NCBI RefSeq assembly: GCF_000702545.1
Contig: NZ_JNIO01000002.1
Span: 434,001-498,000 of the forward strand
DNA length: 64,000 bases
Source: Selenomonas sp. AB3002
GTDB lineage: Bacteria; Bacillota; Negativicutes; Selenomonadales; Selenomonadaceae
Direction: 5' to 3'
Below are positions 1 through 64,000 of this stretch, piece by piece; positions within the stretch are counted from its first letter, which is position 1; each line of letters starts with the position of its first letter. Both the position numbers and the translations under genes were made by a program. The notes below the pieces were generated by a model. That model did no database searches. It was not told the DNA's origin and was given only the letters and a program-made list of their open reading frames with translations.

Positions 1-43
1 ATTTATCCATATCAGCCTGAAAATCCACGATTGTAACATACAT
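1..43 (-). CDS. N-terminal fragment of a small protein, cut by the window edge
   Basis: An ATG at 41-43 follows the ribosome binding site GAGGAGGG (51-57) at good spacing. The first 14 codons read MYVTIVDFQADMDK, and the rest lies outside the window. A good promoter lies just upstream. A start of the type T-x-x-x-F-x-x-x-x-x-K is seen in Phd/YefM-type antitoxins, but 14 residues are far too few to assign a family. That the gene exists is well supported; its function is unknown. Confidence 0.6.
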   Translation of the reverse strand, partial: MYVTIVDFQADMDK

Positions 44-83
44 AGTGCTCCCTCCTCATGCAGTTCCGTCTTTCTTTGTCTAT

Positions 84-112
84 ATTTTATGACTTTAGCT
101 TTTGAAAGACAA
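84..112 (-). promoter_or_regulatory. sigma70-type promoter of the partial gene at the left edge
   Basis: On the minus strand, TTGTCT (107-112) and TAAAAT (84-89) are separated by 17 bp. They lie about 40 bp upstream of the ATG at 43. Confidence 0.55.
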
Positions 113-131
113 TACTTTATCCCCCATATAT

Positions 132-166
132 AAAAACAGCGCAGACCTTTTTCTCCGGCCTGCGCT
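132..166 (-). terminator. Rho-independent terminator after the 69-residue protein gene
   Basis: The arms 138-147 and 157-166 pair over 10 bp with one wobble. On the minus strand they are followed by a TTTTTA run. The position fits the end of the gene at 198-407. Confidence 0.75.
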
Positions 167-197
167 ATTTCTTCTGGCAATGTTCGTCGTTATTCAT

Positions 198-407
198 TTA
201 TGCTACGCTTTCTGCGACCTGCTCGCATGCTCTATCCAGCCACTGTCCCACAGCAGCGCGTTCATCCACACATTTATCATGACCTGCGTCACTTGCATAG
301 GCCACGAAGCTTTGACAGCCCATCAGCTTTGCTGCCTTGGTGAATTGTTTCACCCTTGCAGGAATAAATACATCCTCCATCCACTGGGAATAAATCTGTA
401 TCTTCAT
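198..407 (-). CDS. Small uncharacterised cytoplasmic protein (69 aa)
   Basis: The protein is 69 residues with no membrane segment or signal peptide. I chose the ATG at 407 because AAGGAGG sits 5-6 bases upstream; a longer reading frame back to 530 has no such site and crosses a terminator region. The chain carries a PARVKQFTKAAKLMGC segment and an acidic C-terminus. The spacing of alternating helix-like and strand-like stretches is faintly reminiscent of HPr-type phosphocarrier proteins, but the phosphorylatable His context is absent, so I do not name it. It has its own terminators on both sides and is probably monocistronic. Confidence 0.6.
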   Translation of the reverse strand: MKIQIYSQWMEDVFIPARVKQFTKAAKLMGCQSFVAYASDAGHDKCVDERAAVGQWLDRACEQVAESVA

Positions 408-580
408 GATAAGTCCCTCCTTGAGCCTTGTTCGAATGACGCCAGCGCGTCTAAGTGTCCTCCTCGACACCAGTACGCTGGCCTGCTCCAGTTTCCTTTG
501 CTGAAGCCTCTCACAAGTATTATCGTACAATCAATCCCAAAACTTAAGCATCCCAACCAACATTGCCAGAAAAAATGAAA

Positions 581-629
581 ATAAGTCCAGCAGGGTGGGT
601 TTCTCCCCTCCCTCAATGTCTGGACTTAT
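581..629 (-). terminator. Terminator after the PHP phosphatase gene
   Basis: Perfect 10-bp arms ATAAGTCCAG (581-590) and CTGGACTTAT (620-629) enclose a second G/C-rich pairing. On the minus strand the hairpin is followed by TTTTCATTTTTT. Confidence 0.7.
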
Positions 630-703
630 TATACACTGTTTGGATGGAATTAGTCAAGAATTTAATTAATTTTCATTATTGTTTCATAAATCACTCAGAT
701 TAG

Positions 704-1552
704 TTACACTAGTTCCACTGAAACCCTCTCCCGACGAGAAAAATTCCAGGCTTTTGTAAACCCGAAAGAACGGGCGTACTTCACTGCCTCCTCATGGTAG
801 GCACCGCAGTCCTTGGGCTGGTGGGCATCAGAGGTGATGATCAGGGGCAGGTCGTATTTGGCTGCCACTTCCATGAAATCGGGATAGGGAGAGATTTCCT
901 CAATGGGATAGCGGTAGTAGGTGCCTGTATTCACATCAATCCCCATGCCTGCCTTATGCAGCGCCCTGGCTACCCTCTCCAGATAGGGTGTCACATCGAA
1001 ATCAGGCAGGATCCTGAACAGGCGGATATTGAAGGGGTGTCCCAGCACATCATAGAGACCGGAGTCTGCCAGCTTCTCTGCTTCCTCCGTATACCACTCG
1101 TAGATTTCCCTCAGGTCATGGTTGTCCCACTCTGCCTTGATCTCTGCCGAATCATAAGCCCAGCCCCGCAGGAAGTGGACAGAGCCAATCAGGTAGTCAA
1201 AATCATAGTCCTTCAGTATATCTGCCACCTTGCCCTGGTCCTGGAAGTTGCAGACCTCCATGCCAATCTTCACCTGATGATCCTTCTGCAGCTCGTGCAT
1301 GAAGGCAAAGTATTCGTCTATGGTGTACTTGAACTTATTGCTCTTCAGCCACTGCTGCTGGAAGGAACCCACGAAGGAATCGTCCAGTATCAAATCCTCA
1401 TAGTAAAGCTCCTTGAACTCCGGGAAGGTGTGGGAGTGCTCGGAAATGCCGATTTCCTCCAGGCCCCTCTCTTTCGCCGCCTGAAAGAACCCTTCCACCC
1501 AGGCCTTGTCGTAGGAACCCTTCTCAAAATGCATATGGTAATCTGCCTTCAT
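704..1552 (-). CDS. PHP-domain phosphatase, HisJ (histidinol-phosphatase) family
   Basis: The 282-residue protein has the full set of PHP metal-binding motifs: HMHF at residues 6-9, SEHSHT near 38, GMEVCN near 97, GSVHFLRG near 123, LGHPFNIR near 170 and SDAHQP near 241. In this family they hold a trinuclear metal site that hydrolyses phosphate esters. HisJ members dephosphorylate L-histidinol phosphate, the penultimate step of histidine synthesis. The length is normal. The ATG follows AAAGGAG. No other his gene is nearby, so the natural substrate is inferred from family only; other PHP hydrolases look similar. It may be a single-gene unit because terminators lie on both sides. Confidence 0.85.
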   Translation of the reverse strand: MKADYHMHFEKGSYDKAWVEGFFQAAKERGLEEIGISEHSHTFPEFKELYYEDLILDDSFVGSFQQQWLKSNKFKYTIDEYFAFMHELQKDHQVKIGMEVCNFQDQGKVADILKDYDFDYLIGSVHFLRGWAYDSAEIKAEWDNHDLREIYEWYTEEAEKLADSGLYDVLGHPFNIRLFRILPDFDVTPYLERVARALHKAGMGIDVNTGTYYRYPIEEISPYPDFMEVAAKYDLPLIITSDAHQPKDCGAYHEEAVKYARSFGFTKAWNFSRRERVSVELV

Positions 1553-1578
1553 GCCTTTCTCCTTTCCTATACAAGAAA

Positions 1579-1609
1579 GGCCCGCAGTCCCACAAAAGGA
1601 CCGCAGACC
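1579..1609 (-). terminator. Terminator after the HAD phosphatase gene
   Basis: Two 12-base arms (1579-1590 and 1598-1609) pair fully if G-U wobbles are allowed. On the minus strand TTTCTTG follows. The hairpin begins only 7 bases past the stop codon of the HAD gene. Confidence 0.65.
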
Positions 1610-1615
1610 TTGATA

Positions 1616-2434
1616 TCAATTTTTCTTCTCGCCGCAGAGACCGCTCTTCAGAAGCTCGCGGATCTGCACCATGACGCCGTGCTCGGCGTTGCTCTTGGCC
1701 TCAAAGCGGGCCAGTTCCTTCACCTTGGGGTGGGCATTGGCCATAGCATAGCTGTAGTACACGGAGCTCATCATCTCCGCGTCATTCATGTAGTCGCCAA
1801 AGGCGGCGCACTCCTTGGGGGTGATCTTGAGCTTCTTCTGCACCTGCTGGATGGCGATGCCCTTATTGATGCCGAAGCCGATGATGTCCACCCAGTAGGC
1901 GCTGGCCAGCACCACCTGCAGGCGGCCATTGTACTTCTTCAGATAGGGATAGAGGGTCTTGTCCGCATTTGCCGTGGGGTCGAAGAAGGACACCTTGATG
2001 ATATCGTCATCCAGGTCATCAAAACCGTCCACTGCCAGGGCATGGGTGAAGTACTTGTGCATCTCTGCCTGGAATTCCTCCGTGTACTGCTCATGCAGGG
2101 CATAGGCGCTTTTCTTGCCGCAGACCACCCCATAGCCGGGAGTGTTAGCCAGGCCATCCTTGATGACCTTCAAGGCCAGCTTACGGGGCATGGGGCTGGA
2201 GAAAAGCTCCTTGCCCCCCTGCTTCACCAGAGTGCCGTTTTCCGCCACAAAGAGAAAATCATCTTTGTAGTCCGAGAAACTGTCCAGCAGGGAGTAATAC
2301 TGACGCCCGGAGGCAGGGGCAAAGAGCACCCCGTAAGACTTCATTTCCTCTATGACCTGGGGAAATTCCTCCGGCAGGTTGCCCTGCTCGTCCAAAAGCG
2401 TCCCGTCCATATCCGAAAAGATGATTTTTATCAT
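1616..2434 (-). CDS. HAD-superfamily (Cof-like, IIB) sugar or nucleotide phosphatase
   Basis: The protein is 272 residues. It carries HAD motif I FSDMDGTLLD (residues 6-15), motif II SGRQ (near 42), the conserved Lys region after a long cap, and motif IV GDYMNDAEM (near 216). The cap insertion lies between motifs II and III, as in class IIB Cof proteins such as YbiV, which dephosphorylate sugar phosphates and flavin or pyridoxal precursors. The catalytic nucleophile is the first Asp of DMDGT. The start follows TAGGAG. It lies 21 bases downstream of the SGNH hydrolase gene on the same strand, so the two may be cotranscribed. Its substrate cannot be told from sequence. Confidence 0.88.
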   Translation of the reverse strand: MIKIIFSDMDGTLLDEQGNLPEEFPQVIEEMKSYGVLFAPASGRQYYSLLDSFSDYKDDFLFVAENGTLVKQGGKELFSSPMPRKLALKVIKDGLANTPGYGVVCGKKSAYALHEQYTEEFQAEMHKYFTHALAVDGFDDLDDDIIKVSFFDPTANADKTLYPYLKKYNGRLQVVLASAYWVDIIGFGINKGIAIQQVQKKLKITPKECAAFGDYMNDAEMMSSVYYSYAMANAHPKVKELARFEAKSNAEHGVMVQIRELLKSGLCGEKKN

Positions 2435-2455
2435 TGTGCCACTCCTAACCTCATG

Positions 2456-3739
2456 TCAATAGGATTTCTTGGTAAGACCCTGAGTAAGCCAGCCAAAGTG
2501 CTGCTGCAGGTATGCCCCCACCCTTTCGCCAATGTACTTCTTGCCGAAGTAATCCGGGTGCAGGCCGTCGCTGGTATAATCCCCCCGCAAATTGCCCGCA
2601 CCATCCGTAAGAGCGCTGGATACGTCCACGCTGTAGGGCTGCTGGAGGATCCAGTCATTCACATAGCGCTGATGTGCCTGCCAGTCCGGGGGCGGCACTT
2701 CGATGCCCGCTATGCGGTGCACCATGTAATCTGCATTGATGGGCGTAGCCGTCAGGAACACGGGGATAATGCCATAGGCATGGCACTTCTCGCTGATGGC
2801 AGAGAGGTTCTGCACAGTCTCCCAGCCCAAGGTTCCTGCCCGGAAATCATTTACGCCCCCCATGATTACCAGAAGCCTGGGCTTCCAGGGCAGGACATCG
2901 TCCTCAAAACGCTCCAGCATGGCCGCCGTGGTGTTGCCGCTGACCCCCAGGTTCTTCACAGGCACCTGGCAATAGGTTTCCCAGTCATACATCAGATACC
3001 CGGGAGGCACAGACACGGCCCCGCCACCATGGGTGATGCTGTCCCCCAGAGCCGCTATAGGCGTCGGCTCACCGCTGATGGAAAAACGGCTGGGTTCTGA
3101 CCAGCTGCTCCTGGCCCCGGAAGGATACACGGAGCGCACCCGCCAATAGTACTCCCCCGGATGGGTGTAGCCATAGTATTCATATACGTCATATTCCCCG
3201 GCTTCGAGGCTGCGGATCTTCACATCGCCTCCCGGACTCTGACGGTAAACCTCTACCTCATGCTCCTTGACCCCGGCCTGAGGTATCCAGGAATAAACGG
3301 GGTACATGGGCATGTAGTCCATCTTTTCAAATTCCGTCGTAGGCTTTGGGGCAGGAGGATTTATCTCCGCCCCCTCCACAGGCTGAGGCTCGGTGAAGCT
3401 GCCCATATAGTTGCCATGGAAGTCCATGGCGCAGACCTTCCAGTAGCAGTCCTTGATTTTATTTCTGAAACGGCTCACTTCCACATCCACGCCATTGGTG
3501 TATATCTCCCGCTGGCGCAGCAGCACATTGGCCTTGATGTTCTCCGGGCCCTTCAGCAGCACGAACTCATACTGCACAGCCCCGGGCACGGCCTCCCACT
3601 GAAAGCGCATCTCGCTTATCTGGCTGGCTTCGACACCGGCAGTATTTTCTGCCGCCGCGGGATCCGGGTTCATCACCCCTGCCAGGAGGCACATCAAGCC
3701 CGCCAAAATCTTTTTATGACAAGAACCAAAATTTCGCAT
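2456..3739 (-). CDS. Secreted SGNH/GDSL-family esterase with N-terminal fibronectin-like modules
   Basis: The 427-residue protein starts with a signal peptide: a charged N-terminus, a hydrophobic stretch LAGLMCLLAGVM and an AAA-EN cleavage site near residue 30. Residues about 40-225 show two beta-rich W/Y repeats of the kind found in fibronectin type III modules (EAVPGAVQYEFVL, then PQAGVKEHEVEVYRQ). The C-terminal half is an SGNH hydrolase with GDSITHG (Ser nucleophile), a GVSGN block, GGVND and a DGLHPD block containing the Asp and His of the triad. Such enzymes deacylate lipids, polysaccharides or peptidoglycan outside the cytoplasm. The start follows GGGAGAG at 7 bases. Confidence 0.87.
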   Translation of the reverse strand: MRNFGSCHKKILAGLMCLLAGVMNPDPAAAENTAGVEASQISEMRFQWEAVPGAVQYEFVLLKGPENIKANVLLRQREIYTNGVDVEVSRFRNKIKDCYWKVCAMDFHGNYMGSFTEPQPVEGAEINPPAPKPTTEFEKMDYMPMYPVYSWIPQAGVKEHEVEVYRQSPGGDVKIRSLEAGEYDVYEYYGYTHPGEYYWRVRSVYPSGARSSWSEPSRFSISGEPTPIAALGDSITHGGGAVSVPPGYLMYDWETYCQVPVKNLGVSGNTTAAMLERFEDDVLPWKPRLLVIMGGVNDFRAGTLGWETVQNLSAISEKCHAYGIIPVFLTATPINADYMVHRIAGIEVPPPDWQAHQRYVNDWILQQPYSVDVSSALTDGAGNLRGDYTSDGLHPDYFGKKYIGERVGAYLQQHFGWLTQGLTKKSY

Positions 3740-3762
3740 CTTACAACTCTCCCATAAATGAG

Positions 3763-3788
3763 GCAGGCGGCCCTTTACTGCCGCCCGC
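3763..3788. terminator. GC-rich hairpin between fhs and the SGNH hydrolase gene
   Basis: The 9-bp arms GCAGGCGGC and GCCGCCCGC pair with one wobble. No proper T-run follows on either strand, so it is a weak terminator candidate. Confidence 0.35.
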
Positions 3789-3863
3789 TATATTCTTCGG
3801 GACGCATCCCAAAGGATTTTCCTCATTCTATTTTAAGAGCCACGGCCTGCTTTTGTCAAACCT

Positions 3864-5531
3864 TTAGAATAGTCCCGTAATGCGCCCTTCGGCATCAATA
3901 TCCATTTTCTCTGCCGCAGGATGAGCAGGCAGCCCCGGCATGGTGAGGATGCTGCCGGTAAGGGCCACGATAAAGCCTGCTCCGGCAGAAACTCTGAGTT
4001 CCCTTACGGTGATGGCAAAGCCCTCAGGACGCCCCAATTTAGCCGGGTCATCGGAAAGGGAATACTGGGTCTTGGCCACGCAGACAGGCATCTTGTCAAA
4101 GCCCAGGGCCTCGATTTCCTCCAGCTGCTTCTTGGCAGACGGCGCGAAAACCACCTTGTCTGCCCCGTAAATCTTCCTGGCAATGGCGGTGAGCTTTTCA
4201 GGAATGGACTGCTCCACCTCATAGGTAAGGTGGAAGTCAGCAGGCTGCTCCATGGCAGCAAGAACCTTCTCTGCCAGCGCCTGGCCGCCCTCGCCGCCCT
4301 TGGCCCAGACTTCGGAAATGGCCACCTGGGCACCGTGCTTGTTGCACTCAGCCTCCACGAACTTCAGTTCCTCTGCCGTATCCGTGGGGAATGCGTTCAC
4401 AGCCACCACGGCGGGCAGGCCGAAGCCCTTGATGCTCTCGATGTGCTTGGAAAGGTTGGCCAGGCCCTTCTCCAGAGCCTCCATATCCACCTTGCCCAGC
4501 TGGTCCTTGGCCAGGCCGCCGTGCATCTTCAGGGCCCTGACGGTTGCCACGATGACCACCGCATCGGGATGCACGCCCATGAAGCGGCACTTGATATCCA
4601 GGAACTTCTCAGCCCCCAGGTCAGCGCCGAAGCCTGCCTCCGTCACCACGATATCGGAAAGCTTCAGGGCGTGCTTGGTGGCCATGACACTGTTGCAGCC
4701 GTGGGCAATATTGGCGAAGGGACCGCCGTGGATAAAGGCAGGGGTACCCTCCAGGGTCTGCACCAGATTGGGCTTGATGGCATCCTTGAACAACAGGGTG
4801 AGGGCCCCGGTGACACCCAGCTCATCAGCCCTGACTGCCCTGCCGCTGCGGGTGTAGGCCACCACGATCTCTCCCAGGCGCTTCTTCATGTCCTGCAGGT
4901 CGGAAGCCAGGCAGAGAATGGCCATCATCTCGGAAGCCACGGTGATGTCGAAGCCCGTCTCCCGGGGCACCCCGTGAGGCTTGCCCCCCATGCCTACCAC
5001 CACATGGCGGAGAGCCCGGTCATTGAGGTCCAGCACCCGCTTCCAGACAATGCGGCGCACGTCAAGGTCCAGGGCATTGCCCTGCTGGAGATGGTTGTCT
5101 ATCACTGCTGCCAGCAGGTTGTGAGCGGTGGTGATGGCATGGAAATCACCGGTGAAGTGCAGGTTGATATCCTCCATGGGCACTACCTGGGCATAGCCGC
5201 CCCCGGCAGCGCCGCCCTTGAGGCCGAAGCATGGACCCAGGGAAGGCTCACGCAGAGCCACGCTCACTTTCCTGCCCATGCGGTGCAGGGCATCGGCCAG
5301 GCCCACGCTGGTGGTGGTCTTGCCCTCTCCGGCAGGAGTGGGGTTGATGGCCGTCACCAGCACCAGCTTGCCGTTCTTCCTGTCCTTCACGTTGTTCCAG
5401 ACCTCGGCAGTGAGCTTGGCCTTGTACTTGCCGTAAAGTTCCAGGTCATCTTCAGTAAGGCCCAGGCTGGCGGCAATTTCCTTGATAGGCTGCATTTTGG
5501 CTTCCTGTGCAATCTCCACATCGCTTTTCAT
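3864..5531 (-). CDS. fhs: Formate-tetrahydrofolate ligase
   Basis: The enzyme makes 10-formyl-tetrahydrofolate from formate, tetrahydrofolate and ATP. It supplies one-carbon units for purine and fMet synthesis, or in acetogens the methyl branch of the Wood-Ljungdahl pathway. The P-loop-like [10 protein letters not shown] is near residue 48, followed by [19 protein letters not shown] and the folate-binding region, all standard for Fhs. I placed the start at the ATG at 5531, not further upstream, because AGGAGG sits 7 bases before it and the resulting 555 residues match the family length. It is 25 bases downstream of folD, so the two form an operon for consecutive reactions. Confidence 0.96.
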
Positions 5532-5556
5532 GGCTTTTCCTCCTACATCCAAACTA

Positions 5557-6435
5557 TCAGGCAAGCTGCATTTCTGCAGCCTGCACCACATTCTCCATCA
5601 GCATAGCCACCGTCAGGAGGCCCACGCCGCCGGGTACGGGGGTTATGGCTCCTGCCACTTCCTTTACGGCCTCGAAGTCCACATCACCCACAAGTTTCTC
5701 CTTGGCTCCCGGCTCGGCAGGAGGCAGGCGGTTGATGCCCACATCAATGACCGTAGCCCCTTCCTTCACCATATCGGCGGTGATGAACTTGGGACGTCCT
5801 ACGGCTGCCACCAGGATATCCGCCTCCCGGGTCACTGCAGGCAGATTCTCCGTACGGGAATGGCAGATGGTGACGGTGGCGTTCCTGGCCAGCAGCAGGT
5901 GCAGCATGGGCTTGCCCACGATATTGCTGCGGCCCACCACTACGGCTTTCTTCCCTTCAATTTCAATGCCCGCCAGTTCCAGCATCTTCAGGCAGCCATG
6001 AGGGGTGCAGGGCAGGAGAGCCTCCTCCCCCTTCACCATGCGTCCTACATTGACAGGGTGGAAGCCGTCCACGTCCTTCACAGGGTCAATGCTGTCCAAG
6101 ATTTCCTCCTCAGCGGAGCGCAGGGCCTTGGGCAGGGGCAGCTGCACCAGGATGCCGTGGATTTTCGCGTCCTTGTTCAGGCTGTCAATCCTGGCTAAGA
6201 TTTCTTCCTTGGAGCTGTCCTCGGCCATTTCAATGACCTCGGAATAGATGCCCAGTTCCTCACAAGCCTTGTGCTTGTTCCGCACATAGACCTCGGAAGC
6301 CGGGTCATGGCCCACGATGATGACCGCCAGCCCCGGGCGCACACCGTATTTTTCCTCCAGCCTGTCTGCCCTTTCTTTGGCATCTTCTTTGAACTGCCCG
6401 GCAAAAACCTTTCCTTCCAATAACCTTGCTGACAA
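5557..6435 (-). CDS. folD: Bifunctional methylene-tetrahydrofolate dehydrogenase / methenyl-tetrahydrofolate cyclohydrolase
   Basis: FolD interconverts methylene-, methenyl- and 10-formyl-tetrahydrofolate with NADP. Visible landmarks are the YVRNKHKAC segment with the catalytic Lys (near residue 54), [23 protein letters not shown], the dinucleotide-binding [11 protein letters not shown] and the C-terminal ITPVPGGVG. The length of 292 residues is normal. The start codon is TTG (6433-6435), five bases after GGAGGGG; no ATG in frame gives a full domain. It is the first gene of the folD-fhs unit. The long leader upstream contains a terminator for ubiA and a palindromic element, but I see no tetrahydrofolate riboswitch core. 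Confidence 0.95.
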
Positions 6436-6512
6436 ATGAACCCCTCCATACGATAATAATCTGTCTTCAATGAGATGAAGCCAAACCTGTCTAGCTTATA
6501 CAGCTCAAAACG

Positions 6513-6567
6513 CCCCACCTCATCCGTCAGTCCTGCGGACTGCCACCTTCCCCATAGGGGAAGGCCT
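6513..6567. repeat. Palindromic intergenic (REP-like) element
   Basis: Two hairpins lie side by side: CAGTCC/GGACTG (6528-6542) and CCTTCCCC/GGGGAAGG (6546-6564). They are linked by the sequence CACCTCATCCGTC. From memory, very similar ACCTCATCCG...CCACCTTCCCC elements are scattered between genes in many Clostridia and relatives. Only one copy is present here. Confidence 0.5.
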
Positions 6568-6575
6568 TATATCAG

Positions 6576-6602
6576 AAAAACGCCGGCAGAAACTGCCGAC
6601 GT
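6576..6602 (-). terminator. Terminator after ubiA-family gene
   Basis: Arms ACGCCGGCAG (6580-6589) and CTGCCGACGT (6593-6602) form a tight hairpin. On the minus strand TTTTT follows. It lies immediately after the stop codon of the prenyltransferase gene. Confidence 0.8.
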
Positions 6603-6607
6603 TCAAC

Positions 6608-7456
6608 TCAAAGATAATAGCTCACCCAGGCGCAGAGGCAGATTGCCACAGAGACAACGCCATTGCGCAGGAAATAAGCCTGGGTCACCCGGGAAAAATC
6701 CGTAGGTGACACAATGCTGTGCTGATAGTACAAAGTACCTGCGGCAATGCCCACCCCCACAAAGTAAAGGGAATGAAGGGAAAGCATGATGCCCACGGCA
6801 AAGAAACAAGCAACACAAATCACGTGGAGCACCTTGGAAATCCTGAAGGCCCCCACACCGCCATAGGAAACTGCCAGGGAATGGAGCCCCTGGCTCTTGT
6901 CGAATTCCTCATCCTGTGCCCCGTACATGGCATCAAAGGCCCCAATCCACAGAGCCACTGCCGTGCACAGCACGATCATGGGCGCATCAATAGTGCCCCG
7001 GACAGCCACCCAGCCCCCCGCGGGAGCCATGGCAATGGCCAGCCCCAGGAAAAGATGCACCCAGCCCGTAATCCGCTTCATGTAAGGATAAACCAGGCAG
7101 GGTAGCGCAGCCACAGGCAGCAGATAGAGACAGATAGGCTGGAGCTGGGCCACGGAAAGCACCATAAGAGCCAGGCAGATGATGATGAACACCTTTGCCT
7201 CGCGCTTGGTTATCTCCCCCCGCACCATGGCACGATAGGCCATGCGGGGCTGCTGGCTGTCATATTTGAGGTCTGCCAGATTGTCCATAGCCAGAGCCGC
7301 CGCCCTGCCCGTGGTGATGGCCAAAGCCACCCACAGGAGCACCATAGGCTCAGGGTGGCCATCTGCAGCCAGCACCGCCGCCATCAAGCCAAAGGGCAGG
7401 TCAAAGAGGGTGTGGTGCAGAGCCACATTGTTGATATGGGCCTTTATGCTGATCAA
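6608..7456 (-). CDS. UbiA-family aromatic prenyltransferase
   Basis: This is an integral membrane protein with about eight hydrophobic segments. It attaches a polyprenyl chain to an aromatic acid in quinone synthesis. The first Asp-rich motif is DNLADLKYD (near residue 60) and the second is DAMYGAQDEEFD (near 175), the metal-diphosphate sites of the family. I favour a TTG start at 7456: AAGGAG stands about 11 bases before it, it overlaps the TGA of the upstream ubiD gene as TTGA, and ISIKAHINNVALHHTLF then aligns with the usual UbiA N-terminus. An ATG at 7477 is the alternative. Pairing with ubiD points to menaquinone synthesis (MqnP/UbiA-like), which is an inference. Confidence 0.85.
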   Translation of the reverse strand: MISIKAHINNVALHHTLFDLPFGLMAAVLAADGHPEPMVLLWVALAITTGRAAALAMDNLADLKYDSQQPRMAYRAMVRGEITKREAKVFIIICLALMVLSVAQLQPICLYLLPVAALPCLVYPYMKRITGWVHLFLGLAIAMAPAGGWVAVRGTIDAPMIVLCTAVALWIGAFDAMYGAQDEEFDKSQGLHSLAVSYGGVGAFRISKVLHVICVACFFAVGIMLSLHSLYFVGVGIAAGTLYYQHSIVSPTDFSRVTQAYFLRNGVVSVAICLCAWVSYYL

Positions 7457-8913
7457 TCCAGTCCTAGCTCCTTCCATTTGGCATCTACTCGCGCCTTCAC
7501 GGCCTCGGGTGTGGCCACTTCTTCGGGCCACTGGCGGGCATGGCCTTCCTCAGGCCAGGTCTTGGTGGCATCAATGCCCAGCTTGGCCCCCCACTTGGCC
7601 ATGGGTGAGGAATGATCCAATACATCCAAGGGACCATGCACGATTTCCAGATCGTGGTCGGCATCGATGTTGTTGAACACCCGCCAGGCCACTTGGGCAT
7701 AGTCCTGCACATCCACATGGTCGTCCACCACGATGATCATCTTCACGTTCATCATCTGGCCCATGCCCCAGAGGGCGTGCATGACCTTCCGGGCGTGCAT
7801 GGGGAACTGCTTCTTGATGGAAACAATGCAGCAATCGTGGAAAACGCCCTCAATGGGCATATTGATATCCTTCACCTCAGGCAGCATCTGCTGCAGGAGA
7901 GGCAGGAAGATACGCTCCGTAGCCTTGGCCAGATACGCATCCTCCATGGGAGGACGTCCCACCACCGTGGCAAAGTAAATGGGATTTTCCCTGTGGGTGA
8001 TAGCGGTGATATGGAACACGGGGTACTCGTCTGCCAGAGAGTAATAGCCCGTATGGTCGCCAAAAGGTCCCTCAATGCGGCTCTCATGGGGCAGCACATA
8101 GCCCTCCAGAATGATTTCCGCCGTAGCTGGCACCTCGATGTCCACGGTCTTGCACTTCACCATTTCCACAGACTTGTGCCGCAGGAATCCGGCAAAGACC
8201 ATTTCGTCAATATCCCTGGGCAGGGGAGCCGTAGCTGCATAAGTCAGCACAGGATCCGTGCCGATGGCCACGGCGCACTCTATTTTCTCGCCGCCAGCGG
8301 CCTCCATATCCCGATAGTTCTCCGCCCCGTTCTTGTGGATATGCCAGTGCATGCCCGTGGTACGGCTGTCGTACTTCTGCAGGCGGTACATGCCCACATT
8401 GCGCTTGCCGGTCTTAGGATTCTTGGTAAAGACAAGAGGCAGGGTCACGAAGGGACCGCCGTCCTCCGGCCAGCACTTGAGAATGGGGATTTCATCCAGA
8501 TTGGGATTTTCCGTCTCCACCACTTCCTGACAGGGGGCGGACTTCACATACTTGGGGAAATTCACCGCATTCTTGATCATGGGGATCATGGTGATGACAC
8601 TCATCTTGTTCTGCAGGGACACATAGGGCAGCTTCAGCATTTCCCGCAGTTCCTCTGCGATATCATCCAGCTTCTCCACGCCCATGGCCAGGGACATGCG
8701 CTCATAGCTGCCAAAGGCATTGATGAGCACGGGCATGGAGGAGCCCTTCACCTTCTCAAAGAGAATGGCCACGTTCTTGTCCTCCGGCCCCTTGGAAATG
8801 CGGTCTACAATCTCTGTGATTTCCAGCTCCGGGTCAACTTCCGTCTTGACGCGCTTCAAGAGGCCCCGGCTTTCCAGCACCTCCATGAACTCGCGCAAAT
8901 CCTTATATGCCAA
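7453..8913 (-). CDS. UbiD-family aromatic acid decarboxylase
   Basis: The 486-residue protein is a normal-length UbiD enzyme, which decarboxylates polyprenylated or free aromatic acids using prenylated FMN. Conserved blocks include the IEGPFGDHTGYYS segment (near residue 240), GRPPMEDAYL and the E-R-I-F-L-P-L helix, and the late DHVDVQD region. Translation starts at a TTG (8911-8913) seven bases after GGAGG; no ATG fits the full N-terminus. It overlaps the ubiA-family gene by four bases, so coupled translation is likely. The two steps, prenylation and decarboxylation, are consecutive in quinone synthesis. No ubiX flavin prenyltransferase is seen in the window. Confidence 0.9.
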   Translation of the reverse strand: MAYKDLREFMEVLESRGLLKRVKTEVDPELEITEIVDRISKGPEDKNVAILFEKVKGSSMPVLINAFGSYERMSLAMGVEKLDDIAEELREMLKLPYVSLQNKMSVITMIPMIKNAVNFPKYVKSAPCQEVVETENPNLDEIPILKCWPEDGGPFVTLPLVFTKNPKTGKRNVGMYRLQKYDSRTTGMHWHIHKNGAENYRDMEAAGGEKIECAVAIGTDPVLTYAATAPLPRDIDEMVFAGFLRHKSVEMVKCKTVDIEVPATAEIILEGYVLPHESRIEGPFGDHTGYYSLADEYPVFHITAITHRENPIYFATVVGRPPMEDAYLAKATERIFLPLLQQMLPEVKDINMPIEGVFHDCCIVSIKKQFPMHARKVMHALWGMGQMMNVKMIIVVDDHVDVQDYAQVAWRVFNNIDADHDLEIVHGPLDVLDHSSPMAKWGAKLGIDATKTWPEEGHARQWPEEVATPEAVKARVDAKWKELGLD

Positions 8914-8946
8914 TGAGATTCCTCCTTAAAAAAGCCCGTTTGTTCC

Positions 8947-9741
8947 TCACTTATGCAAAACATAACGGACAATGACATACCCCACTCCGTAAAGCAGGAA
9001 CATGGGCAGGGCAATCATGGACTGGGTGAAGATGTCCGGCGTGGGGGTGATGATGGCGCCTATCACGAAGGACAGGAATATCACGATGCGGAAATGCCGC
9101 CCCAAAAAGGCCGAACTCACTAGCCCCATCTTGCCTAAGATAGTGATAATGAGCGGCAGCTCGAACACAAAGCCGAAGGGCAGCACGAAGGTCAGCACGA
9201 AATCAAAGTAATTCCCCACGGAGAACATGGCCTCCAAATCCGCGCCCCCGAAGCCCATGAAGAACTTCACCGCCGTAGGCAGCACCAGGAAAAAGGAAAA
9301 GGCCAGGCCGATGAAAAACAGCACCACCGAAGCGGGCACGATAAGCCCCAGCACCATGCGCTCCCGCACCGTGAGGGCAGGCAAAAAGAACCGCCACACA
9401 TGGAAGAACACCACCGGCAGCGCCAGCAGGAAGCCCACGAACACCGATACCTTGAGGTAGGTGAAGAAGGCCTCCGAAGGCTGCATGAAGTAGAGCTTCC
9501 CCACCGGCAAGGTGAGGTAGTGCATGATGGTCTCGATGAAATAATAGCCCACGCAGCTGCCCAGAGCCACGGCAATAAGGCTCTTGATGAGGCGGCTCCG
9601 CAACTCTGTCAGATGGGCCGTCAGGCTCATGCTGCCGTCATCGTCTGCCTCCGTCACCTCGGAGATGATCTCACCGCCCGCCTGGGCCGCCGGCAAGGCC
9701 TGCTCTGCCTGTTTGTTATTTTCTAACTCTGCCAACGCCAT
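8947..9741 (-). CDS. tatC: Sec-independent protein translocase subunit TatC
   Basis: TatC is the six-helix membrane receptor that binds twin-arginine signal peptides of folded exported proteins. The protein is 264 residues. After a hydrophilic N-terminal tail of about 38 residues comes the hallmark LTAHLTELRSRLIKSLIAVALG, then the Pro- and Phe-rich periplasmic loops and six hydrophobic segments, including FVIGAIITPTPDIFTQ near residue 225. The ATG shares one base with the TGA of tatA (TGATG), giving translational coupling. The N-terminal tail is longer than in E. coli TatC. Only one TatA-type protein accompanies it, a minimal TatAC system. Confidence 0.96.
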   Translation of the reverse strand: MALAELENNKQAEQALPAAQAGGEIISEVTEADDDGSMSLTAHLTELRSRLIKSLIAVALGSCVGYYFIETIMHYLTLPVGKLYFMQPSEAFFTYLKVSVFVGFLLALPVVFFHVWRFFLPALTVRERMVLGLIVPASVVLFFIGLAFSFFLVLPTAVKFFMGFGGADLEAMFSVGNYFDFVLTFVLPFGFVFELPLIITILGKMGLVSSAFLGRHFRIVIFLSFVIGAIITPTPDIFTQSMIALPMFLLYGVGYVIVRYVLHK

Positions 9742-9953
9742 CAGCCCTTATCATTCTTTTCGGAGAGTTCCTTGGGCTGCTCCGTCACATTCACCATCTT
9801 GTCCTCAGACTTCTCCGGCTCCGTAGTGGCAGACTTGAACTCCCGGATGCTCTTGCCCAAAGCCTTGCCCACATCAGGCAGCTTGCCAGGACCAAAAAGC
9901 ACCAGGCCGATGATCAAGATGATAATAAGTTCTGGTACACCTAAACCGAACAT
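9741..9953 (-). CDS. tatA: Sec-independent protein translocase subunit TatA
   Basis: TatA forms the translocation pore with TatC. The 70-residue chain shows the family plan: a short N-terminus, one transmembrane helix (VPELIIILIIGLVLFGPGKLP), the FGPGKLPDVGKALG hinge, an amphipathic helix and a charged C-terminal tail. The start at 9953 is set by GGGAGG with 7 bases spacing; a longer in-frame extension to 9968 would run into the ribosome binding site. It precedes tatC with a one-base overlap. The mRNA leader contains palindromic repeat copy A. TatB and TatE differ mainly in tail length, so TatA is the best call. Confidence 0.93.
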   Translation of the reverse strand: MFGLGVPELIIILIIGLVLFGPGKLPDVGKALGKSIREFKSATTEPEKSEDKMVNVTEQPKELSEKNDKG

Positions 9954-9974
9954 TATGATTCCTCCCATTTCTTA

Positions 9975-10115
9975 TTATAAGGCCATTGTTCCAGTTTTGC
10001 CGAAGGCAAAACTTCCTCTTGGCCTTTCAACGAGGCGGGAGATATTAACTCGCCGCCTGTTAGTAAGTTACCGCCCCCACTTATAGAAGTGGGGGACATC
10101 TTGTACTCGTTATAA
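9975..10115. repeat. Palindrome-rich repeat, copy A
   Basis: The unit is bounded by TTATAA at both ends and holds three hairpins: TTTTGCC-GAA-GGCAAAA, a stem starting AGGCGG, and CCCCCACTT-ATAG-AAGTGGGGG. It is closely related to copy B (10498-10640), with base changes that keep the pairing. It lies in the leader of tatAC and has no coding capacity. Confidence 0.8.
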
Positions 10116-10128
10116 ACAACTATTATAC

Positions 10129-10158
10129 ATTATAACGCAACTGTTCAGATTTTGTCGA
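10129..10158 (-). promoter_or_regulatory. Promoter of tatAC
   Basis: On the minus strand TCGACA (10153-10158) and TATAAT (10129-10134) are 18 bp apart, a near-consensus sigma70 promoter reading toward tatA. The -35 box lies in the loop side of a repeat-derived hairpin. Confidence 0.65.
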
Positions 10159-10170
10159 CAGACAAAATCT
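10130..10170. repeat. Partial repeat copy (first hairpin only)
   Basis: This begins TTATAACGC and carries AGATTTTGTC-GACA-GACAAAATCT, matching the first third of copy B almost base for base. The rest of the unit is missing. Confidence 0.7.
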
Positions 10171-10183
10171 CACACATAAAAAT

Positions 10184-10212
10184 GACCTCTCGGTTAACGA
10201 CTCCGAGAGGTC
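10184..10212 (-). terminator. Terminator of a minus-strand RNA antisense to the small peptide gene
   Basis: Perfect 10-bp arms GACCTCTCGG (10184-10193) and CCGAGAGGTC (10203-10212) are followed on the minus strand by ATTTTTA. No minus-strand protein gene ends here. The natural user would be an antisense RNA started inside 10336-10434, although read-through from the ferredoxin operon cannot be excluded. Confidence 0.65.
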
Positions 10213-10266
10213 TCGTCCATGCAATATCTTCCTCAACCTTTTGCATACTTGAATTATAGCATTTAT

Positions 10267-10295
10267 TTGTCAGAAACGCAATATTTTGCTAGAAT
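10267..10295 (+). promoter_or_regulatory. Promoter of the 32-residue hydrophobic peptide gene
   Basis: TTGTCA (10267-10272) and TAGAAT (10290-10295) have exactly 17 bp between them. The expected start near 10302 gives a leader of about 34 bases. Confidence 0.7.
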
Positions 10296-10335
10296 ATACC
10301 CTGTTGCGGGACCACCGCCGAAAGGAGGTGGGGCC

Positions 10336-10434
10336 ATGTTAATCTTCCTTAACCTACTGCTCTCGATAGTCGCAAGCATTGTAGCTCACTACATTTGCAA
10401 GTGGCTTGACGAGCGACAAGACTCCCGCAATTAG
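10336..10434 (+). CDS. 32-residue hydrophobic peptide, type I toxin-like
   Basis: The peptide is MLIFLNLLLSIVASIVAHYI followed by CKWLDERQDSRN: one membrane helix with a short charged tail, the usual form of type I toxins and holin-like peptides. The ATG follows AAAGGAGGTGGGG. That ribosome binding site is folded into the hairpin CCACCGCC-GAAA-GGAGGTGG (10313-10332), closed by a GNRA-type tetraloop, so translation should be self-inhibited. It has its own promoter and terminator, and a terminator for an opposing RNA lies upstream. A toxin role is inference from this layout; no similarity search was possible. Confidence 0.65.
   Translation: MLIFLNLLLSIVASIVAHYICKWLDERQDSRN
10378..10383 (-). 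promoter_or_regulatory. Possible -10 box for an antisense RNA
   Basis: TACAAT on the minus strand inside the peptide gene would start an RNA near 10371. That RNA would run over the peptide ribosome binding site to the terminator at 10184-10212, about 190 nt. No good -35 box is visible. Confidence 0.3.
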
Positions 10435-10469
10435 TATCCCCGCCTAAGGGAGTAACGAACCCAAGGGCA

Positions 10470-10495
10470 GCCCGGCTCAAAAGGCCGGGCCTTTT
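10470..10495 (+). terminator. Terminator of the small peptide mRNA
   Basis: The stem GCCCGGC/GCCGGGC (10470-10476, 10484-10490) is followed by CTTTTATTTA. It ends a plus-strand transcript of about 200 nt. Confidence 0.75.
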
Positions 10496-10497
10496 AT

Positions 10498-10640
10498 TTA
10501 TAACGCCATTGTTCAGATTTTGTCGATAGACAAAATCTTCCAATCAGCGTTTCAACGAGGCGGGAGATATGCGCTCCCGCCTGTTATGATATTCGCCCCC
10601 CCACCTATAGAGGTGGGGGACATCTTCTTCCGAGTTATAT
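10498..10640. repeat. Palindrome-rich repeat, copy B
   Basis: This has the same plan as copy A: TTATAA edge, GATTTTGTC-GATA-GACAAAATC, AGGCGGGAG/CTCCCGCCT, then CCCCCACCTATAGAGGTGGGGG and a TTATAT edge. Copies A and B bracket the toxin-like cassette in the same orientation. Confidence 0.8.
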
Positions 10641-10644
10641 ACTA

Positions 10645-10833
10645 TCAGAAATCAATCTTGATTGCCCCCACCGGGCAGTCCTCTGCTGCCTGCAGGGCAT
10701 CGTCTATGGCATAATCAGGCAGTTCCCGATACCCCTCTGCCAACCCCTGCTCTCCCATGCGGAAGCCTTCGGGGCAGGCTTGGGCGCAGAGGCCGCAGGC
10801 TACGCAAAGATTTTCGTCCACATATCCTCTCAT
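10645..10833 (-). CDS. Small 4Fe-4S ferredoxin
   Basis: The 62-residue protein has C10-x2-C13-x2-C16 near the N-terminus and C53-P near the C-terminus (EDCPVGAIKI). This is the pattern of single-cluster ferredoxins, which carry electrons in the cytoplasm. C20-P is an extra cysteine that may form a disulfide or serve a spare ligand role. The start follows GGAGG. The gene overlaps the upstream radical SAM gene by four bases (ATGA), so the two are translationally coupled. This suggests that it is the dedicated electron donor for that enzyme, which is an inference from gene order. Confidence 0.88.
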   Translation of the reverse strand: MRGYVDENLCVACGLCAQACPEGFRMGEQGLAEGYRELPDYAIDDALQAAEDCPVGAIKIDF

Positions 10834-11738
10834 GGCTGCCTCCTTACGCCCCTGCCGTCGAACTCCGGCACGTATTCCTCGCTGGCAGCGCGGCGTTCCT
10901 GGGTGTAGCAGCGGGTAATGCCCAGCTTCAACGCGTGCTCCACCACAGAATCGTACTCAAAGGTGGTAAGGCGGCGGCTCAAGTTCTTATGCTCTCCTGC
11001 CCTATACATGGGTGTATACTGGCTCATGAGACTTAGCTGCACCTCATCCCCAAACTCCTGCCAGAGCCAGTCCAGAATCTCCATGCTCTCATGGCGGTGT
11101 CCTGGCAGCACCATGTGACGGACGATAACGCCGCTCTCAAGACTGCCGTCCTCACGGAACTGCAGGGGCCCCACCTGATGGAACATGGCCCTGATGGCAG
11201 CTTTGGCGGTCTCTGGATAATCCTTTGCCTCAGAGTAAGCCCTTGCGCTTTCCCCGCTGAAGTATTTCAAGTCCGGCAGGTAGATATCCACCCTGCCCTT
11301 CAAGGCTTCGATAGTTTCGACTTTTTCATAAGCGCTGGAATTGTAGACCACAGGCAGGCTGAAGCCTTTGTCCCTGGCAAGGCCAAGGGCGCTGATGATC
11401 TGCGGCACATAGTGGGTGGGTGTCACCAAATCCAGCGTGGCCGCCCCCCGCTCCTGCTGCTCCAGGAAAATCTCAGCCAGACGCACCTCAGTCACTTCCT
11501 CCCCCTTGCCCCCGTGGCTGATTTCATGGTTCTGGCAGAAACAGCAGCGCAGGTTGCAATAGGAGAAGAACACCGTCCCCGCCCCCTTTTCACCCGTGAG
11601 GCAGGGTTCCTCCCAAGGATGCAGGGAGACAAGGGCCACCCTAGCCTTATCTCCTGCCCCACAGAAGCCGGTCCCCTTATATCTATCCACGCCGCAATCC
11701 CTGGGACAGAGGCGGCAGTTATGCAGATCAATAGTCAT
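10830..11738 (-). CDS. Radical SAM enzyme, PflA/PflX-like activase family
   Basis: The 302-residue protein has an N-terminal cysteine set C8-x2-C11-x3-C15 with a further Cys at about 26, then the radical SAM cluster motif CNLRCCFC (C-x3-C-x2-C) near residue 61. The GTVFFSYCNLRC context and the SLPVVYNSSAYE and HMVLPGHRHES blocks are typical of the PflX (YP_ pyruvate-formate-lyase-activating-like) group, whose targets are mostly unknown. It cleaves S-adenosylmethionine to make a 5-deoxyadenosyl radical. The ATG is preceded by AAGGAG. It is coupled to a ferredoxin downstream. No glycyl radical enzyme lies in this window. Confidence 0.85.
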   Translation of the reverse strand: MTIDLHNCRLCPRDCGVDRYKGTGFCGAGDKARVALVSLHPWEEPCLTGEKGAGTVFFSYCNLRCCFCQNHEISHGGKGEEVTEVRLAEIFLEQQERGAATLDLVTPTHYVPQIISALGLARDKGFSLPVVYNSSAYEKVETIEALKGRVDIYLPDLKYFSGESARAYSEAKDYPETAKAAIRAMFHQVGPLQFREDGSLESGVIVRHMVLPGHRHESMEILDWLWQEFGDEVQLSLMSQYTPMYRAGEHKNLSRRLTTFEYDSVVEHALKLGITRCYTQERRAASEEYVPEFDGRGVRRQP

Positions 11739-11805
11739 TTCTTACACGCTCCTTGGTAAAAAGGCTATCACCTGCCATAAGGGTTGGCAAGAGGATTTCT
11801 GGAAT

Positions 11806-11833
11806 TTGTCTTAAAACTCTTTTAAGATATAAT
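11806..11833 (+). promoter_or_regulatory. Promoter of the chromate transporter genes
   Basis: TTGTCT (11806-11811) and TATAAT (11828-11833) with 16 bp between them lie about 90 bases before the first gene. A second TATAAT occurs at 11842-11847. Confidence 0.5.
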
Positions 11834-11921
11834 CATAGTGCTATAATAAAGTTGAAACTGCATATCAGAAGGCTTAGGCCTTTATATTGTTACATTTTTC
11901 ACTATCCTAAGGAGGAATTTC

Positions 11922-12506
11922 ATGTCCGAAGAAGAACTTGCCCAAGTGCGAAAATCCACGCCCCATTTTTTCTGGGAGCTTTTCAAATCCACCTTTCTCA
12001 TCAGCGCCTTTACCGTGGGGGGCGGCTTTGTGATCATCCCCCTGCTAAGGGCCAAATATGTTGACGAATACGGCTGGCTGGACGACAAGGAAACCCTGAA
12101 CCTGGTTTCCATTGCCCAGTCCATGCCAGGGGTGGTGGCCTGCAACTCTGCCATCATGCTGGGCTACCGCATGGCTGGGCTTGCTGGCACCCTCACCGCC
12201 CTTTTCGCTACCATCCTGCCGCCGCTGATCACCATTTCCATCATTTCCTGCTTCTATGAGCTTTTCGCCAACAACGAATATGTGCGCTACGCCCTGAAGG
12301 GCATGCAGTGCGGTGCCACGGCCATCATCGTGAACGTGGCTTATGACCTCCTGAAGAAGCAGCTGAAAAAGAAGCTGGCTCTGCCTCTGGCCATCATCGC
12401 GGGCACTTTTATCGCCAATTACTGCTTCGACATCAACATCATGCTGCTGGTAGTGCTGGACGGCCTTATTGGCCTCGCCTTTATGCGCAGTGCCAGATAT
12501 AACTGA
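11922..12506 (+). CDS. chrA: Chromate transporter family protein, first half of a split pair
   Basis: The 194-residue membrane protein belongs to the short-chain ChrA group. These work as two-gene pairs, each gene giving one half of the long ChrA anion transporter. It shows the TVGGGFVIIPLLR block near residue 30 and the QSMPGVVACNSAIMLGYRMAG block near 70, which are the family signatures, followed by three or four hydrophobic helices. ChrA proteins export chromate or move other oxyanions; the physiological substrate in an anaerobe is uncertain. The start follows AGGAGG. The partner starts 11 bases after the stop. Confidence 0.88.
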   Translation: MSEEELAQVRKSTPHFFWELFKSTFLISAFTVGGGFVIIPLLRAKYVDEYGWLDDKETLNLVSIAQSMPGVVACNSAIMLGYRMAGLAGTLTALFATILPPLITISIISCFYELFANNEYVRYALKGMQCGATAIIVNVAYDLLKKQLKKKLALPLAIIAGTFIANYCFDINIMLLVVLDGLIGLAFMRSARYN

Positions 12507-12517
12507 GGAGGCTGACT

Positions 12518-13090
12518 ATGATTTATCTTTTGCTTTACTGGGAATTCGTGAAAGTAGGCCTCTTCTGCGTAGGCGGCGGCTATGCCTCCATGCCTCTCAT
12601 CCAGGCCGCCGTGGTGGACGGCAACCACTGGCTGACCCTCAGCGAGTTCGTGGACATCTTCACCATCTCCCAAATGACCCCCGGCCCCATCGGCATCAAC
12701 GCCGCCACCTTCGCCGGCATGAAAGTGGCAGGCACAGCCGGTGCCATCCTGGCCACCTTTGGCTTCGTCACCCCCTCCCTGATCCTCTGCATCATCGTGG
12801 CCAAGCTTTTCTTCAAATACGGTGACATCGGCATCATCCGCGGCATCCTGAACGGCCTGCGCCCCGCCGTCATCGCCCTCATCTGCTCCGCAGGCCTGGG
12901 CTTTATCATTCTCTCCCTCTGGAACGAAGAAACCCTGCCCGCCAGTCCCCTCGAAAACCTAGACCTCATCGGCATCATCATGCTTATAGCCACCTTCATC
13001 GCAGTACGCCTAAAGGTCAGTGTTATCAAACTACTGGCAGGCTCAGGGGTCTGCGGACTCCTGCTGGGCATGATGGGAAAATTCTTCTAA
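12518..13090 (+). CDS. chrA: Chromate transporter family protein, second half of a split pair
   Basis: The 190-residue membrane protein is homologous to its neighbour and carries the same signatures: KVGLFCVGGGYASMPLIQ near residue 9 and QMTPGPIGINAATFAGMKVAG near 54. Four or five hydrophobic segments follow. Together with the upstream gene it should form the antiparallel two-subunit chromate or anion transporter. The start follows GAGGAGG and the genes share the promoter at 11806. A strong terminator stands 20 bases after the stop. Confidence 0.88.
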   Translation: MIYLLLYWEFVKVGLFCVGGGYASMPLIQAAVVDGNHWLTLSEFVDIFTISQMTPGPIGINAATFAGMKVAGTAGAILATFGFVTPSLILCIIVAKLFFKYGDIGIIRGILNGLRPAVIALICSAGLGFIILSLWNEETLPASPLENLDLIGIIMLIATFIAVRLKVSVIKLLAGSGVCGLLLGMMGKFF

Positions 13091-13109
13091 GACCTCATTT
13101 CAAAAGGGC

Positions 13110-13156
13110 AGTCCGATTAAATCGACATTCTACTGTTGATTTGATCGGACTTTTTT
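13110..13156 (+). terminator. Terminator of the chromate transporter operon
   Basis: Long arms (13110-13126 and 13135-13151) pair over 17 bases with few wobbles, followed by TTTTTT. The right arm also carries the -35 box of the next promoter. Confidence 0.85.
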
Positions 13157-13164
13157 GCTATACT
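13136..13164 (+). promoter_or_regulatory. Promoter of the DUF4143 ATPase gene, built into the terminator
   Basis: TTGATT (13136-13141) and TATACT (13159-13164) are 17 bp apart. The -35 box is part of the terminator stem. A related hairpin TTCGATTAAA/TTTGATCGAA (13164-13202) follows and lies just before the ribosome binding site. Confidence 0.6.
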
Positions 13165-13213
13165 TCGATTAAACAAACAATCCACTGCTGATTTGATCGA
13201 AAGGTAACAAAAT

Positions 13214-14470
13214 ATGTATATAAAGCGTACTATTGAAGAAGCCATCAGGAAGATGGGCGAATCATTTCCCTGCATTGTCATATACGGTGCCAGACAGGTA
13301 GGCAAATCCACCACAATCAATCACATCTTTGGCGAAAACTACGCCAAAGTTACATTAGACGATGCAGAGGATCGCAACCTTGCCCTAAACAATCCCAAGC
13401 TGTTCCTCGAAACCTACGGCTGGCCCCTAGTCATTGATGAAATACAAAAAGCTCCTCTGCTGCTCGATGAGATAAAGAAGCGCATAGACGAACAGCGGCT
13501 AGCCTGGCTGAACAGCAACCAGACTCGACAGCTCATGTATATTCTCAGTGGCTCCAACCGCTTCGAACTCCAGCAAGGGGTATCTGATTCACTGGCCGGA
13601 CGCTGCGGAATCCTGGAAATGACCTCCTTTTCCCAGGCAGAAAAGCAAAACTCCATCGGCAGCCTTTTCCAGCCGGAAATCCCCCCACTGCTCAAGCGTG
13701 AGAAACAACTGAAAATCCCCTATCGCTCCCGCAAGGAAATCTTTGCGGACATCTTCCAAGGCGGTATGCCGGACATCTGCACCCAAGTATCCGAGCGAGA
13801 ACTATACTTCAAGTCCTATGTCAATACCTACATCGAGAAAGACATCCGCAAAATAATCGCCGCCGACAATGAACTTACCTTCCGCAACTTCATTTCCCTC
13901 CTGGCCCTGCGCACCGCCCAAGAATTCCATCCCGGAGAGCTGGCCAATGCCGTGGGCATCGACACCCGCACCTGCAAAAGATGGCTTTCCATACTTGAAA
14001 CCTCTGGTATTATCTTTCTCTTGCAACCCTATATGGCCAAAATGTCCAAGCGCATCATCAAAGCCCCCAAAGTCTACTTCATGGATACAGGCCTCTGCGC
14101 CTATCTCTGTAAATGGCCCAATGCCGAAATGCTGGAAAGCTGCGCCATGAGTGGTGCTTTCTTCGAAACCTATGTGGTAAGCGAAATCCTGAAAAACGCC
14201 CATGCCCACGGCCTTGACCCCAAGGCTTATCTTTTCTACTACAGGGATATAGACCAGAAAGAGGTAGACCTTATCTATGTCCAGCAAGACAGTATCTATC
14301 CCATAGAAATAAAAAAAGGCCTGAACCCCAATACCCCCACCAAGAACTTTTCCGTCCTAAAAAAATATAACCAGCCCATAAAAACCGGACTGGTTATTGA
14401 TACCTGCGATAAAATACGCCCTATCAACGAGGAAGCCTGGACATATCCTGTATATTTGCTTGGAATGTAA
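13214..14470 (+). CDS. AAA ATPase with C-terminal DUF4143 domain
   Basis: The 418-residue protein has Walker A GARQVGKST (residues 25-33) and Walker B VIDEIQ near 76, in the AAA_14 family. The C-terminal DUF4143 part contains FFETYVVSEIL, VDLIY and IEIKKG, an arrangement like the D...ExK core of restriction-type nucleases, though the usual acidic pair is not certain. These proteins are widespread, often strain-specific, and lack a proven function. The ATG follows GAAAGGT. The gene stands alone, with its own promoter inside the preceding terminator, and codon use differs visibly from the housekeeping genes (many TAT, AAA). Likely an accessory acquisition. Confidence 0.85.
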   Translation: MYIKRTIEEAIRKMGESFPCIVIYGARQVGKSTTINHIFGENYAKVTLDDAEDRNLALNNPKLFLETYGWPLVIDEIQKAPLLLDEIKKRIDEQRLAWLNSNQTRQLMYILSGSNRFELQQGVSDSLAGRCGILEMTSFSQAEKQNSIGSLFQPEIPPLLKREKQLKIPYRSRKEIFADIFQGGMPDICTQVSERELYFKSYVNTYIEKDIRKIIAADNELTFRNFISLLALRTAQEFHPGELANAVGIDTRTCKRWLSILETSGIIFLLQPYMAKMSKRIIKAPKVYFMDTGLCAYLCKWPNAEMLESCAMSGAFFETYVVSEILKNAHAHGLDPKAYLFYYRDIDQKEVDLIYVQQDSIYPIEIKKGLNPNTPTKNFSVLKKYNQPIKTGLVIDTCDKIRPINEEAWTYPVYLLGM

Positions 14471-14535
14471 ATCCTAACTTCAGCAATGGTGTATAATATT
14501 AGTATGAACAAAAATGAAAAAAGGAGGAACCATCT

Positions 14536-14826
14536 ATGCACATCAAAGAAAACCTTCAGAAAGCCCCGCTGGGCTGGCCTTTGGCTATTGCTTCGGTGGG
14601 CACCGTGGCCACCATCTTTGCAGGCAAGAAGCTGCACCTGGCCTTTGGCACCGCCTGGGGTGTGCTGTCCCTGTGGCATGCCTGGCAGCATAGCGGCAAG
14701 ATGAAAAAAGACGTGGAGCGGGCCCAGGAATATCTCCGCACAGGACTTGCCCCCGATGGGCAGCGGCCTGACGCCTACACCCTGGCCCTGGCCAGATATG
14801 CCAATCATCAGGCGTCCTGCCAGTGA
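14536..14826 (+). CDS. Small conserved membrane protein (96 aa)
   Basis: The protein has two hydrophobic stretches, WPLAIASVGTVATIFA and LAFGTAWGVLSLWHAW, followed by a basic, soluble tail. It probably sits in the cytoplasmic membrane as a hairpin. The start follows AAGGAGG, and a TATAAT box lies about 45 bases upstream at 14491-14496. A perfect 14-bp terminator follows the stop. I do not recognise a characterised family. The gene is monocistronic, lying between the ATPase and the oppositely oriented antiporter gene, so context gives no hint of role. Confidence 0.75.
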   Translation: MHIKENLQKAPLGWPLAIASVGTVATIFAGKKLHLAFGTAWGVLSLWHAWQHSGKMKKDVERAQEYLRTGLAPDGQRPDAYTLALARYANHQASCQ

Positions 14827-14837
14827 GAAAAGAAAAA

Positions 14838-14878
14838 CTGGGCAAACGACAATTCGCTGTCGTTTGCCCAGTTTTTTA
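14838..14878. terminator. Bidirectional terminator between convergent genes
   Basis: Perfect 14-bp arms CTGGGCAAACGACA (14838-14851) and TGTCGTTTGCCCAG (14858-14871) have TTTTTTATTT on the plus side and a matching A-rich left flank. It serves both the small membrane protein gene and nhaC. Confidence 0.9.
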
Positions 14879-14889
14879 TTTATCAAATT

Positions 14890-16407
14890 TTAAGCTTGCT
14901 CCTGCACAGGCTCAACCTTGGCCATAATCACAGCCATGACTGCTGCCAGGCAGATAAAGCCTGCACCCAGGCCGGCCCAACCGTTGCCGGTGAAGCCGTC
15001 CACTACATAGCCAACCAGGCTGCAGGCGCCTACGGTCAGCACATAGGGCAGCTGGGTGCTCACGTGGTCGATGTGATGGCACTGTGCTCCTGCCGAAGCC
15101 AGGATGGTGGTGTCGGAAATGGGAGAAGCATGGTCGCCGCCTACGGCACCGGAAAGGATGGCTGCCACGCAGATCACCAGCATGGAAGTATTCTCCACAC
15201 CCAGGATGGCAATGGCAATGGGAATCAAGATGCCGAAAGTGCCCCAGCTGGTGCCGGTGGCAAAAGCCAGACCGATGGACACCAGGAAGAAGATGGGAGG
15301 CAGGAACATGATGATGGAGGCATGGGCGCTGACCACACCGCCTACGAAACCGCCCAAATCAAGGTACTTGTCACTGCAGATACCGGACAGGGTCCAAGCC
15401 AGGCACAGGATAAAGATAGCCGGCGTCATGGCCTTGAAACCGCGGCTGAAGCAGTCGCAGAAGGCATTGAAGGTGACAATGTGGCGGGGCAGATAGAGCA
15501 GCCCCGTAAACACAAAGGCCACAAAGGAACCCAGCACCAAAGACTTGGAAGAATCGCAATCCGCAAAGGCATCAGCCACGCTCTTGCCTTCACCGGCAAA
15601 GAGACCGCCAGTGTAGAGCATGCCAAAGACGCAGGCGCCAATCAGCACGATCAGGGGCAAGAAAAGGTCAACCAGCTGGCCCTTGCCCTCACGGCTGAGA
15701 GCTGCGTGCTCCGTATCCTGATACTCCTCCGGCACTTCAAAATGCTCATTGCTGCGCTCCACGCTGCTGCCCATAGCGCCAAAATCCCTGCCCGTCCAGA
15801 TGATGAAAGCCATGAAAGCCAGGGTCAGAAGGGCATAGAGATTGAAGGGAATAGTCTGCAGGAACAAGGAGAAGCCGTCGATCTCGCTGCCCTCCGGCAG
15901 GGAGGAACCCACGGCTGCCGCCCAGCTGGACACGGGAGCGATGATGCAGATAGGTGCTGCCGTAGCATCAATGACATACGCCAGCTTAGTACGGGCCACT
16001 TTGAACTTATCCGTCACAGGCCGCATGACCGTACCCACTGTGAGGCAGTTGAAATAATCGTCAATGAAGATGACAAGTCCTAAAAGCGCAGTCACCACCA
16101 GGGACTGGCGTGGTCCTTTGATCTGCCTGGCCGCCCACTCGCCATAAGCCCGGGTAGCACCAGAACGGGTGATGGCCGCCACCAGAATGCCAAGTATAAC
16201 CAGGAACACCAGGATATTGACGTTGCCCCCCACCTTATCTCCCAAAATCTGGAACATGGTGAGGATAGATTCCAGGACGCTGCCCCCGGTAAAAAGCATG
16301 GCCCCCGCAAAGATACCAATCAACAGGGACATATAAACTTCCTTAGTCCATAGCGCCAAGATGATGGTAATCAAAGGCGGCAGGACGGCCCAAGCTGTAT
16401 GTGCCAT
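14890..16407 (-). CDS. Na+/H+ antiporter, NhaC family
   Basis: The 505-residue protein has about twelve hydrophobic segments. It exchanges sodium for protons, or exchanges organic acids (the family includes malate-lactate antiporters such as MleN). Recognisable blocks are FIDDYFNCLTVGTVMRPVTD (near residue 113), the DATAAPICIIAPVSSWAA loop and GAVGGDHASPISDTTILAS near 425. The charged Asp pair in DDYF is a family hallmark. The start codon ATG at 16407 has only a weak ribosome binding site (GTAGG). A clear promoter stands upstream, with a TGTATACA site 23 bases above its -35 box. The transported ions cannot be fixed from sequence. Confidence 0.9.
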   Translation of the reverse strand: MAHTAWAVLPPLITIILALWTKEVYMSLLIGIFAGAMLFTGGSVLESILTMFQILGDKVGGNVNILVFLVILGILVAAITRSGATRAYGEWAARQIKGPRQSLVVTALLGLVIFIDDYFNCLTVGTVMRPVTDKFKVARTKLAYVIDATAAPICIIAPVSSWAAAVGSSLPEGSEIDGFSLFLQTIPFNLYALLTLAFMAFIIWTGRDFGAMGSSVERSNEHFEVPEEYQDTEHAALSREGKGQLVDLFLPLIVLIGACVFGMLYTGGLFAGEGKSVADAFADCDSSKSLVLGSFVAFVFTGLLYLPRHIVTFNAFCDCFSRGFKAMTPAIFILCLAWTLSGICSDKYLDLGGFVGGVVSAHASIIMFLPPIFFLVSIGLAFATGTSWGTFGILIPIAIAILGVENTSMLVICVAAILSGAVGGDHASPISDTTILASAGAQCHHIDHVSTQLPYVLTVGACSLVGYVVDGFTGNGWAGLGAGFICLAAVMAVIMAKVEPVQEQA

Positions 16408-16454
16408 GAATACGCCTACTTTCTATAAGTTATTTTATGAATCGCATGGGTCTA

Positions 16455-16483
16455 ATTGTATAACATTTTTTGCATAGTAGCAA
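16455..16483 (-). promoter_or_regulatory. Promoter of the nhaC-type gene
   Basis: On the minus strand TTGCTA (16478-16483) and TACAAT (16455-16460) are 17 bp apart, about 45 bases before the start codon. Confidence 0.6.
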
Positions 16484-16506
16484 TACCAGCACTACAGGAT
16501 TTGCAA

Positions 16507-16514
16507 TGTATACA
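16507..16514. promoter_or_regulatory. TGTATACA palindrome upstream of the nhaC promoter
   Basis: This is one of four exact TGTATACA sites in the window, all intergenic. It sits 23 bases upstream of the -35 box, a typical activator position. Confidence 0.4.
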
Positions 16515-16526
16515 AATTTACAAGCA

Positions 16527-17396
16527 TCAATTCAACTCTGAGAAAGCATCTGCCAGTTTGCCGAACTCCTCCAAAGAGAGAGTCTCACCCCGGCGGGTGG
16601 GGTCGATGCCTGCCTTTTCCATGGCATCACGCACCTGCTCCTTGGGGAAGCCGCCGCCTTTGAGGGCATTGGCCAGGGTCTTGCGGCGCTGGCCGAAGGA
16701 GGCCTTCACCACCCGGAAGAACATCTTCTCATCCTGCACCTGCACGGCAGGAGTCTCCCTTACCTTGCAGGCGATGACCACGCTCATGACCTCCGGGGCG
16801 GGAATAAAGGAACGTGGCGGCACATTCAGCACGATTTCCGGCTCCGTGTAATACTGCACGGCCACGGAAAGAGCCCCATAAGCCTTGGTGCCGGGCCTGG
16901 CTATCATGCGCTCAGCCACTTCCTTCTGCACCATGGTCACCAGCCGCTCGATAGGCAGGCGGCGCTCCAGCAGAGTCATGATGATGGGAGTGGTGATGTA
17001 GTAGGGCAGGTTGGCTGCCACCTTGAAGGTGCCCTCTCCCATGATGGAGGGAATATCAACCTTGAGGATATCCCCCGGCACAATGGTCACATTGGGGTAG
17101 GCCTTGAGGGTTTCTGCCAGCACTGCCGGCAGCTTCTTGTCCAGCTCCACCGCCGTGACCTGGGCCCCGGCCTCTGCCAGTCCCTGGGTGAGGGTGCCAA
17201 TGCCCGGGCCGATTTCCAGCACCCGCTCCCCGGGCTGGATATCTGCCGCATCCACAATGCCCTGTACAATGCCTGCATCAATGAGGAAGTTCTGCCCCAG
17301 TTTCTTGCTCATGTGAAGGCCGAAAGCCTTCAGAATATGGGTAGTCACCTCACGGCTGGCAATCTTGGGCTGTACGATTTTTTCTTCTTTATCCAT
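16527..17396 (-). CDS. rsmA: 16S rRNA (adenine1518/1519-N6) dimethyltransferase
   Basis: KsgA/RsmA dimethylates two adjacent adenines in the 3' end of 16S rRNA, a late step in 30S assembly. The 289 residues include LGQNFLID (33-40), the SAM motif VLEIGPGIGTLTQGL (near 60), VELDKKL, GDILK and the catalytic NLPYYITTPI (near 128). The start follows AAGGAGAC. It lies 9 bases downstream of rnmV, the usual Firmicutes pairing with RNase M5, and last in a row of five genes on the same strand. Confidence 0.95.
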   Translation of the reverse strand: MDKEEKIVQPKIASREVTTHILKAFGLHMSKKLGQNFLIDAGIVQGIVDAADIQPGERVLEIGPGIGTLTQGLAEAGAQVTAVELDKKLPAVLAETLKAYPNVTIVPGDILKVDIPSIMGEGTFKVAANLPYYITTPIIMTLLERRLPIERLVTMVQKEVAERMIARPGTKAYGALSVAVQYYTEPEIVLNVPPRSFIPAPEVMSVVIACKVRETPAVQVQDEKMFFRVVKASFGQRRKTLANALKGGGFPKEQVRDAMEKAGIDPTRRGETLSLEEFGKLADAFSELN

Positions 17397-17405
17397 TCTG
17401 TCTCC

Positions 17406-17945
17406 TTAATCTCTATCAAGCTCTGCCACGGCGGCCTCGAATTCCTCACGGGTCACCCCGTAGTGATTCAGCCGCTTCAAAAAGGTCTTGGCATTGGCAA
17501 AGCCCAGTCCTAAGAGCTCCCCTGCCCTGGCACGGCGGGCAGAAGCCTCAGCCCCACCGGAAAGACCTGCCATGATGAGGTCGCTGCCGCTGAACTCATT
17601 GGAAGGCTCAAAGCTCAGGGTATGCACCTTGGCCAGCGCCTTGCGGATGGCCTCCGGCCCTGCCTGCTCAATGCCGATATCATCGTTGGCAGTGGCATCT
17701 TCCACAGGCACAAAGGCATGCTTGGCCTCCGGGAAGCGCTTGGTGAGATACTGGCGTATGCGCTCACCAGCCGAATCCGGGTCGGTAAGGATGATAATGC
17801 CCCGCTTCTTGTAGGCCTGTTCGATATTCTTCAGGGCAGCGGGCTTCAGGTTGAAGCCCTCGGTGATGATGCAGTCTGCCTCCACCGCTTTGTTGATGGC
17901 AACTACGTCCATCTTGCCCTCGACTACTAATACTTCCTTTATCAA
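17406..17945 (-). CDS. rnmV: Ribonuclease M5 (5S rRNA maturase)
   Basis: RNase M5 trims 5S rRNA precursor together with a ribosomal protein. The Toprim domain at the N-terminus shows VVEGKMD (acidic Glu), and ILTDPDSAGERIR carries the paired Asp residues. I prefer the TTG at 17945, since AAGGAG stands 7 bases before it and the protein then begins at the Toprim strand with 179 residues, the usual length. A longer frame to 18002 would overlap tmk. It sits between tmk and rsmA, all on one strand with short gaps. Confidence 0.92.
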   Translation of the reverse strand: MIKEVLVVEGKMDVVAINKAVEADCIITEGFNLKPAALKNIEQAYKKRGIIILTDPDSAGERIRQYLTKRFPEAKHAFVPVEDATANDDIGIEQAGPEAIRKALAKVHTLSFEPSNEFSGSDLIMAGLSGGAEASARRARAGELLGLGFANAKTFLKRLNHYGVTREEFEAAVAELDRD

Positions 17946-17961
17946 TGTCTTGCTCCTTAAA

Positions 17962-18633
17962 TCATGCCAGCGTTTCCTGTACGGCTCTATAAACCTCAGC
18001 ATGTATATTCTCTATGGACAGGGGATTTCCTTCCACGCTGCATTTCACTTTTGCCCAGCCGTATTTTTCTGCCAGTTCCAGATATGCTTCATGGCAGCGG
18101 TGCAGGTATTCCTTGTCCTTTTCGTGGATATCCGACTGGCCTGTGACCTTCGCCCTTTCAGCAATGAGCCTGTCTGCCGCCTCAGGTTCCATATCCAGGA
18201 AGACCACCTTGTCAGGCACAGGCAGCCCCAGCTTGTTGAATTCATAATCCCAAAGCCATTCAAGGAATTTCTCCCGTTCTTCCGGATCTGTCAATTTGAC
18301 CGCCTGATGCACCATATTGGAGGTGGTATAGCGGTCTGCCAGGATAATATCCCCGGCCGCGTAATATTTCTGCCACTTCATGCGATAGGAGGCATAGCGG
18401 TCTGCCGCAAAGAAGGTGGAAGCGGCATAAGCGTTCACATCCTCCGCATGACCGCCGAAGTCTCCCCGCAGATACATGCGCACCAGCATGGAACCGTCCG
18501 CTTCATAGTCGGGGAACTCCACCTTATGAACCTTCCTGCCTTCAGCCAGCAGCCTTTCATAGAGCTTTTTGGTCTGGGTAGCCTTGCCGGAGCCGTCCCC
18601 GGCTTCTATGATAATCAGTTTTCCCTTGCTCAT
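17962..18633 (-). CDS. tmk: Thymidylate kinase-like protein
   Basis: The 223-residue protein phosphorylates dTMP to dTDP for DNA synthesis. The P-loop reads EAGDGSGKATQT (residues 10-21), with the DRY motif in ILADRYTTSN (near 97) and a LID-region Arg stretch after VFLDMEPEAADRL. EAGDGSGK instead of the usual EGxDGxGK is a mild variation. The length is slightly above E. coli Tmk (213). It overlaps the upstream decarboxylase gene by four bases (ATGA), so translation is coupled. Its order decarboxylase-tmk-rnmV-rsmA resembles the classic Firmicutes arrangement around tmk. Confidence 0.9.
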   Translation of the reverse strand: MSKGKLIIIEAGDGSGKATQTKKLYERLLAEGRKVHKVEFPDYEADGSMLVRMYLRGDFGGHAEDVNAYAASTFFAADRYASYRMKWQKYYAAGDIILADRYTTSNMVHQAVKLTDPEEREKFLEWLWDYEFNKLGLPVPDKVVFLDMEPEAADRLIAERAKVTGQSDIHEKDKEYLHRCHEAYLELAEKYGWAKVKCSVEGNPLSIENIHAEVYRAVQETLA

Positions 18634-20114
18634 TTTTCCTTGACCACCTTCAACGTCTTCAGCTTCGTATCCTCCGGGCCCACGATTTTCATGCCCAGGG
18701 CCTGCTGTGTCCCGATATAATCAAGCATCTCCCGGCTTATCCTCTCCCCGGGCACCAGCAGGGGCACACCCGGCGGATAGAACATGACCTGCTCTGCAAT
18801 GATCCTGCCTGCGGCTTCCGCAAAGGCAACCTTCTCCTTCTCTGCAAAGAAAGCCTCCCTGGGAGTCAGTTCCGCTTCCTGCCACAAGGAAGCCTCAGGA
18901 GGCAGGCAAGACCGCAGGGGCTTCTTCCCCAGTCTCCTGGCGTGCCTGCTCAAGGCTTGCAGGGCTTCCAACAGCCTTGCCCCCTGAGCTTCCCCATCTG
19001 CATAGGAAATTATGAACAGCAGGTTCCAGCTATCGGACAGCTCGCATTGCACCTTTTCCTCAAACCTCAGGTAATGCTCTGCCTCCAGCCCCGAAATGCC
19101 CAGCTCCTTCACCTGCACCGTGATTTTCGTCAGGTCCAGGCCGCAGGCACCCGGCGTGCAGAAATCATCTGCCCCCGGCGACCACAGGCCCTCTATCTTA
19201 TTGATTTCCTCTCTGAGTTTCCTGGACAGGGCCACCGCCCTGCCCACCAGCTCACTGCCCTGCTCTGCCATCTGCAGGCGGGCAATGTCCAGGGAAGCCA
19301 GCAAGAGCTGGTTGGGGCTGGTGGACTGGAGCAGGCTCATGCTTTCCCTGAGCCTTTCCCTGTCCAGCTTCGTTTCCTTATTCACCAGCAGCATGGAAGT
19401 CTGGGTCATGGAGCCCAAAATCTTGTGGGTGCTGAGGGCTGCTGCATCAGCTCCGGCAGCGATGGCTTCACTGGGCAATCCTTCAGAAAAAGGAAGATGA
19501 GGCCCGTGGGCCTCATCCACCAGCAGCAGCATATCACGGCTGTGCAAAAAATCCGCTATAGGCTTCAAATCCACCGCAGTGCCGTAGTAAGTAGGATAGA
19601 CCAGCACCACCGCCCTGGCCTCCGGGTTAGCTTCCACCGCCTCTTGCAGGGCCTCAAGTCCAAGGCCCACAGGAATACCCAGCCTTTCATCTATCTCCGG
19701 CTGAAGATACACCGGCCTTGCCCCGGAAAGTATCAGTCCCCCGATAATGGAGCGATGGGCATTGCGGGGCACCAGCACCTTGTCGCCGGAGGAAAGTGCT
19801 CCCAGCAGCATGGCCTGCACCGCCCCGGTGGTGCCGTTGATGCAGAAATAAGCCTGTCCTGCCCCATAGAGCTCCGCTGCCAGCTTCTGGGCTTCGGCAA
19901 TGCACATGGAGGGCTCATGGAGGTCATCCAGTTCCTCCATCAGGGAGACTTCCTCCCTCAGGCCTTTTTCTGTAATCAGCTCCTGCAGCAGGGGGTGGGC
20001 TCCCAGGCCCTGCTTATGCCCCGGGGTATGGAAGGCCAAAGCCCCATCCTCCCGATATTTCTTCATGGCCTCCGCTATGGGAGCACAGAGTTTTTTCTTT
20101 TCCATATCCATCAA
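18630..20114 (-). CDS. PLP-dependent Orn/Lys/Arg decarboxylase (fold type I)
   Basis: The 494-residue protein decarboxylates a basic amino acid to a polyamine precursor or diamine. It shows FHTPGHKQG (28-36), the Asp that pairs with the PLP nitrogen in LLLVDEAHG (D200) and the Schiff-base lysine in STHKILGSM (K231). The length matches the Bacillus SpeA/YaaO group found next to tmk, which lacks the wing domain of E. coli enzymes. Substrate (arginine, lysine or ornithine) cannot be told. Start is either TTG 20114, overlapping the kinase stop as TTGA, or the ATG at 20111. It is flanked by overlaps on both sides, so it is part of a tight operon. Confidence 0.9.
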   Translation of the reverse strand: MMDMEKKKLCAPIAEAMKKYREDGALAFHTPGHKQGLGAHPLLQELITEKGLREEVSLMEELDDLHEPSMCIAEAQKLAAELYGAGQAYFCINGTTGAVQAMLLGALSSGDKVLVPRNAHRSIIGGLILSGARPVYLQPEIDERLGIPVGLGLEALQEAVEANPEARAVVLVYPTYYGTAVDLKPIADFLHSRDMLLLVDEAHGPHLPFSEGLPSEAIAAGADAAALSTHKILGSMTQTSMLLVNKETKLDRERLRESMSLLQSTSPNQLLLASLDIARLQMAEQGSELVGRAVALSRKLREEINKIEGLWSPGADDFCTPGACGLDLTKITVQVKELGISGLEAEHYLRFEEKVQCELSDSWNLLFIISYADGEAQGARLLEALQALSRHARRLGKKPLRSCLPPEASLWQEAELTPREAFFAEKEKVAFAEAAGRIIAEQVMFYPPGVPLLVPGERISREMLDYIGTQQALGMKIVGPEDTKLKTLKVVKEK

Positions 20115-21370
20115 TGCTTGCGTTCCTTTTGGCCAAGCGCCTTCCGTTCAAGTCTCAAATGCACTCTCGTCCCCTCGCCGGGAGCGGAAAGCACCTTGAG
20201 CTGGGCGCCAATAATGCGGGCCCTTTCCTCCATGCCAATCATGCCAAAGTGGCCCAGCGCATCTTCCTTCTTGGTATCCTCTGCATTTTCGCCAGCAGGC
20301 TCTTCCGCTGCTCCCGCTGACTCAATCTCAGCCCAGCGGGCCTCAGGGTCGAATCCTGCCCCCTTGTCCTCCACCAGCACAGACAGCGCCGCTCCCGTAT
20401 AGAGCAGGCGCACTTTCGCCTCCTGCACTCCGGCATGGTGGACGATGTTGTTCAGCGCTTCCTGCACAATACGGAACACCGCAATCTCAGCATGCTTGGG
20501 CAAATCATAGACATTCCCGTCTACGGAAAAGTCCGTGGCAATCATGCCCCTGATGGCAAGGCGCGACACCAGTTGCTGCAGAGCAGGCACCAAGCCCAAA
20601 TCGTCAAGTGCCATAGGACGCATATCAAAGATAATCTGCCGGACGCTGCCCAGGCATTCCTTGATCTGCAGCCGCAATTCCTGCAAGGTGCGCCTTGCTT
20701 CCTCTATATCCTTGTCCATAAGCTTTTCTATGATGGAAGTCTGGATCAGCATATTGGCCATATCCTGGGCAGGACCGTCATGGATTTCCCTGGACATGCG
20801 GTAGCGTTCTTCTTCCTGTGCCTTGATGACCCTGGCGCCTACGAACTGCTCCTTCTGCACCGCCTCTATTTTCCACATGACACCACTGACCTGGGAAGCG
20901 AGATAAGAAAAAACTGAACCTATGGCCAGAGCCAGATGCTCTGCCTGGTCCAGCATGATGCCCAGCTTCCTCAGCCGCAGTTCCAGCTTGTCCCGGCGCT
21001 CCCTTAGGTCTGCCTCCTTCTCCCGCTCCACGCCTAGAGCCACCTGGATATCCTTGACCTTCTCATAGGTAGCCTTGATGCTTTCCTCTGAGTACTGGGC
21101 AAAGTTGCCGCTCACCCGCACCAGGTTCTGCTTCTCGCGTTGCTCTTCTTTGGCCAGGCTGTCCACCCTGTCAATGGTCTCCCTGGCCCTGGTCTTGAGC
21201 TCTGCCAGCTGCTGCTTGCTGCGTTCCACCTCGTCCCTTGCCGTCTCGTAAATCTCGAAAATCTGCGCCTTATTGGACTCGATGGTATCTATGGTGTTGT
21301 TCAGGATAGACTTCAGAGCATCCGTGCTAAGATTCCCTGCTTCATCCAGGAATTCTTTGCTCTTTCCCAT
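20111..21370 (-). CDS. Cytoplasmic sensor histidine kinase, DegS-like
   Basis: The 419-residue kinase has no membrane segment. Residues about 25-150 are a long coiled coil, as in DegS. The HisKA_3 box REIHDGPAQD places the phosphoacceptor at H197, followed by the N-box EALNNIVHHAG (near 305), the G1 box EDKGAGFDP and a G2-like FGMIGMEERA. DegS normally phosphorylates the DegU response regulator. No response regulator gene is found beside it, so the kinase is an orphan here. It overlaps the decarboxylase gene by four bases. A 30-residue acidic insertion between the G1 and G2 boxes (AEIESAGAAEEPAGENAEDT) is unusual. Confidence 0.88.
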   Translation of the reverse strand: MGKSKEFLDEAGNLSTDALKSILNNTIDTIESNKAQIFEIYETARDEVERSKQQLAELKTRARETIDRVDSLAKEEQREKQNLVRVSGNFAQYSEESIKATYEKVKDIQVALGVEREKEADLRERRDKLELRLRKLGIMLDQAEHLALAIGSVFSYLASQVSGVMWKIEAVQKEQFVGARVIKAQEEERYRMSREIHDGPAQDMANMLIQTSIIEKLMDKDIEEARRTLQELRLQIKECLGSVRQIIFDMRPMALDDLGLVPALQQLVSRLAIRGMIATDFSVDGNVYDLPKHAEIAVFRIVQEALNNIVHHAGVQEAKVRLLYTGAALSVLVEDKGAGFDPEARWAEIESAGAAEEPAGENAEDTKKEDALGHFGMIGMEERARIIGAQLKVLSAPGEGTRVHLRLERKALGQKERKH

Positions 21371-21379
21371 AAGTTTACC

Positions 21380-21598
21380 TTACTTTCCCTCGCCGTTATC
21401 CTGATTATGCTTCTTCAGGAACATCTTCAGCACCACAAAGGCCAGCAAAGCCCCGGCCAGCATATAGGCATCCCCGGCGTGGAACACCGCATCCCAGCCC
21501 CTGTCTTCCACCTTTACCGCTATGGCACCGATTACCAGGATAACTACCAATATATTTGAAATGACCTTGCTGTGTTTCTTCAGGAATTCTATTTCAAT
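21380..21598 (-). CDS. Small two-helix membrane protein with a non-AUG start
   Basis: The frame gives up to 72 residues with two membrane helices (ISNILVVILVIGAIAV and AYMLAGALLAFVVLKMF) and a charged tail ending QDNGEGK. An in-frame TAG at 21605-21607 blocks any start upstream, and no ATG, GTG or TTG precedes the first helix. The strong site AGGAGG (21601-21606) leaves only ATT (21596-21598, spacing 2) or ATA (21590-21592, spacing 8) as start codons. The stop lies 9 bases before the kinase ATG, so it looks like the first gene of that operon. Function unknown; a small membrane partner for the soluble kinase is possible. Confidence 0.55.
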   Translation of the reverse strand: MEIEFLKKHSKVISNILVVILVIGAIAVKVEDRGWDAVFHAGDAYMLAGALLAFVVLKMFLKKHNQDNGEGK

Positions 21599-21753
21599 CT
21601 CCTCCTATCATTATTCATACCCACCTAGTGTATCTCAAGCAGGGCTTTTCTGCAAGGATAATATAGCCCCCGACTTGCTTTTAAGTCCATTTGCCCTTAA
21701 AATAGTAGGGAGAGCTTAAATTTTTGCAATTATACAATCGAAAGGTGATACAA

Positions 21754-22194
21754 ATGAGCATTTTTTCCCGCTTCCTGCCGAAGCGCAAGCCCCCCGAGAT
21801 AAAGAACAACATTCCGAAGGAAAAGGCCAATATCCGCAAGACCTTCGGCATCTATTGCCACAAGCACCACGACACCTCCGGCGACAAGCTGTGCCCCAAG
21901 TGCACGGCCCTGCTGGCCACGGTCATGACCAAGATGAACCGCTGCCCCTACGGCATCACCAAACCCATCTGCGACCGTTGCGACCGTCCCTGCTTCGGCA
22001 CCAAGCAGACCCACGACTTCCTGACTATCATGAACTCCACCAGCACCAGCATGTTCCTGCGTCATCCCATCATGGCCTTCAAGCACAAGCTGGCCAGCAT
22101 GGGGGTTGACTACGCCAAGTACCAGCAGCAGAAGAAAGTGGATGACAAGGCCAAGGCCAAAGAGAAGTCCAAGGATAAAAAGGAAAAGAAATAA
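21754..22194 (+). CDS. YgbA-like protein (nitrous oxide-stimulated promoter family)
   Basis: The 146-residue protein has the cysteine-rich core of this family: IYCHKHH (near residue 33), LCPKCTALL, RCPYG, then CDRCDRPCFG and FLRHPIMAFKH. The conserved cysteines probably bind zinc or a metal cluster. The E. coli relative YgbA is linked to recovery from nitrosative stress; a role here is by family only. The C-terminal 25 residues are almost all Lys, Asp and Glu. The start at 21754 follows GAAAGGTGA; a longer frame begins 30 bases upstream without a site. A good terminator follows, so the gene is monocistronic. Confidence 0.85.
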   Translation: MSIFSRFLPKRKPPEIKNNIPKEKANIRKTFGIYCHKHHDTSGDKLCPKCTALLATVMTKMNRCPYGITKPICDRCDRPCFGTKQTHDFLTIMNSTSTSMFLRHPIMAFKHKLASMGVDYAKYQQQKKVDDKAKAKEKSKDKKEKK

Positions 22195-22200
22195 TTGCCA

Positions 22201-22233
22201 CTGTCGGAGAGCTTCAGCCCTCCGGCAGTTTTT
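22201..22233 (+). terminator. Terminator of the YgbA-like gene
   Basis: Arms CTGTCGGAG (22201-22209) and CTCCGGCAG (22220-22228) are followed by TTTTT. Confidence 0.85.
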
Positions 22234-22325
22234 CTTTGCCCTGAGAAGTTTTTGTAACATTTATCACAGAATATTTATCCCCGATATGATAGCATGGTGA
22301 AGAATACACAGAAAGGGTGTTGCAC

Positions 22326-22865
22326 ATGGGCAAATGGGGCGTGTTTTACTCCTCGGTGACGGGAAACACGAAGATGATAGCAGAGAAAATCGCAGAGGCC
22401 GCTGGCGGAGCTGACTTGCTGCCGGTGGAGGAAATGCCGGAGGATCTGTCCGGCTATGAGGTAGTGGCTCTGGGGTACTGGCTGCGGCTGGGCGGGGCTG
22501 ACCCCAAGATGATGAGGTACCTGCCCAAAGTCAAAGACAGCACGGTGATACTCTTTGAGACCCACGGCACCGACCCGGGCAGCGAGCACGCCGTCACCGC
22601 CTACGCGCGGGCAGCGTACCTGCTGGGCGAAGGCTGCGAAATCCTGGGCACCTTCGGCTGCCAGGGCAAGATAAATCCAGCCCTTATAGAGAAGCGAAAA
22701 AACTCCTCCCCCGATGACCCCCACGGCGGCACCGCAGCCATGGAGCGCTGGAAACGGGCGGCAAATCACCCCAACGAAGAAGACTTTTCCGCCGCCGCAG
22801 ACTTCGTGGCCCAGATGAAACGCAAGCTAGTGCTCCGGCAGAAATACCGGGAGCATAAGCAATAA
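22326..22865 (+). CDS. Flavodoxin-family protein
   Basis: The 179-residue protein starts with the flavodoxin FMN phosphate loop FYSSVTGNTKMIAEKIAE (residues 7-24) and has the following beta-alpha pattern: ALGYWLRLGGADPKM, VILFETHGTDPGSEHA and LGTFGCQGKINPALIEKRK. It probably moves electrons in the cytoplasm. The GCQGKINPALIE block resembles the flavodoxin-like subunit (BilS-type) proteins of gut bacteria, which I recall only loosely. The ATG at 22326 follows AAAGGGTG; a GTG three codons earlier would overlap that site. The stop codon touches repeat copy D. Confidence 0.82.
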   Translation: MGKWGVFYSSVTGNTKMIAEKIAEAAGGADLLPVEEMPEDLSGYEVVALGYWLRLGGADPKMMRYLPKVKDSTVILFETHGTDPGSEHAVTAYARAAYLLGEGCEILGTFGCQGKINPALIEKRKNSSPDDPHGGTAAMERWKRAANHPNEEDFSAAADFVAQMKRKLVLRQKYREHKQ

Positions 22866-22940
22866 CGAGGTTGTCCAACCTCGTTGAAACACCAATTGGA
22901 AGATTTTGCCTACGGCAAAGTTTTAACAATTGTGTTATAA
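22864..22940. repeat. Palindromic repeat, shortened copy D in reverse orientation
   Basis: On the minus strand it reads TTATAAC...TTTGCCGTAGGCAAA, then CTTCCAATTGG, GTTTCAACGAGG and the hairpin GAGGTTG-GA-CAACCTC. This matches the first two-thirds of copy B; the CCCCCAC hairpin is missing. Confidence 0.75.
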
Positions 22941-22963
22941 ATCCCCCATTACAACTACACACA

Positions 22964-23005
22964 CGAAGAAGTCCGGCAGAGTTCTCCCCCTGCCGGACTT
23001 CTTCG
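22964..23005. terminator. Strong hairpin between convergent genes
   Basis: A perfect 16-bp stem (22964-22979 with 22990-23005) lies between the flavodoxin gene and the AlbA-type gene. T-runs are poor on both sides, but the position fits a shared terminator. Confidence 0.65.
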
Positions 23006-23018
23006 TATAGACCTCTCT

Positions 23019-24011
23019 TTAGTTTCTCACGCTGTAACGGCTGGTTTTCCCGTTGCCCAAGCGGACGATCTTCCCTTCATCCTGCAGGCGACGCAGGATA
23101 TTCACAGTCTTAGTCAGCGAAAATCCCATAGCTTCCTGCAACGTCTTGCGACTGTCCAGACCGTTTGCTATGGCTTCGTAAACTCTCATATCATCTGATA
23201 TCTTAACCGCTGAGCAATAAATCGCCCTCGGTTCCTTGACCGTTCCCACGACGGGGACATCTTCTTCATAATGGATATTGGGCAGGATAACCTTCACCGC
23301 ATTGTCCGAAACCAGAAATTCCGGCTGCCTGGCACATCCTTCATATTCCCGCAGGATGCGATGCACACCAGTGCCAAAAGCTTCAATGTAGTGCAGGCGG
23401 AAAAACACCTCTGCCAGCTTCGGATTGCGCTGGATAGATACCCCCATCATCATATCCTGATAAGTGACACCTTCCGCCAAGCCACCCAAAGAAAGGATTT
23501 CCAGCCGGTCCTCATAAAGGCTCACCAGAGTGCTGCCGCTGAAGCCATAGTCCCTGTGCACCATGGCATTGAACACCGCCTCCCGCAGAGCCTCCACTGG
23601 ATAATTCCGGCTGTCTACACGCCTCATGCCATGTATCTCACTGTGAACTTCATTGTAATAATCCAGATATTCTATCAGACCGTTCACCTGGCTGATGATA
23701 GAACCAGAAAACTCCCGCCTATTGCGAAAGACCTCCTGCTTCCTGCCGGAGAAAACAGCCGCCTTCACCGTGTGCTGGCACTGCTCAGACAAAAGCAGCC
23801 CCAGATTCGTATACTGGCCATCACCGCTGATGATTCCCAGCGTTCTCTGCTGTGCCTCACCAAAGGGTACATCAGCCTGGGCAAAAAATTTCTCCGTTTC
23901 CTCAAAGGTCAGAGCCTGCTCCAAATAGCGCTCCTGCTCGTAATTACGTTTCTTCTTCAATAGATAAGGACAGCAACTATATTGGCAGTATTTCCTGGCA
24001 TCTTCCATCAT
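23019..24011 (-). CDS. HATPase/winged-helix regulator of the AlbA_2 family lacking the N-terminal domain
   Basis: The 330-residue protein matches the middle and C-terminal parts of AlbA_2 (Schlafen-like) ATP-binding proteins: VEALREAVFNAMVHRDY, LYEDRLEILSLGGL, RNPKLAEVFFRLHYIEAFGTGVHRI, and a final winged-helix (KTLQEAMGFSLTKTVNILRRLQDEGKI). The N-terminal AlbA_2 domain is absent; an in-frame TAG 15 bases upstream of the ATG rules out a hidden extension. Instead the protein begins with a short cysteine-bearing segment (CQYSCC). A tidy promoter with operator-like repeats precedes it, so it looks like a working gene rather than debris. Function unknown, probably DNA binding. Compare the full-length relative at 61350-62597. 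Confidence 0.75.
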   Translation of the reverse strand: MMEDARKYCQYSCCPYLLKKKRNYEQERYLEQALTFEETEKFFAQADVPFGEAQQRTLGIISGDGQYTNLGLLLSEQCQHTVKAAVFSGRKQEVFRNRREFSGSIISQVNGLIEYLDYYNEVHSEIHGMRRVDSRNYPVEALREAVFNAMVHRDYGFSGSTLVSLYEDRLEILSLGGLAEGVTYQDMMMGVSIQRNPKLAEVFFRLHYIEAFGTGVHRILREYEGCARQPEFLVSDNAVKVILPNIHYEEDVPVVGTVKEPRAIYCSAVKISDDMRVYEAIANGLDSRKTLQEAMGFSLTKTVNILRRLQDEGKIVRLGNGKTSRYSVRN

Positions 24012-24012
24012 A

Positions 24013-24084
24013 CTATCACCAACTTTCTATCACAATTCTATCACCAACCTGATAGAATAACAATATAAAAATAGAATGTGATAG
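24013..24084. promoter_or_regulatory. Operator-like array of CTATCAC repeats
   Basis: CTATCAC occurs at 24013-24019, 24027-24033 and 24038-24044, with the inverse GTGATAG at 24078-24084 and a GATAG at 24051. The array covers the promoter and the ribosome binding site of the gene at 23019-24011. Confidence 0.6.
24035..24063 (-). promoter_or_regulatory. Promoter of the truncated AlbA-family gene
   Basis: On the minus strand TTGTTA (24058-24063) and TAGAAT (24035-24040) are 17 bp apart. The -10 box overlaps one CTATCAC repeat, as expected for autorepression. Confidence 0.6.
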
Positions 24085-24108
24085 TCATCCATACAATTTC
24101 ACATGCGA

Positions 24109-24145
24109 AAAAGTCCCACGGAGGTCAATATCCTCTGTGGGACTT
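24109..24145 (-). terminator. Terminator of the Crp/Fnr-type gene
   Basis: AAGTCCCAC(G)GAGG pairs with CCTCTGTGGGACTT; on the minus strand TTTTT follows. It ends the gene at 24156. Confidence 0.8.
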
Positions 24146-24155
24146 CTTTGTTGAA

Positions 24156-24863
24156 TTACAGGTAAGACTCAAAGGCCGCCTTATCCAGCACCCTTATCTC
24201 CCTGCCCCTGACCTCCAGCAGGCCTTCCTGCTGCATGGCTCCCAGCTCCCTTGAGAGTGACGGTCTGGCCACGGCCAGATACTGGGCCCAGTTTTCTCTG
24301 TTCACGTCCAGGTGGATCTTGCCTTCCCCATCCATGCCCCAGAAGAGGTAGCGGATAATCTTCTCCCTCAGGCTGCCGCTGGAGAGGACTTTTAGCTTCG
24401 TGTGCATAAAATAAGCCTTGCGGGCAAGTATGCGCATAAGATTCCTCTGCACCAGCCTGGCCGCCTCAGAAACCTCCTTGCCTGTGAGGGAAAAAGCCTC
24501 GCTTTCCATCACCAGCAGTTCCGTGTCACGGGCAGCCTCCACATACATATCGTAAGGCCGCCCCATGAGCAGGTACACCTCCCCAAACACATCCCCAGGT
24601 TCGTCGATTTCCGACAGGAAGATATGCCGCCCAGTGAAACTCTCCTTCTGAATATGCACCCTGCCGCTCAAGAGCACATAGAGGCTCTGGGGCACATCCC
24701 CATCATTGAATACCACTTCACCTTTATGGCAGCGCCTTAACTGCACACGGCTGGAAGCCAGGAACTCCCGCACCTCACCTTCTGTCATATTCTCTGCCAA
24801 CAGGCATTTTTGAAAAATAGCTGCAACCTTGTCCAAATTATCCAAATGCCCACCATCCTGCAC
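24156..24863 (-). CDS. Crp/Fnr-family transcription regulator
   Basis: The 235-residue protein has an N-terminal cyclic-nucleotide-binding-type barrel (residues about 20-140, with FNDGDVPQSLYVLLSGRVHIQ and PGDVFGEVYLL) and a C-terminal winged helix (ENWAQYLAVARPSLSRELGAMQQEGLLEVR). No N-terminal FNR-type cysteine cluster is present, so it does not look like an iron-sulfur oxygen sensor. The start is probably the GTG at 24863, though the ribosome binding site is weak and a later start is possible. It stands alone between two terminator regions. The target and effector are unknown. Confidence 0.88.
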   Translation of the reverse strand: MQDGGHLDNLDKVAAIFQKCLLAENMTEGEVREFLASSRVQLRRCHKGEVVFNDGDVPQSLYVLLSGRVHIQKESFTGRHIFLSEIDEPGDVFGEVYLLMGRPYDMYVEAARDTELLVMESEAFSLTGKEVSEAARLVQRNLMRILARKAYFMHTKLKVLSSGSLREKIIRYLFWGMDGEGKIHLDVNRENWAQYLAVARPSLSRELGAMQQEGLLEVRGREIRVLDKAAFESYL

Positions 24864-24899
24864 TAAACTTCTTTAATTCAACTAGGCTCATAAAATCTA

Positions 24900-25190
24900 T
24901 CAATTACTGCCATTTACAGATTCCATATCTTGTAAAATCAAATCCGGCAGTTCTTCCATTGACTTGCCAAAGAACCGTGCCTTATCATCCTCACCACCCG
25001 CAAGATGAAAGGCAAGATACTCAAACAAGCCCAGGAACTCTCCAAAATCTTCCGGCTCAGTGTCCTGGGCCGCCTGAAAAAGTTCCTGATAAGCGGCAGA
25101 TTTTCTCAATCCTGGGAAATCTACTGCGTCCCCCTTATGCAGTAACTCGTACAACTCATAAACTTGCTTGTCGAATTGTTCCAAGCTCAC
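24900..25190 (-). CDS. Hypothetical acidic protein (96 aa)
   Basis: The protein is soluble, acidic and probably all-helical (LEQFDKQVYELYELLHKGD and EDFGEFLGLFEYLAFHLAGG). It has no cysteines, membrane segments or known motif. Translation starts at a GTG preceded by GGGGGAGA. A TG-n-TATATT extended -10 box stands about 45 bases upstream. It is separated from the Crp/Fnr gene by 36 bases and could be cotranscribed with it. I do not recognise the family. Confidence 0.6.
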   Translation of the reverse strand: MSLEQFDKQVYELYELLHKGDAVDFPGLRKSAAYQELFQAAQDTEPEDFGEFLGLFEYLAFHLAGGEDDKARFFGKSMEELPDLILQDMESVNGSN

Positions 25191-25263
25191 GGCATCTCCC
25201 CCATGCTGGTATTAACCAATATAACATATATTTGCATTCTCAAGTTCATCATCAATGTTGACT

Positions 25264-25968
25264 TTAAAATTTAAACGTCACAAATTCTCCAAATGTTATA
25301 TCAGGTCTAGTATTAGATTCATAACCCTGTATTATAATACCACCCATACTATATTCCTCAGATACATTATACCCAGAATAACATGATATCAACTTACATA
25401 ACGAAGAAAAGAACTCTTTTTCCTTATACGTTTTAATATAGCCTTGCAACTGCTCATTTGGGGATAGATTCTTATTTTTACTAGGTTTTTGCTTCTTCAT
25501 CTCAACAATATATATTCTCTTTTGCGAAGGACTGACAAGTATAACATCCATGATTTGTTTATGTTCTGTATGAAATTTGCCTTTTCCTTCATATAGAACT
25601 ATTTCAGATCCCGCAAAAACAATATCCTTTGTATTCAATGCCTCTCTTATAGACTGAATGGCAACAGAATCCTCATCCTGCAACAAATCAAAAACAAAAC
25701 TAGCCTGTTGACTGTGCTCCTCTTCCCTCTTTCGATTACAATTAACTTTTGGGAATTCGTCAATATTATAGGCAAGTCTTTTTATTTGTTCATCAACCGG
25801 ACTTGATGAATTTAAATCGACACCATTCATAGGGCGTTTGGAATCATGTGAAATAATAATTATTCCTTTATCTTTGCTACGCCAATGAATTTTTCCATTG
25901 TATTGACGAATATATTCTCCCCACTGTTCAGCGAATTTTTGTGCATGTTTTATCACGTTAGTTACCAT
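25264..25968 (-). CDS. PD-(D/E)XK nuclease-like protein of AT-rich composition
   Basis: The 234-residue protein contains MDVILVSPSQKRIYIVEMKKQKP near residue 140, a D...(x13)...ExK arrangement like the core of PD-(D/E)XK nucleases. Preceding acidic residues in GSEIVLYEGKGKFH could complete the site. The rest is lysine-rich and not recognised. The base composition is strikingly AT-rich against its GC-rich neighbours, a sign of transfer. It starts 13 bases downstream of the metallo-beta-lactamase gene, so the two are likely one unit. A nuclease role is inferred from one motif only. Confidence 0.6.
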   Translation of the reverse strand: MVTNVIKHAQKFAEQWGEYIRQYNGKIHWRSKDKGIIIISHDSKRPMNGVDLNSSSPVDEQIKRLAYNIDEFPKVNCNRKREEEHSQQASFVFDLLQDEDSVAIQSIREALNTKDIVFAGSEIVLYEGKGKFHTEHKQIMDVILVSPSQKRIYIVEMKKQKPSKNKNLSPNEQLQGYIKTYKEKEFFSSLCKLISCYSGYNVSEEYSMGGIIIQGYESNTRPDITFGEFVTFKF

Positions 25969-25981
25969 ATGAGATTCCTCC

Positions 25982-27595
25982 TCACTTTACCTCAATCGTC
26001 CACCCATCCTTCGGCAAGATCACCATATCCTTATACCTATCTTCTATCTTCAGTTCCTTAAATCCTGCCGGATTCTCCGTATGCAAAGGCACGATATACT
26101 TCCGTGGCGCAATTTCCTCGATGAACTTCGCCAAGGTCTTTTTATCCGCGTGTCCCGTGGAATGGGCGTAGTTGACCTGCCCGCCAAAGCGCTTGACAAA
26201 TGTTGCCAGGCCCTCATTATAGGCAGCGTGGTCAGGGTTCAGATAGCCCCGCCACATGGAATAGAGCAGGCAAGGATTGAATTCGCTCATATAACTGCCA
26301 TATCTTTCATAAAGCGTATAAGCATCTTCTATTTTCTTGTTGAGCAGGGAGCCGAGAAGCACGACACCTTCCTTCGGATGTCGTTTCTTAAGTTCTCCAA
26401 TGGTATGCACAAAGGGCAGCCGATACACCTTCTTGTACTTTCCCGCTATTTTCCTGAAGGTCTTGAGCATATCAACCATATAATCGTTGGCATAAATAGA
26501 CAGCTGATTAGCCCTGGCGGCCTGGCAGATGGAACTCAAGCTGTCAAAATTTGTCGAAGAACAAACGACAAAGAGCTGACGGTGGTCTTGCATATACGCA
26601 CTGACTTCTTCCTGTAATTTCCTTTCCGTCAAAAGATGTTCTTCCTTGACAGAACGGGTCATCATGGTGCCTTCGCAGATAAGCACATCTACCTGGTAAA
26701 TCTTTTCACGAATCAGCTGGGGAACAATCTCCACGCTTCTGCCTGTATATCCCGTACTCCTAAAATCACCACTGTGAAGTATGGTATGTCCTGCTCCCTC
26801 AAAGAGAAACATATTGGCGTGATAGGCTGAGTGGTCAACGAAAAAGGGCGTTATGCTCATATCTTTCAAAACAATCGTCTGCCCTGACTTCAAATCATGG
26901 ATACGTCCATCACGATTGGCCAACAAATCCTGCATGGCGGTGTTGCCCGTATGCCTGTGCAGCACACGCAGTATTTCCAGCATGGTTTCATCCATGTAAA
27001 TAGGAATCTCCTTAGGAATTTTATCAATCAGTCCCGTATGGTCGCCATGGTAGTGGGTGAAGAACACCGCATCAATAGGGTGATAGCGACGATGAAATAT
27101 TTTTTTGATAAGTTCATCATCGCTTATCGCAGCCTGGCTCCCCGGCAGCGAACTGCCAAAGTCCACCAAGATATTCGTTTCCCCCATATTAATTTCGGTG
27201 ACACTGCCGCCGATTTGTCCCGTACCTCGGTGAATGGTAATATGCACACGCTTTTTATACCATTCGTTGCGCTCTTCCATTCCGCGAAAGCCCAAAAATT
27301 CACGGAATTTCCAAGGAGGTGGAGGATTGTCGCGCTCTTTGTTGCACTCATCGCCTAGTTCCAAAATACATCGCAGCGTGGCAAAAAGCGAATCATTATC
27401 TCCCCATGTCTCTGCCCATGCTTTTACCTCGCGCAGTACCTCCTCCTCATCTTCCCCGCACCGTCTGGCTGCCCAACGAGCCAAATCGGCAAGTAATGTG
27501 TCATCATCCACATCCAAAGACACATTCCGTGCAGCATCCACCATGTCATCATTCAATTCCCTAATCTTCTTAGTGATAAGTTCAGCAGCTTTCAT
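25982..27595 (-). CDS. RNase J-like metallo-beta-lactamase/beta-CASP protein
   Basis: The 537-residue protein has an N-terminal helical extension of about 110 residues, then a metallo-beta-lactamase domain with FTHYHGDHTG (HxHxDH metal motif), HSGDFR, and a distal STGHADKK and VPLHTE, which match the motifs A to C of beta-CASP nucleases. Such enzymes cut or trim RNA or DNA. The N-terminal extension and the missing RNase J C-terminal domain set it apart from housekeeping RNase J. The ATG at 27595 follows GAGGT with 7 bases; a TTG seven codons earlier is less well placed. Paired with the AT-rich nuclease-like gene it may be a defence or RNA-processing module. Confidence 0.75.
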   Translation of the reverse strand: MKAAELITKKIRELNDDMVDAARNVSLDVDDDTLLADLARWAARRCGEDEEEVLREVKAWAETWGDNDSLFATLRCILELGDECNKERDNPPPPWKFREFLGFRGMEERNEWYKKRVHITIHRGTGQIGGSVTEINMGETNILVDFGSSLPGSQAAISDDELIKKIFHRRYHPIDAVFFTHYHGDHTGLIDKIPKEIPIYMDETMLEILRVLHRHTGNTAMQDLLANRDGRIHDLKSGQTIVLKDMSITPFFVDHSAYHANMFLFEGAGHTILHSGDFRSTGYTGRSVEIVPQLIREKIYQVDVLICEGTMMTRSVKEEHLLTERKLQEEVSAYMQDHRQLFVVCSSTNFDSLSSICQAARANQLSIYANDYMVDMLKTFRKIAGKYKKVYRLPFVHTIGELKKRHPKEGVVLLGSLLNKKIEDAYTLYERYGSYMSEFNPCLLYSMWRGYLNPDHAAYNEGLATFVKRFGGQVNYAHSTGHADKKTLAKFIEEIAPRKYIVPLHTENPAGFKELKIEDRYKDMVILPKDGWTIEVK

Positions 27596-27754
27596 CTCAT
27601 CTACCTCTTCCCACAAATTCCCCCATCATTTACCATATTATTTTTATATTTCATAATATTTCATCTTGTTTTATGCAAATTCTTTCACATCATAAAGCCA
27701 TTCGATATTCTGTTCCTTCATTTTAGCATAAAGGATATATGCTTCGCTACAAGT

Positions 27755-27784
27755 TTGAGGTCTTGCTGCCGTCTATGGTATACT
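27755..27784 (+). promoter_or_regulatory. Promoter of the ADP-ribosylglycohydrolase gene
   Basis: TTGAGG (27755-27760) and TATACT (27779-27784) are 18 bp apart, followed by AAGGAGGAGG before the ATG. Confidence 0.6.
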
Positions 27785-27806
27785 TTTTTCAAGGAGGAGG
27801 ATTTAC

Positions 27807-28757
27807 ATGACAGACTTCAATGCCATCCGAGCCATGATAACAGGCGGTGCCATAGGTGATGCCTTGGGAGTCCCCGTGGAATTCCAATCGCGGGAAGAAC
27901 TTTCCCAGGATCCTGTCCTGGGAATGCGCGGCTACGGCACCCACTATCAGCCGCCGGGCACCTGGTCGGACGATACCAGTATGACCCTCTGCCTGCTGGG
28001 AAGCCTGAGCAGGCGCAAGACCATCGACTACTTGGACATCATGGAAAACTTCACCCACTGGCTGCATCAGGCAGAATTTACCGCCACAGGCGTTGTCTTC
28101 GATGTGGGCATAGCTACCCAAGAGGCCATAGCACGCTACGAACAGGGCACGCCTCCCCTTGAGTGCGGCGGCAAGGGCGAACAGGACAACGGCAACGGCT
28201 CACTGATGCGCATTGCACCTCTGGCCCTTTATCTGCACCGGCAGCAGTTGACCTCAGTCAGTGACATACTAGACGCTGCCCATAAGCTCTCCTGCCTCAC
28301 CCACGCTCATACCCGCAGCCAGATGGCCTGCGGCATCTATACTCTCATTGCCCTGAACCTGCTGGAAGGACGCTCTCTTGCCTCTGCCATCAGCGAAGGG
28401 CTTGCCTCCGCCCGTGCATTTTATGAAAAGTCTGCTGCCTTCAGCTCAGAACTCTCCACCTATGGACGCCTTTGGGAATTGGACGCTTTTGCCGCCCTCC
28501 CCGAAGCCGCCATCCAAAGCAGCGGCTATGTAGTACATACCCTGGAAGCGGTCATTTGGTGCCTGCTCAACAGCAAGGACTACGCCAGCTGCGTGCTGAA
28601 AGCTGTCAACCTGGGCAATGACACGGACACGATAGCTGCCATTGCAGGAGGTCTTGCCGGGCTGGCCTACGGCAGGGATTCCATCCCTGCTGAATGGAAA
28701 AGCACACTTGCCAAATGTGATTATATCGATAACTTATGCCTTGATTTCCTCCGTTAA
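27807..28757 (+). CDS. ADP-ribosylglycohydrolase family protein (DraG-like)
   Basis: The 316-residue protein removes ADP-ribose from proteins or small molecules. It carries the family metal site: GGAIGDALGVPVEF (residues 14-27), WSDDTSM (near 52) and the C-terminal NDTDTIAAIAGGLAGLAYG (near 271), all binding two Mg ions. The length is normal. The gene has its own promoter and terminator. DraG proper reverses ADP-ribosylation of nitrogenase reductase, but no nif or draT gene is seen here, so the substrate is unknown. Confidence 0.9.
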   Translation: MTDFNAIRAMITGGAIGDALGVPVEFQSREELSQDPVLGMRGYGTHYQPPGTWSDDTSMTLCLLGSLSRRKTIDYLDIMENFTHWLHQAEFTATGVVFDVGIATQEAIARYEQGTPPLECGGKGEQDNGNGSLMRIAPLALYLHRQQLTSVSDILDAAHKLSCLTHAHTRSQMACGIYTLIALNLLEGRSLASAISEGLASARAFYEKSAAFSSELSTYGRLWELDAFAALPEAAIQSSGYVVHTLEAVIWCLLNSKDYASCVLKAVNLGNDTDTIAAIAGGLAGLAYGRDSIPAEWKSTLAKCDYIDNLCLDFLR

Positions 28758-28786
28758 AAATTACATCACTTGCACGTACAGCAAAA

Positions 28787-28820
28787 TGGGGACTGCCTAA
28801 TCTGGCAGTCCCCACATTTT
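28787..28820. terminator. Bidirectional terminator between convergent genes
   Basis: TGGGGACTGCC (28787-28797) pairs perfectly with GGCAGTCCCCA (28804-28814); TTTTT follows on the plus strand and TTTTG on the minus strand. Confidence 0.9.
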
Positions 28821-28824
28821 TGCC

Positions 28825-30003
28825 TTACTTCACTAAATGAAGCTCAGGCTTGCTCTCTATTTTCTTTCGTTCCCTGGGCGGAGATTCCGGCTGTTCTTCC
28901 TTATTGTCTTTGCTGTGGTCACAGACATTCAGTAGTATCCCCATGGCACACATGGTGACTATCAGGGAGGAGCCGCCATAGCTGATGAAAGGCAGGGGCA
29001 CGCCTACCACGGGCAGGAGGCCGCCTACCATGGCCACGTTGGCAATGCCCTGTCCCAGGATCAGCAACATGATGCCCAGGGCCAGCATCTGGCCAAATTC
29101 ATCATTGGCTTTATTTGCAATGCGTATGCAATACAAGAGCAATACTGCCAACAAGAAGAAAATCAGCATAGCCCCCAGGAAACCATGCTCCTGGCAGAAG
29201 ATGGCGAAGGCAAAGTCCGTGTGAGCTTCCGGCAGGTAGTCGTACTTGCTGACCCCGGAGCCCAGCCCCATACCCCAAAAACCTCCGGAGCCGATGGTGG
29301 ACAGGGATTGCACTGTCTGGTAGCCCTTGCCCTGGGCATCTGCCCAAGGGTCGAACATGACCTTGATGCGCTCCAGCCGGTAGGGCTGCAGGAAAATCAG
29401 GCCAATGGCCCCCGCCACGCCGATGCCCCCCAGGGGCACGAGCTGGCTCATGGGCACCCCTGCCACTATCAGCATGAGGAAAGGTACGCCAATTATGATG
29501 AGGGCCGTGCCCATATCAGGCTCCAGCTCCGTCAGCGCAGCCATCAGGAGGATTATCCCCGCCTGCAGATTCAGCACACTTGGCGCCTTGCCTGCTTTCA
29601 ATCTGGAGGACAGATAAGCCGCCATCAGCAGGAGGGAAATCAGCTTGGCAAACTCCGCAGGCTGGAAGCCCACGCCTCCGGCATAGAGCCAGCGGCGGGC
29701 ACCATTGACCTCGGTGCCCACAATGAGCACCGCCACCAAAGCTATCATGATGAAGACCACCATGCCCGGCATGAGGTAGCGCCAGCGCATATAGTTGAAC
29801 TTGCGGCAGAAGACAAAGGCCCCCAGCCCCACCACCAGCATGATCAGATGCCTGGTCAGAAAGTAATATGGATTTTCATAATCTATGGTGGCCATGACAA
29901 AACTGGAGCTGAACACATTCAGCGTTCCCAGCACCAGCAGCAAGACCATGATAACAATCACAGGCTCTGCGTCATTAGTCCACAGAGTCTTGCGTATACG
30001 CAT
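28825..30003 (-). CDS. ftsW: FtsW/RodA/SpoVE-family peptidoglycan glycosyltransferase
   Basis: The SEDS protein polymerises lipid II into glycan strands. The 392 residues make about ten membrane helices. Recognisable blocks are NGARRWLYAGGVGFQPAEFAK (near residue 98), the essential Asp region ELEPDMGTALI, MFDPWADAQGKGYQ, EAHTDFAFAIFCQEHG and the C-terminal LPFISYGGSSL. The SQSG-like FQPAEF block and ISYGGSS ending are shared by FtsW and SpoVE; RodA cannot be wholly excluded. The start follows GAGGAGG at 7 bases. It lies outside a dcw cluster, with trmB 35 bases upstream. Confidence 0.92.
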   Translation of the reverse strand: MRIRKTLWTNDAEPVIVIMVLLLVLGTLNVFSSSFVMATIDYENPYYFLTRHLIMLVVGLGAFVFCRKFNYMRWRYLMPGMVVFIMIALVAVLIVGTEVNGARRWLYAGGVGFQPAEFAKLISLLLMAAYLSSRLKAGKAPSVLNLQAGIILLMAALTELEPDMGTALIIIGVPFLMLIVAGVPMSQLVPLGGIGVAGAIGLIFLQPYRLERIKVMFDPWADAQGKGYQTVQSLSTIGSGGFWGMGLGSGVSKYDYLPEAHTDFAFAIFCQEHGFLGAMLIFFLLAVLLLYCIRIANKANDEFGQMLALGIMLLILGQGIANVAMVGGLLPVVGVPLPFISYGGSSLIVTMCAMGILLNVCDHSKDNKEEQPESPPRERKKIESKPELHLVK

Positions 30004-30038
30004 ACTAAAGCCTCCTCAATCAAGGCGCCCTGTAGGCG

Positions 30039-30689
30039 TCAAGGGAAAATAACCTCACAGCGGTTTATTTTCTCCCCAAAGCCGCTGAACTTGCGCTCGT
30101 ACTCCGTCATGATATTGTCCGAGCGGTTCTCCGCATGGAGGTCAAAAGACACATCCCGCACTGTGAGCTTTGCTTCCTCGAACTGCTCCAGAGAAAAGTC
30201 AAAGAGAGGCCTGTTGTCGGTCTTGAAGTGAATCTCTCCCCCCTGTTTGAGGAGCCCGCGATACTTCTCCAGGAAGCCCACATGAGTGAGGCGGCGCTTG
30301 GCATGGCGCTTCTTGGGCCAGGGGTCGCAGAAATTGATGTAGAAGCGGTCAACCTCCCCGGGGGCGAAGATATCCTGTATCTTGTTGATATCAAAGACCA
30401 GCAGGCGGACATTCTTGAGCTCCAGAGCCGCAATCTTCTTGGCGGCGGAATAGAGCACATCCTGCTGCATCTCGATGCCGATGTAATTGATGTCAGGATT
30501 CTTTTCTGCCAGCTGGCTGATGAAGTCACCCTTGCCCGTACCCAGCTCCACATGAAGGGGGGCCTGGCGGCCGAAGATTTCTGCCCACTGGCCTTTCTTC
30601 TCTTCCCCGATTTCCAGATCCTTGCTGAACACAAAGCTGTCGAAATTATGTATGGCCTCGTCTACCCAAGGCTTTCTTCTTAAACGCAC
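30039..30689 (-). CDS. trmB: tRNA (guanine-N7-)-methyltransferase
   Basis: TrmB methylates G46 in the variable loop of tRNAs. The 216-residue protein shows VELGTGKGDFISQLA (SAM motif I, near residue 52), YIGIEMQQDVL, INFCDPWPKKRHAKRRLTH (the family signature) and FKTDNRPLFDFSLEQF. Length is typical. Translation begins at GTG (30687-30689), 7 bases after GAGGAG. It lies 13 bases downstream of the AcoR-like regulator gene and 35 upstream of the ftsW gene on the same strand. Confidence 0.95.
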   Translation of the reverse strand: MRLRRKPWVDEAIHNFDSFVFSKDLEIGEEKKGQWAEIFGRQAPLHVELGTGKGDFISQLAEKNPDINYIGIEMQQDVLYSAAKKIAALELKNVRLLVFDINKIQDIFAPGEVDRFYINFCDPWPKKRHAKRRLTHVGFLEKYRGLLKQGGEIHFKTDNRPLFDFSLEQFEEAKLTVRDVSFDLHAENRSDNIMTEYERKFSGFGEKINRCEVIFP

Positions 30690-30702
30690 TTTCTCGCTCC
30701 TC

Positions 30703-32628
30703 TTATCTCTTGGTTTCCAAACCGTATTTCTTCAAGTAACGGTAGAGGGTCACGCGGCTTACGTCCAAAAGGTTCGCAAGCCGGCTCACATTGCCGCCGG
30801 CGGCTTTCCAGGCCTTGACGAAGACCTCTTTATCCTCTTTCCACTTGTTGTCCGGCTTCACATCTCCCATGAGAGAAATATCCTGCTCCCGGATAGTGTC
30901 ACCGGGAGTGTTGAAGAAAGCATACTCCAGCACGCTCTGAAGCTGCTTGATATTGCCGGGCCACTCATACTGGCAGAGCTTGGCCTCTGTCTCCGGCAGG
31001 ATTTTCTTCACAGGCAGCTGATGCTGCTCCGCCAGCTCTGCAATGATGTGCACAGCCAGTTTGGGGATATCCTCACGGCGATTCCTGAGAGCCGGCACGC
31101 GAATGACGCTCTTGGACACGATCTCGTAGAGCTTCTCATCGAAAAGCCCCCGCTCTGACAGGCGCTTGAGGTCACTGTCGCAGGCGGCAATAATGCGCAC
31201 GTCGATATTGCGCACCACCGTATCTCCCACCCGGGCGGCCTTGCCGCTGGACAGGGCCTCTGCCAGCTTGCGGGCTATGTTCTTGGGCATCTTCTCGATT
31301 TCATCCAGGAACAGGGTGCCGCCGGAAGCCAGCTCCAAACGACCCTGATGGCTCACCTCGCTGCCCCGGCTCACGCCGAAGAGTTCCTGCTCCAGAAGCT
31401 CTGGCGTGGTATCCCCACAGCGCAGGGTGATGAGGGGGCCGGCAGCCCGATTGCTGGACTGATGAATGCCATGGGCCATGCGCTGCTTGCCTGTGCCGGA
31501 TTCGCCCTGGATCAGCACGTGGTTCTTGTTGCGGGCCACCCGCTCAGCCTTGGAACGCACAGCAGCAAAGGTGGTGCCCTCGCCTACCATGGAATTGATG
31601 CTGTACTTGGCAGTGTAGCCTGCTGCGTGGGCCACCAGCACCCGCAGGTCTTCGATGGGCATGGAAATGACCACCACGCTCTGGACCATCTGGTCCTCGT
31701 CCCTCTCCAAGGGCACTACCGTGGTAATGTCCTCATAAGTCTTGGAGGGCGTAATCCAGGTCACTTCCTTGTTGTAGGAAGGCACCCCCCGGAAGCCCTT
31801 GGAAACTGGGGTGTGCTGGTAGTTCAGGATCACGTCGTTGAGGTTGGAGGTGTGCAGGCTGCCATGCAGGCTCTCATGCTTGGCACCAATGCCCTTGAGG
31901 CGCTTGTTGCCCAGCTCATTGGCATAAGCCACCTCGCCGCCGGGCAGCACATGGTACACAGCAAAGGGAGCTGCATCCAGAATAGCTTCTTCCGCCGTAA
32001 TGCGCAGCTCGGCTTCAAGATGCTGCTCAAGGGCGGTGCGCATAGTGAAAAGCAGGGAAATCACTGCATCCTGTGGCATGGGCACCGGCTCCATGGACAC
32101 CAGGGTCACGATGTAGCGGAACTCGCCGTTGACGAAGACAGGTGCAGAGCAGGCATCACCCAGCTGGCATTCCTTCACCCACATCTCCGGGCCGAACATC
32201 CAGAAGGGAGCCTTCATCTCGTAAGCCACGCTGATAGAGGAAGTACCCACCTCAGCCTCGCCTACCCGCACGCCCTCGATTTCTCCCGGGGTCATCTGAT
32301 AGAAGGGCAGGGAATAACTCTTCAACACCACGCAGTCCGCATCTACCAGCAGGAGACTCAGATTGTACTCCTGGAAGAACTCCTTGATGCCCTCGCTGAG
32401 ATGTCCCAGATAACTGATGGCTGTGCTGTGACTCTGCTGCAGCTCATGGAATTTCTCCGGGTCCAGGCGGTGGGAAATATCCAGCTTGTCCTGCTTCACG
32501 CCCCGTTCCTGACTACGCTGCCAGGAAGCCGCCACCCAGGGATGCACATTGGGGTCCAGTACCCCGTTTTCCGTGTAATTCTGATAATAAGCCTCGAGCT
32601 TGGATCTACTGCGATGCTCTCTGATCAT
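30703..32628 (-). CDS. AcoR-like AAA+ transcription activator lacking the GAFTGA loop
   Basis: The 641 residues comprise a GAF-like sensor (about 60-200), a PAS-like region (210-330), an AAA+ core with Walker A GESGTGKQ (375-382) and Walker B TLFLDEIEKM (438-447), and a Fis-type HTH (DVSRVTLYRYLKKYG). This is the plan of AcoR-type activators of acetoin or glycerol metabolism. The sigma54-contacting GAFTGA loop, expected after ELFG (415-418), is replaced by VSRGSEVSHQ. The LYYRL stretch is LYEIVSK. Such a protein should not open sigma54 promoters; it may act like TyrR on sigma70. The start follows AGGAGG. Confidence 0.88.
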   Translation of the reverse strand: MIREHRSRSKLEAYYQNYTENGVLDPNVHPWVAASWQRSQERGVKQDKLDISHRLDPEKFHELQQSHSTAISYLGHLSEGIKEFFQEYNLSLLLVDADCVVLKSYSLPFYQMTPGEIEGVRVGEAEVGTSSISVAYEMKAPFWMFGPEMWVKECQLGDACSAPVFVNGEFRYIVTLVSMEPVPMPQDAVISLLFTMRTALEQHLEAELRITAEEAILDAAPFAVYHVLPGGEVAYANELGNKRLKGIGAKHESLHGSLHTSNLNDVILNYQHTPVSKGFRGVPSYNKEVTWITPSKTYEDITTVVPLERDEDQMVQSVVVISMPIEDLRVLVAHAAGYTAKYSINSMVGEGTTFAAVRSKAERVARNKNHVLIQGESGTGKQRMAHGIHQSSNRAAGPLITLRCGDTTPELLEQELFGVSRGSEVSHQGRLELASGGTLFLDEIEKMPKNIARKLAEALSSGKAARVGDTVVRNIDVRIIAACDSDLKRLSERGLFDEKLYEIVSKSVIRVPALRNRREDIPKLAVHIIAELAEQHQLPVKKILPETEAKLCQYEWPGNIKQLQSVLEYAFFNTPGDTIREQDISLMGDVKPDNKWKEDKEVFVKAWKAAGGNVSRLANLLDVSRVTLYRYLKKYGLETKR

Positions 32629-32920
32629 TTTCTTCCTCCTAAATTCTTCGAGCCTATCCCACCAAGGCCTTACTCCTGTGTTGGAATTTTCCCTTCCTTA
32701 ACACATTCTTCAAACACAGGAACTTTATTGTAAACCTATTTTACCAATACAAGCCCTCTACTGCAACGGCTTTTAGGAAAAAGTTTACAAAAACTTTACA
32801 TACGATGGAGTAAATTTACAAATTTGTCTTATATTACCAGCAATAACACGTTATGCTGCCTATATTCGTTAGGGGTTTACAGTAATGACGTAGAAATTCT
32901 GTCAACAATCTCCTGCAAAT
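32629..32920. other. Intergenic region upstream of the AcoR-like gene
   Basis: This AT-rich stretch holds dyad half-sites near 32674-32721 and A/T tracts such as AAAGTTTACAAAAACTTT near 32780. I see no gene. It probably contains the promoter of the AcoR-like regulator, but no clear -35/-10 pair stands out. Confidence 0.5.
32674..32721. promoter_or_regulatory. Inverted repeat, possible operator of the AcoR-like regulator
   Basis: TCCTGTGTT (32674-32682) and AACACAGGA (32713-32721) are exact inverse copies. A further AACACA (32700-32705) with TTCC/GGAA half-sites lies between them. Confidence 0.45.
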
Positions 32921-32949
32921 TTGAGCAATTCTCTTATTTAGGGTATAAT
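32921..32949 (+). promoter_or_regulatory. Promoter of the hypothetical envelope protein gene
   Basis: TTGAGC (32921-32926) and TATAAT (32944-32949) are 17 bp apart, about 57 bases before the ATG. Confidence 0.7.
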
Positions 32950-33006
32950 ACTGTAAGTAATTATCAAGCACTTATACAGACTAATCTTACTTGAGGAGCA
33001 GAACAC

Positions 33007-33528
33007 ATGCGCAATTTTTGCAAGAACTTCATCTTCATCCTTGGCATCATCTGCATCATGGCCGGCATCTTCGGACTCTCCTATACCTACCACATAGACC
33101 ACCGCACGGCAGAAAGCCTGTCTGCCTACTGCCGCATAGACTTCCAGAGTTCCTTCACGGAAACAGGCAAACTGGAAGGGGCGGTGCTCTCCATCTGGGA
33201 CTTCCGCTATGACGGAGCGAAACTCCTGCCCCAGGCAGTGCTCTACACCGATGGAGACGCCTGGGAAATGAATGCTGCTGTGAAGCAGATTTCCCCCCAG
33301 GAGCGGGAGGAGGCCCAGGACCCGGAAACTTCCGCCGTCAACGCCGAGCATCCCTACCAGTACGAAAACAAGCTCTTTGTGGAAATGCCCCGCTCCAGCC
33401 TGCCAGCCATCAAAAAAGCGGAAACTGTCCGTTTCCGCTTCTACTATGACAACGGGCAGACCATCGACCTGCCCCTCAACGAGCCTGACCTGGAGTACTG
33501 GAAGGCCCAGCTTATTGAAAAAAGTTAA
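33007..33528 (+). CDS. Membrane-anchored hypothetical protein (173 aa)
   Basis: One N-terminal membrane helix (FIFILGIICIMAGIFGLSY, residues 8-26) is followed by a soluble domain of about 145 residues that should face outward. The domain is rich in aromatic and acidic residues and has beta-strand patterning (VRFRFYYDNGQTIDLPL). The cleavage-site pattern is poor, so I regard the helix as an anchor. The ATG follows GAGGAGC. Its last four bases overlap the end of the convergent alr gene, an unusually tight convergent overlap. Family not recognised. Confidence 0.75.
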   Translation: MRNFCKNFIFILGIICIMAGIFGLSYTYHIDHRTAESLSAYCRIDFQSSFTETGKLEGAVLSIWDFRYDGAKLLPQAVLYTDGDAWEMNAAVKQISPQEREEAQDPETSAVNAEHPYQYENKLFVEMPRSSLPAIKKAETVRFRFYYDNGQTIDLPLNEPDLEYWKAQLIEKS

Positions 33529-34640
33529 TACCGCACATATACGCGAGGTACCCTGGGCGAAACAAGGCAGGTTACCTCGTAATTTATTGTGTCCAGAACC
33601 CGGGCAGCATCGTCCACCGTCAGCTCCGGCGCACCGAAAAGCACGGCCACGTCCCCTTCTTTGACATCGGGGATATCCGTCACGTCCACCATCACCTGGT
33701 CCATGCAGACCCGCCCTGCTACGGGAGCAAGCTTTCCATTGATAAGGACCTTGGCACCGCCCTTGCCGTAGGCGCGGATATAGCCATCCGCATACCCCAG
33801 GGGCAGAGTGGCAACGAGACTTTCCCTTTTAGCTTCCCAGGTCCTGCCATATCCGATAGTCTCTCCCGGGTGCATCTTCTTCAGGAAGACAATCTGGGCA
33901 CAGAGCTTCATCACAGGCTTCAATTCTATGGGATGGGTGACTTCCTCAGAGGGCCACATGCCATACTGGATAACTCCCGCCCGCACCATGTCCAGATGTG
34001 CCTCTGGCATTTCCAGAATGGCGGCAGACTCGGCAATGTGGCGGATTTTCAGTTCCACGCCCACGGCCTTCACCGCCTCGCAGGCCGCCAGGAAACGCCT
34101 CAGCTGCTCTTGAGCAAAAGTCTTGTCCTCACAATCCGCTGTGGCAAAGTGGGAGAACATGCCCTCAATCTCCAGATTGGGCAGTTCGCTCACAGCCGCG
34201 GCCAAAGCAGCCATTTCCTCCGGACGGGCACCGATGCGCCCCATGCCCGTCTCCACCTTCAAATGGACCTTGGCCGTCTTGCCCTGCTTCACCGCCGCAT
34301 CCGAAAGCGCCCGGGCCAAAGGCAGTTCGCAGACTGCCTGGGTAATGTCATGCTCCACCACCAGTTCCGCTTCCTCTGGCAAAATAAGACCCAATAGCAG
34401 GATTGGCGTTGTAATGCCCGCCTCACGCAGCTCAATGCCCTCGGAAATAGTAGCCACCGCCAGGTACTCCGCCCCCTCAGAGAGAGCTGCCTTGGCAGCC
34501 TCCAAGGCCCCATGCCCATAGGCATCAGCCTTTACCACAGCGCAGAGCCTTGCATCTCCCTTGATGCAGGACTTGATGGCCCTGTAATTATGTTCCAACG
34601 CATTCAGATTTATTTCTGCCCAAGTGGCACGATTACGCAT
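33525..34640 (-). CDS. alr: Alanine racemase
   Basis: Alr makes D-alanine for peptidoglycan by PLP-dependent racemisation. The 371 residues show the Schiff-base lysine in VVKADAYGHG (K38), RAGVIQYGMWPS, the second catalytic Tyr in TIGYGRTWEAKR (near 255) and CMDQVMVDVTD with the conserved Met-Asp near 312. The length is typical. The start follows GGAGCG at 6 bases. A terminator-like hairpin at 34698 separates it from the upstream transporter gene, so alr probably has its own promoter in 34641-34697, though none is obvious. Confidence 0.96.
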   Translation of the reverse strand: MRNRATWAEINLNALEHNYRAIKSCIKGDARLCAVVKADAYGHGALEAAKAALSEGAEYLAVATISEGIELREAGITTPILLLGLILPEEAELVVEHDITQAVCELPLARALSDAAVKQGKTAKVHLKVETGMGRIGARPEEMAALAAAVSELPNLEIEGMFSHFATADCEDKTFAQEQLRRFLAACEAVKAVGVELKIRHIAESAAILEMPEAHLDMVRAGVIQYGMWPSEEVTHPIELKPVMKLCAQIVFLKKMHPGETIGYGRTWEAKRESLVATLPLGYADGYIRAYGKGGAKVLINGKLAPVAGRVCMDQVMVDVTDIPDVKEGDVAVLFGAPELTVDDAARVLDTINYEVTCLVSPRVPRVYVRY

Positions 34641-34697
34641 GACAAACGCTCCTTTATCCCACGTTCCAAAATAATAACCAAGTTAAAGCATACCGCA

Positions 34698-34733
34698 AAA
34701 AGGGCAGATTTTCCAGTGGAATATCTGCCCTTT
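34698..34733 (-). terminator. Terminator of the Gx transporter gene
   Basis: AAAGGGCAGAT-TTCC pairs with GGAA-ATCTGCCCTTT; on the minus strand TTTTTG follows. It lies between the Gx transporter stop and alr. Confidence 0.8.
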
Positions 34734-34755
34734 CTCTCGGAAAAATAACAGTTCT

Positions 34756-35259
34756 TTACTTCGGCTCCGGCAAAAATGCCAGCCGGGGCAGGATTCCAGC
34801 GGCCAGCAAGCCTATCACCGCTCCTGTCACCATGCCGCAAATGCCCAAAATGGGAAAATAATAGAGCACGCCTGTGCTCTCCACCGCCCAGGCGGCTATG
34901 GCCAGCTGTCCCAGATTGTGCAGGAAGCCGCCTGCCATACTCACGCCGATGACGGAAAACCTGCCTGTGAGCTTCAGGGCCAGCATGCCGCCGAAGCTCA
35001 CGAGGCCTCCTGCCAGGCTGTAAGCCATGACCGTAGGGCCTCCTCCCAGCAGGGAGCCTATGGCTATGCGCAATATCAATATCAACATTGCATCCCGCCA
35101 TGGCAAGGTGTAAAGGGCAATGACCGTGATGATATTGGCCAGGCCCAGCTTGGCACCGGGAGCCAGGAAGGGCATAGGAATCATGCCTTCGAAGAGAAAG
35201 AGGGTTAAGGAAAGGGAGAGGAGAAGGGAAAGATATACCAGATGAAAAGTCCCCTTCAT
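34756..35259 (-). CDS. Gx transporter / heptaprenyl diphosphate synthase component I family membrane protein
   Basis: The 167-residue protein has five or six hydrophobic helices. The blocks PGAKLGLANIITVIALY (near residue 36), GGPTVMAYSLAGGLVSFGGM and FSVIGVSMAGGFLHNLGQ are the hallmark of the Gx family (Pfam hpre_diP_synt_I). It was named from B. subtilis heptaprenyl diphosphate synthase but resembles small-molecule-binding subunits of ECF transporters. Ligand unknown. I chose the ATG at 35259, 7 bases after GGGGG; a TTG two codons earlier sits on the site. The gene lies 15 bases downstream of tsaC. Confidence 0.85.
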   Translation of the reverse strand: MKGTFHLVYLSLLLSLSLTLFLFEGMIPMPFLAPGAKLGLANIITVIALYTLPWRDAMLILILRIAIGSLLGGGPTVMAYSLAGGLVSFGGMLALKLTGRFSVIGVSMAGGFLHNLGQLAIAAWAVESTGVLYYFPILGICGMVTGAVIGLLAAGILPRLAFLPEPK

Positions 35260-35274
35260 TCCCAATCCCCCTAG

Positions 35275-36333
35275 TTACCTTACCTTCAAGCTGTTAAACC
35301 CGCTGGCTTTTCTCAACCTGTTCATTATTGCCAGCCCTAATCCTTCGGAAGTCGTTCCTTCCGCCAATAAACTCTCCGCCTCGGTATCATCAAAGTACCG
35401 CAGACCTTCATAAAGGCTGGCAGCAATGGCGGGGAGGTCTCCCTGTGCGCCATAACAATAGCCTAAATCATCGGGCAGGAGGCTGCCCAGTTCTTCCAGC
35501 ACTTCTTCGCTGGCCAGAACGCCTACTATCTCGCCTCGTTTCCTGCGGGCAAGAAGTTCCTTTTCCATCGCACCTGCCATTTTTTCTGGTACACCTTCAA
35601 CTAGCGTCAGAGGTGCCTTGGGAGCATAGTGCTTGTACTTCATGCCCGGGGCCTTGGGAATGGCATCCTTGCCCACCAGGGCAGGGTCAATCATGACCCT
35701 GCCTGCCACTTCCTCCAGCATTTCCTCCGTGATGGCGCCAGGACGCAGGATGACAGCCGTCTCCCCCGTGCAGTCCACAATGGTGGACTCCACCCCGAAC
35801 TCGCAAGGGCCGCCGTCCAGTATCAGTGGCACCCGCCCTTCCAGGTCATTCAGCACTGCCTCAGCAGTGGTGGGGCTGGGACGGCCGGAAAGATTGGCCG
35901 AAGGCGCCGCCACCGGCACCCCTGCCGCCTTGATCATGGCCCGGGCCACATCATTTTCCGGCATGCGGATGCCCACTGTATCCAGCCCCCCGGTAATCTC
36001 ATCAGGCACAATATCCTTGCGCTTCAAGATAAGGGTAATAGGGCCAGGGCAGAAAGCCGCCAGCAGCTTCTCCGCCAAAGGCGTGATCTCAGCCGCAATC
36101 TCCCCAATCATGGCACGATTGGCCACATGAAGGATCAAAGGATTATCCGAAGGCCGTCCCTTAGCCAGATAAATCCCCTTGCAAGCCTCCCCATCAAAAC
36201 CATTGGCCCCCAGCCCATAAACTGTTTCCGTTGAAAACGCAACAAGTCCACCAGAGCGCAGAATCTCCCCCGCCCTTTTCAAAACTTTACTCTGCAACCT
36301 AACATCATCGATGCTAATTACCTCAGTATGCAC
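35275..36333 (-). CDS. tsaC: Threonylcarbamoyl-AMP synthase (Sua5 type)
   Basis: The enzyme makes threonylcarbamoyl-AMP for t6A37 modification of ANN-decoding tRNAs. Residues about 10-205 are the YrdC domain (GGLVAFSTETVYGLGANG, KGRPSDNPLILHV, SANLSGRPSPT, ESTIVDCTG); the last 120 form the Sua5 extension, found in the longer YwlC-like proteins. The start is a GTG (36331-36333), 7 bases after GAGGGGC. The order prfA-prmC-tsaC is the common Firmicutes arrangement. A 129-base gap full of hairpins separates it from prmC. Confidence 0.95.
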   Translation of the reverse strand: MHTEVISIDDVRLQSKVLKRAGEILRSGGLVAFSTETVYGLGANGFDGEACKGIYLAKGRPSDNPLILHVANRAMIGEIAAEITPLAEKLLAAFCPGPITLILKRKDIVPDEITGGLDTVGIRMPENDVARAMIKAAGVPVAAPSANLSGRPSPTTAEAVLNDLEGRVPLILDGGPCEFGVESTIVDCTGETAVILRPGAITEEMLEEVAGRVMIDPALVGKDAIPKAPGMKYKHYAPKAPLTLVEGVPEKMAGAMEKELLARRKRGEIVGVLASEEVLEELGSLLPDDLGYCYGAQGDLPAIAASLYEGLRYFDDTEAESLLAEGTTSEGLGLAIMNRLRKASGFNSLKVR

Positions 36334-36355
36334 AATCCAAGCCCCTCAATCTTCA

Positions 36356-36448
36356 GCCCATGGATGGGCGTTATGCGGCCGTTGGCTTTCATGGATGAAA
36401 GGCAAGGCCGCTGTCTCTTTTGGTTCGTTTTCTCTGCGCCAGAGAAAA
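36356..36448. repeat. Three tandem palindromes in the prmC-tsaC gap
   Basis: GCCCAT-GG-ATGGGC (36356-36369), a long imperfect stem GCGGCC...ATGG ATGAAAGGCAAGGCCGC (36375-36411) and TTTTCTCT-GCGCC-AGAGAAAA (36428-36448) follow one another. No T-run fits a terminator. It looks like a dispersed intergenic element or a structured RNA. Confidence 0.6.
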
Positions 36449-36462
36449 TGAACAGCCGAAAC

Positions 36463-37329
36463 TTAAATATAAGCAATAACTACACGTTCTATGCCAGCCA
36501 AGTCTTTAAGAATCTCCGTCCTTTTGATAAGCGGATTCTCCTCGGCCAGTTTCGCAACAACGGCCGCTTGACCAATCCCCACCTCAAAAGCCATAAACCC
36601 GTCTTCCTCAAGAAGGTTCGGAGCCTCTGCGCAAAGCCTCCGATAAAAATCCAGCCCATCCTCGCCGCCAGACAGCGCCCCATAAGGCTCCTTGCAGCGA
36701 ACCTCCGCCTGCAATCCCTCAATATCCTTCTCCGGAATATACGGCGGGTTGGAAAGAATCGCCGTAAACTTCCTATCCTTGACAGGCTCCAGCAAATCCC
36801 CGGTAAAGAACTCAATCCTGTCAGCCAGTCCCAGACTGGCGGCATTTTCCTCCGCCACAGCCCGTGCCTCCGAGGAAATATCCACGGTGACGGCATGGCT
36901 TCCCGGCACAAAACTCAGCACCGACAGGCAGATGGCACCGCTGCCGGTGCCAATATCTGCAACAGAGCAATTATCCCTGCCCCGCAGTCTTTCCACTGCC
37001 GCCTGCACCAGGATTTCCGTATCGGGACGGGGAATCAGGGTGGCTGGGGTCACCTTGAAATTCAGCCCCATAAACTCCTTCTGCCCCAGCAGATAAGCCA
37101 CGGGCACATGCTCCACCCGCTGCTTGATCAGAGCCTTGTAAGCCGCCAGTTCTTCTGCCTCCAAAGGCTGGTCAAAGTGGACGTAGAGAAAAATCCTCTC
37201 CTTCTTCAGCACACGGGAAAGCAGTACCTCGGCATCCAGGCGGGGAGATTCCACGCCCTTCGTGCCGAAGTACTGCTCAGTCCACTTCAGGATGCGCCCT
37301 ATGGTCCATATATCGTTATTATCTCCCAT
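36463..37329 (-). CDS. prmC: Release factor glutamine methyltransferase
   Basis: PrmC methylates the Gln of the GGQ motif in release factors. The 288 residues show an N-terminal helical domain, the SAM motif VADIGTGSGAICLSV (near residue 119) and the catalytic ILSNPPYIPEKDI (near 187). The length is standard. It follows prfA with a one-base gap, and its ATG overlaps no other gene; AGGTGA stands upstream. The enzyme and its substrate PrfA are thus made together. Confidence 0.95.
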   Translation of the reverse strand: MGDNNDIWTIGRILKWTEQYFGTKGVESPRLDAEVLLSRVLKKERIFLYVHFDQPLEAEELAAYKALIKQRVEHVPVAYLLGQKEFMGLNFKVTPATLIPRPDTEILVQAAVERLRGRDNCSVADIGTGSGAICLSVLSFVPGSHAVTVDISSEARAVAEENAASLGLADRIEFFTGDLLEPVKDRKFTAILSNPPYIPEKDIEGLQAEVRCKEPYGALSGGEDGLDFYRRLCAEAPNLLEEDGFMAFEVGIGQAAVVAKLAEENPLIKRTEILKDLAGIERVVIAYI

Positions 37330-37330
37330 A

Positions 37331-38398
37331 TCACTTCACCTGCTTCAGGCGCTCCGCCTGGTCTGCCGTAATCAGGCCATTCAAAAGCTCGTCCAAGTCC
37401 CCGTCCAGGATGGCATCAATGCGATGCAGGGTAAGGCCGATGCGATGGTCTGTCACCCTCCCCTGAGGGAAGTTATAGGTGCGGATGCGCTCGCTGCGGT
37501 CACCGGAGCCCACCTGGCTCTTGCGGTCAGCTGCCACCGCATCTGCCTGCTCCTGACGGGCTGCATCAAGTATGCGGGCCCTCAAAACCTTCATGGCCTT
37601 TTCCTTGTTCTTCAGCTGGGACTTCTCATCCTGGCACTGCACCACGATGCCCGTGGGCAAATGGGTGATGCGGATAGCCGTTTCCGTCCTGTTGACATAC
37701 TGGCCGCCGGCCCCGGAAGCACAGTAGGTATCGATGCGCAGGTCGTTCTGGTCGATATCCACTTCCACCTCCTCAGCCTCCGGCAGCACTGCCACCGTCA
37801 CCGCAGAGGTATGGATGCGTCCCCCGGATTCAGTCACAGGCACCCGCTGCACACGGTGGGTGCCGCTCTCATATTTCAGCTTGCTATAGGCACCCTGACC
37901 AGTAACCATAAAGGAGATTTCCTTGAATCCGCCGATTTCCGTGGCATTGCTGTCCAGGATTTCCGTACGCCAGCCCTGCTTCTCTGCATAACGGCCATAC
38001 ATGCGGAAGAGGTCGCCGGCAAAGAGAGCTGCCTCCTCTCCTCCTACGCCGCCCCGTATTTCCACAATGACGTTCTTGTCATCATTGGGGTCCTTGGGCA
38101 AGAGAAGAATGGGCAGTTCCTGCTCCAGTTCCTCTTTCCGCTGGCTGTACTCCGAAATCTCTGCTTCCAGCAAATGCTTCATCTCCGGGTCATTTTCCTC
38201 ACCCAGCATTTCCTTGTCCTCAGCCAGTCCCTCGCTTACCTTCTTGTACTCACGGTAAGCCTCTACAATGGGGGTCAGCTGGGCGTGCTCCTTGGAGTAA
38301 CCCTGCCACTTGGCCATGTCCTGCATGGTGTCAGGGTCACTGATCAGGGATTCCAGTTCCAGATATTTATCTTCTACTGCTTGTAATTTTGCAAGCAC
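37331..38398 (-). CDS. prfA: Peptide chain release factor 1
   Basis: RF1 reads UAA and UAG and triggers peptidyl-tRNA hydrolysis through its GGQ motif, visible in [16 protein letters not shown] (near residue 225). The anticodon-like [16 protein letters not shown] region (PxT, near 184) marks RF1 rather than RF2. I chose the GTG at 38398: GAGGTGA stands 5 bases upstream and the chain then begins [12 protein letters not shown], the normal start, with 355 residues. A frame back to 38419 would overlap the DUF1385 gene. It precedes prmC. Confidence 0.95.
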
Positions 38399-38415
38399 TT
38401 GATTCACCTCATATA

Positions 38416-39372
38416 TCACTCAGCCAGGGGAGCTGCTGCGGCCACAGAATTCTCCTCTGAACCGTTCTCCTCAGTTACCTGGGCCAGATAATTTCCCGTG
38501 CCTTCCACAATCTCTTCTTCCGGCAGCACTGCCTTCAGCGACTCAATGGCTACTTCCACCATCTCGTCCTCAGGAGGACGGGTGGTGAGATACTGCAGCC
38601 AGAGCCCCGGCATGATGGCAGTCTGGATGATGGCATTCTTGCTACGGCCAGCCAGGCGAATAATCTCATAGGAAATTCCCGCCACCACCGGTAGCAGCAG
38701 GATGCGGCTGGCAATGCGGCTCACCAAGTCCGGCCAGCCCAAAAAAGCAAAGACAAAAATGGACACCAGCATAACTATGAGCAGGAAATTGGTGCCGCAA
38801 CGGGGATGGAGCCGGGAGAACCCCTGCACATTTTCCACCGTAAGAGGCATTCCCGCCTCATAGCAATGGATGGTCTTGTGCTCCGCCCCGTGGTACTGGA
38901 ACACCCGGCGGATATCCTTCATGCGGGAAATGCCCCAGATGTAGAGCAGGAAAATGATGAGCCGCAGGAAGCCTTCCATCAGGTTCAGGAACACCGGGTC
39001 CTCGGTGATGAAGTGGAACAGCTTGGCCGCCCCCGTGGGAATGGCAATGAAGAGAATGGAAGCCAGCACCAAAGCAAAGATGATGGTGCCCGCCATTTCC
39101 TTATCAGACAGTTGCTCGTCCTCTTCCCCTGCCATCTTGGCAGAATAGGACAGGGAACGGATGCCGATGACCAAAGACTCGACAAGAGCCACAGTGCCTC
39201 GCAGCATGGGCTTCTTCAGAATAGGAAATCTATCGGAGATGGAGTTCACTTCCTTCTTCTCCACCTCAATCTTCCCCTCAGGGGTACGCACTGCCGTAGC
39301 CGTCACCCCGGGGCCGCGCATCATGACGCCCTCAATGACCGCCTGACCGCCTACTGTCAATCTATCACTCAT
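38416..39372 (-). CDS. DUF1385 membrane protein (YqhQ-like)
   Basis: The 318-residue protein starts [15 protein letters not shown], the family signature. About four membrane helices and the [17 protein letters not shown] and [10 protein letters not shown] blocks follow, also conserved. The His and Cys residues in these blocks suggest a metal site. Its function is unknown although it is near-universal in Firmicutes, usually in this spot between rpmE and prfA. The C-terminus here adds an acidic, Ala-rich tail of about 45 residues. The start follows GAGGGTGA. Confidence 0.9.
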
Positions 39373-39472
39373 AGAAAATCACCCTCTATAATCAAAACTT
39401 GCACAACGGGGCTTATTCTAGCAAATCTATCTGAATACAGGCTGATACCTAATCTAAATACAGCCCAGTAGT

Positions 39473-39581
39473 GCACTAACTTCATGCTACGCCTTAGGGC
39501 TTGCATTCAGTAAGTGCCCCTTGGGTACGTAGAACTTACCATTCATCTGCGTCCTATCGGACTTGATTCACGGAGTTCTAC
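39473..39581. other. Structured intergenic element between rpmE and the DUF1385 gene
   Basis: Two nested stems can be drawn: 39473-39487 with 39503-39517 (15 bp, three mismatches), and GTAGAACT (39529-39536) with AGTTCTAC (39574-39581) around a GTCC-TATC-GGAC hairpin. I find no reading frame. It may be an RNA or the remnant of a mobile element end. Confidence 0.45.
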
Positions 39582-39584
39582 AGT

Positions 39585-39621
39585 AAAAAAGCAGAGACTT
39601 CCATACAGGAAGGCTCTGCTT
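39585..39621 (-). terminator. Terminator of rpmE
   Basis: A 14-base stem (39589-39602 with 39608-39621, one mismatch) is followed on the minus strand by TTTTTTA. It lies 17 bases after the rpmE stop. Confidence 0.9.
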
Positions 39622-39638
39622 CTGGATTACTGATCGAA

Positions 39639-39839
39639 TCAGTTCTTCTGATAGCGCTTGTTGAACTTCTCGATACGGCCACCTGCCTGGACATCACGCT
39701 GACGGCCAGTGAAGAAAGGATGGCACTTGGAGCAAACGTCGACGCGCAGATCCTGCTTCGTGGAACCGGTCTTGAAGGTATTGCCGCAACCGCAGGTCAC
39801 AGTAGCCTCGAAGAACTCCGGATGAATACCCTGTTTCAT
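39639..39839 (-). CDS. rpmE: 50S ribosomal protein L31
   Basis: The 66-residue protein begins [21 protein letters not shown] and carries CGCG...CSKCHPFF, the four-cysteine zinc site of the C+ type L31. The start at 39839 follows GAGGTG at 7 bases; a longer in-frame stretch upstream (to 40001) is untranslated leader. L31 bridges the subunits near the central protuberance. The cysteine form means zinc-replete growth; a C-minus paralogue is not seen here. The gene has its own promoter, a structured leader and a terminator. Confidence 0.97.
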
Positions 39840-39971
39840 ATCTATACACCTCACTTTCCCCAGGAACTGGGATGGATACAAGCCCGCTTGTGCTGGCTTG
39901 GTTATACCTAGCTGCCCTACGGGAAAGCTAGACAAGAATGTCTTGGAAACAGACGCCCTGCGTCCATTACC
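39840..39971 (-). promoter_or_regulatory. Structured leader of rpmE mRNA
   Basis: About 130 bases separate the rpmE promoter from its ATG. On the minus strand hairpins such as GACGC-AGG-GCGTC and CAAGAC-ATT-C-TTGTC can be drawn. Ribosomal protein L31 leaders are known in Firmicutes; this may be one. Confidence 0.45.
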
Positions 39972-39976
39972 CAAAT

Positions 39977-40005
39977 AGTATAGCACAGGACATTTAGCCA
40001 TGCAA
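39977..40005 (-). promoter_or_regulatory. Promoter of rpmE
   Basis: On the minus strand TTGCAT (40000-40005) and TATACT (39977-39982) are 17 bp apart. Confidence 0.7.
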
Positions 40006-40024
40006 GGGTGAAGAAAAAATCTCC

Positions 40025-40053
40025 TTGAAAATTTTTCTTATATAGAGGATAAT
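40025..40053 (+). promoter_or_regulatory. Promoter of the ClpX-like gene
   Basis: TTGAAA (40025-40030) and GATAAT (40048-40053) are 17 bp apart, 50 bases before the ATG. Confidence 0.65.
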
Positions 40054-40102
40054 TATTACACTACGACAGAGTCCCACAACTATTGAAAGGATGGTTTTAT
40101 AT

Positions 40103-41395
40103 ATGGCAGAAAAAACTTCCGCCCCCCAGGTGCGCTGCAGCATGTGCAAACGGGTGGTGACGGTGCATGACCAGTACGATATGCCCATTTACGACCCCGG
40201 TACCGGCTTTGCCATCTGCAAAAGCTGCGTACGCGACATCAATCATTTCCTGGACGAGCACGACATGGCCACCGCTGAGGCAGAGCACCATGATTTCTCT
40301 GAGCAGCTCACGGATATCCTGAACAAGAACAAGCCCCATAAGATCAAGGAATATCTGGACGAGTACATCATCAACCAGGACAAGGCCAAAAAGGTGCTGT
40401 CCGTGGCTGTCTACAACCACTACAAGCGCATGAAGTACGGCTATCAGGAAGAAGAGACGGAAATCGAGAAGTCCAACGTCATCATGCTGGGCCCCTCCGG
40501 CTGTGGCAAGACCGCTCTCCTCTCCCACCTGTCCAAGCTCCTGGACATTCCCTTCGCCGTCACCGATGCCTCCAGCCTCACTGAGGCAGGCTTCGTAGGG
40601 GCCGACGTGGAAGTGGCTGTACGCAACCTCTACTATGCAGCTGACAAGGATATCGAGAAAGCTGAGCACGGCATCATCTATCTGGACGAGTTCGACAAGA
40701 TTGCCCGCAAGTCCGGCGCCAACAACTCCATCACTGCCGACCCGGGCCACGAAGGCGTCCAGCAGGCCCTGCTGAAAATGCTGGAAGGCAGCGTGGTGGA
40801 ATTCACTGCCCGGGGCCAGCGCAAGCACCCGGAGGCTCCCACCATCAAGGTTGATACCAAGAACATCCTCTTCATCGTAGGCGGCGCCTTCGTGGGCATC
40901 GACAAGGTCATCAACAAACGCCTGAAGAAAAGCGAATCCGGCTCCATCGGCTTTGGCGCCGAGGTGAAGGGAGAAGCTGAGCAGCCCAAGTTTGACGAGC
41001 TCATCCACCAGGTGCGCCCGGAAGACCTGATGGAATATGGCATCATCCCCGAAATCATCGGCCGCCTGCCTGTCATCTGTACCCTGGAGACCCTGGATGA
41101 GGACGCCCTGCTGCGCATCCTCACCGAACCCAAGAATGCTCCCGTGAAGCAGTACGAGAAGCTCCTTGCCATGGATGGCGTGACCCTGACCTTCGAGGAA
41201 GATGCCCTGCGTGCCGTGGCCAAGAAAGCCATCGAGCGCAAGACCGGCGCACGTTCCCTGAAAGGCATCATCGAAGATACCATGCTGGATGTGATGTTCG
41301 ACATTCCCAGGTCCAATGAGAAACGCGAAGTCATCATCACCGAAAAATGCATCACCGAAGGCGCACAGCCGGAGGTAAAGCCTGTAACTGCATAA
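40103..41395 (+). CDS. clpX: Stand-alone ClpX-like AAA+ unfoldase
   Basis: The 430-residue protein has an N-terminal zinc finger (CSMC...CKSC), Walker A GPSGCGKTALL, Walker B IIYLDEFDKIARK, the pore loop GFVGADV (GYVG in ordinary ClpX), the RGQRKHP loop and an IGFGAE loop that matches the ClpP-docking IGF. It should unfold proteins for ClpP. Unlike a normal clpX, it has no clpP, tig or lon neighbour, and several core residues vary (GPTGSGKT is usual). It could be a second, specialised ClpX. The ATG at 40103 lies 8 bases after GAAAGGATGG. Confidence 0.88.
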   Translation: MAEKTSAPQVRCSMCKRVVTVHDQYDMPIYDPGTGFAICKSCVRDINHFLDEHDMATAEAEHHDFSEQLTDILNKNKPHKIKEYLDEYIINQDKAKKVLSVAVYNHYKRMKYGYQEEETEIEKSNVIMLGPSGCGKTALLSHLSKLLDIPFAVTDASSLTEAGFVGADVEVAVRNLYYAADKDIEKAEHGIIYLDEFDKIARKSGANNSITADPGHEGVQQALLKMLEGSVVEFTARGQRKHPEAPTIKVDTKNILFIVGGAFVGIDKVINKRLKKSESGSIGFGAEVKGEAEQPKFDELIHQVRPEDLMEYGIIPEIIGRLPVICTLETLDEDALLRILTEPKNAPVKQYEKLLAMDGVTLTFEEDALRAVAKKAIERKTGARSLKGIIEDTMLDVMFDIPRSNEKREVIITEKCITEGAQPEVKPVTA

Positions 41396-41399
41396 AGAA

Positions 41400-41443
41400 A
41401 AATGGAGGCTTGCCCCAAGAGGCAAGTCTCCATTTTTTTTTGC
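41400..41443. terminator. Bidirectional terminator between clpX-like gene and cheV
   Basis: AAATGGAG-CTTGCC pairs with GGCAAG-CTCCATTT (41400-41414, 41421-41435), followed by a long T-run on the plus strand. Confidence 0.88.
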
Positions 41444-41446
41444 TCG

Positions 41447-42412
41447 TCACATAGCTGCCGCTTCCTTGTCTCCTTCCCGGAGAGGTTCACCAAAGACAAG
41501 GTTATCCAAAAGCCCGATCAGCTGGTTGATCTCCGGCTTGGAAATCTGGCCGGAAGCTCCCAGCTCCTCGCCCTTGCGCTTCATCTCTTCACTGATCAGC
41601 GAGGAGAAGAGCACCAGCGGAACATCCTTCAGGCGTTCATCATCACGCACCAGCTTCAGCAGGCGGTGACCGTCCATCTTGGGCATCTCCACGTCGGAGA
41701 CGATGATAGCCACATGATCTTCGATCTTGCCACCCTTCTTGGAAAGCGCCTGCAGATAATCCCAGGCATCCTGGCCATTGCCGAAGTCACGCACAAAGCG
41801 ATAGCCGGAATCGTGCAGGGTAGTGACCAACAGGTCACGCAACATGGCAGAGTCCTCTGCCACCACCACATGGACGTTGGAACGACGGGTCTTGATATCC
41901 TCCGTGGCTTCCTCAAAAGTGGTCAGCTTCTGGTTGATCTCAGGATTGATTTCCGCAATAATGGTCTCGAAGTCAAGGAGCAGCACGATGCGGTCGCTCA
42001 TCTTGATGATGCCCACAACCCGGGACTGATCGCCCACTTCAGGTGCAGGCTCCATTTCCTTCCAGGAAATGCGGTGGATGCGGGACACATTGCCCACCAG
42101 GAAACCAATGCTGTAGTTGTTGATTTCCGTCACGATGATATTGCGCGGCTCATCAGTGGTCTGGATGTTCAGGCAGCGGGGCAGGTTGACCAGAGGAATG
42201 GCCTTGCCGCGCAACGTGAACAAGCCGTCCACATAGGGATGGGCCTGCGGCATGGATGTAACCGGCACCCTGGTGATGACCTCGCGTACCTTGGCCACAT
42301 TGATGCCATAGTTGACCTTGCCAATGCTGAACTCGACAATCTCGAATTCATTGGTTCCCGTCTCCAGGAGGATTCCTTTCTTGTCGCCGCTAGTCTCTGC
42401 TACTCCTGCCAT
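41447..42412 (-). CDS. cheV: Chemotaxis coupling protein CheV
   Basis: The 321-residue protein has a CheW-like domain (about 15-155, with NYGINVAKVREVI and GLFTLRGKAIPLVNL) that couples receptors to CheA, followed by a receiver domain with VVAEDSAMLRDLL, the phosphorylated Asp in IIVSDVEMPKMDG and the Lys in GQISKPE. CheV sets the sensitivity of the receptor arrays by being phosphorylated. The ATG at 42412 is favoured because GGGGGCG stands 6 bases before it; an ATG five codons earlier has no site. No other che genes are near. It implies that the organism swims. Confidence 0.93.
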   Translation of the reverse strand: MAGVAETSGDKKGILLETGTNEFEIVEFSIGKVNYGINVAKVREVITRVPVTSMPQAHPYVDGLFTLRGKAIPLVNLPRCLNIQTTDEPRNIIVTEINNYSIGFLVGNVSRIHRISWKEMEPAPEVGDQSRVVGIIKMSDRIVLLLDFETIIAEINPEINQKLTTFEEATEDIKTRRSNVHVVVAEDSAMLRDLLVTTLHDSGYRFVRDFGNGQDAWDYLQALSKKGGKIEDHVAIIVSDVEMPKMDGHRLLKLVRDDERLKDVPLVLFSSLISEEMKRKGEELGASGQISKPEINQLIGLLDNLVFGEPLREGDKEAAAM

Positions 42413-42443
42413 CAAATTCGCCCCCATATTTATGAATCACATG

Positions 42444-42472
42444 ATAATATCCTACGGTAAGCTCACAGCCAA
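42444..42472 (-). promoter_or_regulatory. Promoter of cheV
   Basis: On the minus strand TTGGCT (42467-42472) and TATTAT (42444-42449) are 17 bp apart, a sigma70-like pair. No flagellar sigma28 box was found. Confidence 0.55.
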
Positions 42473-42587
42473 TATCAAGACTGCCTGCTACAGGACCTTA
42501 AATGACACTCGAATACTTTTATCAAGAATATTCGCCCTCTGACATTAAAATCCTTCTAGGGAGACAAAAATTTCATCAATTCATGAC

Positions 42588-44555
42588 TCAATCTGCGAAA
42601 GCGCCATCTGCTGTCTTGCTGCGGCGCAGCTGCAGGGTGAGAACAGCGGCAAACATAGCCGCACCGATGAGGTCAGTCACCAGGCCCGGGCTGATCATCA
42701 GGAGGCCTCCCACGATCAGCACGATGCGCTCCCAACCACGGCAGGCAGCTGCCAGGAAGCCAATCAGGGCAGAGGACAGGGACACCATGCCGATAAGGGC
42801 GGTGACGGTGGTGACAATAAGCCCGCCTGCCGTAGCGTCCATCATCAGCAGCGTGGGCGACAGCACAAACATGTAAGGAATGATAAAGGCTGCAATAGCC
42901 AGCTTCGAAGCGTTGACGCCGGTCCACAGAGGATTGCCGCCGCTGATGCCGGAACCTGCATAAGCTGCCAGAGCCACTGGCGGGGTCACGTCAGCGATGA
43001 TGCCGAAGTAGAACACGAACATGTGGGCTGCCAGTACCGGCACTCCCATCTGCACCAGAGCGGGAGCCGCAATGGTGGAAGTGATGACGTAGTTAGCCGT
43101 GGTGGGCACGCCCATCCCCAGCAGGATTGCCGTAATCATGGTGAAGAACATGGTGGGCAGCAAAAGGCCGCCGGAAAGCTCGATAAGGCCGGAAGCCAGC
43201 TTCAGACCCACGCCGGTCTTGGTCACCACGCCGATGATGATGCCGGCAGCAGCGCAGGCCACCAGTACACCCAACACATTCCTGGCACCGTTCTCCAGGC
43301 CTTCCACCACCTGCATGGGCTTCATGCGGGTACTCTTGCGCAGGGCAGAGCAGAGGATAGCCAGCACAATGGCCACCAGAGCTGCGCGCATGGGAGTATA
43401 GCCGGAAACCAGCAGATAGACAATTATAGTGAGGGGAAGTGCCAAATGGCCCCTGTCACGCAGGATAGTCCAGATCTTGGGCAGCTGATCACGGGGAATG
43501 CCTTTCAAGTTAGTGCGCTTGGCCTCGAAATGCACTCCCAGCCATACGCCTACGAAATAGAGGAAAGCAGGGATAATGGCCGCCTTCACGATATCGATGT
43601 AAGGAACCCCCACAAACTCAGCCATGAGGAAGGCCGCAGCACCCATGACAGGAGGCATGAGCTGACCGCCAGTAGAAGCCGCTGCCTCCACCGCCCCGGC
43701 AAAATTCTTGTGATAGCCCAGCTTCTTCATCATGGGAATGGTGAGAGAACCCGTACCCACCACGTTGGCCACGGAGCTGCCGGACACAGTGCCCATCAAG
43801 CCGGAGGAAAGCACTGCCACCTTGGCAGGGCCGCCGCTGGCCCAGCCCGCAATGGAATTGGCCAGGTCAATGAAAAACTTGCCCAGGCCAGTGGACTCAA
43901 GATAAGCGCCAAAGAGGATAAAGAGGAAGATAAAGGTGGAGGACACCCCCAGAGGAATGCCGAAAATACCCTCAGTAGTGTAGAAAAGATGCCCCACCAG
44001 CTGGGAAACAGTCAGACCGCGATGAGCCAGCACCCCGGGCATGTAGGGTCCCAGGAAGGCATAAGCCAGGAAAGCCAGCACCACGCAGACCATGGGGATA
44101 CCCACCACCCGGCGGGCCGCCTCAATAACCAGCAGCAAGCCCAACAGGCCTATGTATAAGTCCAGACCGGAAGTGAGGCCCGCCCTCAGTACCAGAGACT
44201 GGTACTCGATGACGATGTAGGCAGGTGCCGCCGCCCCCAGGATGGCTAGCAAGAGATCAAAAGGATGCAGCTTGTGCCGGGACCAGCTTTTCCTGGTGGG
44301 ATAAAGCAGATACACCAGCGAAAGGCCAAAGCCCAGATGCACCGCTCTCTGAAGCTGGGCATCCAGCACTCCAAAGGTAGCCGTATAAAGCTGGAAGACG
44401 GAGAAAGCAATAGCCAAAGCAGTCACGAACTTCGCCATGAAGCCTGTGTATTCCATCTTGTCAGATTCCATATCGTATTTCTTGAGGATAGCTTCAGCCT
44501 TGTCTGCTTCGGTCAGCATCTCAGCCGGCGTCCCCTTTTTCTCTTTGTCTTTCAT
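42588..44555 (-). CDS. TRAP transporter permease, fused 4TM-12TM (DctQM) type
   Basis: The roughly 655-residue protein has about sixteen hydrophobic segments. It takes up organic acids or amino acids with the sodium gradient, using a TAXI-type binding protein. The blocks GVSSTFIFLFILFGAYLE, GLMGTVSGSSVANVVGTGSLTIPMMKK and GGQLMPPVMGAAAFLMAEF are standard for the M domain; GVPTTANYVITSTIAAP follows. The C-terminal third adds further helices. The start is uncertain between GTG 44567 and ATG 44555. It is the last gene of the TAXI-DUF1850-permease operon. Glutamate or dicarboxylates are usual substrates, but none can be assigned. Confidence 0.92.
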   Translation of the reverse strand: MKDKEKKGTPAEMLTEADKAEAILKKYDMESDKMEYTGFMAKFVTALAIAFSVFQLYTATFGVLDAQLQRAVHLGFGLSLVYLLYPTRKSWSRHKLHPFDLLLAILGAAAPAYIVIEYQSLVLRAGLTSGLDLYIGLLGLLLVIEAARRVVGIPMVCVVLAFLAYAFLGPYMPGVLAHRGLTVSQLVGHLFYTTEGIFGIPLGVSSTFIFLFILFGAYLESTGLGKFFIDLANSIAGWASGGPAKVAVLSSGLMGTVSGSSVANVVGTGSLTIPMMKKLGYHKNFAGAVEAAASTGGQLMPPVMGAAAFLMAEFVGVPYIDIVKAAIIPAFLYFVGVWLGVHFEAKRTNLKGIPRDQLPKIWTILRDRGHLALPLTIIVYLLVSGYTPMRAALVAIVLAILCSALRKSTRMKPMQVVEGLENGARNVLGVLVACAAAGIIIGVVTKTGVGLKLASGLIELSGGLLLPTMFFTMITAILLGMGVPTTANYVITSTIAAPALVQMGVPVLAAHMFVFYFGIIADVTPPVALAAYAGSGISGGNPLWTGVNASKLAIAAFIIPYMFVLSPTLLMMDATAGGLIVTTVTALIGMVSLSSALIGFLAAACRGWERIVLIVGGLLMISPGLVTDLIGAAMFAAVLTLQLRRSKTADGAFAD

Positions 44556-44588
44556 ATCACGCACCACTTTCCTTGTGTAGTCTCATAT

Positions 44589-45095
44589 TCAGAAGAAAAT
44601 CTTATATAAGGGCAACAACTCAACTTCTATCAACGTACCAGGAGAGTATTCCTCATAAAGTTCAAACCGCTTTGCATATCCTGCGCGGCTCACCGTCACA
44701 GTAAGCTCCGTGCCCACTCCCGTGCGCAGAGCCAGCTCCGGGAAATGCCTGTCCATCCCTGTGATGACGAAATCATTGCCCTCCTGCCGGAATTCGCCTT
44801 CCGACTCCAAAAAGGGCAGCCCCACCCCAAAGGAATGGTAGCGGGTTTCCACCAGCTCAAGCTCATGGCCCTCAGGGGAAACCCTCAGCCTTTCCTCCAC
44901 CGGAGTCTTTTGCACAGAATGGATAAAGTCTATGGTCAGCTCCGCTCCACCAGCCTCATACATAGCAAGACGCCGTCCCTCCGCCGACAGCGTCAGGCAC
45001 GGCGTCAGGAGCACCTGTGCCAGGGCTATGATGGATAGCCCCAGCACCAGGCACGGCCAGAGTCGCAGCTTCAGACCCGTAAGTTCACTAAGCAC
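44589..45095 (-). CDS. DUF1850 protein, small partner of the TRAP-TAXI transporter
   Basis: This membrane-anchored protein has one N-terminal helix (LWPCLVLGLSIIALAQVLLT) and a beta-rich outer domain with YEAGGAELTIDFIHSVQKTPVEE and YHSFGVGLPF, conserved in DUF1850. Family members sit between TAXI binding proteins and fused permeases, and their role is unknown, perhaps a third, docking subunit. The start is unclear: GTG at 45095 or an upstream codon near 45140 that would overlap the TAXI gene by 32 bases. Neither has a convincing ribosome binding site, so translational coupling is likely. Confidence 0.8.
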   Translation of the reverse strand: MLSELTGLKLRLWPCLVLGLSIIALAQVLLTPCLTLSAEGRRLAMYEAGGAELTIDFIHSVQKTPVEERLRVSPEGHELELVETRYHSFGVGLPFLESEGEFRQEGNDFVITGMDRHFPELALRTGVGTELTVTVSRAGYAKRFELYEEYSPGTLIEVELLPLYKIFF

Positions 45096-45108
45096 AAACT
45101 TCCACTCA

Positions 45109-46080
45109 TCATTCCTTGAAGAACTTCTCGGCACCGGCATTCATCTTGAGAGGCATGCCGCTCATAGCCTTGTCCTTGGCAATCTGCTTGCCTACAGCAT
45201 GAGCTGCCTGGAGACGGTCAAGGTTGGTAAAGAGGCTCTTGGCAACATCATAACCCAGCTGCTCGCTGACCTTCTCATTTGCCACCAGCATAGCCATGAC
45301 GGAAACGGCAGCCACATCTTCATCAAAGCCTGCATAGGTGCCGGCAGGGATGACAGTCTTGGTATAGAAGGGATACTTGGCGATCAAAGCGTCAGCCTTG
45401 TCAGCAGATACCGGCAGCAGGCGGACCTTGTTCTGGGAAGCGATATCCTGCACGGCTGCAGTGGGATAGCCTGCAGTCAGGAAAGCCACATCGATGTTGC
45501 CATCCTTCAGGGCGCTGGCGGCCTCGCTGAAGGAAAGGTACTGCACCTGGATATCATCATAAGTGACGCCGTATGCTTCCATGATCTGACGGGCATTGGC
45601 CTCAACGCCGGAACCAGCTGCACCAACGGCAACCCTCTTGCCCTTGATCTGGGAGAGGTCTTTGATGCCGCTGGAATCAAGGGTCACAGCCTGGCAGGTC
45701 TCAGGATAGAGGATAGCGATGCCCTGAAGGCCCTCCACCTTCTTGTCCTTGAACATTTCTGTGCCGTTGACAGCATAGTAGGTAATATCGTTCTGAACGA
45801 TAGCCAAATCCACAGAGCCATCCTTCAGCATATTGATATTAGCCACGCTGGCGCCGGTGCTCTGGGCACTGGCATTCATGCCCGGGATAGCCTTGTTGAG
45901 GATCTCGGCCATAGCGCCGCCCAGGGGGTAGTAAGTACCTGCGGTGCCGCCGGTGCCGATGTTCAGGAACTGCTTCTGGACAGCCTTCTCGCCATCACCG
46001 CCACAGCCTGTGAAAGCCACCGCAGCCATGACCGCCACCATGCCGGCAGCCAGCATCTTCTTCAATGACGCGAACTTCAT
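45109..46080 (-). CDS. TAXI-family TRAP transporter solute-binding lipoprotein
   Basis: The 323-residue protein begins with a lipoprotein signal: KMLAAGMVAVMAAVAFTGC, with cleavage before the Cys at about residue 25. It has the TAXI pattern FLNIGTGGTAGTYYPLGGAMAEIL and the SVDLAIVQNDITY block. It binds solute outside the membrane and hands it to the fused permease. The start at 46080 is set by AAGGAGG at 8 bases. The promoter region carries two TGTATACA-type palindromes. It is the first gene of the three-gene TAXI-DUF1850-permease operon. Confidence 0.93.
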   Translation of the reverse strand: MKFASLKKMLAAGMVAVMAAVAFTGCGGDGEKAVQKQFLNIGTGGTAGTYYPLGGAMAEILNKAIPGMNASAQSTGASVANINMLKDGSVDLAIVQNDITYYAVNGTEMFKDKKVEGLQGIAILYPETCQAVTLDSSGIKDLSQIKGKRVAVGAAGSGVEANARQIMEAYGVTYDDIQVQYLSFSEAASALKDGNIDVAFLTAGYPTAAVQDIASQNKVRLLPVSADKADALIAKYPFYTKTVIPAGTYAGFDEDVAAVSVMAMLVANEKVSEQLGYDVAKSLFTNLDRLQAAHAVGKQIAKDKAMSGMPLKMNAGAEKFFKE

Positions 46081-46124
46081 CTTGATAACCTCCTTATACA
46101 TACATCCCATTTATCTTTATCTCA

Positions 46125-46160
46125 ACATGTATAACAGTATATCATAGCTACTATACATGT
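46125..46160. promoter_or_regulatory. Inverted repeat at the TAXI promoter
   Basis: ACATGTATA (46125-46133) and TATACATGT (46152-46160) are exact inverse copies 18 bp apart that bracket the -10 box. This is a likely operator. Confidence 0.55.
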
Positions 46161-46164
46161 TCAA
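46136..46164 (-). promoter_or_regulatory. Promoter of the TAXI operon
   Basis: On the minus strand TTGAAC (46159-46164) and TATACT (46136-46141) are 17 bp apart, interlaced with the inverted repeat. Confidence 0.65.
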
Positions 46165-46191
46165 GACTAGCTGAAAGGAGAAAAATGTAAT

Positions 46192-46203
46192 ACTGTATAC
46201 AGT
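46192..46203. promoter_or_regulatory. Palindrome ACTGTATACAGT upstream of the TAXI promoter
   Basis: A perfect 12-bp palindrome with the TGTATACA core, about 28 bases above the -35 box. Confidence 0.5.
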
Positions 46204-46233
46204 CAGCTCTTTCCCCGCCTGCATAATTATCCA

Positions 46234-46282
46234 AAAAAGGCCGCTGAACTGCCCACACTAATGCAAACTGATCCAGCGGCCC
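46234..46282 (-). terminator. Terminator of the CBS-ACT gene
   Basis: The arms GGCCGCTG and CAGCGGCC are separated by about 30 bases; on the minus strand the second is followed by TTTTTT. The loop contains a further weak pairing. Confidence 0.65.
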
Positions 46283-46315
46283 TGCTGAAAGGAGAGTATC
46301 TCCTGCTCTATCCTT

Positions 46316-46343
46316 TTGTATACCCTTGTATACTATTGTATAC
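46316..46343. repeat. Three tandem TTGTATAC repeats
   Basis: TTGTATAC occurs at 46316-46323, 46326-46333 and 46336-46343, exactly 10 bp apart, just past the stop codon of the CBS-ACT gene. On the other strand it reads GTATACAA. Confidence 0.7.
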
Positions 46344-46344
46344 T

Positions 46345-46989
46345 TCAGCCAATCTTGACTGAATGGATGACCTTGTAGCCCTGTGCCTCGATTTTTGACT
46401 TGATGTCCTCTGCATCTGGAATATTGCCACGGATGACAATCTCATACTTCCCATCGGGCTGCTTGCAGGTCACCAGGCTGTCTATGGACAGTCCCGCATC
46501 CTTGAAGATGCTGGCCAGCTCATAGACCACGCCTACCTTGTCCTCCACCTCTACCGTGAGGCGGGTCTTGCCCTTGGCCAGGCCCATGACATCGATGAAG
46601 GTCTTGAAGATATCTGTCTCCGTGATGACCCCCACTACCACGCCTACGCTGGAGATGACCGGCAGGCCGCCAATCCTGTTCTGCTCCATGAGAAGAGCAG
46701 CCTCCTCGATGGTGGCCTCATCGGAGATGGAGATCACCTTGTTTGGCATGATATCCTTCACCTTCAGCTTGGCCAACAGGGATTTTTCCTCGTATTTGGA
46801 AAGGGTCGTAGCCGGACTGGGGGCCACCCTCATGAGGTCGCGGTCACTGATGAAGCTCACCAGCCGTCCTTCCTCCACCACCGGCAGGCGGCGGAATTTT
46901 CCTTTCCGCATGGCGGTCATTGCCGCATCTATAGAATCCTCCGGCGCAATAGTCACCGGATTCTGCGCCATTCGTTTGGACACAAACAT
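46345..46989 (-). CDS. CBS-pair plus ACT-domain regulatory protein (AcuB-like)
   Basis: The 214-residue protein has two CBS motifs (VSKRMAQNPVTIAPEDSI and VKDIMPNKVISISDEATIEEA) forming an adenosyl-ligand-binding Bateman module, then a C-terminal ACT domain (LTVEVEDKVGVVYELASIFKDAG), which usually binds an amino acid. This is the arrangement of AcuB-like proteins. Located beside the branched-chain amino acid transporter and the TAXI system, it may sense amino acid and energy status. The ATG at 46989 lies 9 bases after GAGGGGG. Its function is not known. Confidence 0.85.
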   Translation of the reverse strand: MFVSKRMAQNPVTIAPEDSIDAAMTAMRKGKFRRLPVVEEGRLVSFISDRDLMRVAPSPATTLSKYEEKSLLAKLKVKDIMPNKVISISDEATIEEAALLMEQNRIGGLPVISSVGVVVGVITETDIFKTFIDVMGLAKGKTRLTVEVEDKVGVVYELASIFKDAGLSIDSLVTCKQPDGKYEIVIRGNIPDAEDIKSKIEAQGYKVIHSVKIG

Positions 46990-47064
46990 CAATATCAACC
47001 CCCTCTGCTTGGTCTATTCGCCATAGAAGGACAGAATCCTTCAATGTCTTTTATGTATACTTAA

Positions 47065-47817
47065 TCAACCACCAAGATATGCCTTGCGCACCTCTTCACT
47101 GGCTGCCAGTTCCTTGGCATCACCAGAGAGAGTGATGCGCCCAGTCTCCAGCACATAAGCTCTATGGGCGATGGACAGCGCCATATTCGCATTCTGCTCC
47201 ACCAGCAGCACCGTGGTGCCCGTCTTGTTGATATCCACGATAATGGAGAAAATCTCACGTATCAGGAGGGGTGCCAGTCCCATGGAAGGCTCATCCAGCA
47301 ACAGGAGCCGCGGGCGGCTCATGAGCGCCCTGCCCATGGCCAGCATCTGCTGCTCGCCGCCGGAGAGGGTCCCTGCCAGCTGCTCCTTGCGTTCCTCCAG
47401 ACGGGGGAAGCGCTCAAAGACTGTCTTGAGGTCTGCCTTGATGCCGTCCTTGTCGCTGCGGGTGAAAGCCCCCAGGTCAAGGTTCTCCATCACCGTCATA
47501 TCCGCAAAGATGCGGCGGCCCTCCGGCACCTGGGAAATGCCCCGCTTCACGATTTCATGGGCAGGCACGCCGCCGATTGGCTGGCCCTCAAAGGCAATCG
47601 TGCCCTCCTTGGGCTTCAGCAGACCCGAAATGGTGCGCAGGGTAGTAGACTTGCCTGCACCGTTGGCCCCAATCAGGGTCACGATCTCCCCCTGGTTCAC
47701 CTCCAGGCTGACGCCCTTGATGGCATGGATAGCCCCATAGTATACATGAAGGTTGTCAATCTTCAGCATAGGCGCTTTGGCTTGAGCCTGCGTATTCTTT
47801 TCCTTGTTCTCGCTCAT
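47065..47817 (-). CDS. livF: Branched-chain amino acid ABC transporter, ATPase LivF
   Basis: The ATPase has Walker A GANGAGKST, the Q-loop SQVPEGRRIF, the signature LSGGEQQ and Walker B LLLLDEPSMGLAP; the VPEGRR block marks LivF. It powers import by the LivHM channel together with LivG. I chose the ATG at 47817, since GGGGAGG stands 7 bases before it; an ATG two codons earlier is too close. The N-terminal 15 residues are Lys/Gln-rich. It is the last gene of the livHMGF operon. Confidence 0.94.
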   Translation of the reverse strand: MSENKEKNTQAQAKAPMLKIDNLHVYYGAIHAIKGVSLEVNQGEIVTLIGANGAGKSTTLRTISGLLKPKEGTIAFEGQPIGGVPAHEIVKRGISQVPEGRRIFADMTVMENLDLGAFTRSDKDGIKADLKTVFERFPRLEERKEQLAGTLSGGEQQMLAMGRALMSRPRLLLLDEPSMGLAPLLIREIFSIIVDINKTGTTVLLVEQNANMALSIAHRAYVLETGRITLSGDAKELAASEEVRKAYLGG

Positions 47818-47819
47818 CT

Positions 47820-48608
47820 TCATGCCTCCCCGCCTAAGTAAGCCCTGATAACCTCCGGATCCTTCTGCACTTCTTCCGGTGTGCCGCTGGCAATGACCAT
47901 GCCGTACTCCAGCACATAGATGCGCTCGCAGATGCCCATGACCAGATTCATGTCGTGCTCGATGAGGAGCACCGTCAAGCCGAACTTCTTGCGGATCCAG
48001 CGGATCATTTCCATGAGTTCCTGGGTCTCCTGGGGATTCATGCCCGCTGCCGGCTCATCCAGCAGCAGGAGCTTCGGCCCTGCCGCCAGGGCCCGGGCGA
48101 TTTCCAATCTCCGCTGGGCGCCATAGGGCAGGTTCTTGGCCAGCTCCCCGGCCTTGTCCTTCAGATGGAAGATATCCAGGAGCTTCAGGGCCTCTTCCTC
48201 AATGCGGTCTTCTTCCTTATAATAGCGACCCATGCGCAGCACAGCTTCCACCACGCTGTACTTCACATGGTCGTGGAAGGCGATCTTCACGTTGTCCAGC
48301 ACCGTCAGCTCAGAGAAAAGGCGGATATTCTGGAAGGTGCGGGCAATGCCCCGCTGGGTGATCTGATAGGGCTTCAAGCCCACAATGCTCTTGCCCCCGA
48401 AGGTAATCTCACCCGTAGTAGGCTGATATACTCCCGTAAAGAGGTTGAAAGCCGTGGTCTTGCCTGCGCCATTGGGACCTATCAGCCCCACCAGCTCTCC
48501 CTTGTTGATATAGAAATTGAAATCAGAAACTGCTTTCAGTCCTCCGAAAACCTCGGACACATCCTTGGCCTCCAGCAGGACCTTGCTCTCCTTCTTTTCC
48601 TCAGCCAT
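47820..48608 (-). CDS. livG: Branched-chain amino acid ABC transporter, ATPase LivG
   Basis: The 262-residue ATPase shows Walker A GPNGAGKTT, the LivG-typical ARTFQNIRLF Q-loop region, the LPYGAQRRLEIARAL signature and Walker B LLLLDEPAAGMNPQE. It has the longer insert before the signature that sets LivG apart from LivF. The start follows AAGGAGG. Its first 8 bases overlap the end of livM and its stop lies two bases before livF, in line with a single tightly packed operon. Confidence 0.95.
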   Translation of the reverse strand: MAEEKKESKVLLEAKDVSEVFGGLKAVSDFNFYINKGELVGLIGPNGAGKTTAFNLFTGVYQPTTGEITFGGKSIVGLKPYQITQRGIARTFQNIRLFSELTVLDNVKIAFHDHVKYSVVEAVLRMGRYYKEEDRIEEEALKLLDIFHLKDKAGELAKNLPYGAQRRLEIARALAAGPKLLLLDEPAAGMNPQETQELMEMIRWIRKKFGLTVLLIEHDMNLVMGICERIYVLEYGMVIASGTPEEVQKDPEVIRAYLGGEA

Positions 48609-49593
48609 CTGTCCTGCCTCCTTCCTGCTTTTCCTTGGGCCGTCCGAAAATCCTGTTCAAAGGCCGCATGCTGGTGATCTCCATGTAGCCAAACAGGCCC
48701 TGGGGACGGTAGAACATGAGGAAAATCAAAGCCAGGGCATAGATGATCATGCGGAACTCAGGCCAGCTGGCCAGAGCCGCCGACAGGAAAGTCACCACGA
48801 AAGCCCCGGCAATGCTGCCCGTAATGGAGCCCATGCCCCCCATGACCACCATGATGAGGTAGTTGAAGGAAGCCATGAAGGTGAAGGAATTGGGACTGAT
48901 GAGGTAGAAGCAGTGGGCGAAAAGTCCCCCGGCGATGCCTGCAAAGCCCGCGCCAATGGAGAAAGCCAGCACCTTGTACTTGGTGGTGTTGATGCCCATG
49001 GACTCCGCCGCAATCTCGTTTTCGCGGATAGCCAGGCAGGCCCGGCCATGGGTGGAGTTGACAAAGTTCTTGATGAAGAACAGGGCAATCACCGTGAGCC
49101 AGAAGACCCAGGCGAAATTCGTATGATGGGGAATGCCCTTGAAGCCTGCAGCGCCCCCCACATACTCGATATTCATGATGACAATGCGGATGATTTCCCC
49201 CAAGCCCAGAGTGGCGATAGCCAGATAGTCGCCGTTCAGGCGCAGAGTAGGTATGCCAATGAGGAACCCCAGGAAAGCCGCCGCCAGGCCACCTGCCAGC
49301 AGGGCCACCACGAAAGGAGCGTGGAAATTGGTAGTGAGCACCACACCCACATAGGCACCCACCGCCATGAAGCCGGCGTGGCCCAGAGAGAACTGCCCGG
49401 TATAGCCGTTGATGAGATTGAGGCTCACCGCCATGATGATATTGATGCCGATGATCAGCACATTGAGCTGCCAGAAGGAGCTCAGCACCTTGCCGGAGAT
49501 CAGCCCCTGCAGCAGGGCGAAGAGCACAATGGCAAAGCCCAGGAGGACAGCATCATTTTTTCTCAAGTATTTCATGCCTTTGAACTTATCCAT
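48601..49593 (-). CDS. livM: Branched-chain amino acid ABC transporter, permease LivM
   Basis: The 330-residue membrane protein has about nine hydrophobic segments and the LivM blocks NLINGYTGQFSLGHAGFMAVGAY (near residue 60), LRLNGDYLAIATLGLGEIIR and GGMGSITGSIAGA near 260. It forms the import channel with LivH. The start follows GAGGAGG. It overlaps livG and lies 12 bases after livH. The final helix leads into a charged tail. Confidence 0.94.
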   Translation of the reverse strand: MDKFKGMKYLRKNDAVLLGFAIVLFALLQGLISGKVLSSFWQLNVLIIGINIIMAVSLNLINGYTGQFSLGHAGFMAVGAYVGVVLTTNFHAPFVVALLAGGLAAAFLGFLIGIPTLRLNGDYLAIATLGLGEIIRIVIMNIEYVGGAAGFKGIPHHTNFAWVFWLTVIALFFIKNFVNSTHGRACLAIRENEIAAESMGINTTKYKVLAFSIGAGFAGIAGGLFAHCFYLISPNSFTFMASFNYLIMVVMGGMGSITGSIAGAFVVTFLSAALASWPEFRMIIYALALIFLMFYRPQGLFGYMEITSMRPLNRIFGRPKEKQEGGRTDG

Positions 49594-49605
49594 GCTGCCA
49601 CCTCC

Positions 49606-50493
49606 TCAGACCTTTTCCTTGGTATTCTTGCCGAAGATGCCCGTAGGACGCACCAGCAGCACGATGATCAGGATGGCGAAAGCCGCCGCATCACGGAAGG
49701 TGGAGGAAATAAAACCTGAAACGAAGGCTTCCACCACTCCCAGGATAATGCCGCCCACCACCGCGCCAGGCAGGATGCCGATGCCTCCAAGCACCGCTGC
49801 CACGAAGGCCTTGAGGCCGGGCATGATGCCCATCAGCGGGTCAATGGAGTTATAATAGATGCCCACCAATACGCCGGCCACCGCTGCCAGAGCGGAGCCG
49901 ATGCCAAAGGTGATGGAAATGATGCGGTCGGAGTTGATGCCCATGAGCTGGGCCGTTTCCGTGTCAAAGGAAGCAGCCCGCATGGCCTTGCCCGTATTGG
50001 TGAATTTGACGATATAGGTGAGGATCACCATGAGTACGAAAGTGATGCCCAGAATCAGCATCTGCTGGCCATTGATGACCAGTCCGCCGATATTGATGGC
50101 CACGCTGTCCATCACCGCAGGGAAGGTGCGGGGAGTAGGAGAGACAAAATACATGCTGGCGTACTCCAGGAAGAAAGACACGCCAATGGCCGTGATGAGC
50201 ACCGACAGGCGTGGAGCATGGCGGAGAGGCTTGTAAGCCAGCTTTTCCACCAGCATGCCCAAAAGAGCCGTAGTCACCAGGGATACCAGCAGGGCAGGCA
50301 CAATGGAGAGCCCTGCCTGGGTAATAGCGAAGAAACCGATATAGGCGCCCACCATGTAGATATCACCGTGGGCGAAGTTGATGAGCTTGATGATACCATA
50401 GATCATGGTATAGCCCAGCGCTATCAGCGCATAGATGCTGCCCAGCGAAATGCCGTTGACCAGCTGCTGCAGGACTTGCTGCCCCATTTCCAT
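49606..50493 (-). CDS. livH: Branched-chain amino acid ABC transporter, permease LivH
   Basis: The 295-residue protein has about eight hydrophobic segments and the LivH blocks QQLVNGISLGSIYALIALGYTMIYGIIKLINFAHGDIYMVGAY (start) and MRAASFDTETAQLMGINSDR near residue 178, then GVLGGIGILPGAVVGG. It is the partner channel subunit of LivM. The start at 50493 lies 7 bases after GGAGG; upstream in-frame codons lie in the ribosome binding site region. livK lies 127 bases upstream, with an intervening terminator. Confidence 0.94.
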   Translation of the reverse strand: MEMGQQVLQQLVNGISLGSIYALIALGYTMIYGIIKLINFAHGDIYMVGAYIGFFAITQAGLSIVPALLVSLVTTALLGMLVEKLAYKPLRHAPRLSVLITAIGVSFFLEYASMYFVSPTPRTFPAVMDSVAINIGGLVINGQQMLILGITFVLMVILTYIVKFTNTGKAMRAASFDTETAQLMGINSDRIISITFGIGSALAAVAGVLVGIYYNSIDPLMGIMPGLKAFVAAVLGGIGILPGAVVGGIILGVVEAFVSGFISSTFRDAAAFAILIIVLLVRPTGIFGKNTKEKV

Positions 50494-50543
50494 AATAAAA
50501 CCTCCATAAAGCCCTCTGCCCTTCCTTGGTGAAGGACTTTTAA

Positions 50544-50574
50544 TCAAAAAGGAGCCGCCACCAGCGGCCCCTTT
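50544..50574 (-). terminator. Terminator between livK and livH
   Basis: AAAGGAGCCGC pairs with GCGGCCCCTTT; on the minus strand TTTTTGATT follows. It probably lowers expression of the channel genes relative to livK. Confidence 0.7.
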
Positions 50575-50620
50575 GCCTTGCTATCAGGACCCAAACATGG
50601 GCCTCCTTATGCAGATAGAA

Positions 50621-51796
50621 TTACTCCGGCATGATCTTGGCCACCATCACGCGGCCGCCATCCTTGTTCTGGAGGATAACTGCCTGCTTGATGGGGTTGT
50701 GGGTCTTGGGATCCATGGTGATGATGCCCGTGCCCACCTGCAAATCCTTGGTCTCCTCAATGGCCTGGCGAATCTTCTCGGAATCATCGCTGCCAGCGCG
50801 CTTAATAGCATCTGCCAGGAGCTTGCCTGCGTCATAGCCCAAAGCTGCGAACACATTGGGAGCATGGCCGTATTTCTTCTCGAAAGCCTCCAGGAAGCCC
50901 TTCACGGACTCATCCTTGTCGGAGTAGTGGGTGCTGAAGTAGGTGTTGTTCAGAGCGTCCACACCGGCGATGTCTGCCACCTTGGAATCATCCCAGCCGT
51001 CAGTGCCCAGGATGGGGGAAGTGATGCCCAGCTCGCGGGCCTGCTTCACAATCTTGCCAACCTCTTCATAGTAAGCGGGAACGAAGACCACATCAGCATT
51101 AGCCGTCTTGATGCTGGTCAGAGTAGCCTTGAAATCCTGATCCTTGGCCAGGAAAGCTTCTTCCATCAGCACCTTGCCGCCAGCCTTCTCGAATTCCTCC
51201 TTGAAGACCTTGCCCAGGCTCTTGGAGTAGTCGGAGCTGTTGTCCACATAGATGACTGCCGTCTTGGCCTTCAGGTTCTCAGAAGCGAACTTGGCCATGA
51301 CCGTGCCCTGCTGGGGGTCAATGAAGCAGCTGCGGAAGATGAAGGGCTTCACCTGTCCGTTCTCCACGGTAACATCCGGGCTGGTGGCATCAGGGGCGAT
51401 AACGGGAACCTTGTTGTCCGTAGCCACTTGGGACTCGGCAATGACGTTAGCCGTCACAGCCGGGCCAACCAGCACCTTTACACCATCATCAGAGATGAGC
51501 TTTGTGGCTGCATTCACGGCCTCAGCAGCCTCAGACTTGTTATCTGCGGAAACAATCACCAGCTTCTTGCCGTTGATACCGCCTGCTGCATTGATTTCAT
51601 CAACAGCCAGGTTCAGGCCATCCAGGGTAGCCTGGCCGTAATTGGCCACGTTACCCGTCATCTCGAAGTTGGCGCCAATCTTGATCTCGTCGCTGCTGGC
51701 AGCATTATCTCCGCCGCAGCCTGCCAGCACCCCGCCCATAAGCATGGTGCCTGCCAGTAAAGACATGAGCTTTGCTGTCTTCTTGGAAAAATACAT
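50621..51796 (-). CDS. livK: Branched-chain amino acid-binding lipoprotein LivK
   Basis: The 391-residue protein has a lipoprotein signal MSLLAGTMLMGGVLAGC and the type I periplasmic-binding fold: IKIGANFEMTGNVANYGQA, GVKVLVGPAVTANVIAES and DVVFVPAYYEEVGKIV. It binds leucine, isoleucine or valine outside the membrane. The ATG follows GGGAGGG. It leads the liv cluster with its own strong promoter and a TGTATACA site. The partial terminator behind it would explain excess binding protein. Confidence 0.94.
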   Translation of the reverse strand: MYFSKKTAKLMSLLAGTMLMGGVLAGCGGDNAASSDEIKIGANFEMTGNVANYGQATLDGLNLAVDEINAAGGINGKKLVIVSADNKSEAAEAVNAATKLISDDGVKVLVGPAVTANVIAESQVATDNKVPVIAPDATSPDVTVENGQVKPFIFRSCFIDPQQGTVMAKFASENLKAKTAVIYVDNSSDYSKSLGKVFKEEFEKAGGKVLMEEAFLAKDQDFKATLTSIKTANADVVFVPAYYEEVGKIVKQARELGITSPILGTDGWDDSKVADIAGVDALNNTYFSTHYSDKDESVKGFLEAFEKKYGHAPNVFAALGYDAGKLLADAIKRAGSDDSEKIRQAIEETKDLQVGTGIITMDPKTHNPIKQAVILQNKDGGRVMVAKIMPE

Positions 51797-51863
51797 ATAA
51801 ATCCCTCCCTAACGTATCCTCTCGTTCCTGTCTCCCAACAGTGGAACTGTAACGATGTTACAT

Positions 51864-51892
51864 ATTATATAACACCTTTACATCTTTTGCAA
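51864..51892 (-). promoter_or_regulatory. Promoter of livK
   Basis: On the minus strand TTGCAA (51887-51892) and TATAAT (51864-51869) are 17 bp apart. Confidence 0.75.
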
Positions 51893-51919
51893 ATACTTTG
51901 TCCTTGTAAAAAAGAATCA

Positions 51920-51927
51920 TGTATACA
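51920..51927. promoter_or_regulatory. TGTATACA palindrome upstream of the livK promoter
   Basis: The exact octamer lies 27 bases above the -35 box, nearly the same spacing as at the TAXI promoter. Confidence 0.5.
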
Positions 51928-52065
51928 AAAGACATCATTTGCACCGTAATCCCACTTTTATGCAAATTTCCCTGAGGAGACTTTACCTTATGAAAGTAAG
52001 TATTCTCCCCCACCCACGGAAATCCTTCCCACGGGGACAAAAAATGTATTGCTGCAAAAGACAAA

Positions 52066-52089
52066 ACCGCCTGCCCTAAGGCAAGCGGT
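52066..52089 (-). terminator. Terminator of the kor operon
   Basis: ACCGC-CTGCCC pairs with GGCAAGCGGT, with TTTTGTCTTTT on the minus strand. Confidence 0.65.
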
Positions 52090-52100
52090 CAGTCAATTTT

Positions 52101-52634
52101 TCATGCTAATTTATCCGCAGCATCCCAGCCCACCTGCAGGGCGTGCATGTTCTGCTCTACGGTGTGTTTGGGCACTCTGTGGGCCACTGACTCCTTGATG
52201 GTGTCAAAGGAGACAATGTCCGTGAGGCGCACCAGGGCTCCCAAAGCCACGATATTGGCGAAGAGGGGCTTTCCCACTTCCTCCACCGCCAGCTTGGTGA
52301 TGGGAATGCGGACAGTCTTTGGGAAGTCAGGGGGATTGGGCACCAGCTGCTCGTCCAGCACCAGAAGGCCCCCGGGAACGATGTCCTCATAGTATTTGTC
52401 AGCGGCCTTCTGGGTCATAGCCAGCACCAGGTCCGGGTGGATGACATGGGGGTGATAGATGGTCTCCGTGTCTATGATGACCTCGGACTTGGAGGCACCG
52501 CCTCTGGCCTCAGGGCCGTAGGACTGGGACTGGGCTGCTTCCTTGCCCTCGGCTACCGCAGCTTCCGCCAAAATGATGGCGGCGGTGATGACACCCTGGC
52601 CGCCGGAGCCGGATAATCTAAGCTGTTTCCTCAT
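52101..52634 (-). CDS. korC: 2-oxoacid:ferredoxin oxidoreductase, gamma subunit
   Basis: The 177-residue protein has the gamma-subunit signature LSGSGGQGVITAAIILAEAAV at the N-terminus and the YGPEARGGASKSEVIID block near residue 44, as in KorC/VorC. With KorA, KorB and KorD it oxidises 2-oxoglutarate or branched 2-oxoacids to acyl-CoA and reduces ferredoxin. It overlaps korB by four bases (ATGA). The enzyme is oxygen-sensitive, in line with an anaerobe. Confidence 0.92.
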   Translation of the reverse strand: MRKQLRLSGSGGQGVITAAIILAEAAVAEGKEAAQSQSYGPEARGGASKSEVIIDTETIYHPHVIHPDLVLAMTQKAADKYYEDIVPGGLLVLDEQLVPNPPDFPKTVRIPITKLAVEEVGKPLFANIVALGALVRLTDIVSFDTIKESVAHRVPKHTVEQNMHALQVGWDAADKLA

Positions 52635-53485
52635 TTCCCTGCACCTCCTGCCCTCTCAATGACCTGATCGTAAGCCGCATCGTAATCCAGCTCGCTGCCG
52701 GAGCTCTCGTAAAGCAGGCCGATGGGGAACTTGCCCTGACCAATGGCCTCGCCCTTCTTGACATCCTCCAGCTTGTCCCAGGCAGCCTTCATGACTGAGT
52801 GGTCACGCATCCACTTCAGCATCTCCGCCGGGCTCTTGAACTTGTTGCGGCGTCCGAAAGCCGTGGGGCACTGCACCATGGCTTCGATGAAGGAGAAGCC
52901 CTTGTTGTCAAAGCCCTTGGCAATCATATCCGTCAAATGCTGCACATGGAAGGCAGTGGAGCGGGCCACATAGGTGGCGCCGGCAGCCTCAGCCAAGGCG
53001 CAGGCATCGAAAGTCCTGTCCACAGAACCGTACGGCGCAGTGGTGGCCTTGCCTCCCATAGGCGTCATAGGAGAAGCCTGGCCTCCCGTCATGCCGTAGA
53101 TATTGTTGTTGAACAACACCACCGTCAGGTCCACGTTCCTGCGGCAGCCGTGGATGAAGTGATTGCCGCCGATGGCTGTGCAGTCACCGTCGCCGGTGAT
53201 GACCACCACATTCAGCTCCGGGCGGGCAAGTTTTATGCCCGTGGCAAAGGGGATAGCCCTGCCGTGAGCCGTGTGGATGGTGTCAAAATCCATATAGCCG
53301 GAAGCTCTGGAGGAGCATCCGATACCCGACACAATCACCGTATTGTCCTGGGTCAGGCCCTTTTTCTCAATGGCCTGGACAATGGCCTTCATGACAATGC
53401 CATTGCCGCAGCCTGGGCACCAAAGGTGCGGAAGGCGGTTCTGGCGGAAATATTTCTCATAGCTTCTCTCAAGCTCTGCCATCAT
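52631..53485 (-). CDS. korB: 2-oxoacid:ferredoxin oxidoreductase, beta subunit (TPP-binding)
   Basis: The 284-residue protein has the CPGCGNG motif at the N-terminus with iron-sulfur ligands and the TPP motif GDGDCTAIGGNHFIHG...NNNIYGMTGGQ (about residues 95-138). It holds thiamine diphosphate for decarboxylation. The length fits KorB. It overlaps korA and korC by four bases each. The reader should note that 2-oxoglutarate, 2-oxoisovalerate and indolepyruvate enzymes cannot be separated by this motif set alone. Confidence 0.93.
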   Translation of the reverse strand: MMAELERSYEKYFRQNRLPHLWCPGCGNGIVMKAIVQAIEKKGLTQDNTVIVSGIGCSSRASGYMDFDTIHTAHGRAIPFATGIKLARPELNVVVITGDGDCTAIGGNHFIHGCRRNVDLTVVLFNNNIYGMTGGQASPMTPMGGKATTAPYGSVDRTFDACALAEAAGATYVARSTAFHVQHLTDMIAKGFDNKGFSFIEAMVQCPTAFGRRNKFKSPAEMLKWMRDHSVMKAAWDKLEDVKKGEAIGQGKFPIGLLYESSGSELDYDAAYDQVIERAGGAGK

Positions 53486-54633
53486 GCTCTGCCCCCTTCC
53501 ACATCGCTGATCATCTTCTCAATCTCAGCCTCAATCTCCACCGGCTCAAAGGACTTCATATTGTACTTGCCGCAGAGCAACACCGGGCACTGGCCCTTGG
53601 CAGCCCGGCGCACCTCGTGCACCACCTGGCCGTAGTTCAGTTCGGCCACCAGGATGCCCTTGACCTTCCCTGCCAGTTCCTCAATGATTTTGTCAGCAAA
53701 GGGCCAGATGGTAATGAGGCGGACCAGCCCCACCTTCATGCCCTGCTCACGCATATTCTTCACAGACTCATAAGCCGTGCGAGCAGTGCCGCCGAAAGCC
53801 ACCACTGCATATTCCGCATCCTCCATGAAATAGCTTTCCGTATGGATGATTTCCTCAGCCACCCTGTCAATCTTTTCATGGAGCCGCTTGATGGCCTTTT
53901 CCGTCACCGTGGGGCTGCCTACAGGGAAGCCCGTATCATCGTGAATGAGGCCCGTCACATGGATGTGATAGCCCTCGCCGAAGTTGGCCACATTTGGTAC
54001 CAGATCCTCATCCGGCTCAAAGGGCTGATAGCCCTCGGCTCTGCTCTTCTTGGGGCTCCTGCGGGGATATACCTCCACCTTTTCCGGCAGTTCTACCCTT
54101 TCTCTCAGGTGTCCCACCATCTCGTCCATCAGCAGGATGACGGGAGTGCGGAAGCGCTCGGCGTAGTTCACCGCCTGCACAGTCAGGTCAAAGGTCTCCC
54201 GCACACTCCAGGGGCACAGGGAAATCATGGGATGGTCCCCGTGGGTGCCCCAGCGCACCTGCATCACATCCCCCTGGGAAGGCGCCGTAGGCTGGCCCGT
54301 GGAGGGACCCACCCGCTGCACATCCACCAGCACGCAGGGAATCTCCGCGCAGGCGGCATAGCCGATTAGTTCCTGCTTCAAGGAAAAGCCCGGGCCGCTG
54401 GTGGCATCCATGACCTTGTCACCGGCCATGGCAGCTCCCAGGATGGCACCCATGGAAGCAATCTCGTCCTCCATCTGCACGAACTTGCCGCCGTGCTGGG
54501 GCAGCAGCTTGGCCATGGCCTCAGCAATTTCCGTAGACGGGGTAATGGGATAACCCGCGAAGAATCTGACCCCTGCCGCAATAGCACCTTCAGCGCAGGC
54601 CTCGTTGCCCTGCATCAATCTTGCCTTAGTCAT
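53482..54633 (-). CDS. korA: 2-oxoacid:ferredoxin oxidoreductase, alpha subunit
   Basis: The 383-residue protein starts with GNEACAEGAIAAGVRFFAGYPITPSTEIAE, the pyrimidine-binding part of the TPP site. Then come the DATSGPGFSLKQELIGYA block near residue 78 and RVGPSTGQPT. It pairs with KorB to form the catalytic core. A 2-oxoglutarate enzyme (KorA) is the best guess by length and the separate delta subunit; a branched-chain 2-oxoacid enzyme would fit the liv neighbours equally well. Overlaps korD and korB by four bases. Confidence 0.93.
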   Translation of the reverse strand: MTKARLMQGNEACAEGAIAAGVRFFAGYPITPSTEIAEAMAKLLPQHGGKFVQMEDEIASMGAILGAAMAGDKVMDATSGPGFSLKQELIGYAACAEIPCVLVDVQRVGPSTGQPTAPSQGDVMQVRWGTHGDHPMISLCPWSVRETFDLTVQAVNYAERFRTPVILLMDEMVGHLRERVELPEKVEVYPRRSPKKSRAEGYQPFEPDEDLVPNVANFGEGYHIHVTGLIHDDTGFPVGSPTVTEKAIKRLHEKIDRVAEEIIHTESYFMEDAEYAVVAFGGTARTAYESVKNMREQGMKVGLVRLITIWPFADKIIEELAGKVKGILVAELNYGQVVHEVRRAAKGQCPVLLCGKYNMKSFEPVEIEAEIEKMISDVEGGRA

Positions 54634-54845
54634 GCCCTCGCCCCCTTTACCTCTGCAAGTTTATCCACAAAAATTGCATAATCCGGGCAACGCAGCTCGC
54701 ACTGGCCGCAGCCTATGCAGGCCTCCCCGTTCACTACCTGTATCTTGCCCAGCTCGCTGACCTCCAGCACCTGCTTGGGGCAGAACTCGGCGCAAATGCC
54801 GCAGCCCTTGCACCTGGCCTCTTTCACCGTGATCTCAGATTGCAT
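54630..54845 (-). CDS. korD: 2-oxoacid:ferredoxin oxidoreductase, delta subunit (2x 4Fe-4S)
   Basis: The 71-residue protein has two C-x2-C-x2-C-x3-C-P clusters, CKGCGICAEFCP and CIGCGQCELRCP, that bind two 4Fe-4S centres and pass electrons from the KorAB core to ferredoxin. The start at 54845 follows GGGAGG at 7 bases; the upstream ATG overlaps that site. It is the first gene of korDABC. The perfect palindrome TTTGTATACAAA lies about 48 bases upstream. Confidence 0.92.
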   Translation of the reverse strand: MQSEITVKEARCKGCGICAEFCPKQVLEVSELGKIQVVNGEACIGCGQCELRCPDYAIFVDKLAEVKGARA

Positions 54846-54892
54846 GGCCATCCCTCCCAAAAACACACATTTACACATCGCAATATAACATT

Positions 54893-54904
54893 TTTGTATA
54901 CAAA
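54893..54904. promoter_or_regulatory. Operator-like palindrome TTTGTATACAAA before korD
   Basis: A perfect 12-bp palindrome. A TATATT box lies at 54880-54885 on the minus strand, with a weak TTATAG 17 bp upstream, so the palindrome would fill the promoter spacer. Confidence 0.55.
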
Positions 54905-54995
54905 CTATAATCCATCAGCAATATGCTTTACATAATAACAGATATCTGTATAAAAATCCAGTAGTTTTGTTTATTTTTGTGCAACAAAAGAGAAA

Positions 54996-55020
54996 GCATA
55001 GCCGTGATGCACGGCCATGC
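54996..55020 (-). terminator. Terminator of the partner-switching operon
   Basis: GCATAGCCGTG (54996-55006) pairs with CACGGCCATGC (55010-55020); TTTCTCTTTTG follows on the minus strand. Confidence 0.7.
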
Positions 55021-55050
55021 CTGTCTTTCTTGTCATAATAAAACATATTT

Positions 55051-56898
55051 TTAACTACTAACCCAACGGCGCTGATATTTTTCCATTTCTCCCAAGATAT
55101 GCAAGGTAATGTGCTTGCGGAAAGAATTACTCCCCAGGGCCAGATCCATTAACTGAGGCAGCGGTACGATAAGAATCCTGGCCTTTTCGCTAAGCACCTC
55201 TCCCATGACGCTGGACTTGCACCGCTCCATCATCACTGTCTCATTAAGGATTTTCCCTTCTTTGGCTACATCCAGCATGCTATACCAGCCAGAGCCGGGA
55301 TCCATAAGTCTGGCCACCCTGCCTTCCAAAAGGAAGAACATCTGACCATAATCATGGTTCATCATGATCTGGTCATTCTCAAAATACGTACGCAATTTCG
55401 CAGCCCTGGCCACCTGATAGAGCTTCTCTTCCAAAATACCCTGAAAAAATGACAGTTCCTTGAGATAAGCCATGATATTCCGCTCCGAAAGAGACTCGGG
55501 ACTCTCTTCCCTGCTTTCCAGCCGTATTCTGAGGCCCTGCCCAAAGGAAGCAACCTGCCTGTCCATTTGCAGCAGCATGGTGTGCAGGGTCACGATGTAG
55601 CGCCTGCAAAGCTCCCCCAACCCCTTCTCGCTTATGCTGTAGCGGTTGTAGAGAATCGAAAGAGAAATGCTGCCTTCCACATACTGGAAATAAATGCCCA
55701 ATGGAAGTCCCTGAGCATCCCATGACTGCTCATAAACCTGAGTACCAGCGAAAGTGCCCTCTGCACTGGCATAATCTACCCCCATCCCTGTGAAAGCATG
55801 GAAATTCAGGAAGTGGTCAAAAAGACCTCGCCGCTCCCCCAGCAGTGTTTCCAGCCCGTTGCGCTCAAAACAGCTGAAGGGACTGGAGAGAGAAAGCTGC
55901 TTGGCAAGCCTTGAAGCCGCACTGTCTAACGTCTCCTTGGGAGGGCATTTCAGACGCACGGGTATCATACCCAGGTTGCCTCCCGCCCCCTTTTTCCCTT
56001 CGTTGGAAAGCAGCAGAAAATAAGTGTCCCCGGTGTGATTCTCATACTGCAGAAAAAGACCCCAGGCCATATACAAAAGCCCCATCATGCGGTAGATATC
56101 TCCCCCGGTACTCTTCAACAGATGCGCCGTTTCAGAAGGGATTACCACCCGATAGGCACTCTGGGAAAAACTATCCGTATCGGGCTTGAATCCCGGCAGG
56201 ACAGGCTTCATGGGCAGATCGTCCAGCACTTTTTGCCAGTATCCCATAATTGTCCCGGTAAGTTCTTTGTTTTCCTGCCGCAAAGCTGCTGGCGTAAACT
56301 GGTTCCTGTTTTCACGATACTCATAGCCCTGGGATTCCACAATGATCTTCGCCATATCCAAATGGCTCATGACCAATCCCAACCCCGTCACTACCACTGC
56401 AAATTCATTTGACGAGGTTCTAACCACCATAAAGCGCACCAACGGTTCCCGGGTCAACGAGAACGGTCTGCGCCTTTCTGCCTCAGACAGTTTCATCAAG
56501 GCAGCATCCAATTCCTCACTGCCCAAGCCCTGTTGGGCAATATTGCGGTAGATAATCTCAGGCTGTACTCGTCGCAACTTGAAGATCAATTTTACCCACT
56601 TGCCCTGCAACTCGCAGTAATTGCACCTGAGATTCTTGTCAGTTTCAAAAGCAGAAAAGACTACCCGATTGAAATGAAGAGGTGAAATATTTCCCTGCAC
56701 CTTGTAGATGCGCTGCAAGGAAAAATATGGGGAAATAAAGCCCCTGGGATCAAAGAAAGTCTTCTCCTCATCATCCAGCTGCTCCACCGCTTCAATATCT
56801 GCCGCCAGCACAGTGGTACCAATGCCGCATGCTTTGCGAAGTGCCTCCTTCTCTTCCTTCGACATGCCCTCGGTGGCTGTTTCAAAAGGATTTTTCAT
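55051..56898 (-). CDS. Condensation-like domain fused to a cyclic-nucleotide-binding domain
   Basis: Residues about 50-455 resemble the NRPS condensation superfamily: PFSLTREPLVRFMVVR (145-160), the active-site strand TGLGLVMSHLDMAK (171-184) and GGNLGMIPVRLKC (306-318). The HHxxxDG motif is degenerate, both His being replaced by V176-M177 while D181 remains, so catalysis is unlikely. After a linker, residues about 480-610 form a cNMP-binding-type barrel (FFQGILEEKLYQVARAAKLRTYFENDQIM, GQMFFLLEGRVARLM, GKILNETVMMERCKSSV). It ends without an HTH. It is the last gene of a phosphatase-STAS-RsbW operon. Start follows AGGAGG. Its role as output protein is inferred. Confidence 0.75.
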   Translation of the reverse strand: MKNPFETATEGMSKEEKEALRKACGIGTTVLAADIEAVEQLDDEEKTFFDPRGFISPYFSLQRIYKVQGNISPLHFNRVVFSAFETDKNLRCNYCELQGKWVKLIFKLRRVQPEIIYRNIAQQGLGSEELDAALMKLSEAERRRPFSLTREPLVRFMVVRTSSNEFAVVVTGLGLVMSHLDMAKIIVESQGYEYRENRNQFTPAALRQENKELTGTIMGYWQKVLDDLPMKPVLPGFKPDTDSFSQSAYRVVIPSETAHLLKSTGGDIYRMMGLLYMAWGLFLQYENHTGDTYFLLLSNEGKKGAGGNLGMIPVRLKCPPKETLDSAASRLAKQLSLSSPFSCFERNGLETLLGERRGLFDHFLNFHAFTGMGVDYASAEGTFAGTQVYEQSWDAQGLPLGIYFQYVEGSISLSILYNRYSISEKGLGELCRRYIVTLHTMLLQMDRQVASFGQGLRIRLESREESPESLSERNIMAYLKELSFFQGILEEKLYQVARAAKLRTYFENDQIMMNHDYGQMFFLLEGRVARLMDPGSGWYSMLDVAKEGKILNETVMMERCKSSVMGEVLSEKARILIVPLPQLMDLALGSNSFRKHITLHILGEMEKYQRRWVSS

Positions 56899-56909
56899 AG
56901 AGCATCCTC

Positions 56910-57347
56910 CTATATAGCCAAGGCGAATCTCAAGGTCAGATGATTGCAGTACAGCCCCTCTTCCAGTCCGTAATGATAGCAGATATCTGCAAAAACCCGG
57001 CGCATAAAGGCGATGCCCAGTCCCCCTATCTCCGTTTCCTCCAAAGATTGGGGCCTGTTTTCCAGCGCATCTTCCTTGAGCAAGGGATTGAATGGCTTGC
57101 CACTGTCCTTTATTTCCAGCACCAACTCTTCATTTTCCTGATAAACTTTCAGCCAGACCTTCCCCTCTTCACCCGGTTCGTAGGCATAAGAAATGACATT
57201 TATCACGGCTTCCTCAAAACCCAGCTGCAACTTAAGCTGCCGCTTCATGGGCATTTCTGCTTCCTCGGCACAGGACAGCACATAAGCGAGCATTTCCTCG
57301 TAGCTTGACTGCCTGGCGGGGAAATCTTTCCATTCTTCCCTATTCAC
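56910..57347 (-). CDS. RsbW-like anti-sigma-type serine kinase
   Basis: The 145-residue HATPase_c_2 protein has the N-box EEAVINVISYAYEP (45-58), the G1 box IKDSGKPFNPL (79-89) and a G2 box EIGGLGIAFMRR (106-117). RsbW/SpoIIAB kinases phosphorylate an STAS antagonist and bind a partner, classically a sigma factor. The G-rich DSGKPFNPL and GGLGI blocks are intact, so it should be active. It overlaps the STAS gene by four bases (ATGA) and ends 11 bases before the condensation-like gene. No sigma factor is encoded in the operon. Confidence 0.88.
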   Translation of the reverse strand: MNREEWKDFPARQSSYEEMLAYVLSCAEEAEMPMKRQLKLQLGFEEAVINVISYAYEPGEEGKVWLKVYQENEELVLEIKDSGKPFNPLLKEDALENRPQSLEETEIGGLGIAFMRRVFADICYHYGLEEGLYCNHLTLRFALAI

Positions 57348-57664
57348 GGCAGTGCCTCCAAATCCTCATACTGTTCAAAGAAAGCATCTATACCGGACTC
57401 CTCCAGTATCTCTCCCACCATGCCGCCAACCCCCACCAAGGCAGCCTTGCCTCCCGCAGCCTTGGCCTTTTTCATGATCATCAAAAGCACCCTGAGCCCT
57501 GCACTGCTTATGTACTGAAGCTCCGAAAGCTCAAGAGCCATCTGCACACCATCGCCCAGCTTGCCCATGGCCACCTGCTCCAACTCCGGCGCCGTCTGGG
57601 TATCAAGGCGATCCGTAAGAGCCAGTACCAGCCAGTTATTCTGCTTCTTTTCAGTGATGTTCAT
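57344..57664 (-). CDS. STAS-domain anti-sigma factor antagonist
   Basis: The 106-residue protein is a single STAS domain (RsbV/SpoIIAA type). The likely phosphorylation site is S53 or S54 in LQYISSAGLRVLLMIM, with the usual RLDTQTAPELEQ strand near residue 19. It would be phosphorylated by the RsbW-like kinase and dephosphorylated by the SpoIIE-type phosphatase encoded upstream. The start follows AAGGAG. It lies 31 bases after the phosphatase gene. Confidence 0.9.
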   Translation of the reverse strand: MNITEKKQNNWLVLALTDRLDTQTAPELEQVAMGKLGDGVQMALELSELQYISSAGLRVLLMIMKKAKAAGGKAALVGVGGMVGEILEESGIDAFFEQYEDLEALP

Positions 57665-57695
57665 AGCAATTTCTCCTTATAGTATACATGTACAT

Positions 57696-59858
57696 CTATT
57701 GAATATCAGGTATATCATTTTCTGCCACTCTGCCAAAGCGCAGAGCAAGCATGGTGATATCGTCAAACTGCTCAGTCCCGTCGGCAAAGGCATCAAGCCG
57801 CTCCTTCACTTTCACACAGAGAGGAGCCACCTCCAAGCCCCTGCCCTCCTGCAGGATTTCCTCCAGCCTTGCCTCCCCGAAGAACTCTCCTGCTTCATTG
57901 TTGCTCTCGGACACTCCGTCCGTGTAAAGGTAAATGATATCACCGGGACTGAGGGTAATATGACGGGAAGTGTAAGGCACATCCTCCACACTCCCCAGCA
58001 TGATGCCGGATTTCTTCTTCACCCATTCCCCTCCGACCTCCGGGTGCAGGATATAGGGAGCTGTATGACCGCAATTCACATAATCAAGTTCTCCAGTGTT
58101 GATGTCCAGAATACCCAGCCACACAGTCACGAACATGCCGCGCTCATTGCCCTGGCATAGAGTGTCATTGGCATCCCGGGCAATCTCGTTCACAGAAATT
58201 CCTGTTTCTGCCAGCGCCTTGATTACAGCCCTGGCCCTCATCATGAACATGGCGGCAGGTATTCCCTTGCCGGACACATCAGCTACGACAAAAGCCAGCT
58301 TGTCCGTACCCACAAAGTAAAAATCATAGAAATCCCCCCCCACTTCCTTGGCAGTATCCATGGAAGCGTAGATATCAAATTCCTTGCGCTGGGGAAAGGG
58401 CGGAAAGATGGAGGGCAGGGACGAATATTGTATTTCCCTGGCAAATTCCAGTTCCCTGTCAATGCGGGCCGCCGCCTCGTCAATATAATGCTTGAGAGTG
58501 GCCACTGTATTGTTGATGTCGTCGGACAGGGAAGTGAATTCCTCGCTGCTGCGCACATCCACCACCACATCCAGCTGCCCGGCAGTAATGCGGCTCAGAG
58601 ACTTGTTGATGCTGTGAATCTTGTCCACAATCAGCCGCCGTATCAGGCAGTAGATGAGAATGAAGAGGGCGGAAAAAATCAGCACTATCACAAAGGTCAT
58701 GAGATAGACAGAAAGGTTTCTGGAAAAGTCCGCCTTTTCCACTGGCGCCACTGCCATGGTGCGGTACCTTCCCGCCTCCTGCCACATCACATAGGCCTCC
58801 TTGCCCCCTATTATGGCCAAGGATATTTCCCCTTCTTCCAGGCTCGGCCAGTCAATCTGGGTATTTCCCTCCGTAATCTCCTCTTCTGCTCCCACTGCCG
58901 TGCTCTTCAGCCTGCCCTCCTGGTCAAAGACCAGCAGATAGCCGCTGTCTCCCACGTGCCAGTTCTCAGTGATGCTGCCTATCAGCAGCCCGGGATCCTC
59001 CTGAGAGCCGTCGAAGAATTTTCCTTCAGGGTCATCCTCTCCCCCTTTGGCCTTGAGCATTTCATTGCGCCCGGCCACGGAGATGATTTCCCGCTTCAGA
59101 TCCTCTAGATTCTGACGGAAAGTTTCCTCCATGGTGCCATGGTAAATACGGGTTTGCAGCGCATAGGTAAAGGAAAAAGCACAGCCAAAAGCCACCACGA
59201 TGCAAACCAACAGCCACTTTTGAAAGGTCTCGGCAATATGGGGCACGCCCTCCCGCCGGATGATCTTTTCTTTGCCCATGATTCCCACCACCAGCAAAGC
59301 CAGCATGACCGAGCAGGCATTGGCAGTAACCATAGGTCCGGTGCAGAGCTGGATGAAGTGGAAGCCTGTCCTGGCATCATCCATATTGGTGAAGAAAATC
59401 AGGGTCATGTGGACGATTTCCGCCACGCCTCCCACCGCCAGGCCGTATACCCAGCCAGGCTTCTTGTCCTCAAACATATAGCGTCTGAGTCCCGCCGCAA
59501 AGAAACCAGCGAACATTGTCCCCAAAGTACAGGCCAGCTGAGTGTAGAACCCCGCACCCCACCAGGCCGCCAGATATCTTTCTATGCCGCCGATAAGCCC
59601 GGCCATAATGCCGGCGGGCGCACCGAAAATAAGTCCGGCACAAATAGGAGCCGCATCCCGGACATTGACCCGCAAACCGTCCATAGGCACTCCAAACTCC
59701 GTGCCGAAAACCGCTGCCAGGCCAAAGCAAAATCCTGCCAGCAACTGCTTCTTCCTTGGACTCCATTGGGAAAGCGGCTTGCTATATGCCCAATAAAGCA
59801 CGGCTGACAGAAGCACCGGCAGCAAGGCCACCAAGGCCAGAGGCAGATATTTAGCCAT
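57696..59858 (-). CDS. Membrane SpoIIE-type (PP2C) serine phosphatase with LytS-like sensor region
   Basis: Residues about 1-200 form six or so helices resembling 5TM-5TMR_LYT modules (GLRVNVRDAAPICAGLIFGAPAGIMAGLIGGIERY). An extracytoplasmic region of about 160 residues follows (220-385), then a helix, a HAMP-like stretch (INKSLSRITAGQLDVVVDVRSSEE), and a PP2C domain with EVGGDFYDFY, ADVSGKGIPAAMFM, YTDGVSE and QFDDITMLAL carrying the metal-binding Asp residues. It dephosphorylates the STAS protein in response to an outside or membrane signal. The ATG at 59858 follows TAGGAGA at 7 bases. It is the first gene of the operon. Confidence 0.9.
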   Translation of the reverse strand: MAKYLPLALVALLPVLLSAVLYWAYSKPLSQWSPRKKQLLAGFCFGLAAVFGTEFGVPMDGLRVNVRDAAPICAGLIFGAPAGIMAGLIGGIERYLAAWWGAGFYTQLACTLGTMFAGFFAAGLRRYMFEDKKPGWVYGLAVGGVAEIVHMTLIFFTNMDDARTGFHFIQLCTGPMVTANACSVMLALLVVGIMGKEKIIRREGVPHIAETFQKWLLVCIVVAFGCAFSFTYALQTRIYHGTMEETFRQNLEDLKREIISVAGRNEMLKAKGGEDDPEGKFFDGSQEDPGLLIGSITENWHVGDSGYLLVFDQEGRLKSTAVGAEEEITEGNTQIDWPSLEEGEISLAIIGGKEAYVMWQEAGRYRTMAVAPVEKADFSRNLSVYLMTFVIVLIFSALFILIYCLIRRLIVDKIHSINKSLSRITAGQLDVVVDVRSSEEFTSLSDDINNTVATLKHYIDEAAARIDRELEFAREIQYSSLPSIFPPFPQRKEFDIYASMDTAKEVGGDFYDFYFVGTDKLAFVVADVSGKGIPAAMFMMRARAVIKALAETGISVNEIARDANDTLCQGNERGMFVTVWLGILDINTGELDYVNCGHTAPYILHPEVGGEWVKKKSGIMLGSVEDVPYTSRHITLSPGDIIYLYTDGVSESNNEAGEFFGEARLEEILQEGRGLEVAPLCVKVKERLDAFADGTEQFDDITMLALRFGRVAENDIPDIQ

Positions 59859-59991
59859 CGTAAAATCTCCTATCCCCAAAACATATTCTCTGCCGCTCCT
59901 TTTTATATTCTACAAAGCACATCAAATTCCTTTTGAAATATCCATCCCTTTTTCTTTCCCCTGGCAGGACATAAAGGCTTTTGTCTAGAAC

Positions 59992-60021
59992 TTCAAAAAG
60001 GAACTTGTTTTATGCTATGAT
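59992..60021 (+). promoter_or_regulatory. Possible promoter of the iron alcohol dehydrogenase gene
   Basis: TTCAAA (59992-59997) and TATGAT (60016-60021) are 18 bp apart. The region 59859-60063 also must hold the divergent phosphatase operon promoter; a TAGAAT box near 59910 is the only hint. Confidence 0.4.
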
Positions 60022-60063
60022 TAAACAAATACCTTTTTCTAGCCAACATGGAGGTAACAGCAC

Positions 60064-61248
60064 ATGCAATCTTTCAACTTCAAATGCCCCACAGAAATCG
60101 TCTTCGGCAAAGGCGCTGAAGAACATATTGCAGAAAAAATCAAAGCCTATGGCAAGAGCCGGGTCTTCATCGTCTATGGCGGCGGCAGCGTCATCGAGAC
60201 AGGCCTGCTGCCCCGCATCGAGAGCCAGCTGACGGCAGCAGGCCTCTCCCTTCAGGTGCGGGGCGGCGTGAAGCCCAATCCCCGGCTGGCCTGGGTGCGT
60301 GGTGCTATCAATGACGCCATGATTTTCAAGGCCGACTTCATCCTGGCTGTAGGCGGCGGCAGCGTCATAGACTCCGCCAAAGCCGTGGCTCACGGCGTAG
60401 CCAACCCGGGTGTGGATATCTGGGACTTCTGGAGCGGCAAGGTAAAGCTGGAAAAAACCACCGCCATAGGGGCCGTACTGACCCTGGCTGCCGCCGGCAG
60501 CGAGACCAGCGACTCCGCGGTGCTCACCAATGAAGAAACAGGCAAGAAGTCCGGCCTCAACACCGACCTCAACAGGCCCACGCTGGCTTTCATGAACCCG
60601 GAGCTGGCCTTCACCGCCCCCAAGCGTCAGGTCTTCTGCGGCATCGCCGACATCCTCATGCACACCATGGAGCGCTATTTCACCACGGACCCTGCCCCCA
60701 ACGACATGACCGACCTTATCGCCGAGGGTCTCATGAAGAACGTCATCAAACATTCCCGCACCCTGCTGCATGACCCGAAAAACTACGATGCCATGAGCGA
60801 GATCATGTGGTGCGGCAGCCTCTCCCACAACAACCTCACCGGCCTGGGCCGTGCCAAGGACTTCGCCTGCCACAAGCTGGGCCACGAACTCTCTGGAAGA
60901 TTCGACGTCACCCACGGCGCCAGCCTCACCACCGTCTGGGGCAGCTGGGCAGGCTATGTCTGGCAGGACAACCCGGAGCGCTTCGCCAAATTTGCAGAAA
61001 AGGTCTGGGATATCACAGAGGGCACCGTGGAAGAAAAAGCCCAGAAAGGCATCGAGATCACCATTGCCTACTTCAAGGAACTGGACATGCCCACCAATTT
61101 CACGGAACTGGGCATAGGCGTCCAGAACAAGGAAATGATTGAATACCTGGCCGATATGGTGACCGCCAACGGCACCAAGACCGTGGCCACCTTCCATCCG
61201 ATTGACAAGGAAACGGCCATGGAAATCTATAATATGGCCAACCACTAA
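60064..61248 (+). CDS. Iron-containing alcohol dehydrogenase
   Basis: The 394-residue protein belongs to the group III Fe-ADH family, close to the YqhD/BdhA butanol dehydrogenases. It shows the NAD(P)-binding GGGSVIDSAKAVAHG (near residue 98), the metal-binding DILMHTMERYF (Asp, His near 197), the HNLTGLGRAKDFACHKLGHELSG region with two His and the THGASL block near 281. It reduces aldehydes to alcohols with NADPH or NADH. The start follows GGAGG. It is monocistronic. Confidence 0.93.
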   Translation: MQSFNFKCPTEIVFGKGAEEHIAEKIKAYGKSRVFIVYGGGSVIETGLLPRIESQLTAAGLSLQVRGGVKPNPRLAWVRGAINDAMIFKADFILAVGGGSVIDSAKAVAHGVANPGVDIWDFWSGKVKLEKTTAIGAVLTLAAAGSETSDSAVLTNEETGKKSGLNTDLNRPTLAFMNPELAFTAPKRQVFCGIADILMHTMERYFTTDPAPNDMTDLIAEGLMKNVIKHSRTLLHDPKNYDAMSEIMWCGSLSHNNLTGLGRAKDFACHKLGHELSGRFDVTHGASLTTVWGSWAGYVWQDNPERFAKFAEKVWDITEGTVEEKAQKGIEITIAYFKELDMPTNFTELGIGVQNKEMIEYLADMVTANGTKTVATFHPIDKETAMEIYNMANH

Positions 61249-61268
61249 GCAGAAACGCATATACATCA

Positions 61269-61312
61269 AAGGGGACTGTGCATGAGTGAATCATCACTTG
61301 CAGAGTCCCCTT
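61269..61312. terminator. Hairpin terminating the alcohol dehydrogenase gene
   Basis: AAGGGGACTGTGCA (61269-61282) pairs with TGCAGAGTCCCCTT (61299-61312) with one mismatch. The T-run is short. Confidence 0.7.
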
Positions 61313-61349
61313 AAATTTCAACGAATCAATATGAGGAAAAACTTTCAAC

Positions 61350-62597
61350 CTACCTGCTGTACTTGGTTCCCCTACCATTGCCATGAACCACCACAGCGTT
61401 CTTGGCAATCAGTCGTTTTAAAACAGCTATAACCTTAGATCTGCCAAAGGGGACGGAATTAGTAATATCTCCAGCAGATTTGGGCATGGTACTGCTTAGC
61501 GCATCATAGATGATTTTCTCATCCTCAGTCAATTCAAGGCTGTCTAATACAGGAAGCACTACTTTGATAACGTTGTCGGAAACCTCGAATGCAGGGCGCT
61601 TGCCACTGCCCCGATAAGCCCCGCGAATGCGCAGGATTCCTGTCCCCAATATCTCTACGATATGCAAACGGTAAAAAATGTTCCCTAAGATGGGATTCCT
61701 AAGCACGGAGGCGCTGCCCTTAAGATATTCATCCTCTGTCATGCCACTGGGCAAGCCGCCGGGAGAGGTAATCTCAATCCTATCCTCGAACATCAGCACA
61801 CGGATATGGGCATTCACATCCCAAGTACGATGAATAAGGGCGTTGGCCAGAGCTTCGCGGAATGCTACTTCAGGAACCTTCTCCACCTTTACCCGTTCCA
61901 CACCTTTGATGACCTCATATTGATAATAATCCCGATAGACCTGCACCGCCTGCTCTAATTCATCGAGGACAGACATATGCTCATAGGTGACACGTTTCAG
62001 AATAATGCTGATAGAATCCCCAAATCTCGCCATATCTATCCCGGGAAAGGAATTTCTGTCTGCCAGCAGTTCAGCCGCATGGTTAAACCCCTCTGTATCA
62101 GAATATAAGTCCAAAGTTTTCAGAACATCGCGGTTCAGCTGACTGATTCCTATTTCCTGCACAGCTTTTCGCTCCAGCGATTGAAAGGTCAGATCCTGCG
62201 CCTTGGCCGCCAGCTGTTCATAATTCAGGTTACGCCCTTGCAAAATAAGCCTGGTCAATTCCAGCTTATCCACTTCGATAGTCGCCGTGTCGTTTCTGCG
62301 GTAGGCCTTCGATTTATACATATATGGCTTTTCCATGCCAGCATGAACCTTCAAGGTTACTGTCTTCTTTTCATATTGTACAGTCAGCTCGTAATCAGGC
62401 TGTGGCTGTATCGTATCATTGATTTTGTTTTCAATATCCAGGCAGGCCTTCTCCGGGTCAGCCAGCCCCGCAATACTGCCATCATCGCGAACACCAAAAA
62501 TGATACTGCCACCGCCATAGTTGGAAAAAGCGCTGACAGTCTTCAGAAAGGTATTCGTTATGTCTTCCTTGAATTCTAAGGTCTTGTTCTCCTTCAT
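61350..62597 (-). CDS. AlbA_2 (Schlafen-like) plus HATPase/winged-helix regulator
   Basis: The 415-residue protein has the complete family plan: an AlbA_2 DNA-binding domain (LEFKEDITNTFLKTVSAFSNYGGGSIIFGVRDDG, about 6-110), a middle region, the HATPase-like FREALANALIHRTWDVNAHIRVLMFEDRIEITSPGGLP, and a C-terminal winged helix (NSVPFGRSKVIAVLKRLIAKNAVV). The start ATG at 62597 follows GGTGGTGA, a weak site. Such proteins are probable transcription regulators or ATP-dependent DNA-binding proteins and are often strain-specific. Compare the shorter relative at 23019-24011. Confidence 0.82.
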   Translation of the reverse strand: MKENKTLEFKEDITNTFLKTVSAFSNYGGGSIIFGVRDDGSIAGLADPEKACLDIENKINDTIQPQPDYELTVQYEKKTVTLKVHAGMEKPYMYKSKAYRRNDTATIEVDKLELTRLILQGRNLNYEQLAAKAQDLTFQSLERKAVQEIGISQLNRDVLKTLDLYSDTEGFNHAAELLADRNSFPGIDMARFGDSISIILKRVTYEHMSVLDELEQAVQVYRDYYQYEVIKGVERVKVEKVPEVAFREALANALIHRTWDVNAHIRVLMFEDRIEITSPGGLPSGMTEDEYLKGSASVLRNPILGNIFYRLHIVEILGTGILRIRGAYRGSGKRPAFEVSDNVIKVVLPVLDSLELTEDEKIIYDALSSTMPKSAGDITNSVPFGRSKVIAVLKRLIAKNAVVVHGNGRGTKYSR

Positions 62598-62708
62598 ACT
62601 AAATTCACCACCCATTCATAGAAAAACTTCATCTGTCCTTATTTTACCTTACAAATGTTATACTATCAACTGTATTCTGCTATTTTACGCACTTTTAGAA
62701 ACATACAT

Positions 62709-62752
62709 CAGCTGTATTTCAATTGTATTTTTTTGCAATTGAAATACAGCTG
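62709..62752. other. Perfect 17-bp inverted repeat
   Basis: CAGCTGTATTTCAATTG (62709-62725) and CAATTGAAATACAGCTG (62736-62752) form an exact hairpin with a 10-base T-rich loop. No T-run follows on either strand, so it may be a weak terminator or an operator for the AlbA-family gene. Confidence 0.7.
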
Positions 62753-62771
62753 TTCTTGATGCATGAAAAAG

Positions 62772-63998
62772 TTATGCATGGGAAATATCTTTCGCTTCAA
62801 CCAACAAAACCATTTCCTTGTCTGCCATTCTCTTCAGCTTATCTGTAAAGCCGTAGAATGAGCAGATAACATAGTGATATTCGCCCTTATACTTATTGAC
62901 AGGGAACTTTTCCTTCAATTTGCCCAGCACTTCAACGTCTGCCCGTTCATGGCGGAACTTGCACTCACCTAGCAGATACTGCTTGCGCTCCCTGTCCGTG
63001 GCCACAAAATCAATTTCTTCTGCTACAGCTCTATTTTTGCCCTCAACTGTATGAGTCACGCTCTCCCACCAACGGCCAACCTTTGCAAAATGGAAAGGCA
63101 ACTCTCCCTTTTGATTAAGAAGACGCATATATTCTATGCATACTTTTTCAAAACTATGGGAGACAAACTGATGCAGCTGCGGCTCCACCTGATACTGCCA
63201 TACCCCAGCCACATCATCGGTCTCCAGCTCGGAATGATTGCTGTAAACAAAAGAATACCAAAAACGGAAATACTCATCTGTAAGCTTATATAAGCCCCGC
63301 TGGCTGCCTGCCCGCTCTTTATCTGAAGCCAAAACAGAAAACTCACGCTCCACCAGTCCCAATTCCAGCAAATTTCTGAGATAGACACTTATTTTCGTCT
63401 TCTCTATCTGTGTCTTGCTATGGATCAGAGCCATGGTGTTGTTTCCCAGAGCCACTGCTTCAATGATGGCATTATAAACACTGGTTTCCCGCAATTCCTG
63501 ATGAAGCAGAAATTCCACTTCATTATAAAGAACGCATCCCTTTCTCAAAATATTCTCCCGAATATTCTCCGACAGAGAGATTTCCGCACGAAACTGAATC
63601 AGGTAATAAGGAATCCCCCCAAGTATAGCATACGCCGTCAGCTGCTCTTCCAATGTATAACCGGGGAAGAAATCCCTACTCTCCTGAAAGGACAGGGGCC
63701 GCAACTTATAGATTCCCGTTGCCCTGCCATAGAGCGGATTCTTCTCTCCAAGAATTTCATGCTCCATAAAACTCATGGAACTGCCACAGAGCACCAACAT
63801 GACATTCTGCCTGGATAGCTCATGGTCCCAAAGATTCTGCAAGAGTGAAGGAATCTCCGGGTTCGCCTTGCACATATAGGGAAATTCATCAACTATTAGC
63901 AGTTTCTTCTTCTCCGAGGGCAGGTCAACTATACTATGAAAAGCCGCCTCCCAATCCGAAAAGACGCTGATATACCTGGCCGCCACCATTCCAGACTG
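62772..63998 (-). CDS. ATPase of the archaeal-type (DUF234) AAA family, cut by the window edge
   Basis: The visible 409 codons cover the Walker B strand KLLIVDEFPYMCK, LVLCGSSMSFMEHE and PLYGRATGIYKLRPL, then a winged-helix segment and the C-terminal DUF234 nuclease-like domain with EEIDFVATDRERKQYLLGECKFRHERADVEVL (the E/D...E-x-K core). The Walker A end lies beyond position 64000; reading continues in frame as Q-S-G before the first internal Met at 63989. Members are common in mobile or accessory gene pools and have no proven function. The remaining N-terminus should be about 60-100 residues. Confidence 0.85.
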   Translation of the reverse strand, partial: QSGMVAARYISVFSDWEAAFHSIVDLPSEKKKLLIVDEFPYMCKANPEIPSLLQNLWDHELSRQNVMLVLCGSSMSFMEHEILGEKNPLYGRATGIYKLRPLSFQESRDFFPGYTLEEQLTAYAILGGIPYYLIQFRAEISLSENIRENILRKGCVLYNEVEFLLHQELRETSVYNAIIEAVALGNNTMALIHSKTQIEKTKISVYLRNLLELGLVEREFSVLASDKERAGSQRGLYKLTDEYFRFWYSFVYSNHSELETDDVAGVWQYQVEPQLHQFVSHSFEKVCIEYMRLLNQKGELPFHFAKVGRWWESVTHTVEGKNRAVAEEIDFVATDRERKQYLLGECKFRHERADVEVLGKLKEKFPVNKYKGEYHYVICSFYGFTDKLKRMADKEMVLLVEAKDISHA

Positions 63999-64000
63999 CA

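Follow-up and report, generated by a model that had tools for sequence, protein, structure and literature searches.

The window analysed here, a 64,000-nucleotide stretch of the Selenomonas sp. AB3002 genome (contig NZ_JNIO01000002.1, positions 434,001 to 498,000), carries on its minus strand an operon of four genes, all of whose open reading frames were confirmed where a reading of the sequence alone had placed them. The first (57696..59858) encodes a membrane SpoIIE-type (PP2C) phosphatase with a 5TM-LYT sensor region and a HAMP-like linker (Pfam: 5TM-5TMR_LYT 86.1 bits, SpoIIE 175.7 bits; HAMP 20.3 bits, under the cut-off of 25), and its start codon is an ATG, the frame being open already from a TTG at 59879. 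It is followed by a 106-residue STAS antagonist (57344..57664; 56 bits), a 145-residue RsbW/SpoIIAB-like serine kinase with a GTG start (56910..57347; HATPase_c_2, 71.9 bits) and a 615-residue protein, hereafter FUS (55051..56898), that joins a pseudo-condensation domain to a cyclic-nucleotide-binding-like domain. The STAS and kinase genes overlap by 4 bases and 11 bases separate the kinase from FUS, exactly the spacing claimed, and the reported lack of a sigma factor also stands, open reading frames and Pfam giving no sigma-factor gene in the operon. A terminator-like hairpin of 13 pairs followed by TCTCTTTTGT (54994..55022, minus strand, pattern match) lies 28 nt past the FUS stop and ahead of a ferredoxin gene; the whole region holds 4 such sites against 6.1 expected from shuffles, i.e. 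no excess.

Three other genomes of the genus (L041, L043, L044) have the identical four-gene order and a fourth (L042) has STAS-kinase-FUS with no phosphatase, and the arrangement is therefore not a product of chance; a fifth (G005) has neither a FUS nor a kinase match. Gene order varies widely: with P, S, K and F for phosphatase, STAS, kinase and FUS, the orders read comprise P-S-K-F, K-S-P-F, F-K-S, F-S-K, K-F-S, P-K-F-S, P-S-F, F-S and F-S-P-P. The window's own genome has two more STAS-kinase-phosphatase modules, both without FUS.

The first three proteins have the features of partner-switching components, namely a SpoIIE/PP2C-type phosphatase, a STAS protein with a phosphorylatable serine where helix 2 begins and a GHKL kinase with intact boxes. 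STAS Ser54, within the motif ISSAGLR, is invariant in all 26 aligned STAS proteins; we take it to be equivalent to SpoIIAA Ser58, and from the alignment it is the expected phosphorylation site. In the kinase, E45/E46, N50, D81xG83 and GGxG (108-111) are invariant across 24 of 24 aligned sequences and presumably form the N- and G-boxes of GHKL serine kinases. Phosphatase and kinase occur fused in single proteins (L091, L095, L096, L165), and among the labelled open reading frames read none fused FUS to STAS or kinase. Some proteins labelled by the phosphatase profile proved to be chemotaxis-type receptors (L050, L060) or a GGDEF protein (L149:5524-8115) and were not counted as phosphatases.

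FUS has diverged deeply: in its alignment (A1), 28 of the 31 other rows share 20-34% identity with the window protein, and 11 columns are invariant. Its copies are mostly intact open reading frames, some being truncated or carrying in-frame stops, and the sole match on plasmids was an NRPS in Paenibacillus at 45% coverage. The condensation-like region (about residues 31-457; 55528..56808, minus strand) matches Pfam Condensation at 44 bits (cut-off 30.6) and, by profile, the bacitracin synthase 3 C domain (E 3.7e-55 over the whole sequence). Where HHxxxDG is expected, residues 173-179 read LGLVMSH (by eye, in an alignment including 9rde), and by eye the motif is absent from all 51 rows, out of 53 aligned, that have letters there, some rows being the same gene duplicated; judged by these residues, the FUS condensation domain is catalytically dead. 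The C-terminal region (about residues 465-606; 55081..55506, minus strand) has no Pfam cyclic-nucleotide-binding match as a single sequence. A 32-sequence FUS profile reaches CRP/PKG structures (2pqq 4.4e-9, 5bv6 8.1e-8, CRP 3e-7), and the best Foldseek matches of the predicted C-terminal model (pLDDT 72.7) are mostly nucleotide domains from PKG, PKA, HCN and CNG (lowest E 8.4e-7, with low TM by query of 0.34-0.50). By profile and predicted model the domain thus has a CNB fold, and the fusion of a degenerate condensation domain to such a domain is upheld. A full-length AlphaFold model (8 sequences; pLDDT 58, pTM 0.36) also matches condensation domains in Foldseek, but constitutes weak support because TM is ~0.25 and rmsd ~20 Å.

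The canonical CNB phosphate-binding cassette contains GE and an Arg in an R-[ST]-A context. In FUS, N replaces G in 19 of 19 rows (alignment A5); by eye, 18 of the 19 have a K or R close by, outside the canonical context. A conserved helix, EMEKYQRRWV, closes the chain, with no HTH or other DNA-binding domain after it. A nucleotide as second input, as had been suggested, fares poorly, the binding cassette being altered and a class III cyclase (PF00211) matching in just 1 of the 16 genomes searched, a set with 15 FUS carriers. Classic cAMP/cGMP input was rejected on this count; a nucleotide input is unproven, 15 of the 16 genomes being without a class III cyclase match.

At the genome level FUS and the kinase occur together. 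Among 151 genomes of the window's family (Selenomonadaceae), 74 have both, 62 neither, 2 FUS alone and 13 the kinase alone (Fisher p 1.2e-26); STAS (E<=1e-12) is found in 93 of the 151 genomes, and a count by eye puts it in 75 of the 76 that have FUS. For a phylogenetic test, a fliM tree was built for 100 of these genomes from one 573-bp gene fragment, with strands set by similarity and 62 of 97 inner branches well supported; 12 of the 13 kinase-only genomes, 35 of the 62 with neither gene (mixed-state genera first) and 53 of the 76 with FUS were picked for it. Across the 15 independent pairs in this tree that differ in FUS, the kinase was concordant in a mean of 8.7 and opposite in 0.0 (median sign-test p 0.0039), and at kinase E<=1e-40 concordant in 10.6 and opposite in 0.0 (p 0.00098). 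On this comparative evidence FUS seems to be a partner of the switch that is specific to the lineage; given the 13 kinase-only genomes and the FUS-less modules of the window's genome, the switch does not depend on FUS everywhere.

Separately, FUS lies upstream of fliL-/fliM-like genes at one locus (L045, by eye; fliM confirmed in G030:C7) and ahead of a flagellin gene at another (L056). Because of this proximity to flagellar genes, fliM (PF02154) was searched in the 151 genomes and found in 136, comprising 71 of 76 FUS-positive and 65 of 75 FUS-negative genomes (counted by eye); it does not separate the two groups, and a flagellar link of FUS was rejected.

Physical linkage was scored within 5 kb in the 76 FUS-bearing genomes, the STAS counts resting on the STAS matches listed, which reach ~E 4e-32; with this range and many genomes in short contigs, a kinase-adjacent STAS gene could be missed. 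A STAS gene lies within 5 kb of FUS in at least 35 of the 76 genomes (chance ~0.9) and a kinase gene in 21 (chance ~0.7). Among the STAS matches listed, 14 of the 76 have STAS without kinase and none has kinase without STAS; the sole such case at a 10-kb limit is G565, with a kinase 7.5 kb from FUS and no listed STAS nearby. Several genomes carry additional, unlinked FUS paralogues. The sequence-only reading had staked its case on FUS not occurring mostly away from the switch genes, and the counts go partly against it: in 41 of the 76 genomes no listed STAS or kinase gene lies within 5 kb (40 if G006, where a gene is probably split over two contigs, is taken as linked), yet 74 of the 76 carry a kinase somewhere.

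The 14 genomes with STAS only come from few lineages (six from genus g16, three from g18, two from g12). In six of them a listed STAS is near a kinase or there is no kinase match; in the other eight STAS lies beside FUS while the kinases are without STAS nearby, among the matches listed. The kinase loci read in G020, G022 and G048 hold phosphatase and kinase, fused in one protein in G022 and G048, without STAS, which is 77, 28 and 16 bp from FUS, respectively (the loci read exclude G022's remaining locus and G048's second, and another G022 kinase is at a contig end). By coordinates, G488, G555, G560, G566 and G568 likewise have a FUS-adjacent STAS and a kinase without a listed STAS. The linkage pattern points to STAS, not the kinase, as the persistent neighbour of FUS.

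Sequence shows the components of the operon, which catalytic residues they keep or have lost, how they associate across genomes and how their genes are linked. On this evidence we lean towards a complete partner-switching module with FUS, in place of a sigma factor, as its dedicated partner, in which STAS, most likely unphosphorylated, acts on FUS. The membrane phosphatase would detect a signal via its 5TM-LYT region and remove the phosphate from STAS Ser54, and the RsbW-like kinase would put it back. STAS, most likely in its unphosphorylated form, would bind FUS and alter its activity or assembly, in a relation resembling that of SiaC to SiaD in Pseudomonas; the dead condensation domain would serve as a binding platform, and the CRP-like domain may receive a second input. 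Here phosphorylation, direct STAS-FUS contact, the sign of that contact and any ligand are what we infer. The earlier proposal of a switch with a non-sigma fourth protein survives in that co-occurrence, the phylogenetic test and rearranged linkage make FUS a genuine functional associate; its further step, that the kinase holds and releases FUS, finds no backing in a linkage pattern whose constant neighbour is STAS.

That kinase-centred scheme, in which the kinase sequesters FUS while STAS is phosphorylated and frees it upon STAS dephosphorylation, as RsbW does with SigB, seems to us unlikely without being far-fetched. The kinase and FUS do co-occur, and in the window's genus it is the kinase, not STAS, that adjoins FUS; there and in G038 and G057 (genus g6) the order is STAS-kinase-FUS, matching the gene order rsbV-rsbW-sigB. 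Set against this are the 14-to-0 excess of STAS-only linkage within 5 kb, among the STAS matches listed and with G565 as the one counter-example at 10 kb, and the eight split-locus genomes, whose kinases lack a neighbouring STAS among those matches. In these eight genomes a STAS gene lies beside FUS. The SiaC-SiaD-like arrangement is favoured over kinase sequestration.

We consider it improbable that FUS is instead an input, a ligand sensed by its CRP-like domain tuning the phosphatase, kinase or STAS, with a sigma factor or other target elsewhere as the output. Its C-terminal fold is sensor-like and it has no recognisable output domain; at L046 FUS comes after genes for STAS and a response-regulator/diguanylate-cyclase and before one for a hybrid histidine kinase. 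All 12 genomes searched for SigB/F/G contain a sigma factor that is FliA-like by size (246-267 aa), but none of the 12 has a SigB/F/G match above the TIGR02980 cut-off, FlgM would be expected to hold FliA, and G005 keeps its FliA-like gene with no FUS or kinase match. That FUS is merely a remnant NRPS-derived gene travelling with a common signalling module, as its dead domain, damaged copies and the 41 unlinked genomes (among the STAS matches listed) might suggest, is very improbable and already disfavoured by the conserved, mostly intact frames at such divergence, linkage far above chance and a co-occurrence that survives phylogeny control.

Extending the favoured STAS-centred module, we tentatively propose a lineage-specific class of partner-switch effector, in which a pseudo-condensation domain recruited from an NRPS and a repurposed CRP-like sensor would be bound and switched by STAS, with an output that is neither sigma factor nor enzyme, with or without c-di-nucleotide input; STAS-FUS and phosphatase-kinase would be separable halves evolving as units. 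Sigma-free partner switching is already known. Among open-licence PMC papers, where zero matches are weak evidence, we found no FUS-type effector, no partner switching in Selenomonas or Negativicutes, no RsbW in Selenomonas, no condensation domain tied to RsbW or STAS, and no joint mention of a condensation domain, a cyclic nucleotide-binding domain and an anti-sigma factor antagonist. Known partner switches free sigma factors or act upon diguanylate cyclases; a dead condensation-domain family as partner would widen the kinds of target open to STAS/kinase switches and give an NRPS domain without catalysis a signalling role. For Selenomonas and relatives, with SigB/F/G in none of the 12 genomes searched, the module would offer a testable signalling route of few components.

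Compared with RsbU-RsbV-RsbW-SigB and SpoIIE-SpoIIAA-SpoIIAB-SigF, the window operon shares three kinds of component, with kinase and STAS residues conserved, but differs in having no sigma factor. FUS belongs to the sequence family of the NRPS condensation domains of the bacitracin, tyrocidine and surfactin synthetases (E to 3.7e-55); unlike them it is a 615-aa fusion outside any NRPS that has lost HHxxxDG. Its C-terminus is, by profile and model, alike in fold to the nucleotide-binding domains of CRP/FNR and PKG/PKA, but its phosphate-binding cassette is altered and it has no HTH. PMC7647112 names HsbR-HsbA-HsbD, BgrU/V/W-BgrR and Moorella MtT-MtG as switches whose target is an enzyme in place of a sigma factor. 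All of these act on diguanylate cyclases, whereas FUS is condensation-like. Also close in design is SiaABCD of Pseudomonas aeruginosa, where a PP2C phosphatase (SiaA), a kinase (SiaB) and the STAS-like SiaC control a non-sigma effector encoded in their own operon (PMC7647112, PMC8457831). SiaA is the best NCBIfam match of the window phosphatase, but it scores 65 bits where the cut-off is 700, so this is not a family assignment, and the 5TM-LYT sensor is unlike that of SiaABCD. The SiaABCD effector is a diguanylate cyclase, whereas here, where Pfam finds no GGDEF domain in the four operon proteins, its place is taken by a pseudo-condensation/CRP-like fusion.

The window sequence and Pfam bear out the sequence-only reading of a four-gene operon on the minus strand (59858 to 55051). 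It encodes a 5TM-5TMR_LYT/SpoIIE phosphatase, a STAS protein after a gap of 31 bp, a HATPase_c_2 kinase whose gene overlaps the STAS gene by 4 bp and, 11 bp further on, a 615-residue protein with a Condensation match (FUS, 55051-56898). None of the four proteins exceeds the NCBIfam cut-off of any specific system; the STAS protein reaches at most the general anti-sigma-factor-antagonist superfamily, and the best match of the phosphatase is SiaA, at a score far under the cut-off. A terminator-like hairpin lies 28 nt downstream of the FUS stop codon, followed by a ferredoxin gene (Pfam) and genes read as 2-oxoacid:ferredoxin oxidoreductase, which also adjoin FUS at all four congeneric loci (L041-L044). 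The genome measures 3.67 Mb, and those relatives of its FUS that carry a name belong to Selenomonas. E45/E46, N50, D81, G83 and G108/G109/G111 are invariant among 24 aligned kinases, as are Ser54 (the expected phosphorylation site), Gly56 and Arg58 among 26 STAS proteins, and judged from these residues the switch components look active.

The presence of FUS is closely tied to that of the switch. Among 151 genomes of the family, FUS is found in 76 (E<=1e-40) and the kinase in 88 (E<=1e-9), or 87 when G562, which matches only weakly, is set aside. Both occur in 74 genomes, FUS only in 2, kinase only in 13 and neither in 62 (Fisher p 1.2e-26), the two FUS-only genomes being G006 and G562 (completeness 79% and 81%). 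Because the genomes share ancestry, independent pairs were compared on a fliM tree built from 100 of them: among 15 pairs unlike in FUS, the kinase differs in step with FUS in 8.7 on average and against it in 0.0 (median p 0.0039). The STAS model matches 93 of the 151 genomes; as counted by us, these include 75 of the 76 FUS genomes (the exception is G035) and 18 of the 75 that lack FUS.

The sequence-only reading had also noted the absence of the expected sigma factor, and this holds in that the SigBFG model has no match above cut-off in any of 12 genomes, a result still compatible with an unrelated sigma factor. Its best matches are frames of 378-742 and 246-267 aa (RpoD-like and FliA-like, both by size only), plus weaker partial matches. 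The module is a real, conserved, sigma-less partner switch with an effector of a new kind. The window's genome holds two more sets of STAS, kinase and phosphatase genes that lack FUS, one of them with a run of three phosphatases, and FUS is therefore not the sole output of the kinase family. At L081:8522-16028 (G000:C8, about 234.5-242 kb, the same genome) a STAS-kinase pair and three consecutive SpoIIE-type phosphatases follow a radical-SAM protein whose B12-binding match is weak. For the 13 genomes with a kinase but no FUS, the kinase loci comprise that of G016 and a set of 12 others. In 8 of the 12 the three switch genes (STAS, kinase and phosphatase) are clustered; in one of the 12 (G503) the profile left the kinase unlabelled. 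Kinase E-values in FUS-negative genomes are mostly weaker than in FUS genomes, the strongest coming from G524 (86% complete) and G571 (82%).

Linkage was scored within 5 kb of FUS from match coordinates in the 76 FUS genomes. Among the matches listed, 21 genomes have both STAS and kinase inside this limit, 14 have STAS without the kinase, 0 have the kinase without STAS and 41 have neither. If genes were placed uniformly, STAS would be expected there in about 0.9 genomes and the kinase in about 0.7. Outside the limit, the kinase stands at 8.1 kb in G024 and at 7.5 kb in G565, the latter with no nearby STAS among the matches listed. In G006, STAS adjoins a piece of FUS at the end of a contig, which probably makes this the fifteenth genome with STAS only. 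The order of genes varies from genus to genus, and the association of FUS with the switch has therefore outlasted repeated rearrangement; on a quick tree of 57 FUS proteins (33 assigned linked by us, the split gene of G006 unlinked) parsimony gives 11 changes of linkage state. The kinase loci of G020, G022 and G048, read in sequence, encode phosphatase and kinase without STAS, which instead adjoins FUS, and coordinates give the same picture for G488, G555, G560, G566 and G568 (among the STAS matches listed, and as far as short contigs allow). By analogy with SiaA/SiaB and SiaC/SiaD, we take the module to fall into two halves: the enzymes (phosphatase and kinase) and a putative pair of substrate and effector (STAS and FUS). 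Against this reading, however, the STAS-only genomes stem from few lineages, 6 of the 14 have STAS near a kinase (among the matches listed) or no kinase match, and the kinase adjoins FUS in the window's own genus.

FUS itself matches two kinds of domain. With a 32-sequence profile (best 60 of 150 matches), residues 31-457 match NRPS condensation domains, with a whole-sequence E of 3.7e-55 for bacitracin synthase 3, and residues about 470-607 match CRP/PKG cyclic-nucleotide domains (E 4e-9 to 3e-7). The catalytic histidine of the condensation domain is lost, since the family's 'alqliadr' stands beneath 'NHHILLDG' of bacitracin synthase in the profile alignment. The C-terminal domain carries the cassette GWYNxLDIxKExxxLNE...K and, modelled alone (pLDDT 72.7), resembles the nucleotide domains of PKG, PKA, HCN and CNG, though at low TM-scores; the chain stops after the final helix and is therefore without a helix-turn-helix. 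These features suggest that FUS is most likely a binding protein rather than an enzyme or a DNA-binding regulator. Residues 473-599 also weakly match the NCBIfam family 2B encapsulin shell protein (E 7.5e-4, far under cut-off), presumably via the cNMP-like insert of that protein.

A single-sequence search matches 30 of 100 relatives, own genome counted, 3 of them (G075, G083, G099) through NRPS-sized frames only, and finds near-full-length FUS in G061 and G072, from other families of the same class. A profile search of 398 genomes of the phylum, scoring at most 3 candidates per genome so that further copies may be missed, places full-length FUS in at least 7 places in 6 genomes, all of the window's family. 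Outside this family the same search finds the two halves apart. Across the phylum, frames matched by the C-terminal half only mostly have about 220-260 aa, as CRP/FNR regulators do. A 5172-aa NRPS-sized frame (G075:C1:193804-201531, partly L038) matches FUS through both parts, the condensation one at E 5.5e-9 and the cNMP-like one at a weak E 8.1e-5, possibly hinting at the origin of the fusion. A 369-aa mini-FUS (L080:7913-9022, G025) retains its N-terminal region and its cNMP-like domain and lacks the remainder of the condensation domain. Tandem FUS paralogues occur at L051:7988-11724 and L075:8079-11880, with no switch genes in the stretches read around them.

Other genes stand out beside switch or FUS genes. 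In six genomes, genes for MATE-type transporters with a C-terminal RsbW-like HATPase_c_2 domain (Pfam; 3 of the 6 matches under cut-off) lie near phosphatase-kinase genes (L085:2777-4582, L137:1303-3045, L138:9001-10755, L097:3002-4750, L087:9844-11748 and L165:8624-10375), and the transporter may be controlled by, or feed, partner switching. An ABC ATPase with a C-terminal HATPase_c_2 domain (L139:10366-11547, opposite strand) adjoins a kinase-FUS-STAS cluster. FUS lies directly 3' of a response-regulator/GGDEF gene at L046:745-7997 and L055:2575-9261 (both G033), with hybrid histidine kinases nearby, and directly 3' of a gene for a dCache-HAMP-GGDEF protein at L149:3707-10020 (G493); a c-di-GMP connection is possible.

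Literature searches pairing a FUS-type effector or its clade with partner switching found nothing; the class of mechanism is already known and the effector is new as far as these searches went. The putative binding of FUS by STAS is the step of the proposal most worth testing. Diguanylate cyclases are partner-switch targets in SiaABC-SiaD, HsbA-HsbD, BgrU/V/W-BgrR and Moorella MtT-MtG (PMC7647112), and direct binding of SiaD by SiaC is described in PMC8457831. For SypA the unphosphorylated form is the active output, its target being given as unknown in a review (PMC8256260). The likeness we draw is to SiaABCD, whose division into SiaA/SiaB and SiaC/SiaD would parallel that into phosphatase-kinase and STAS-FUS here.
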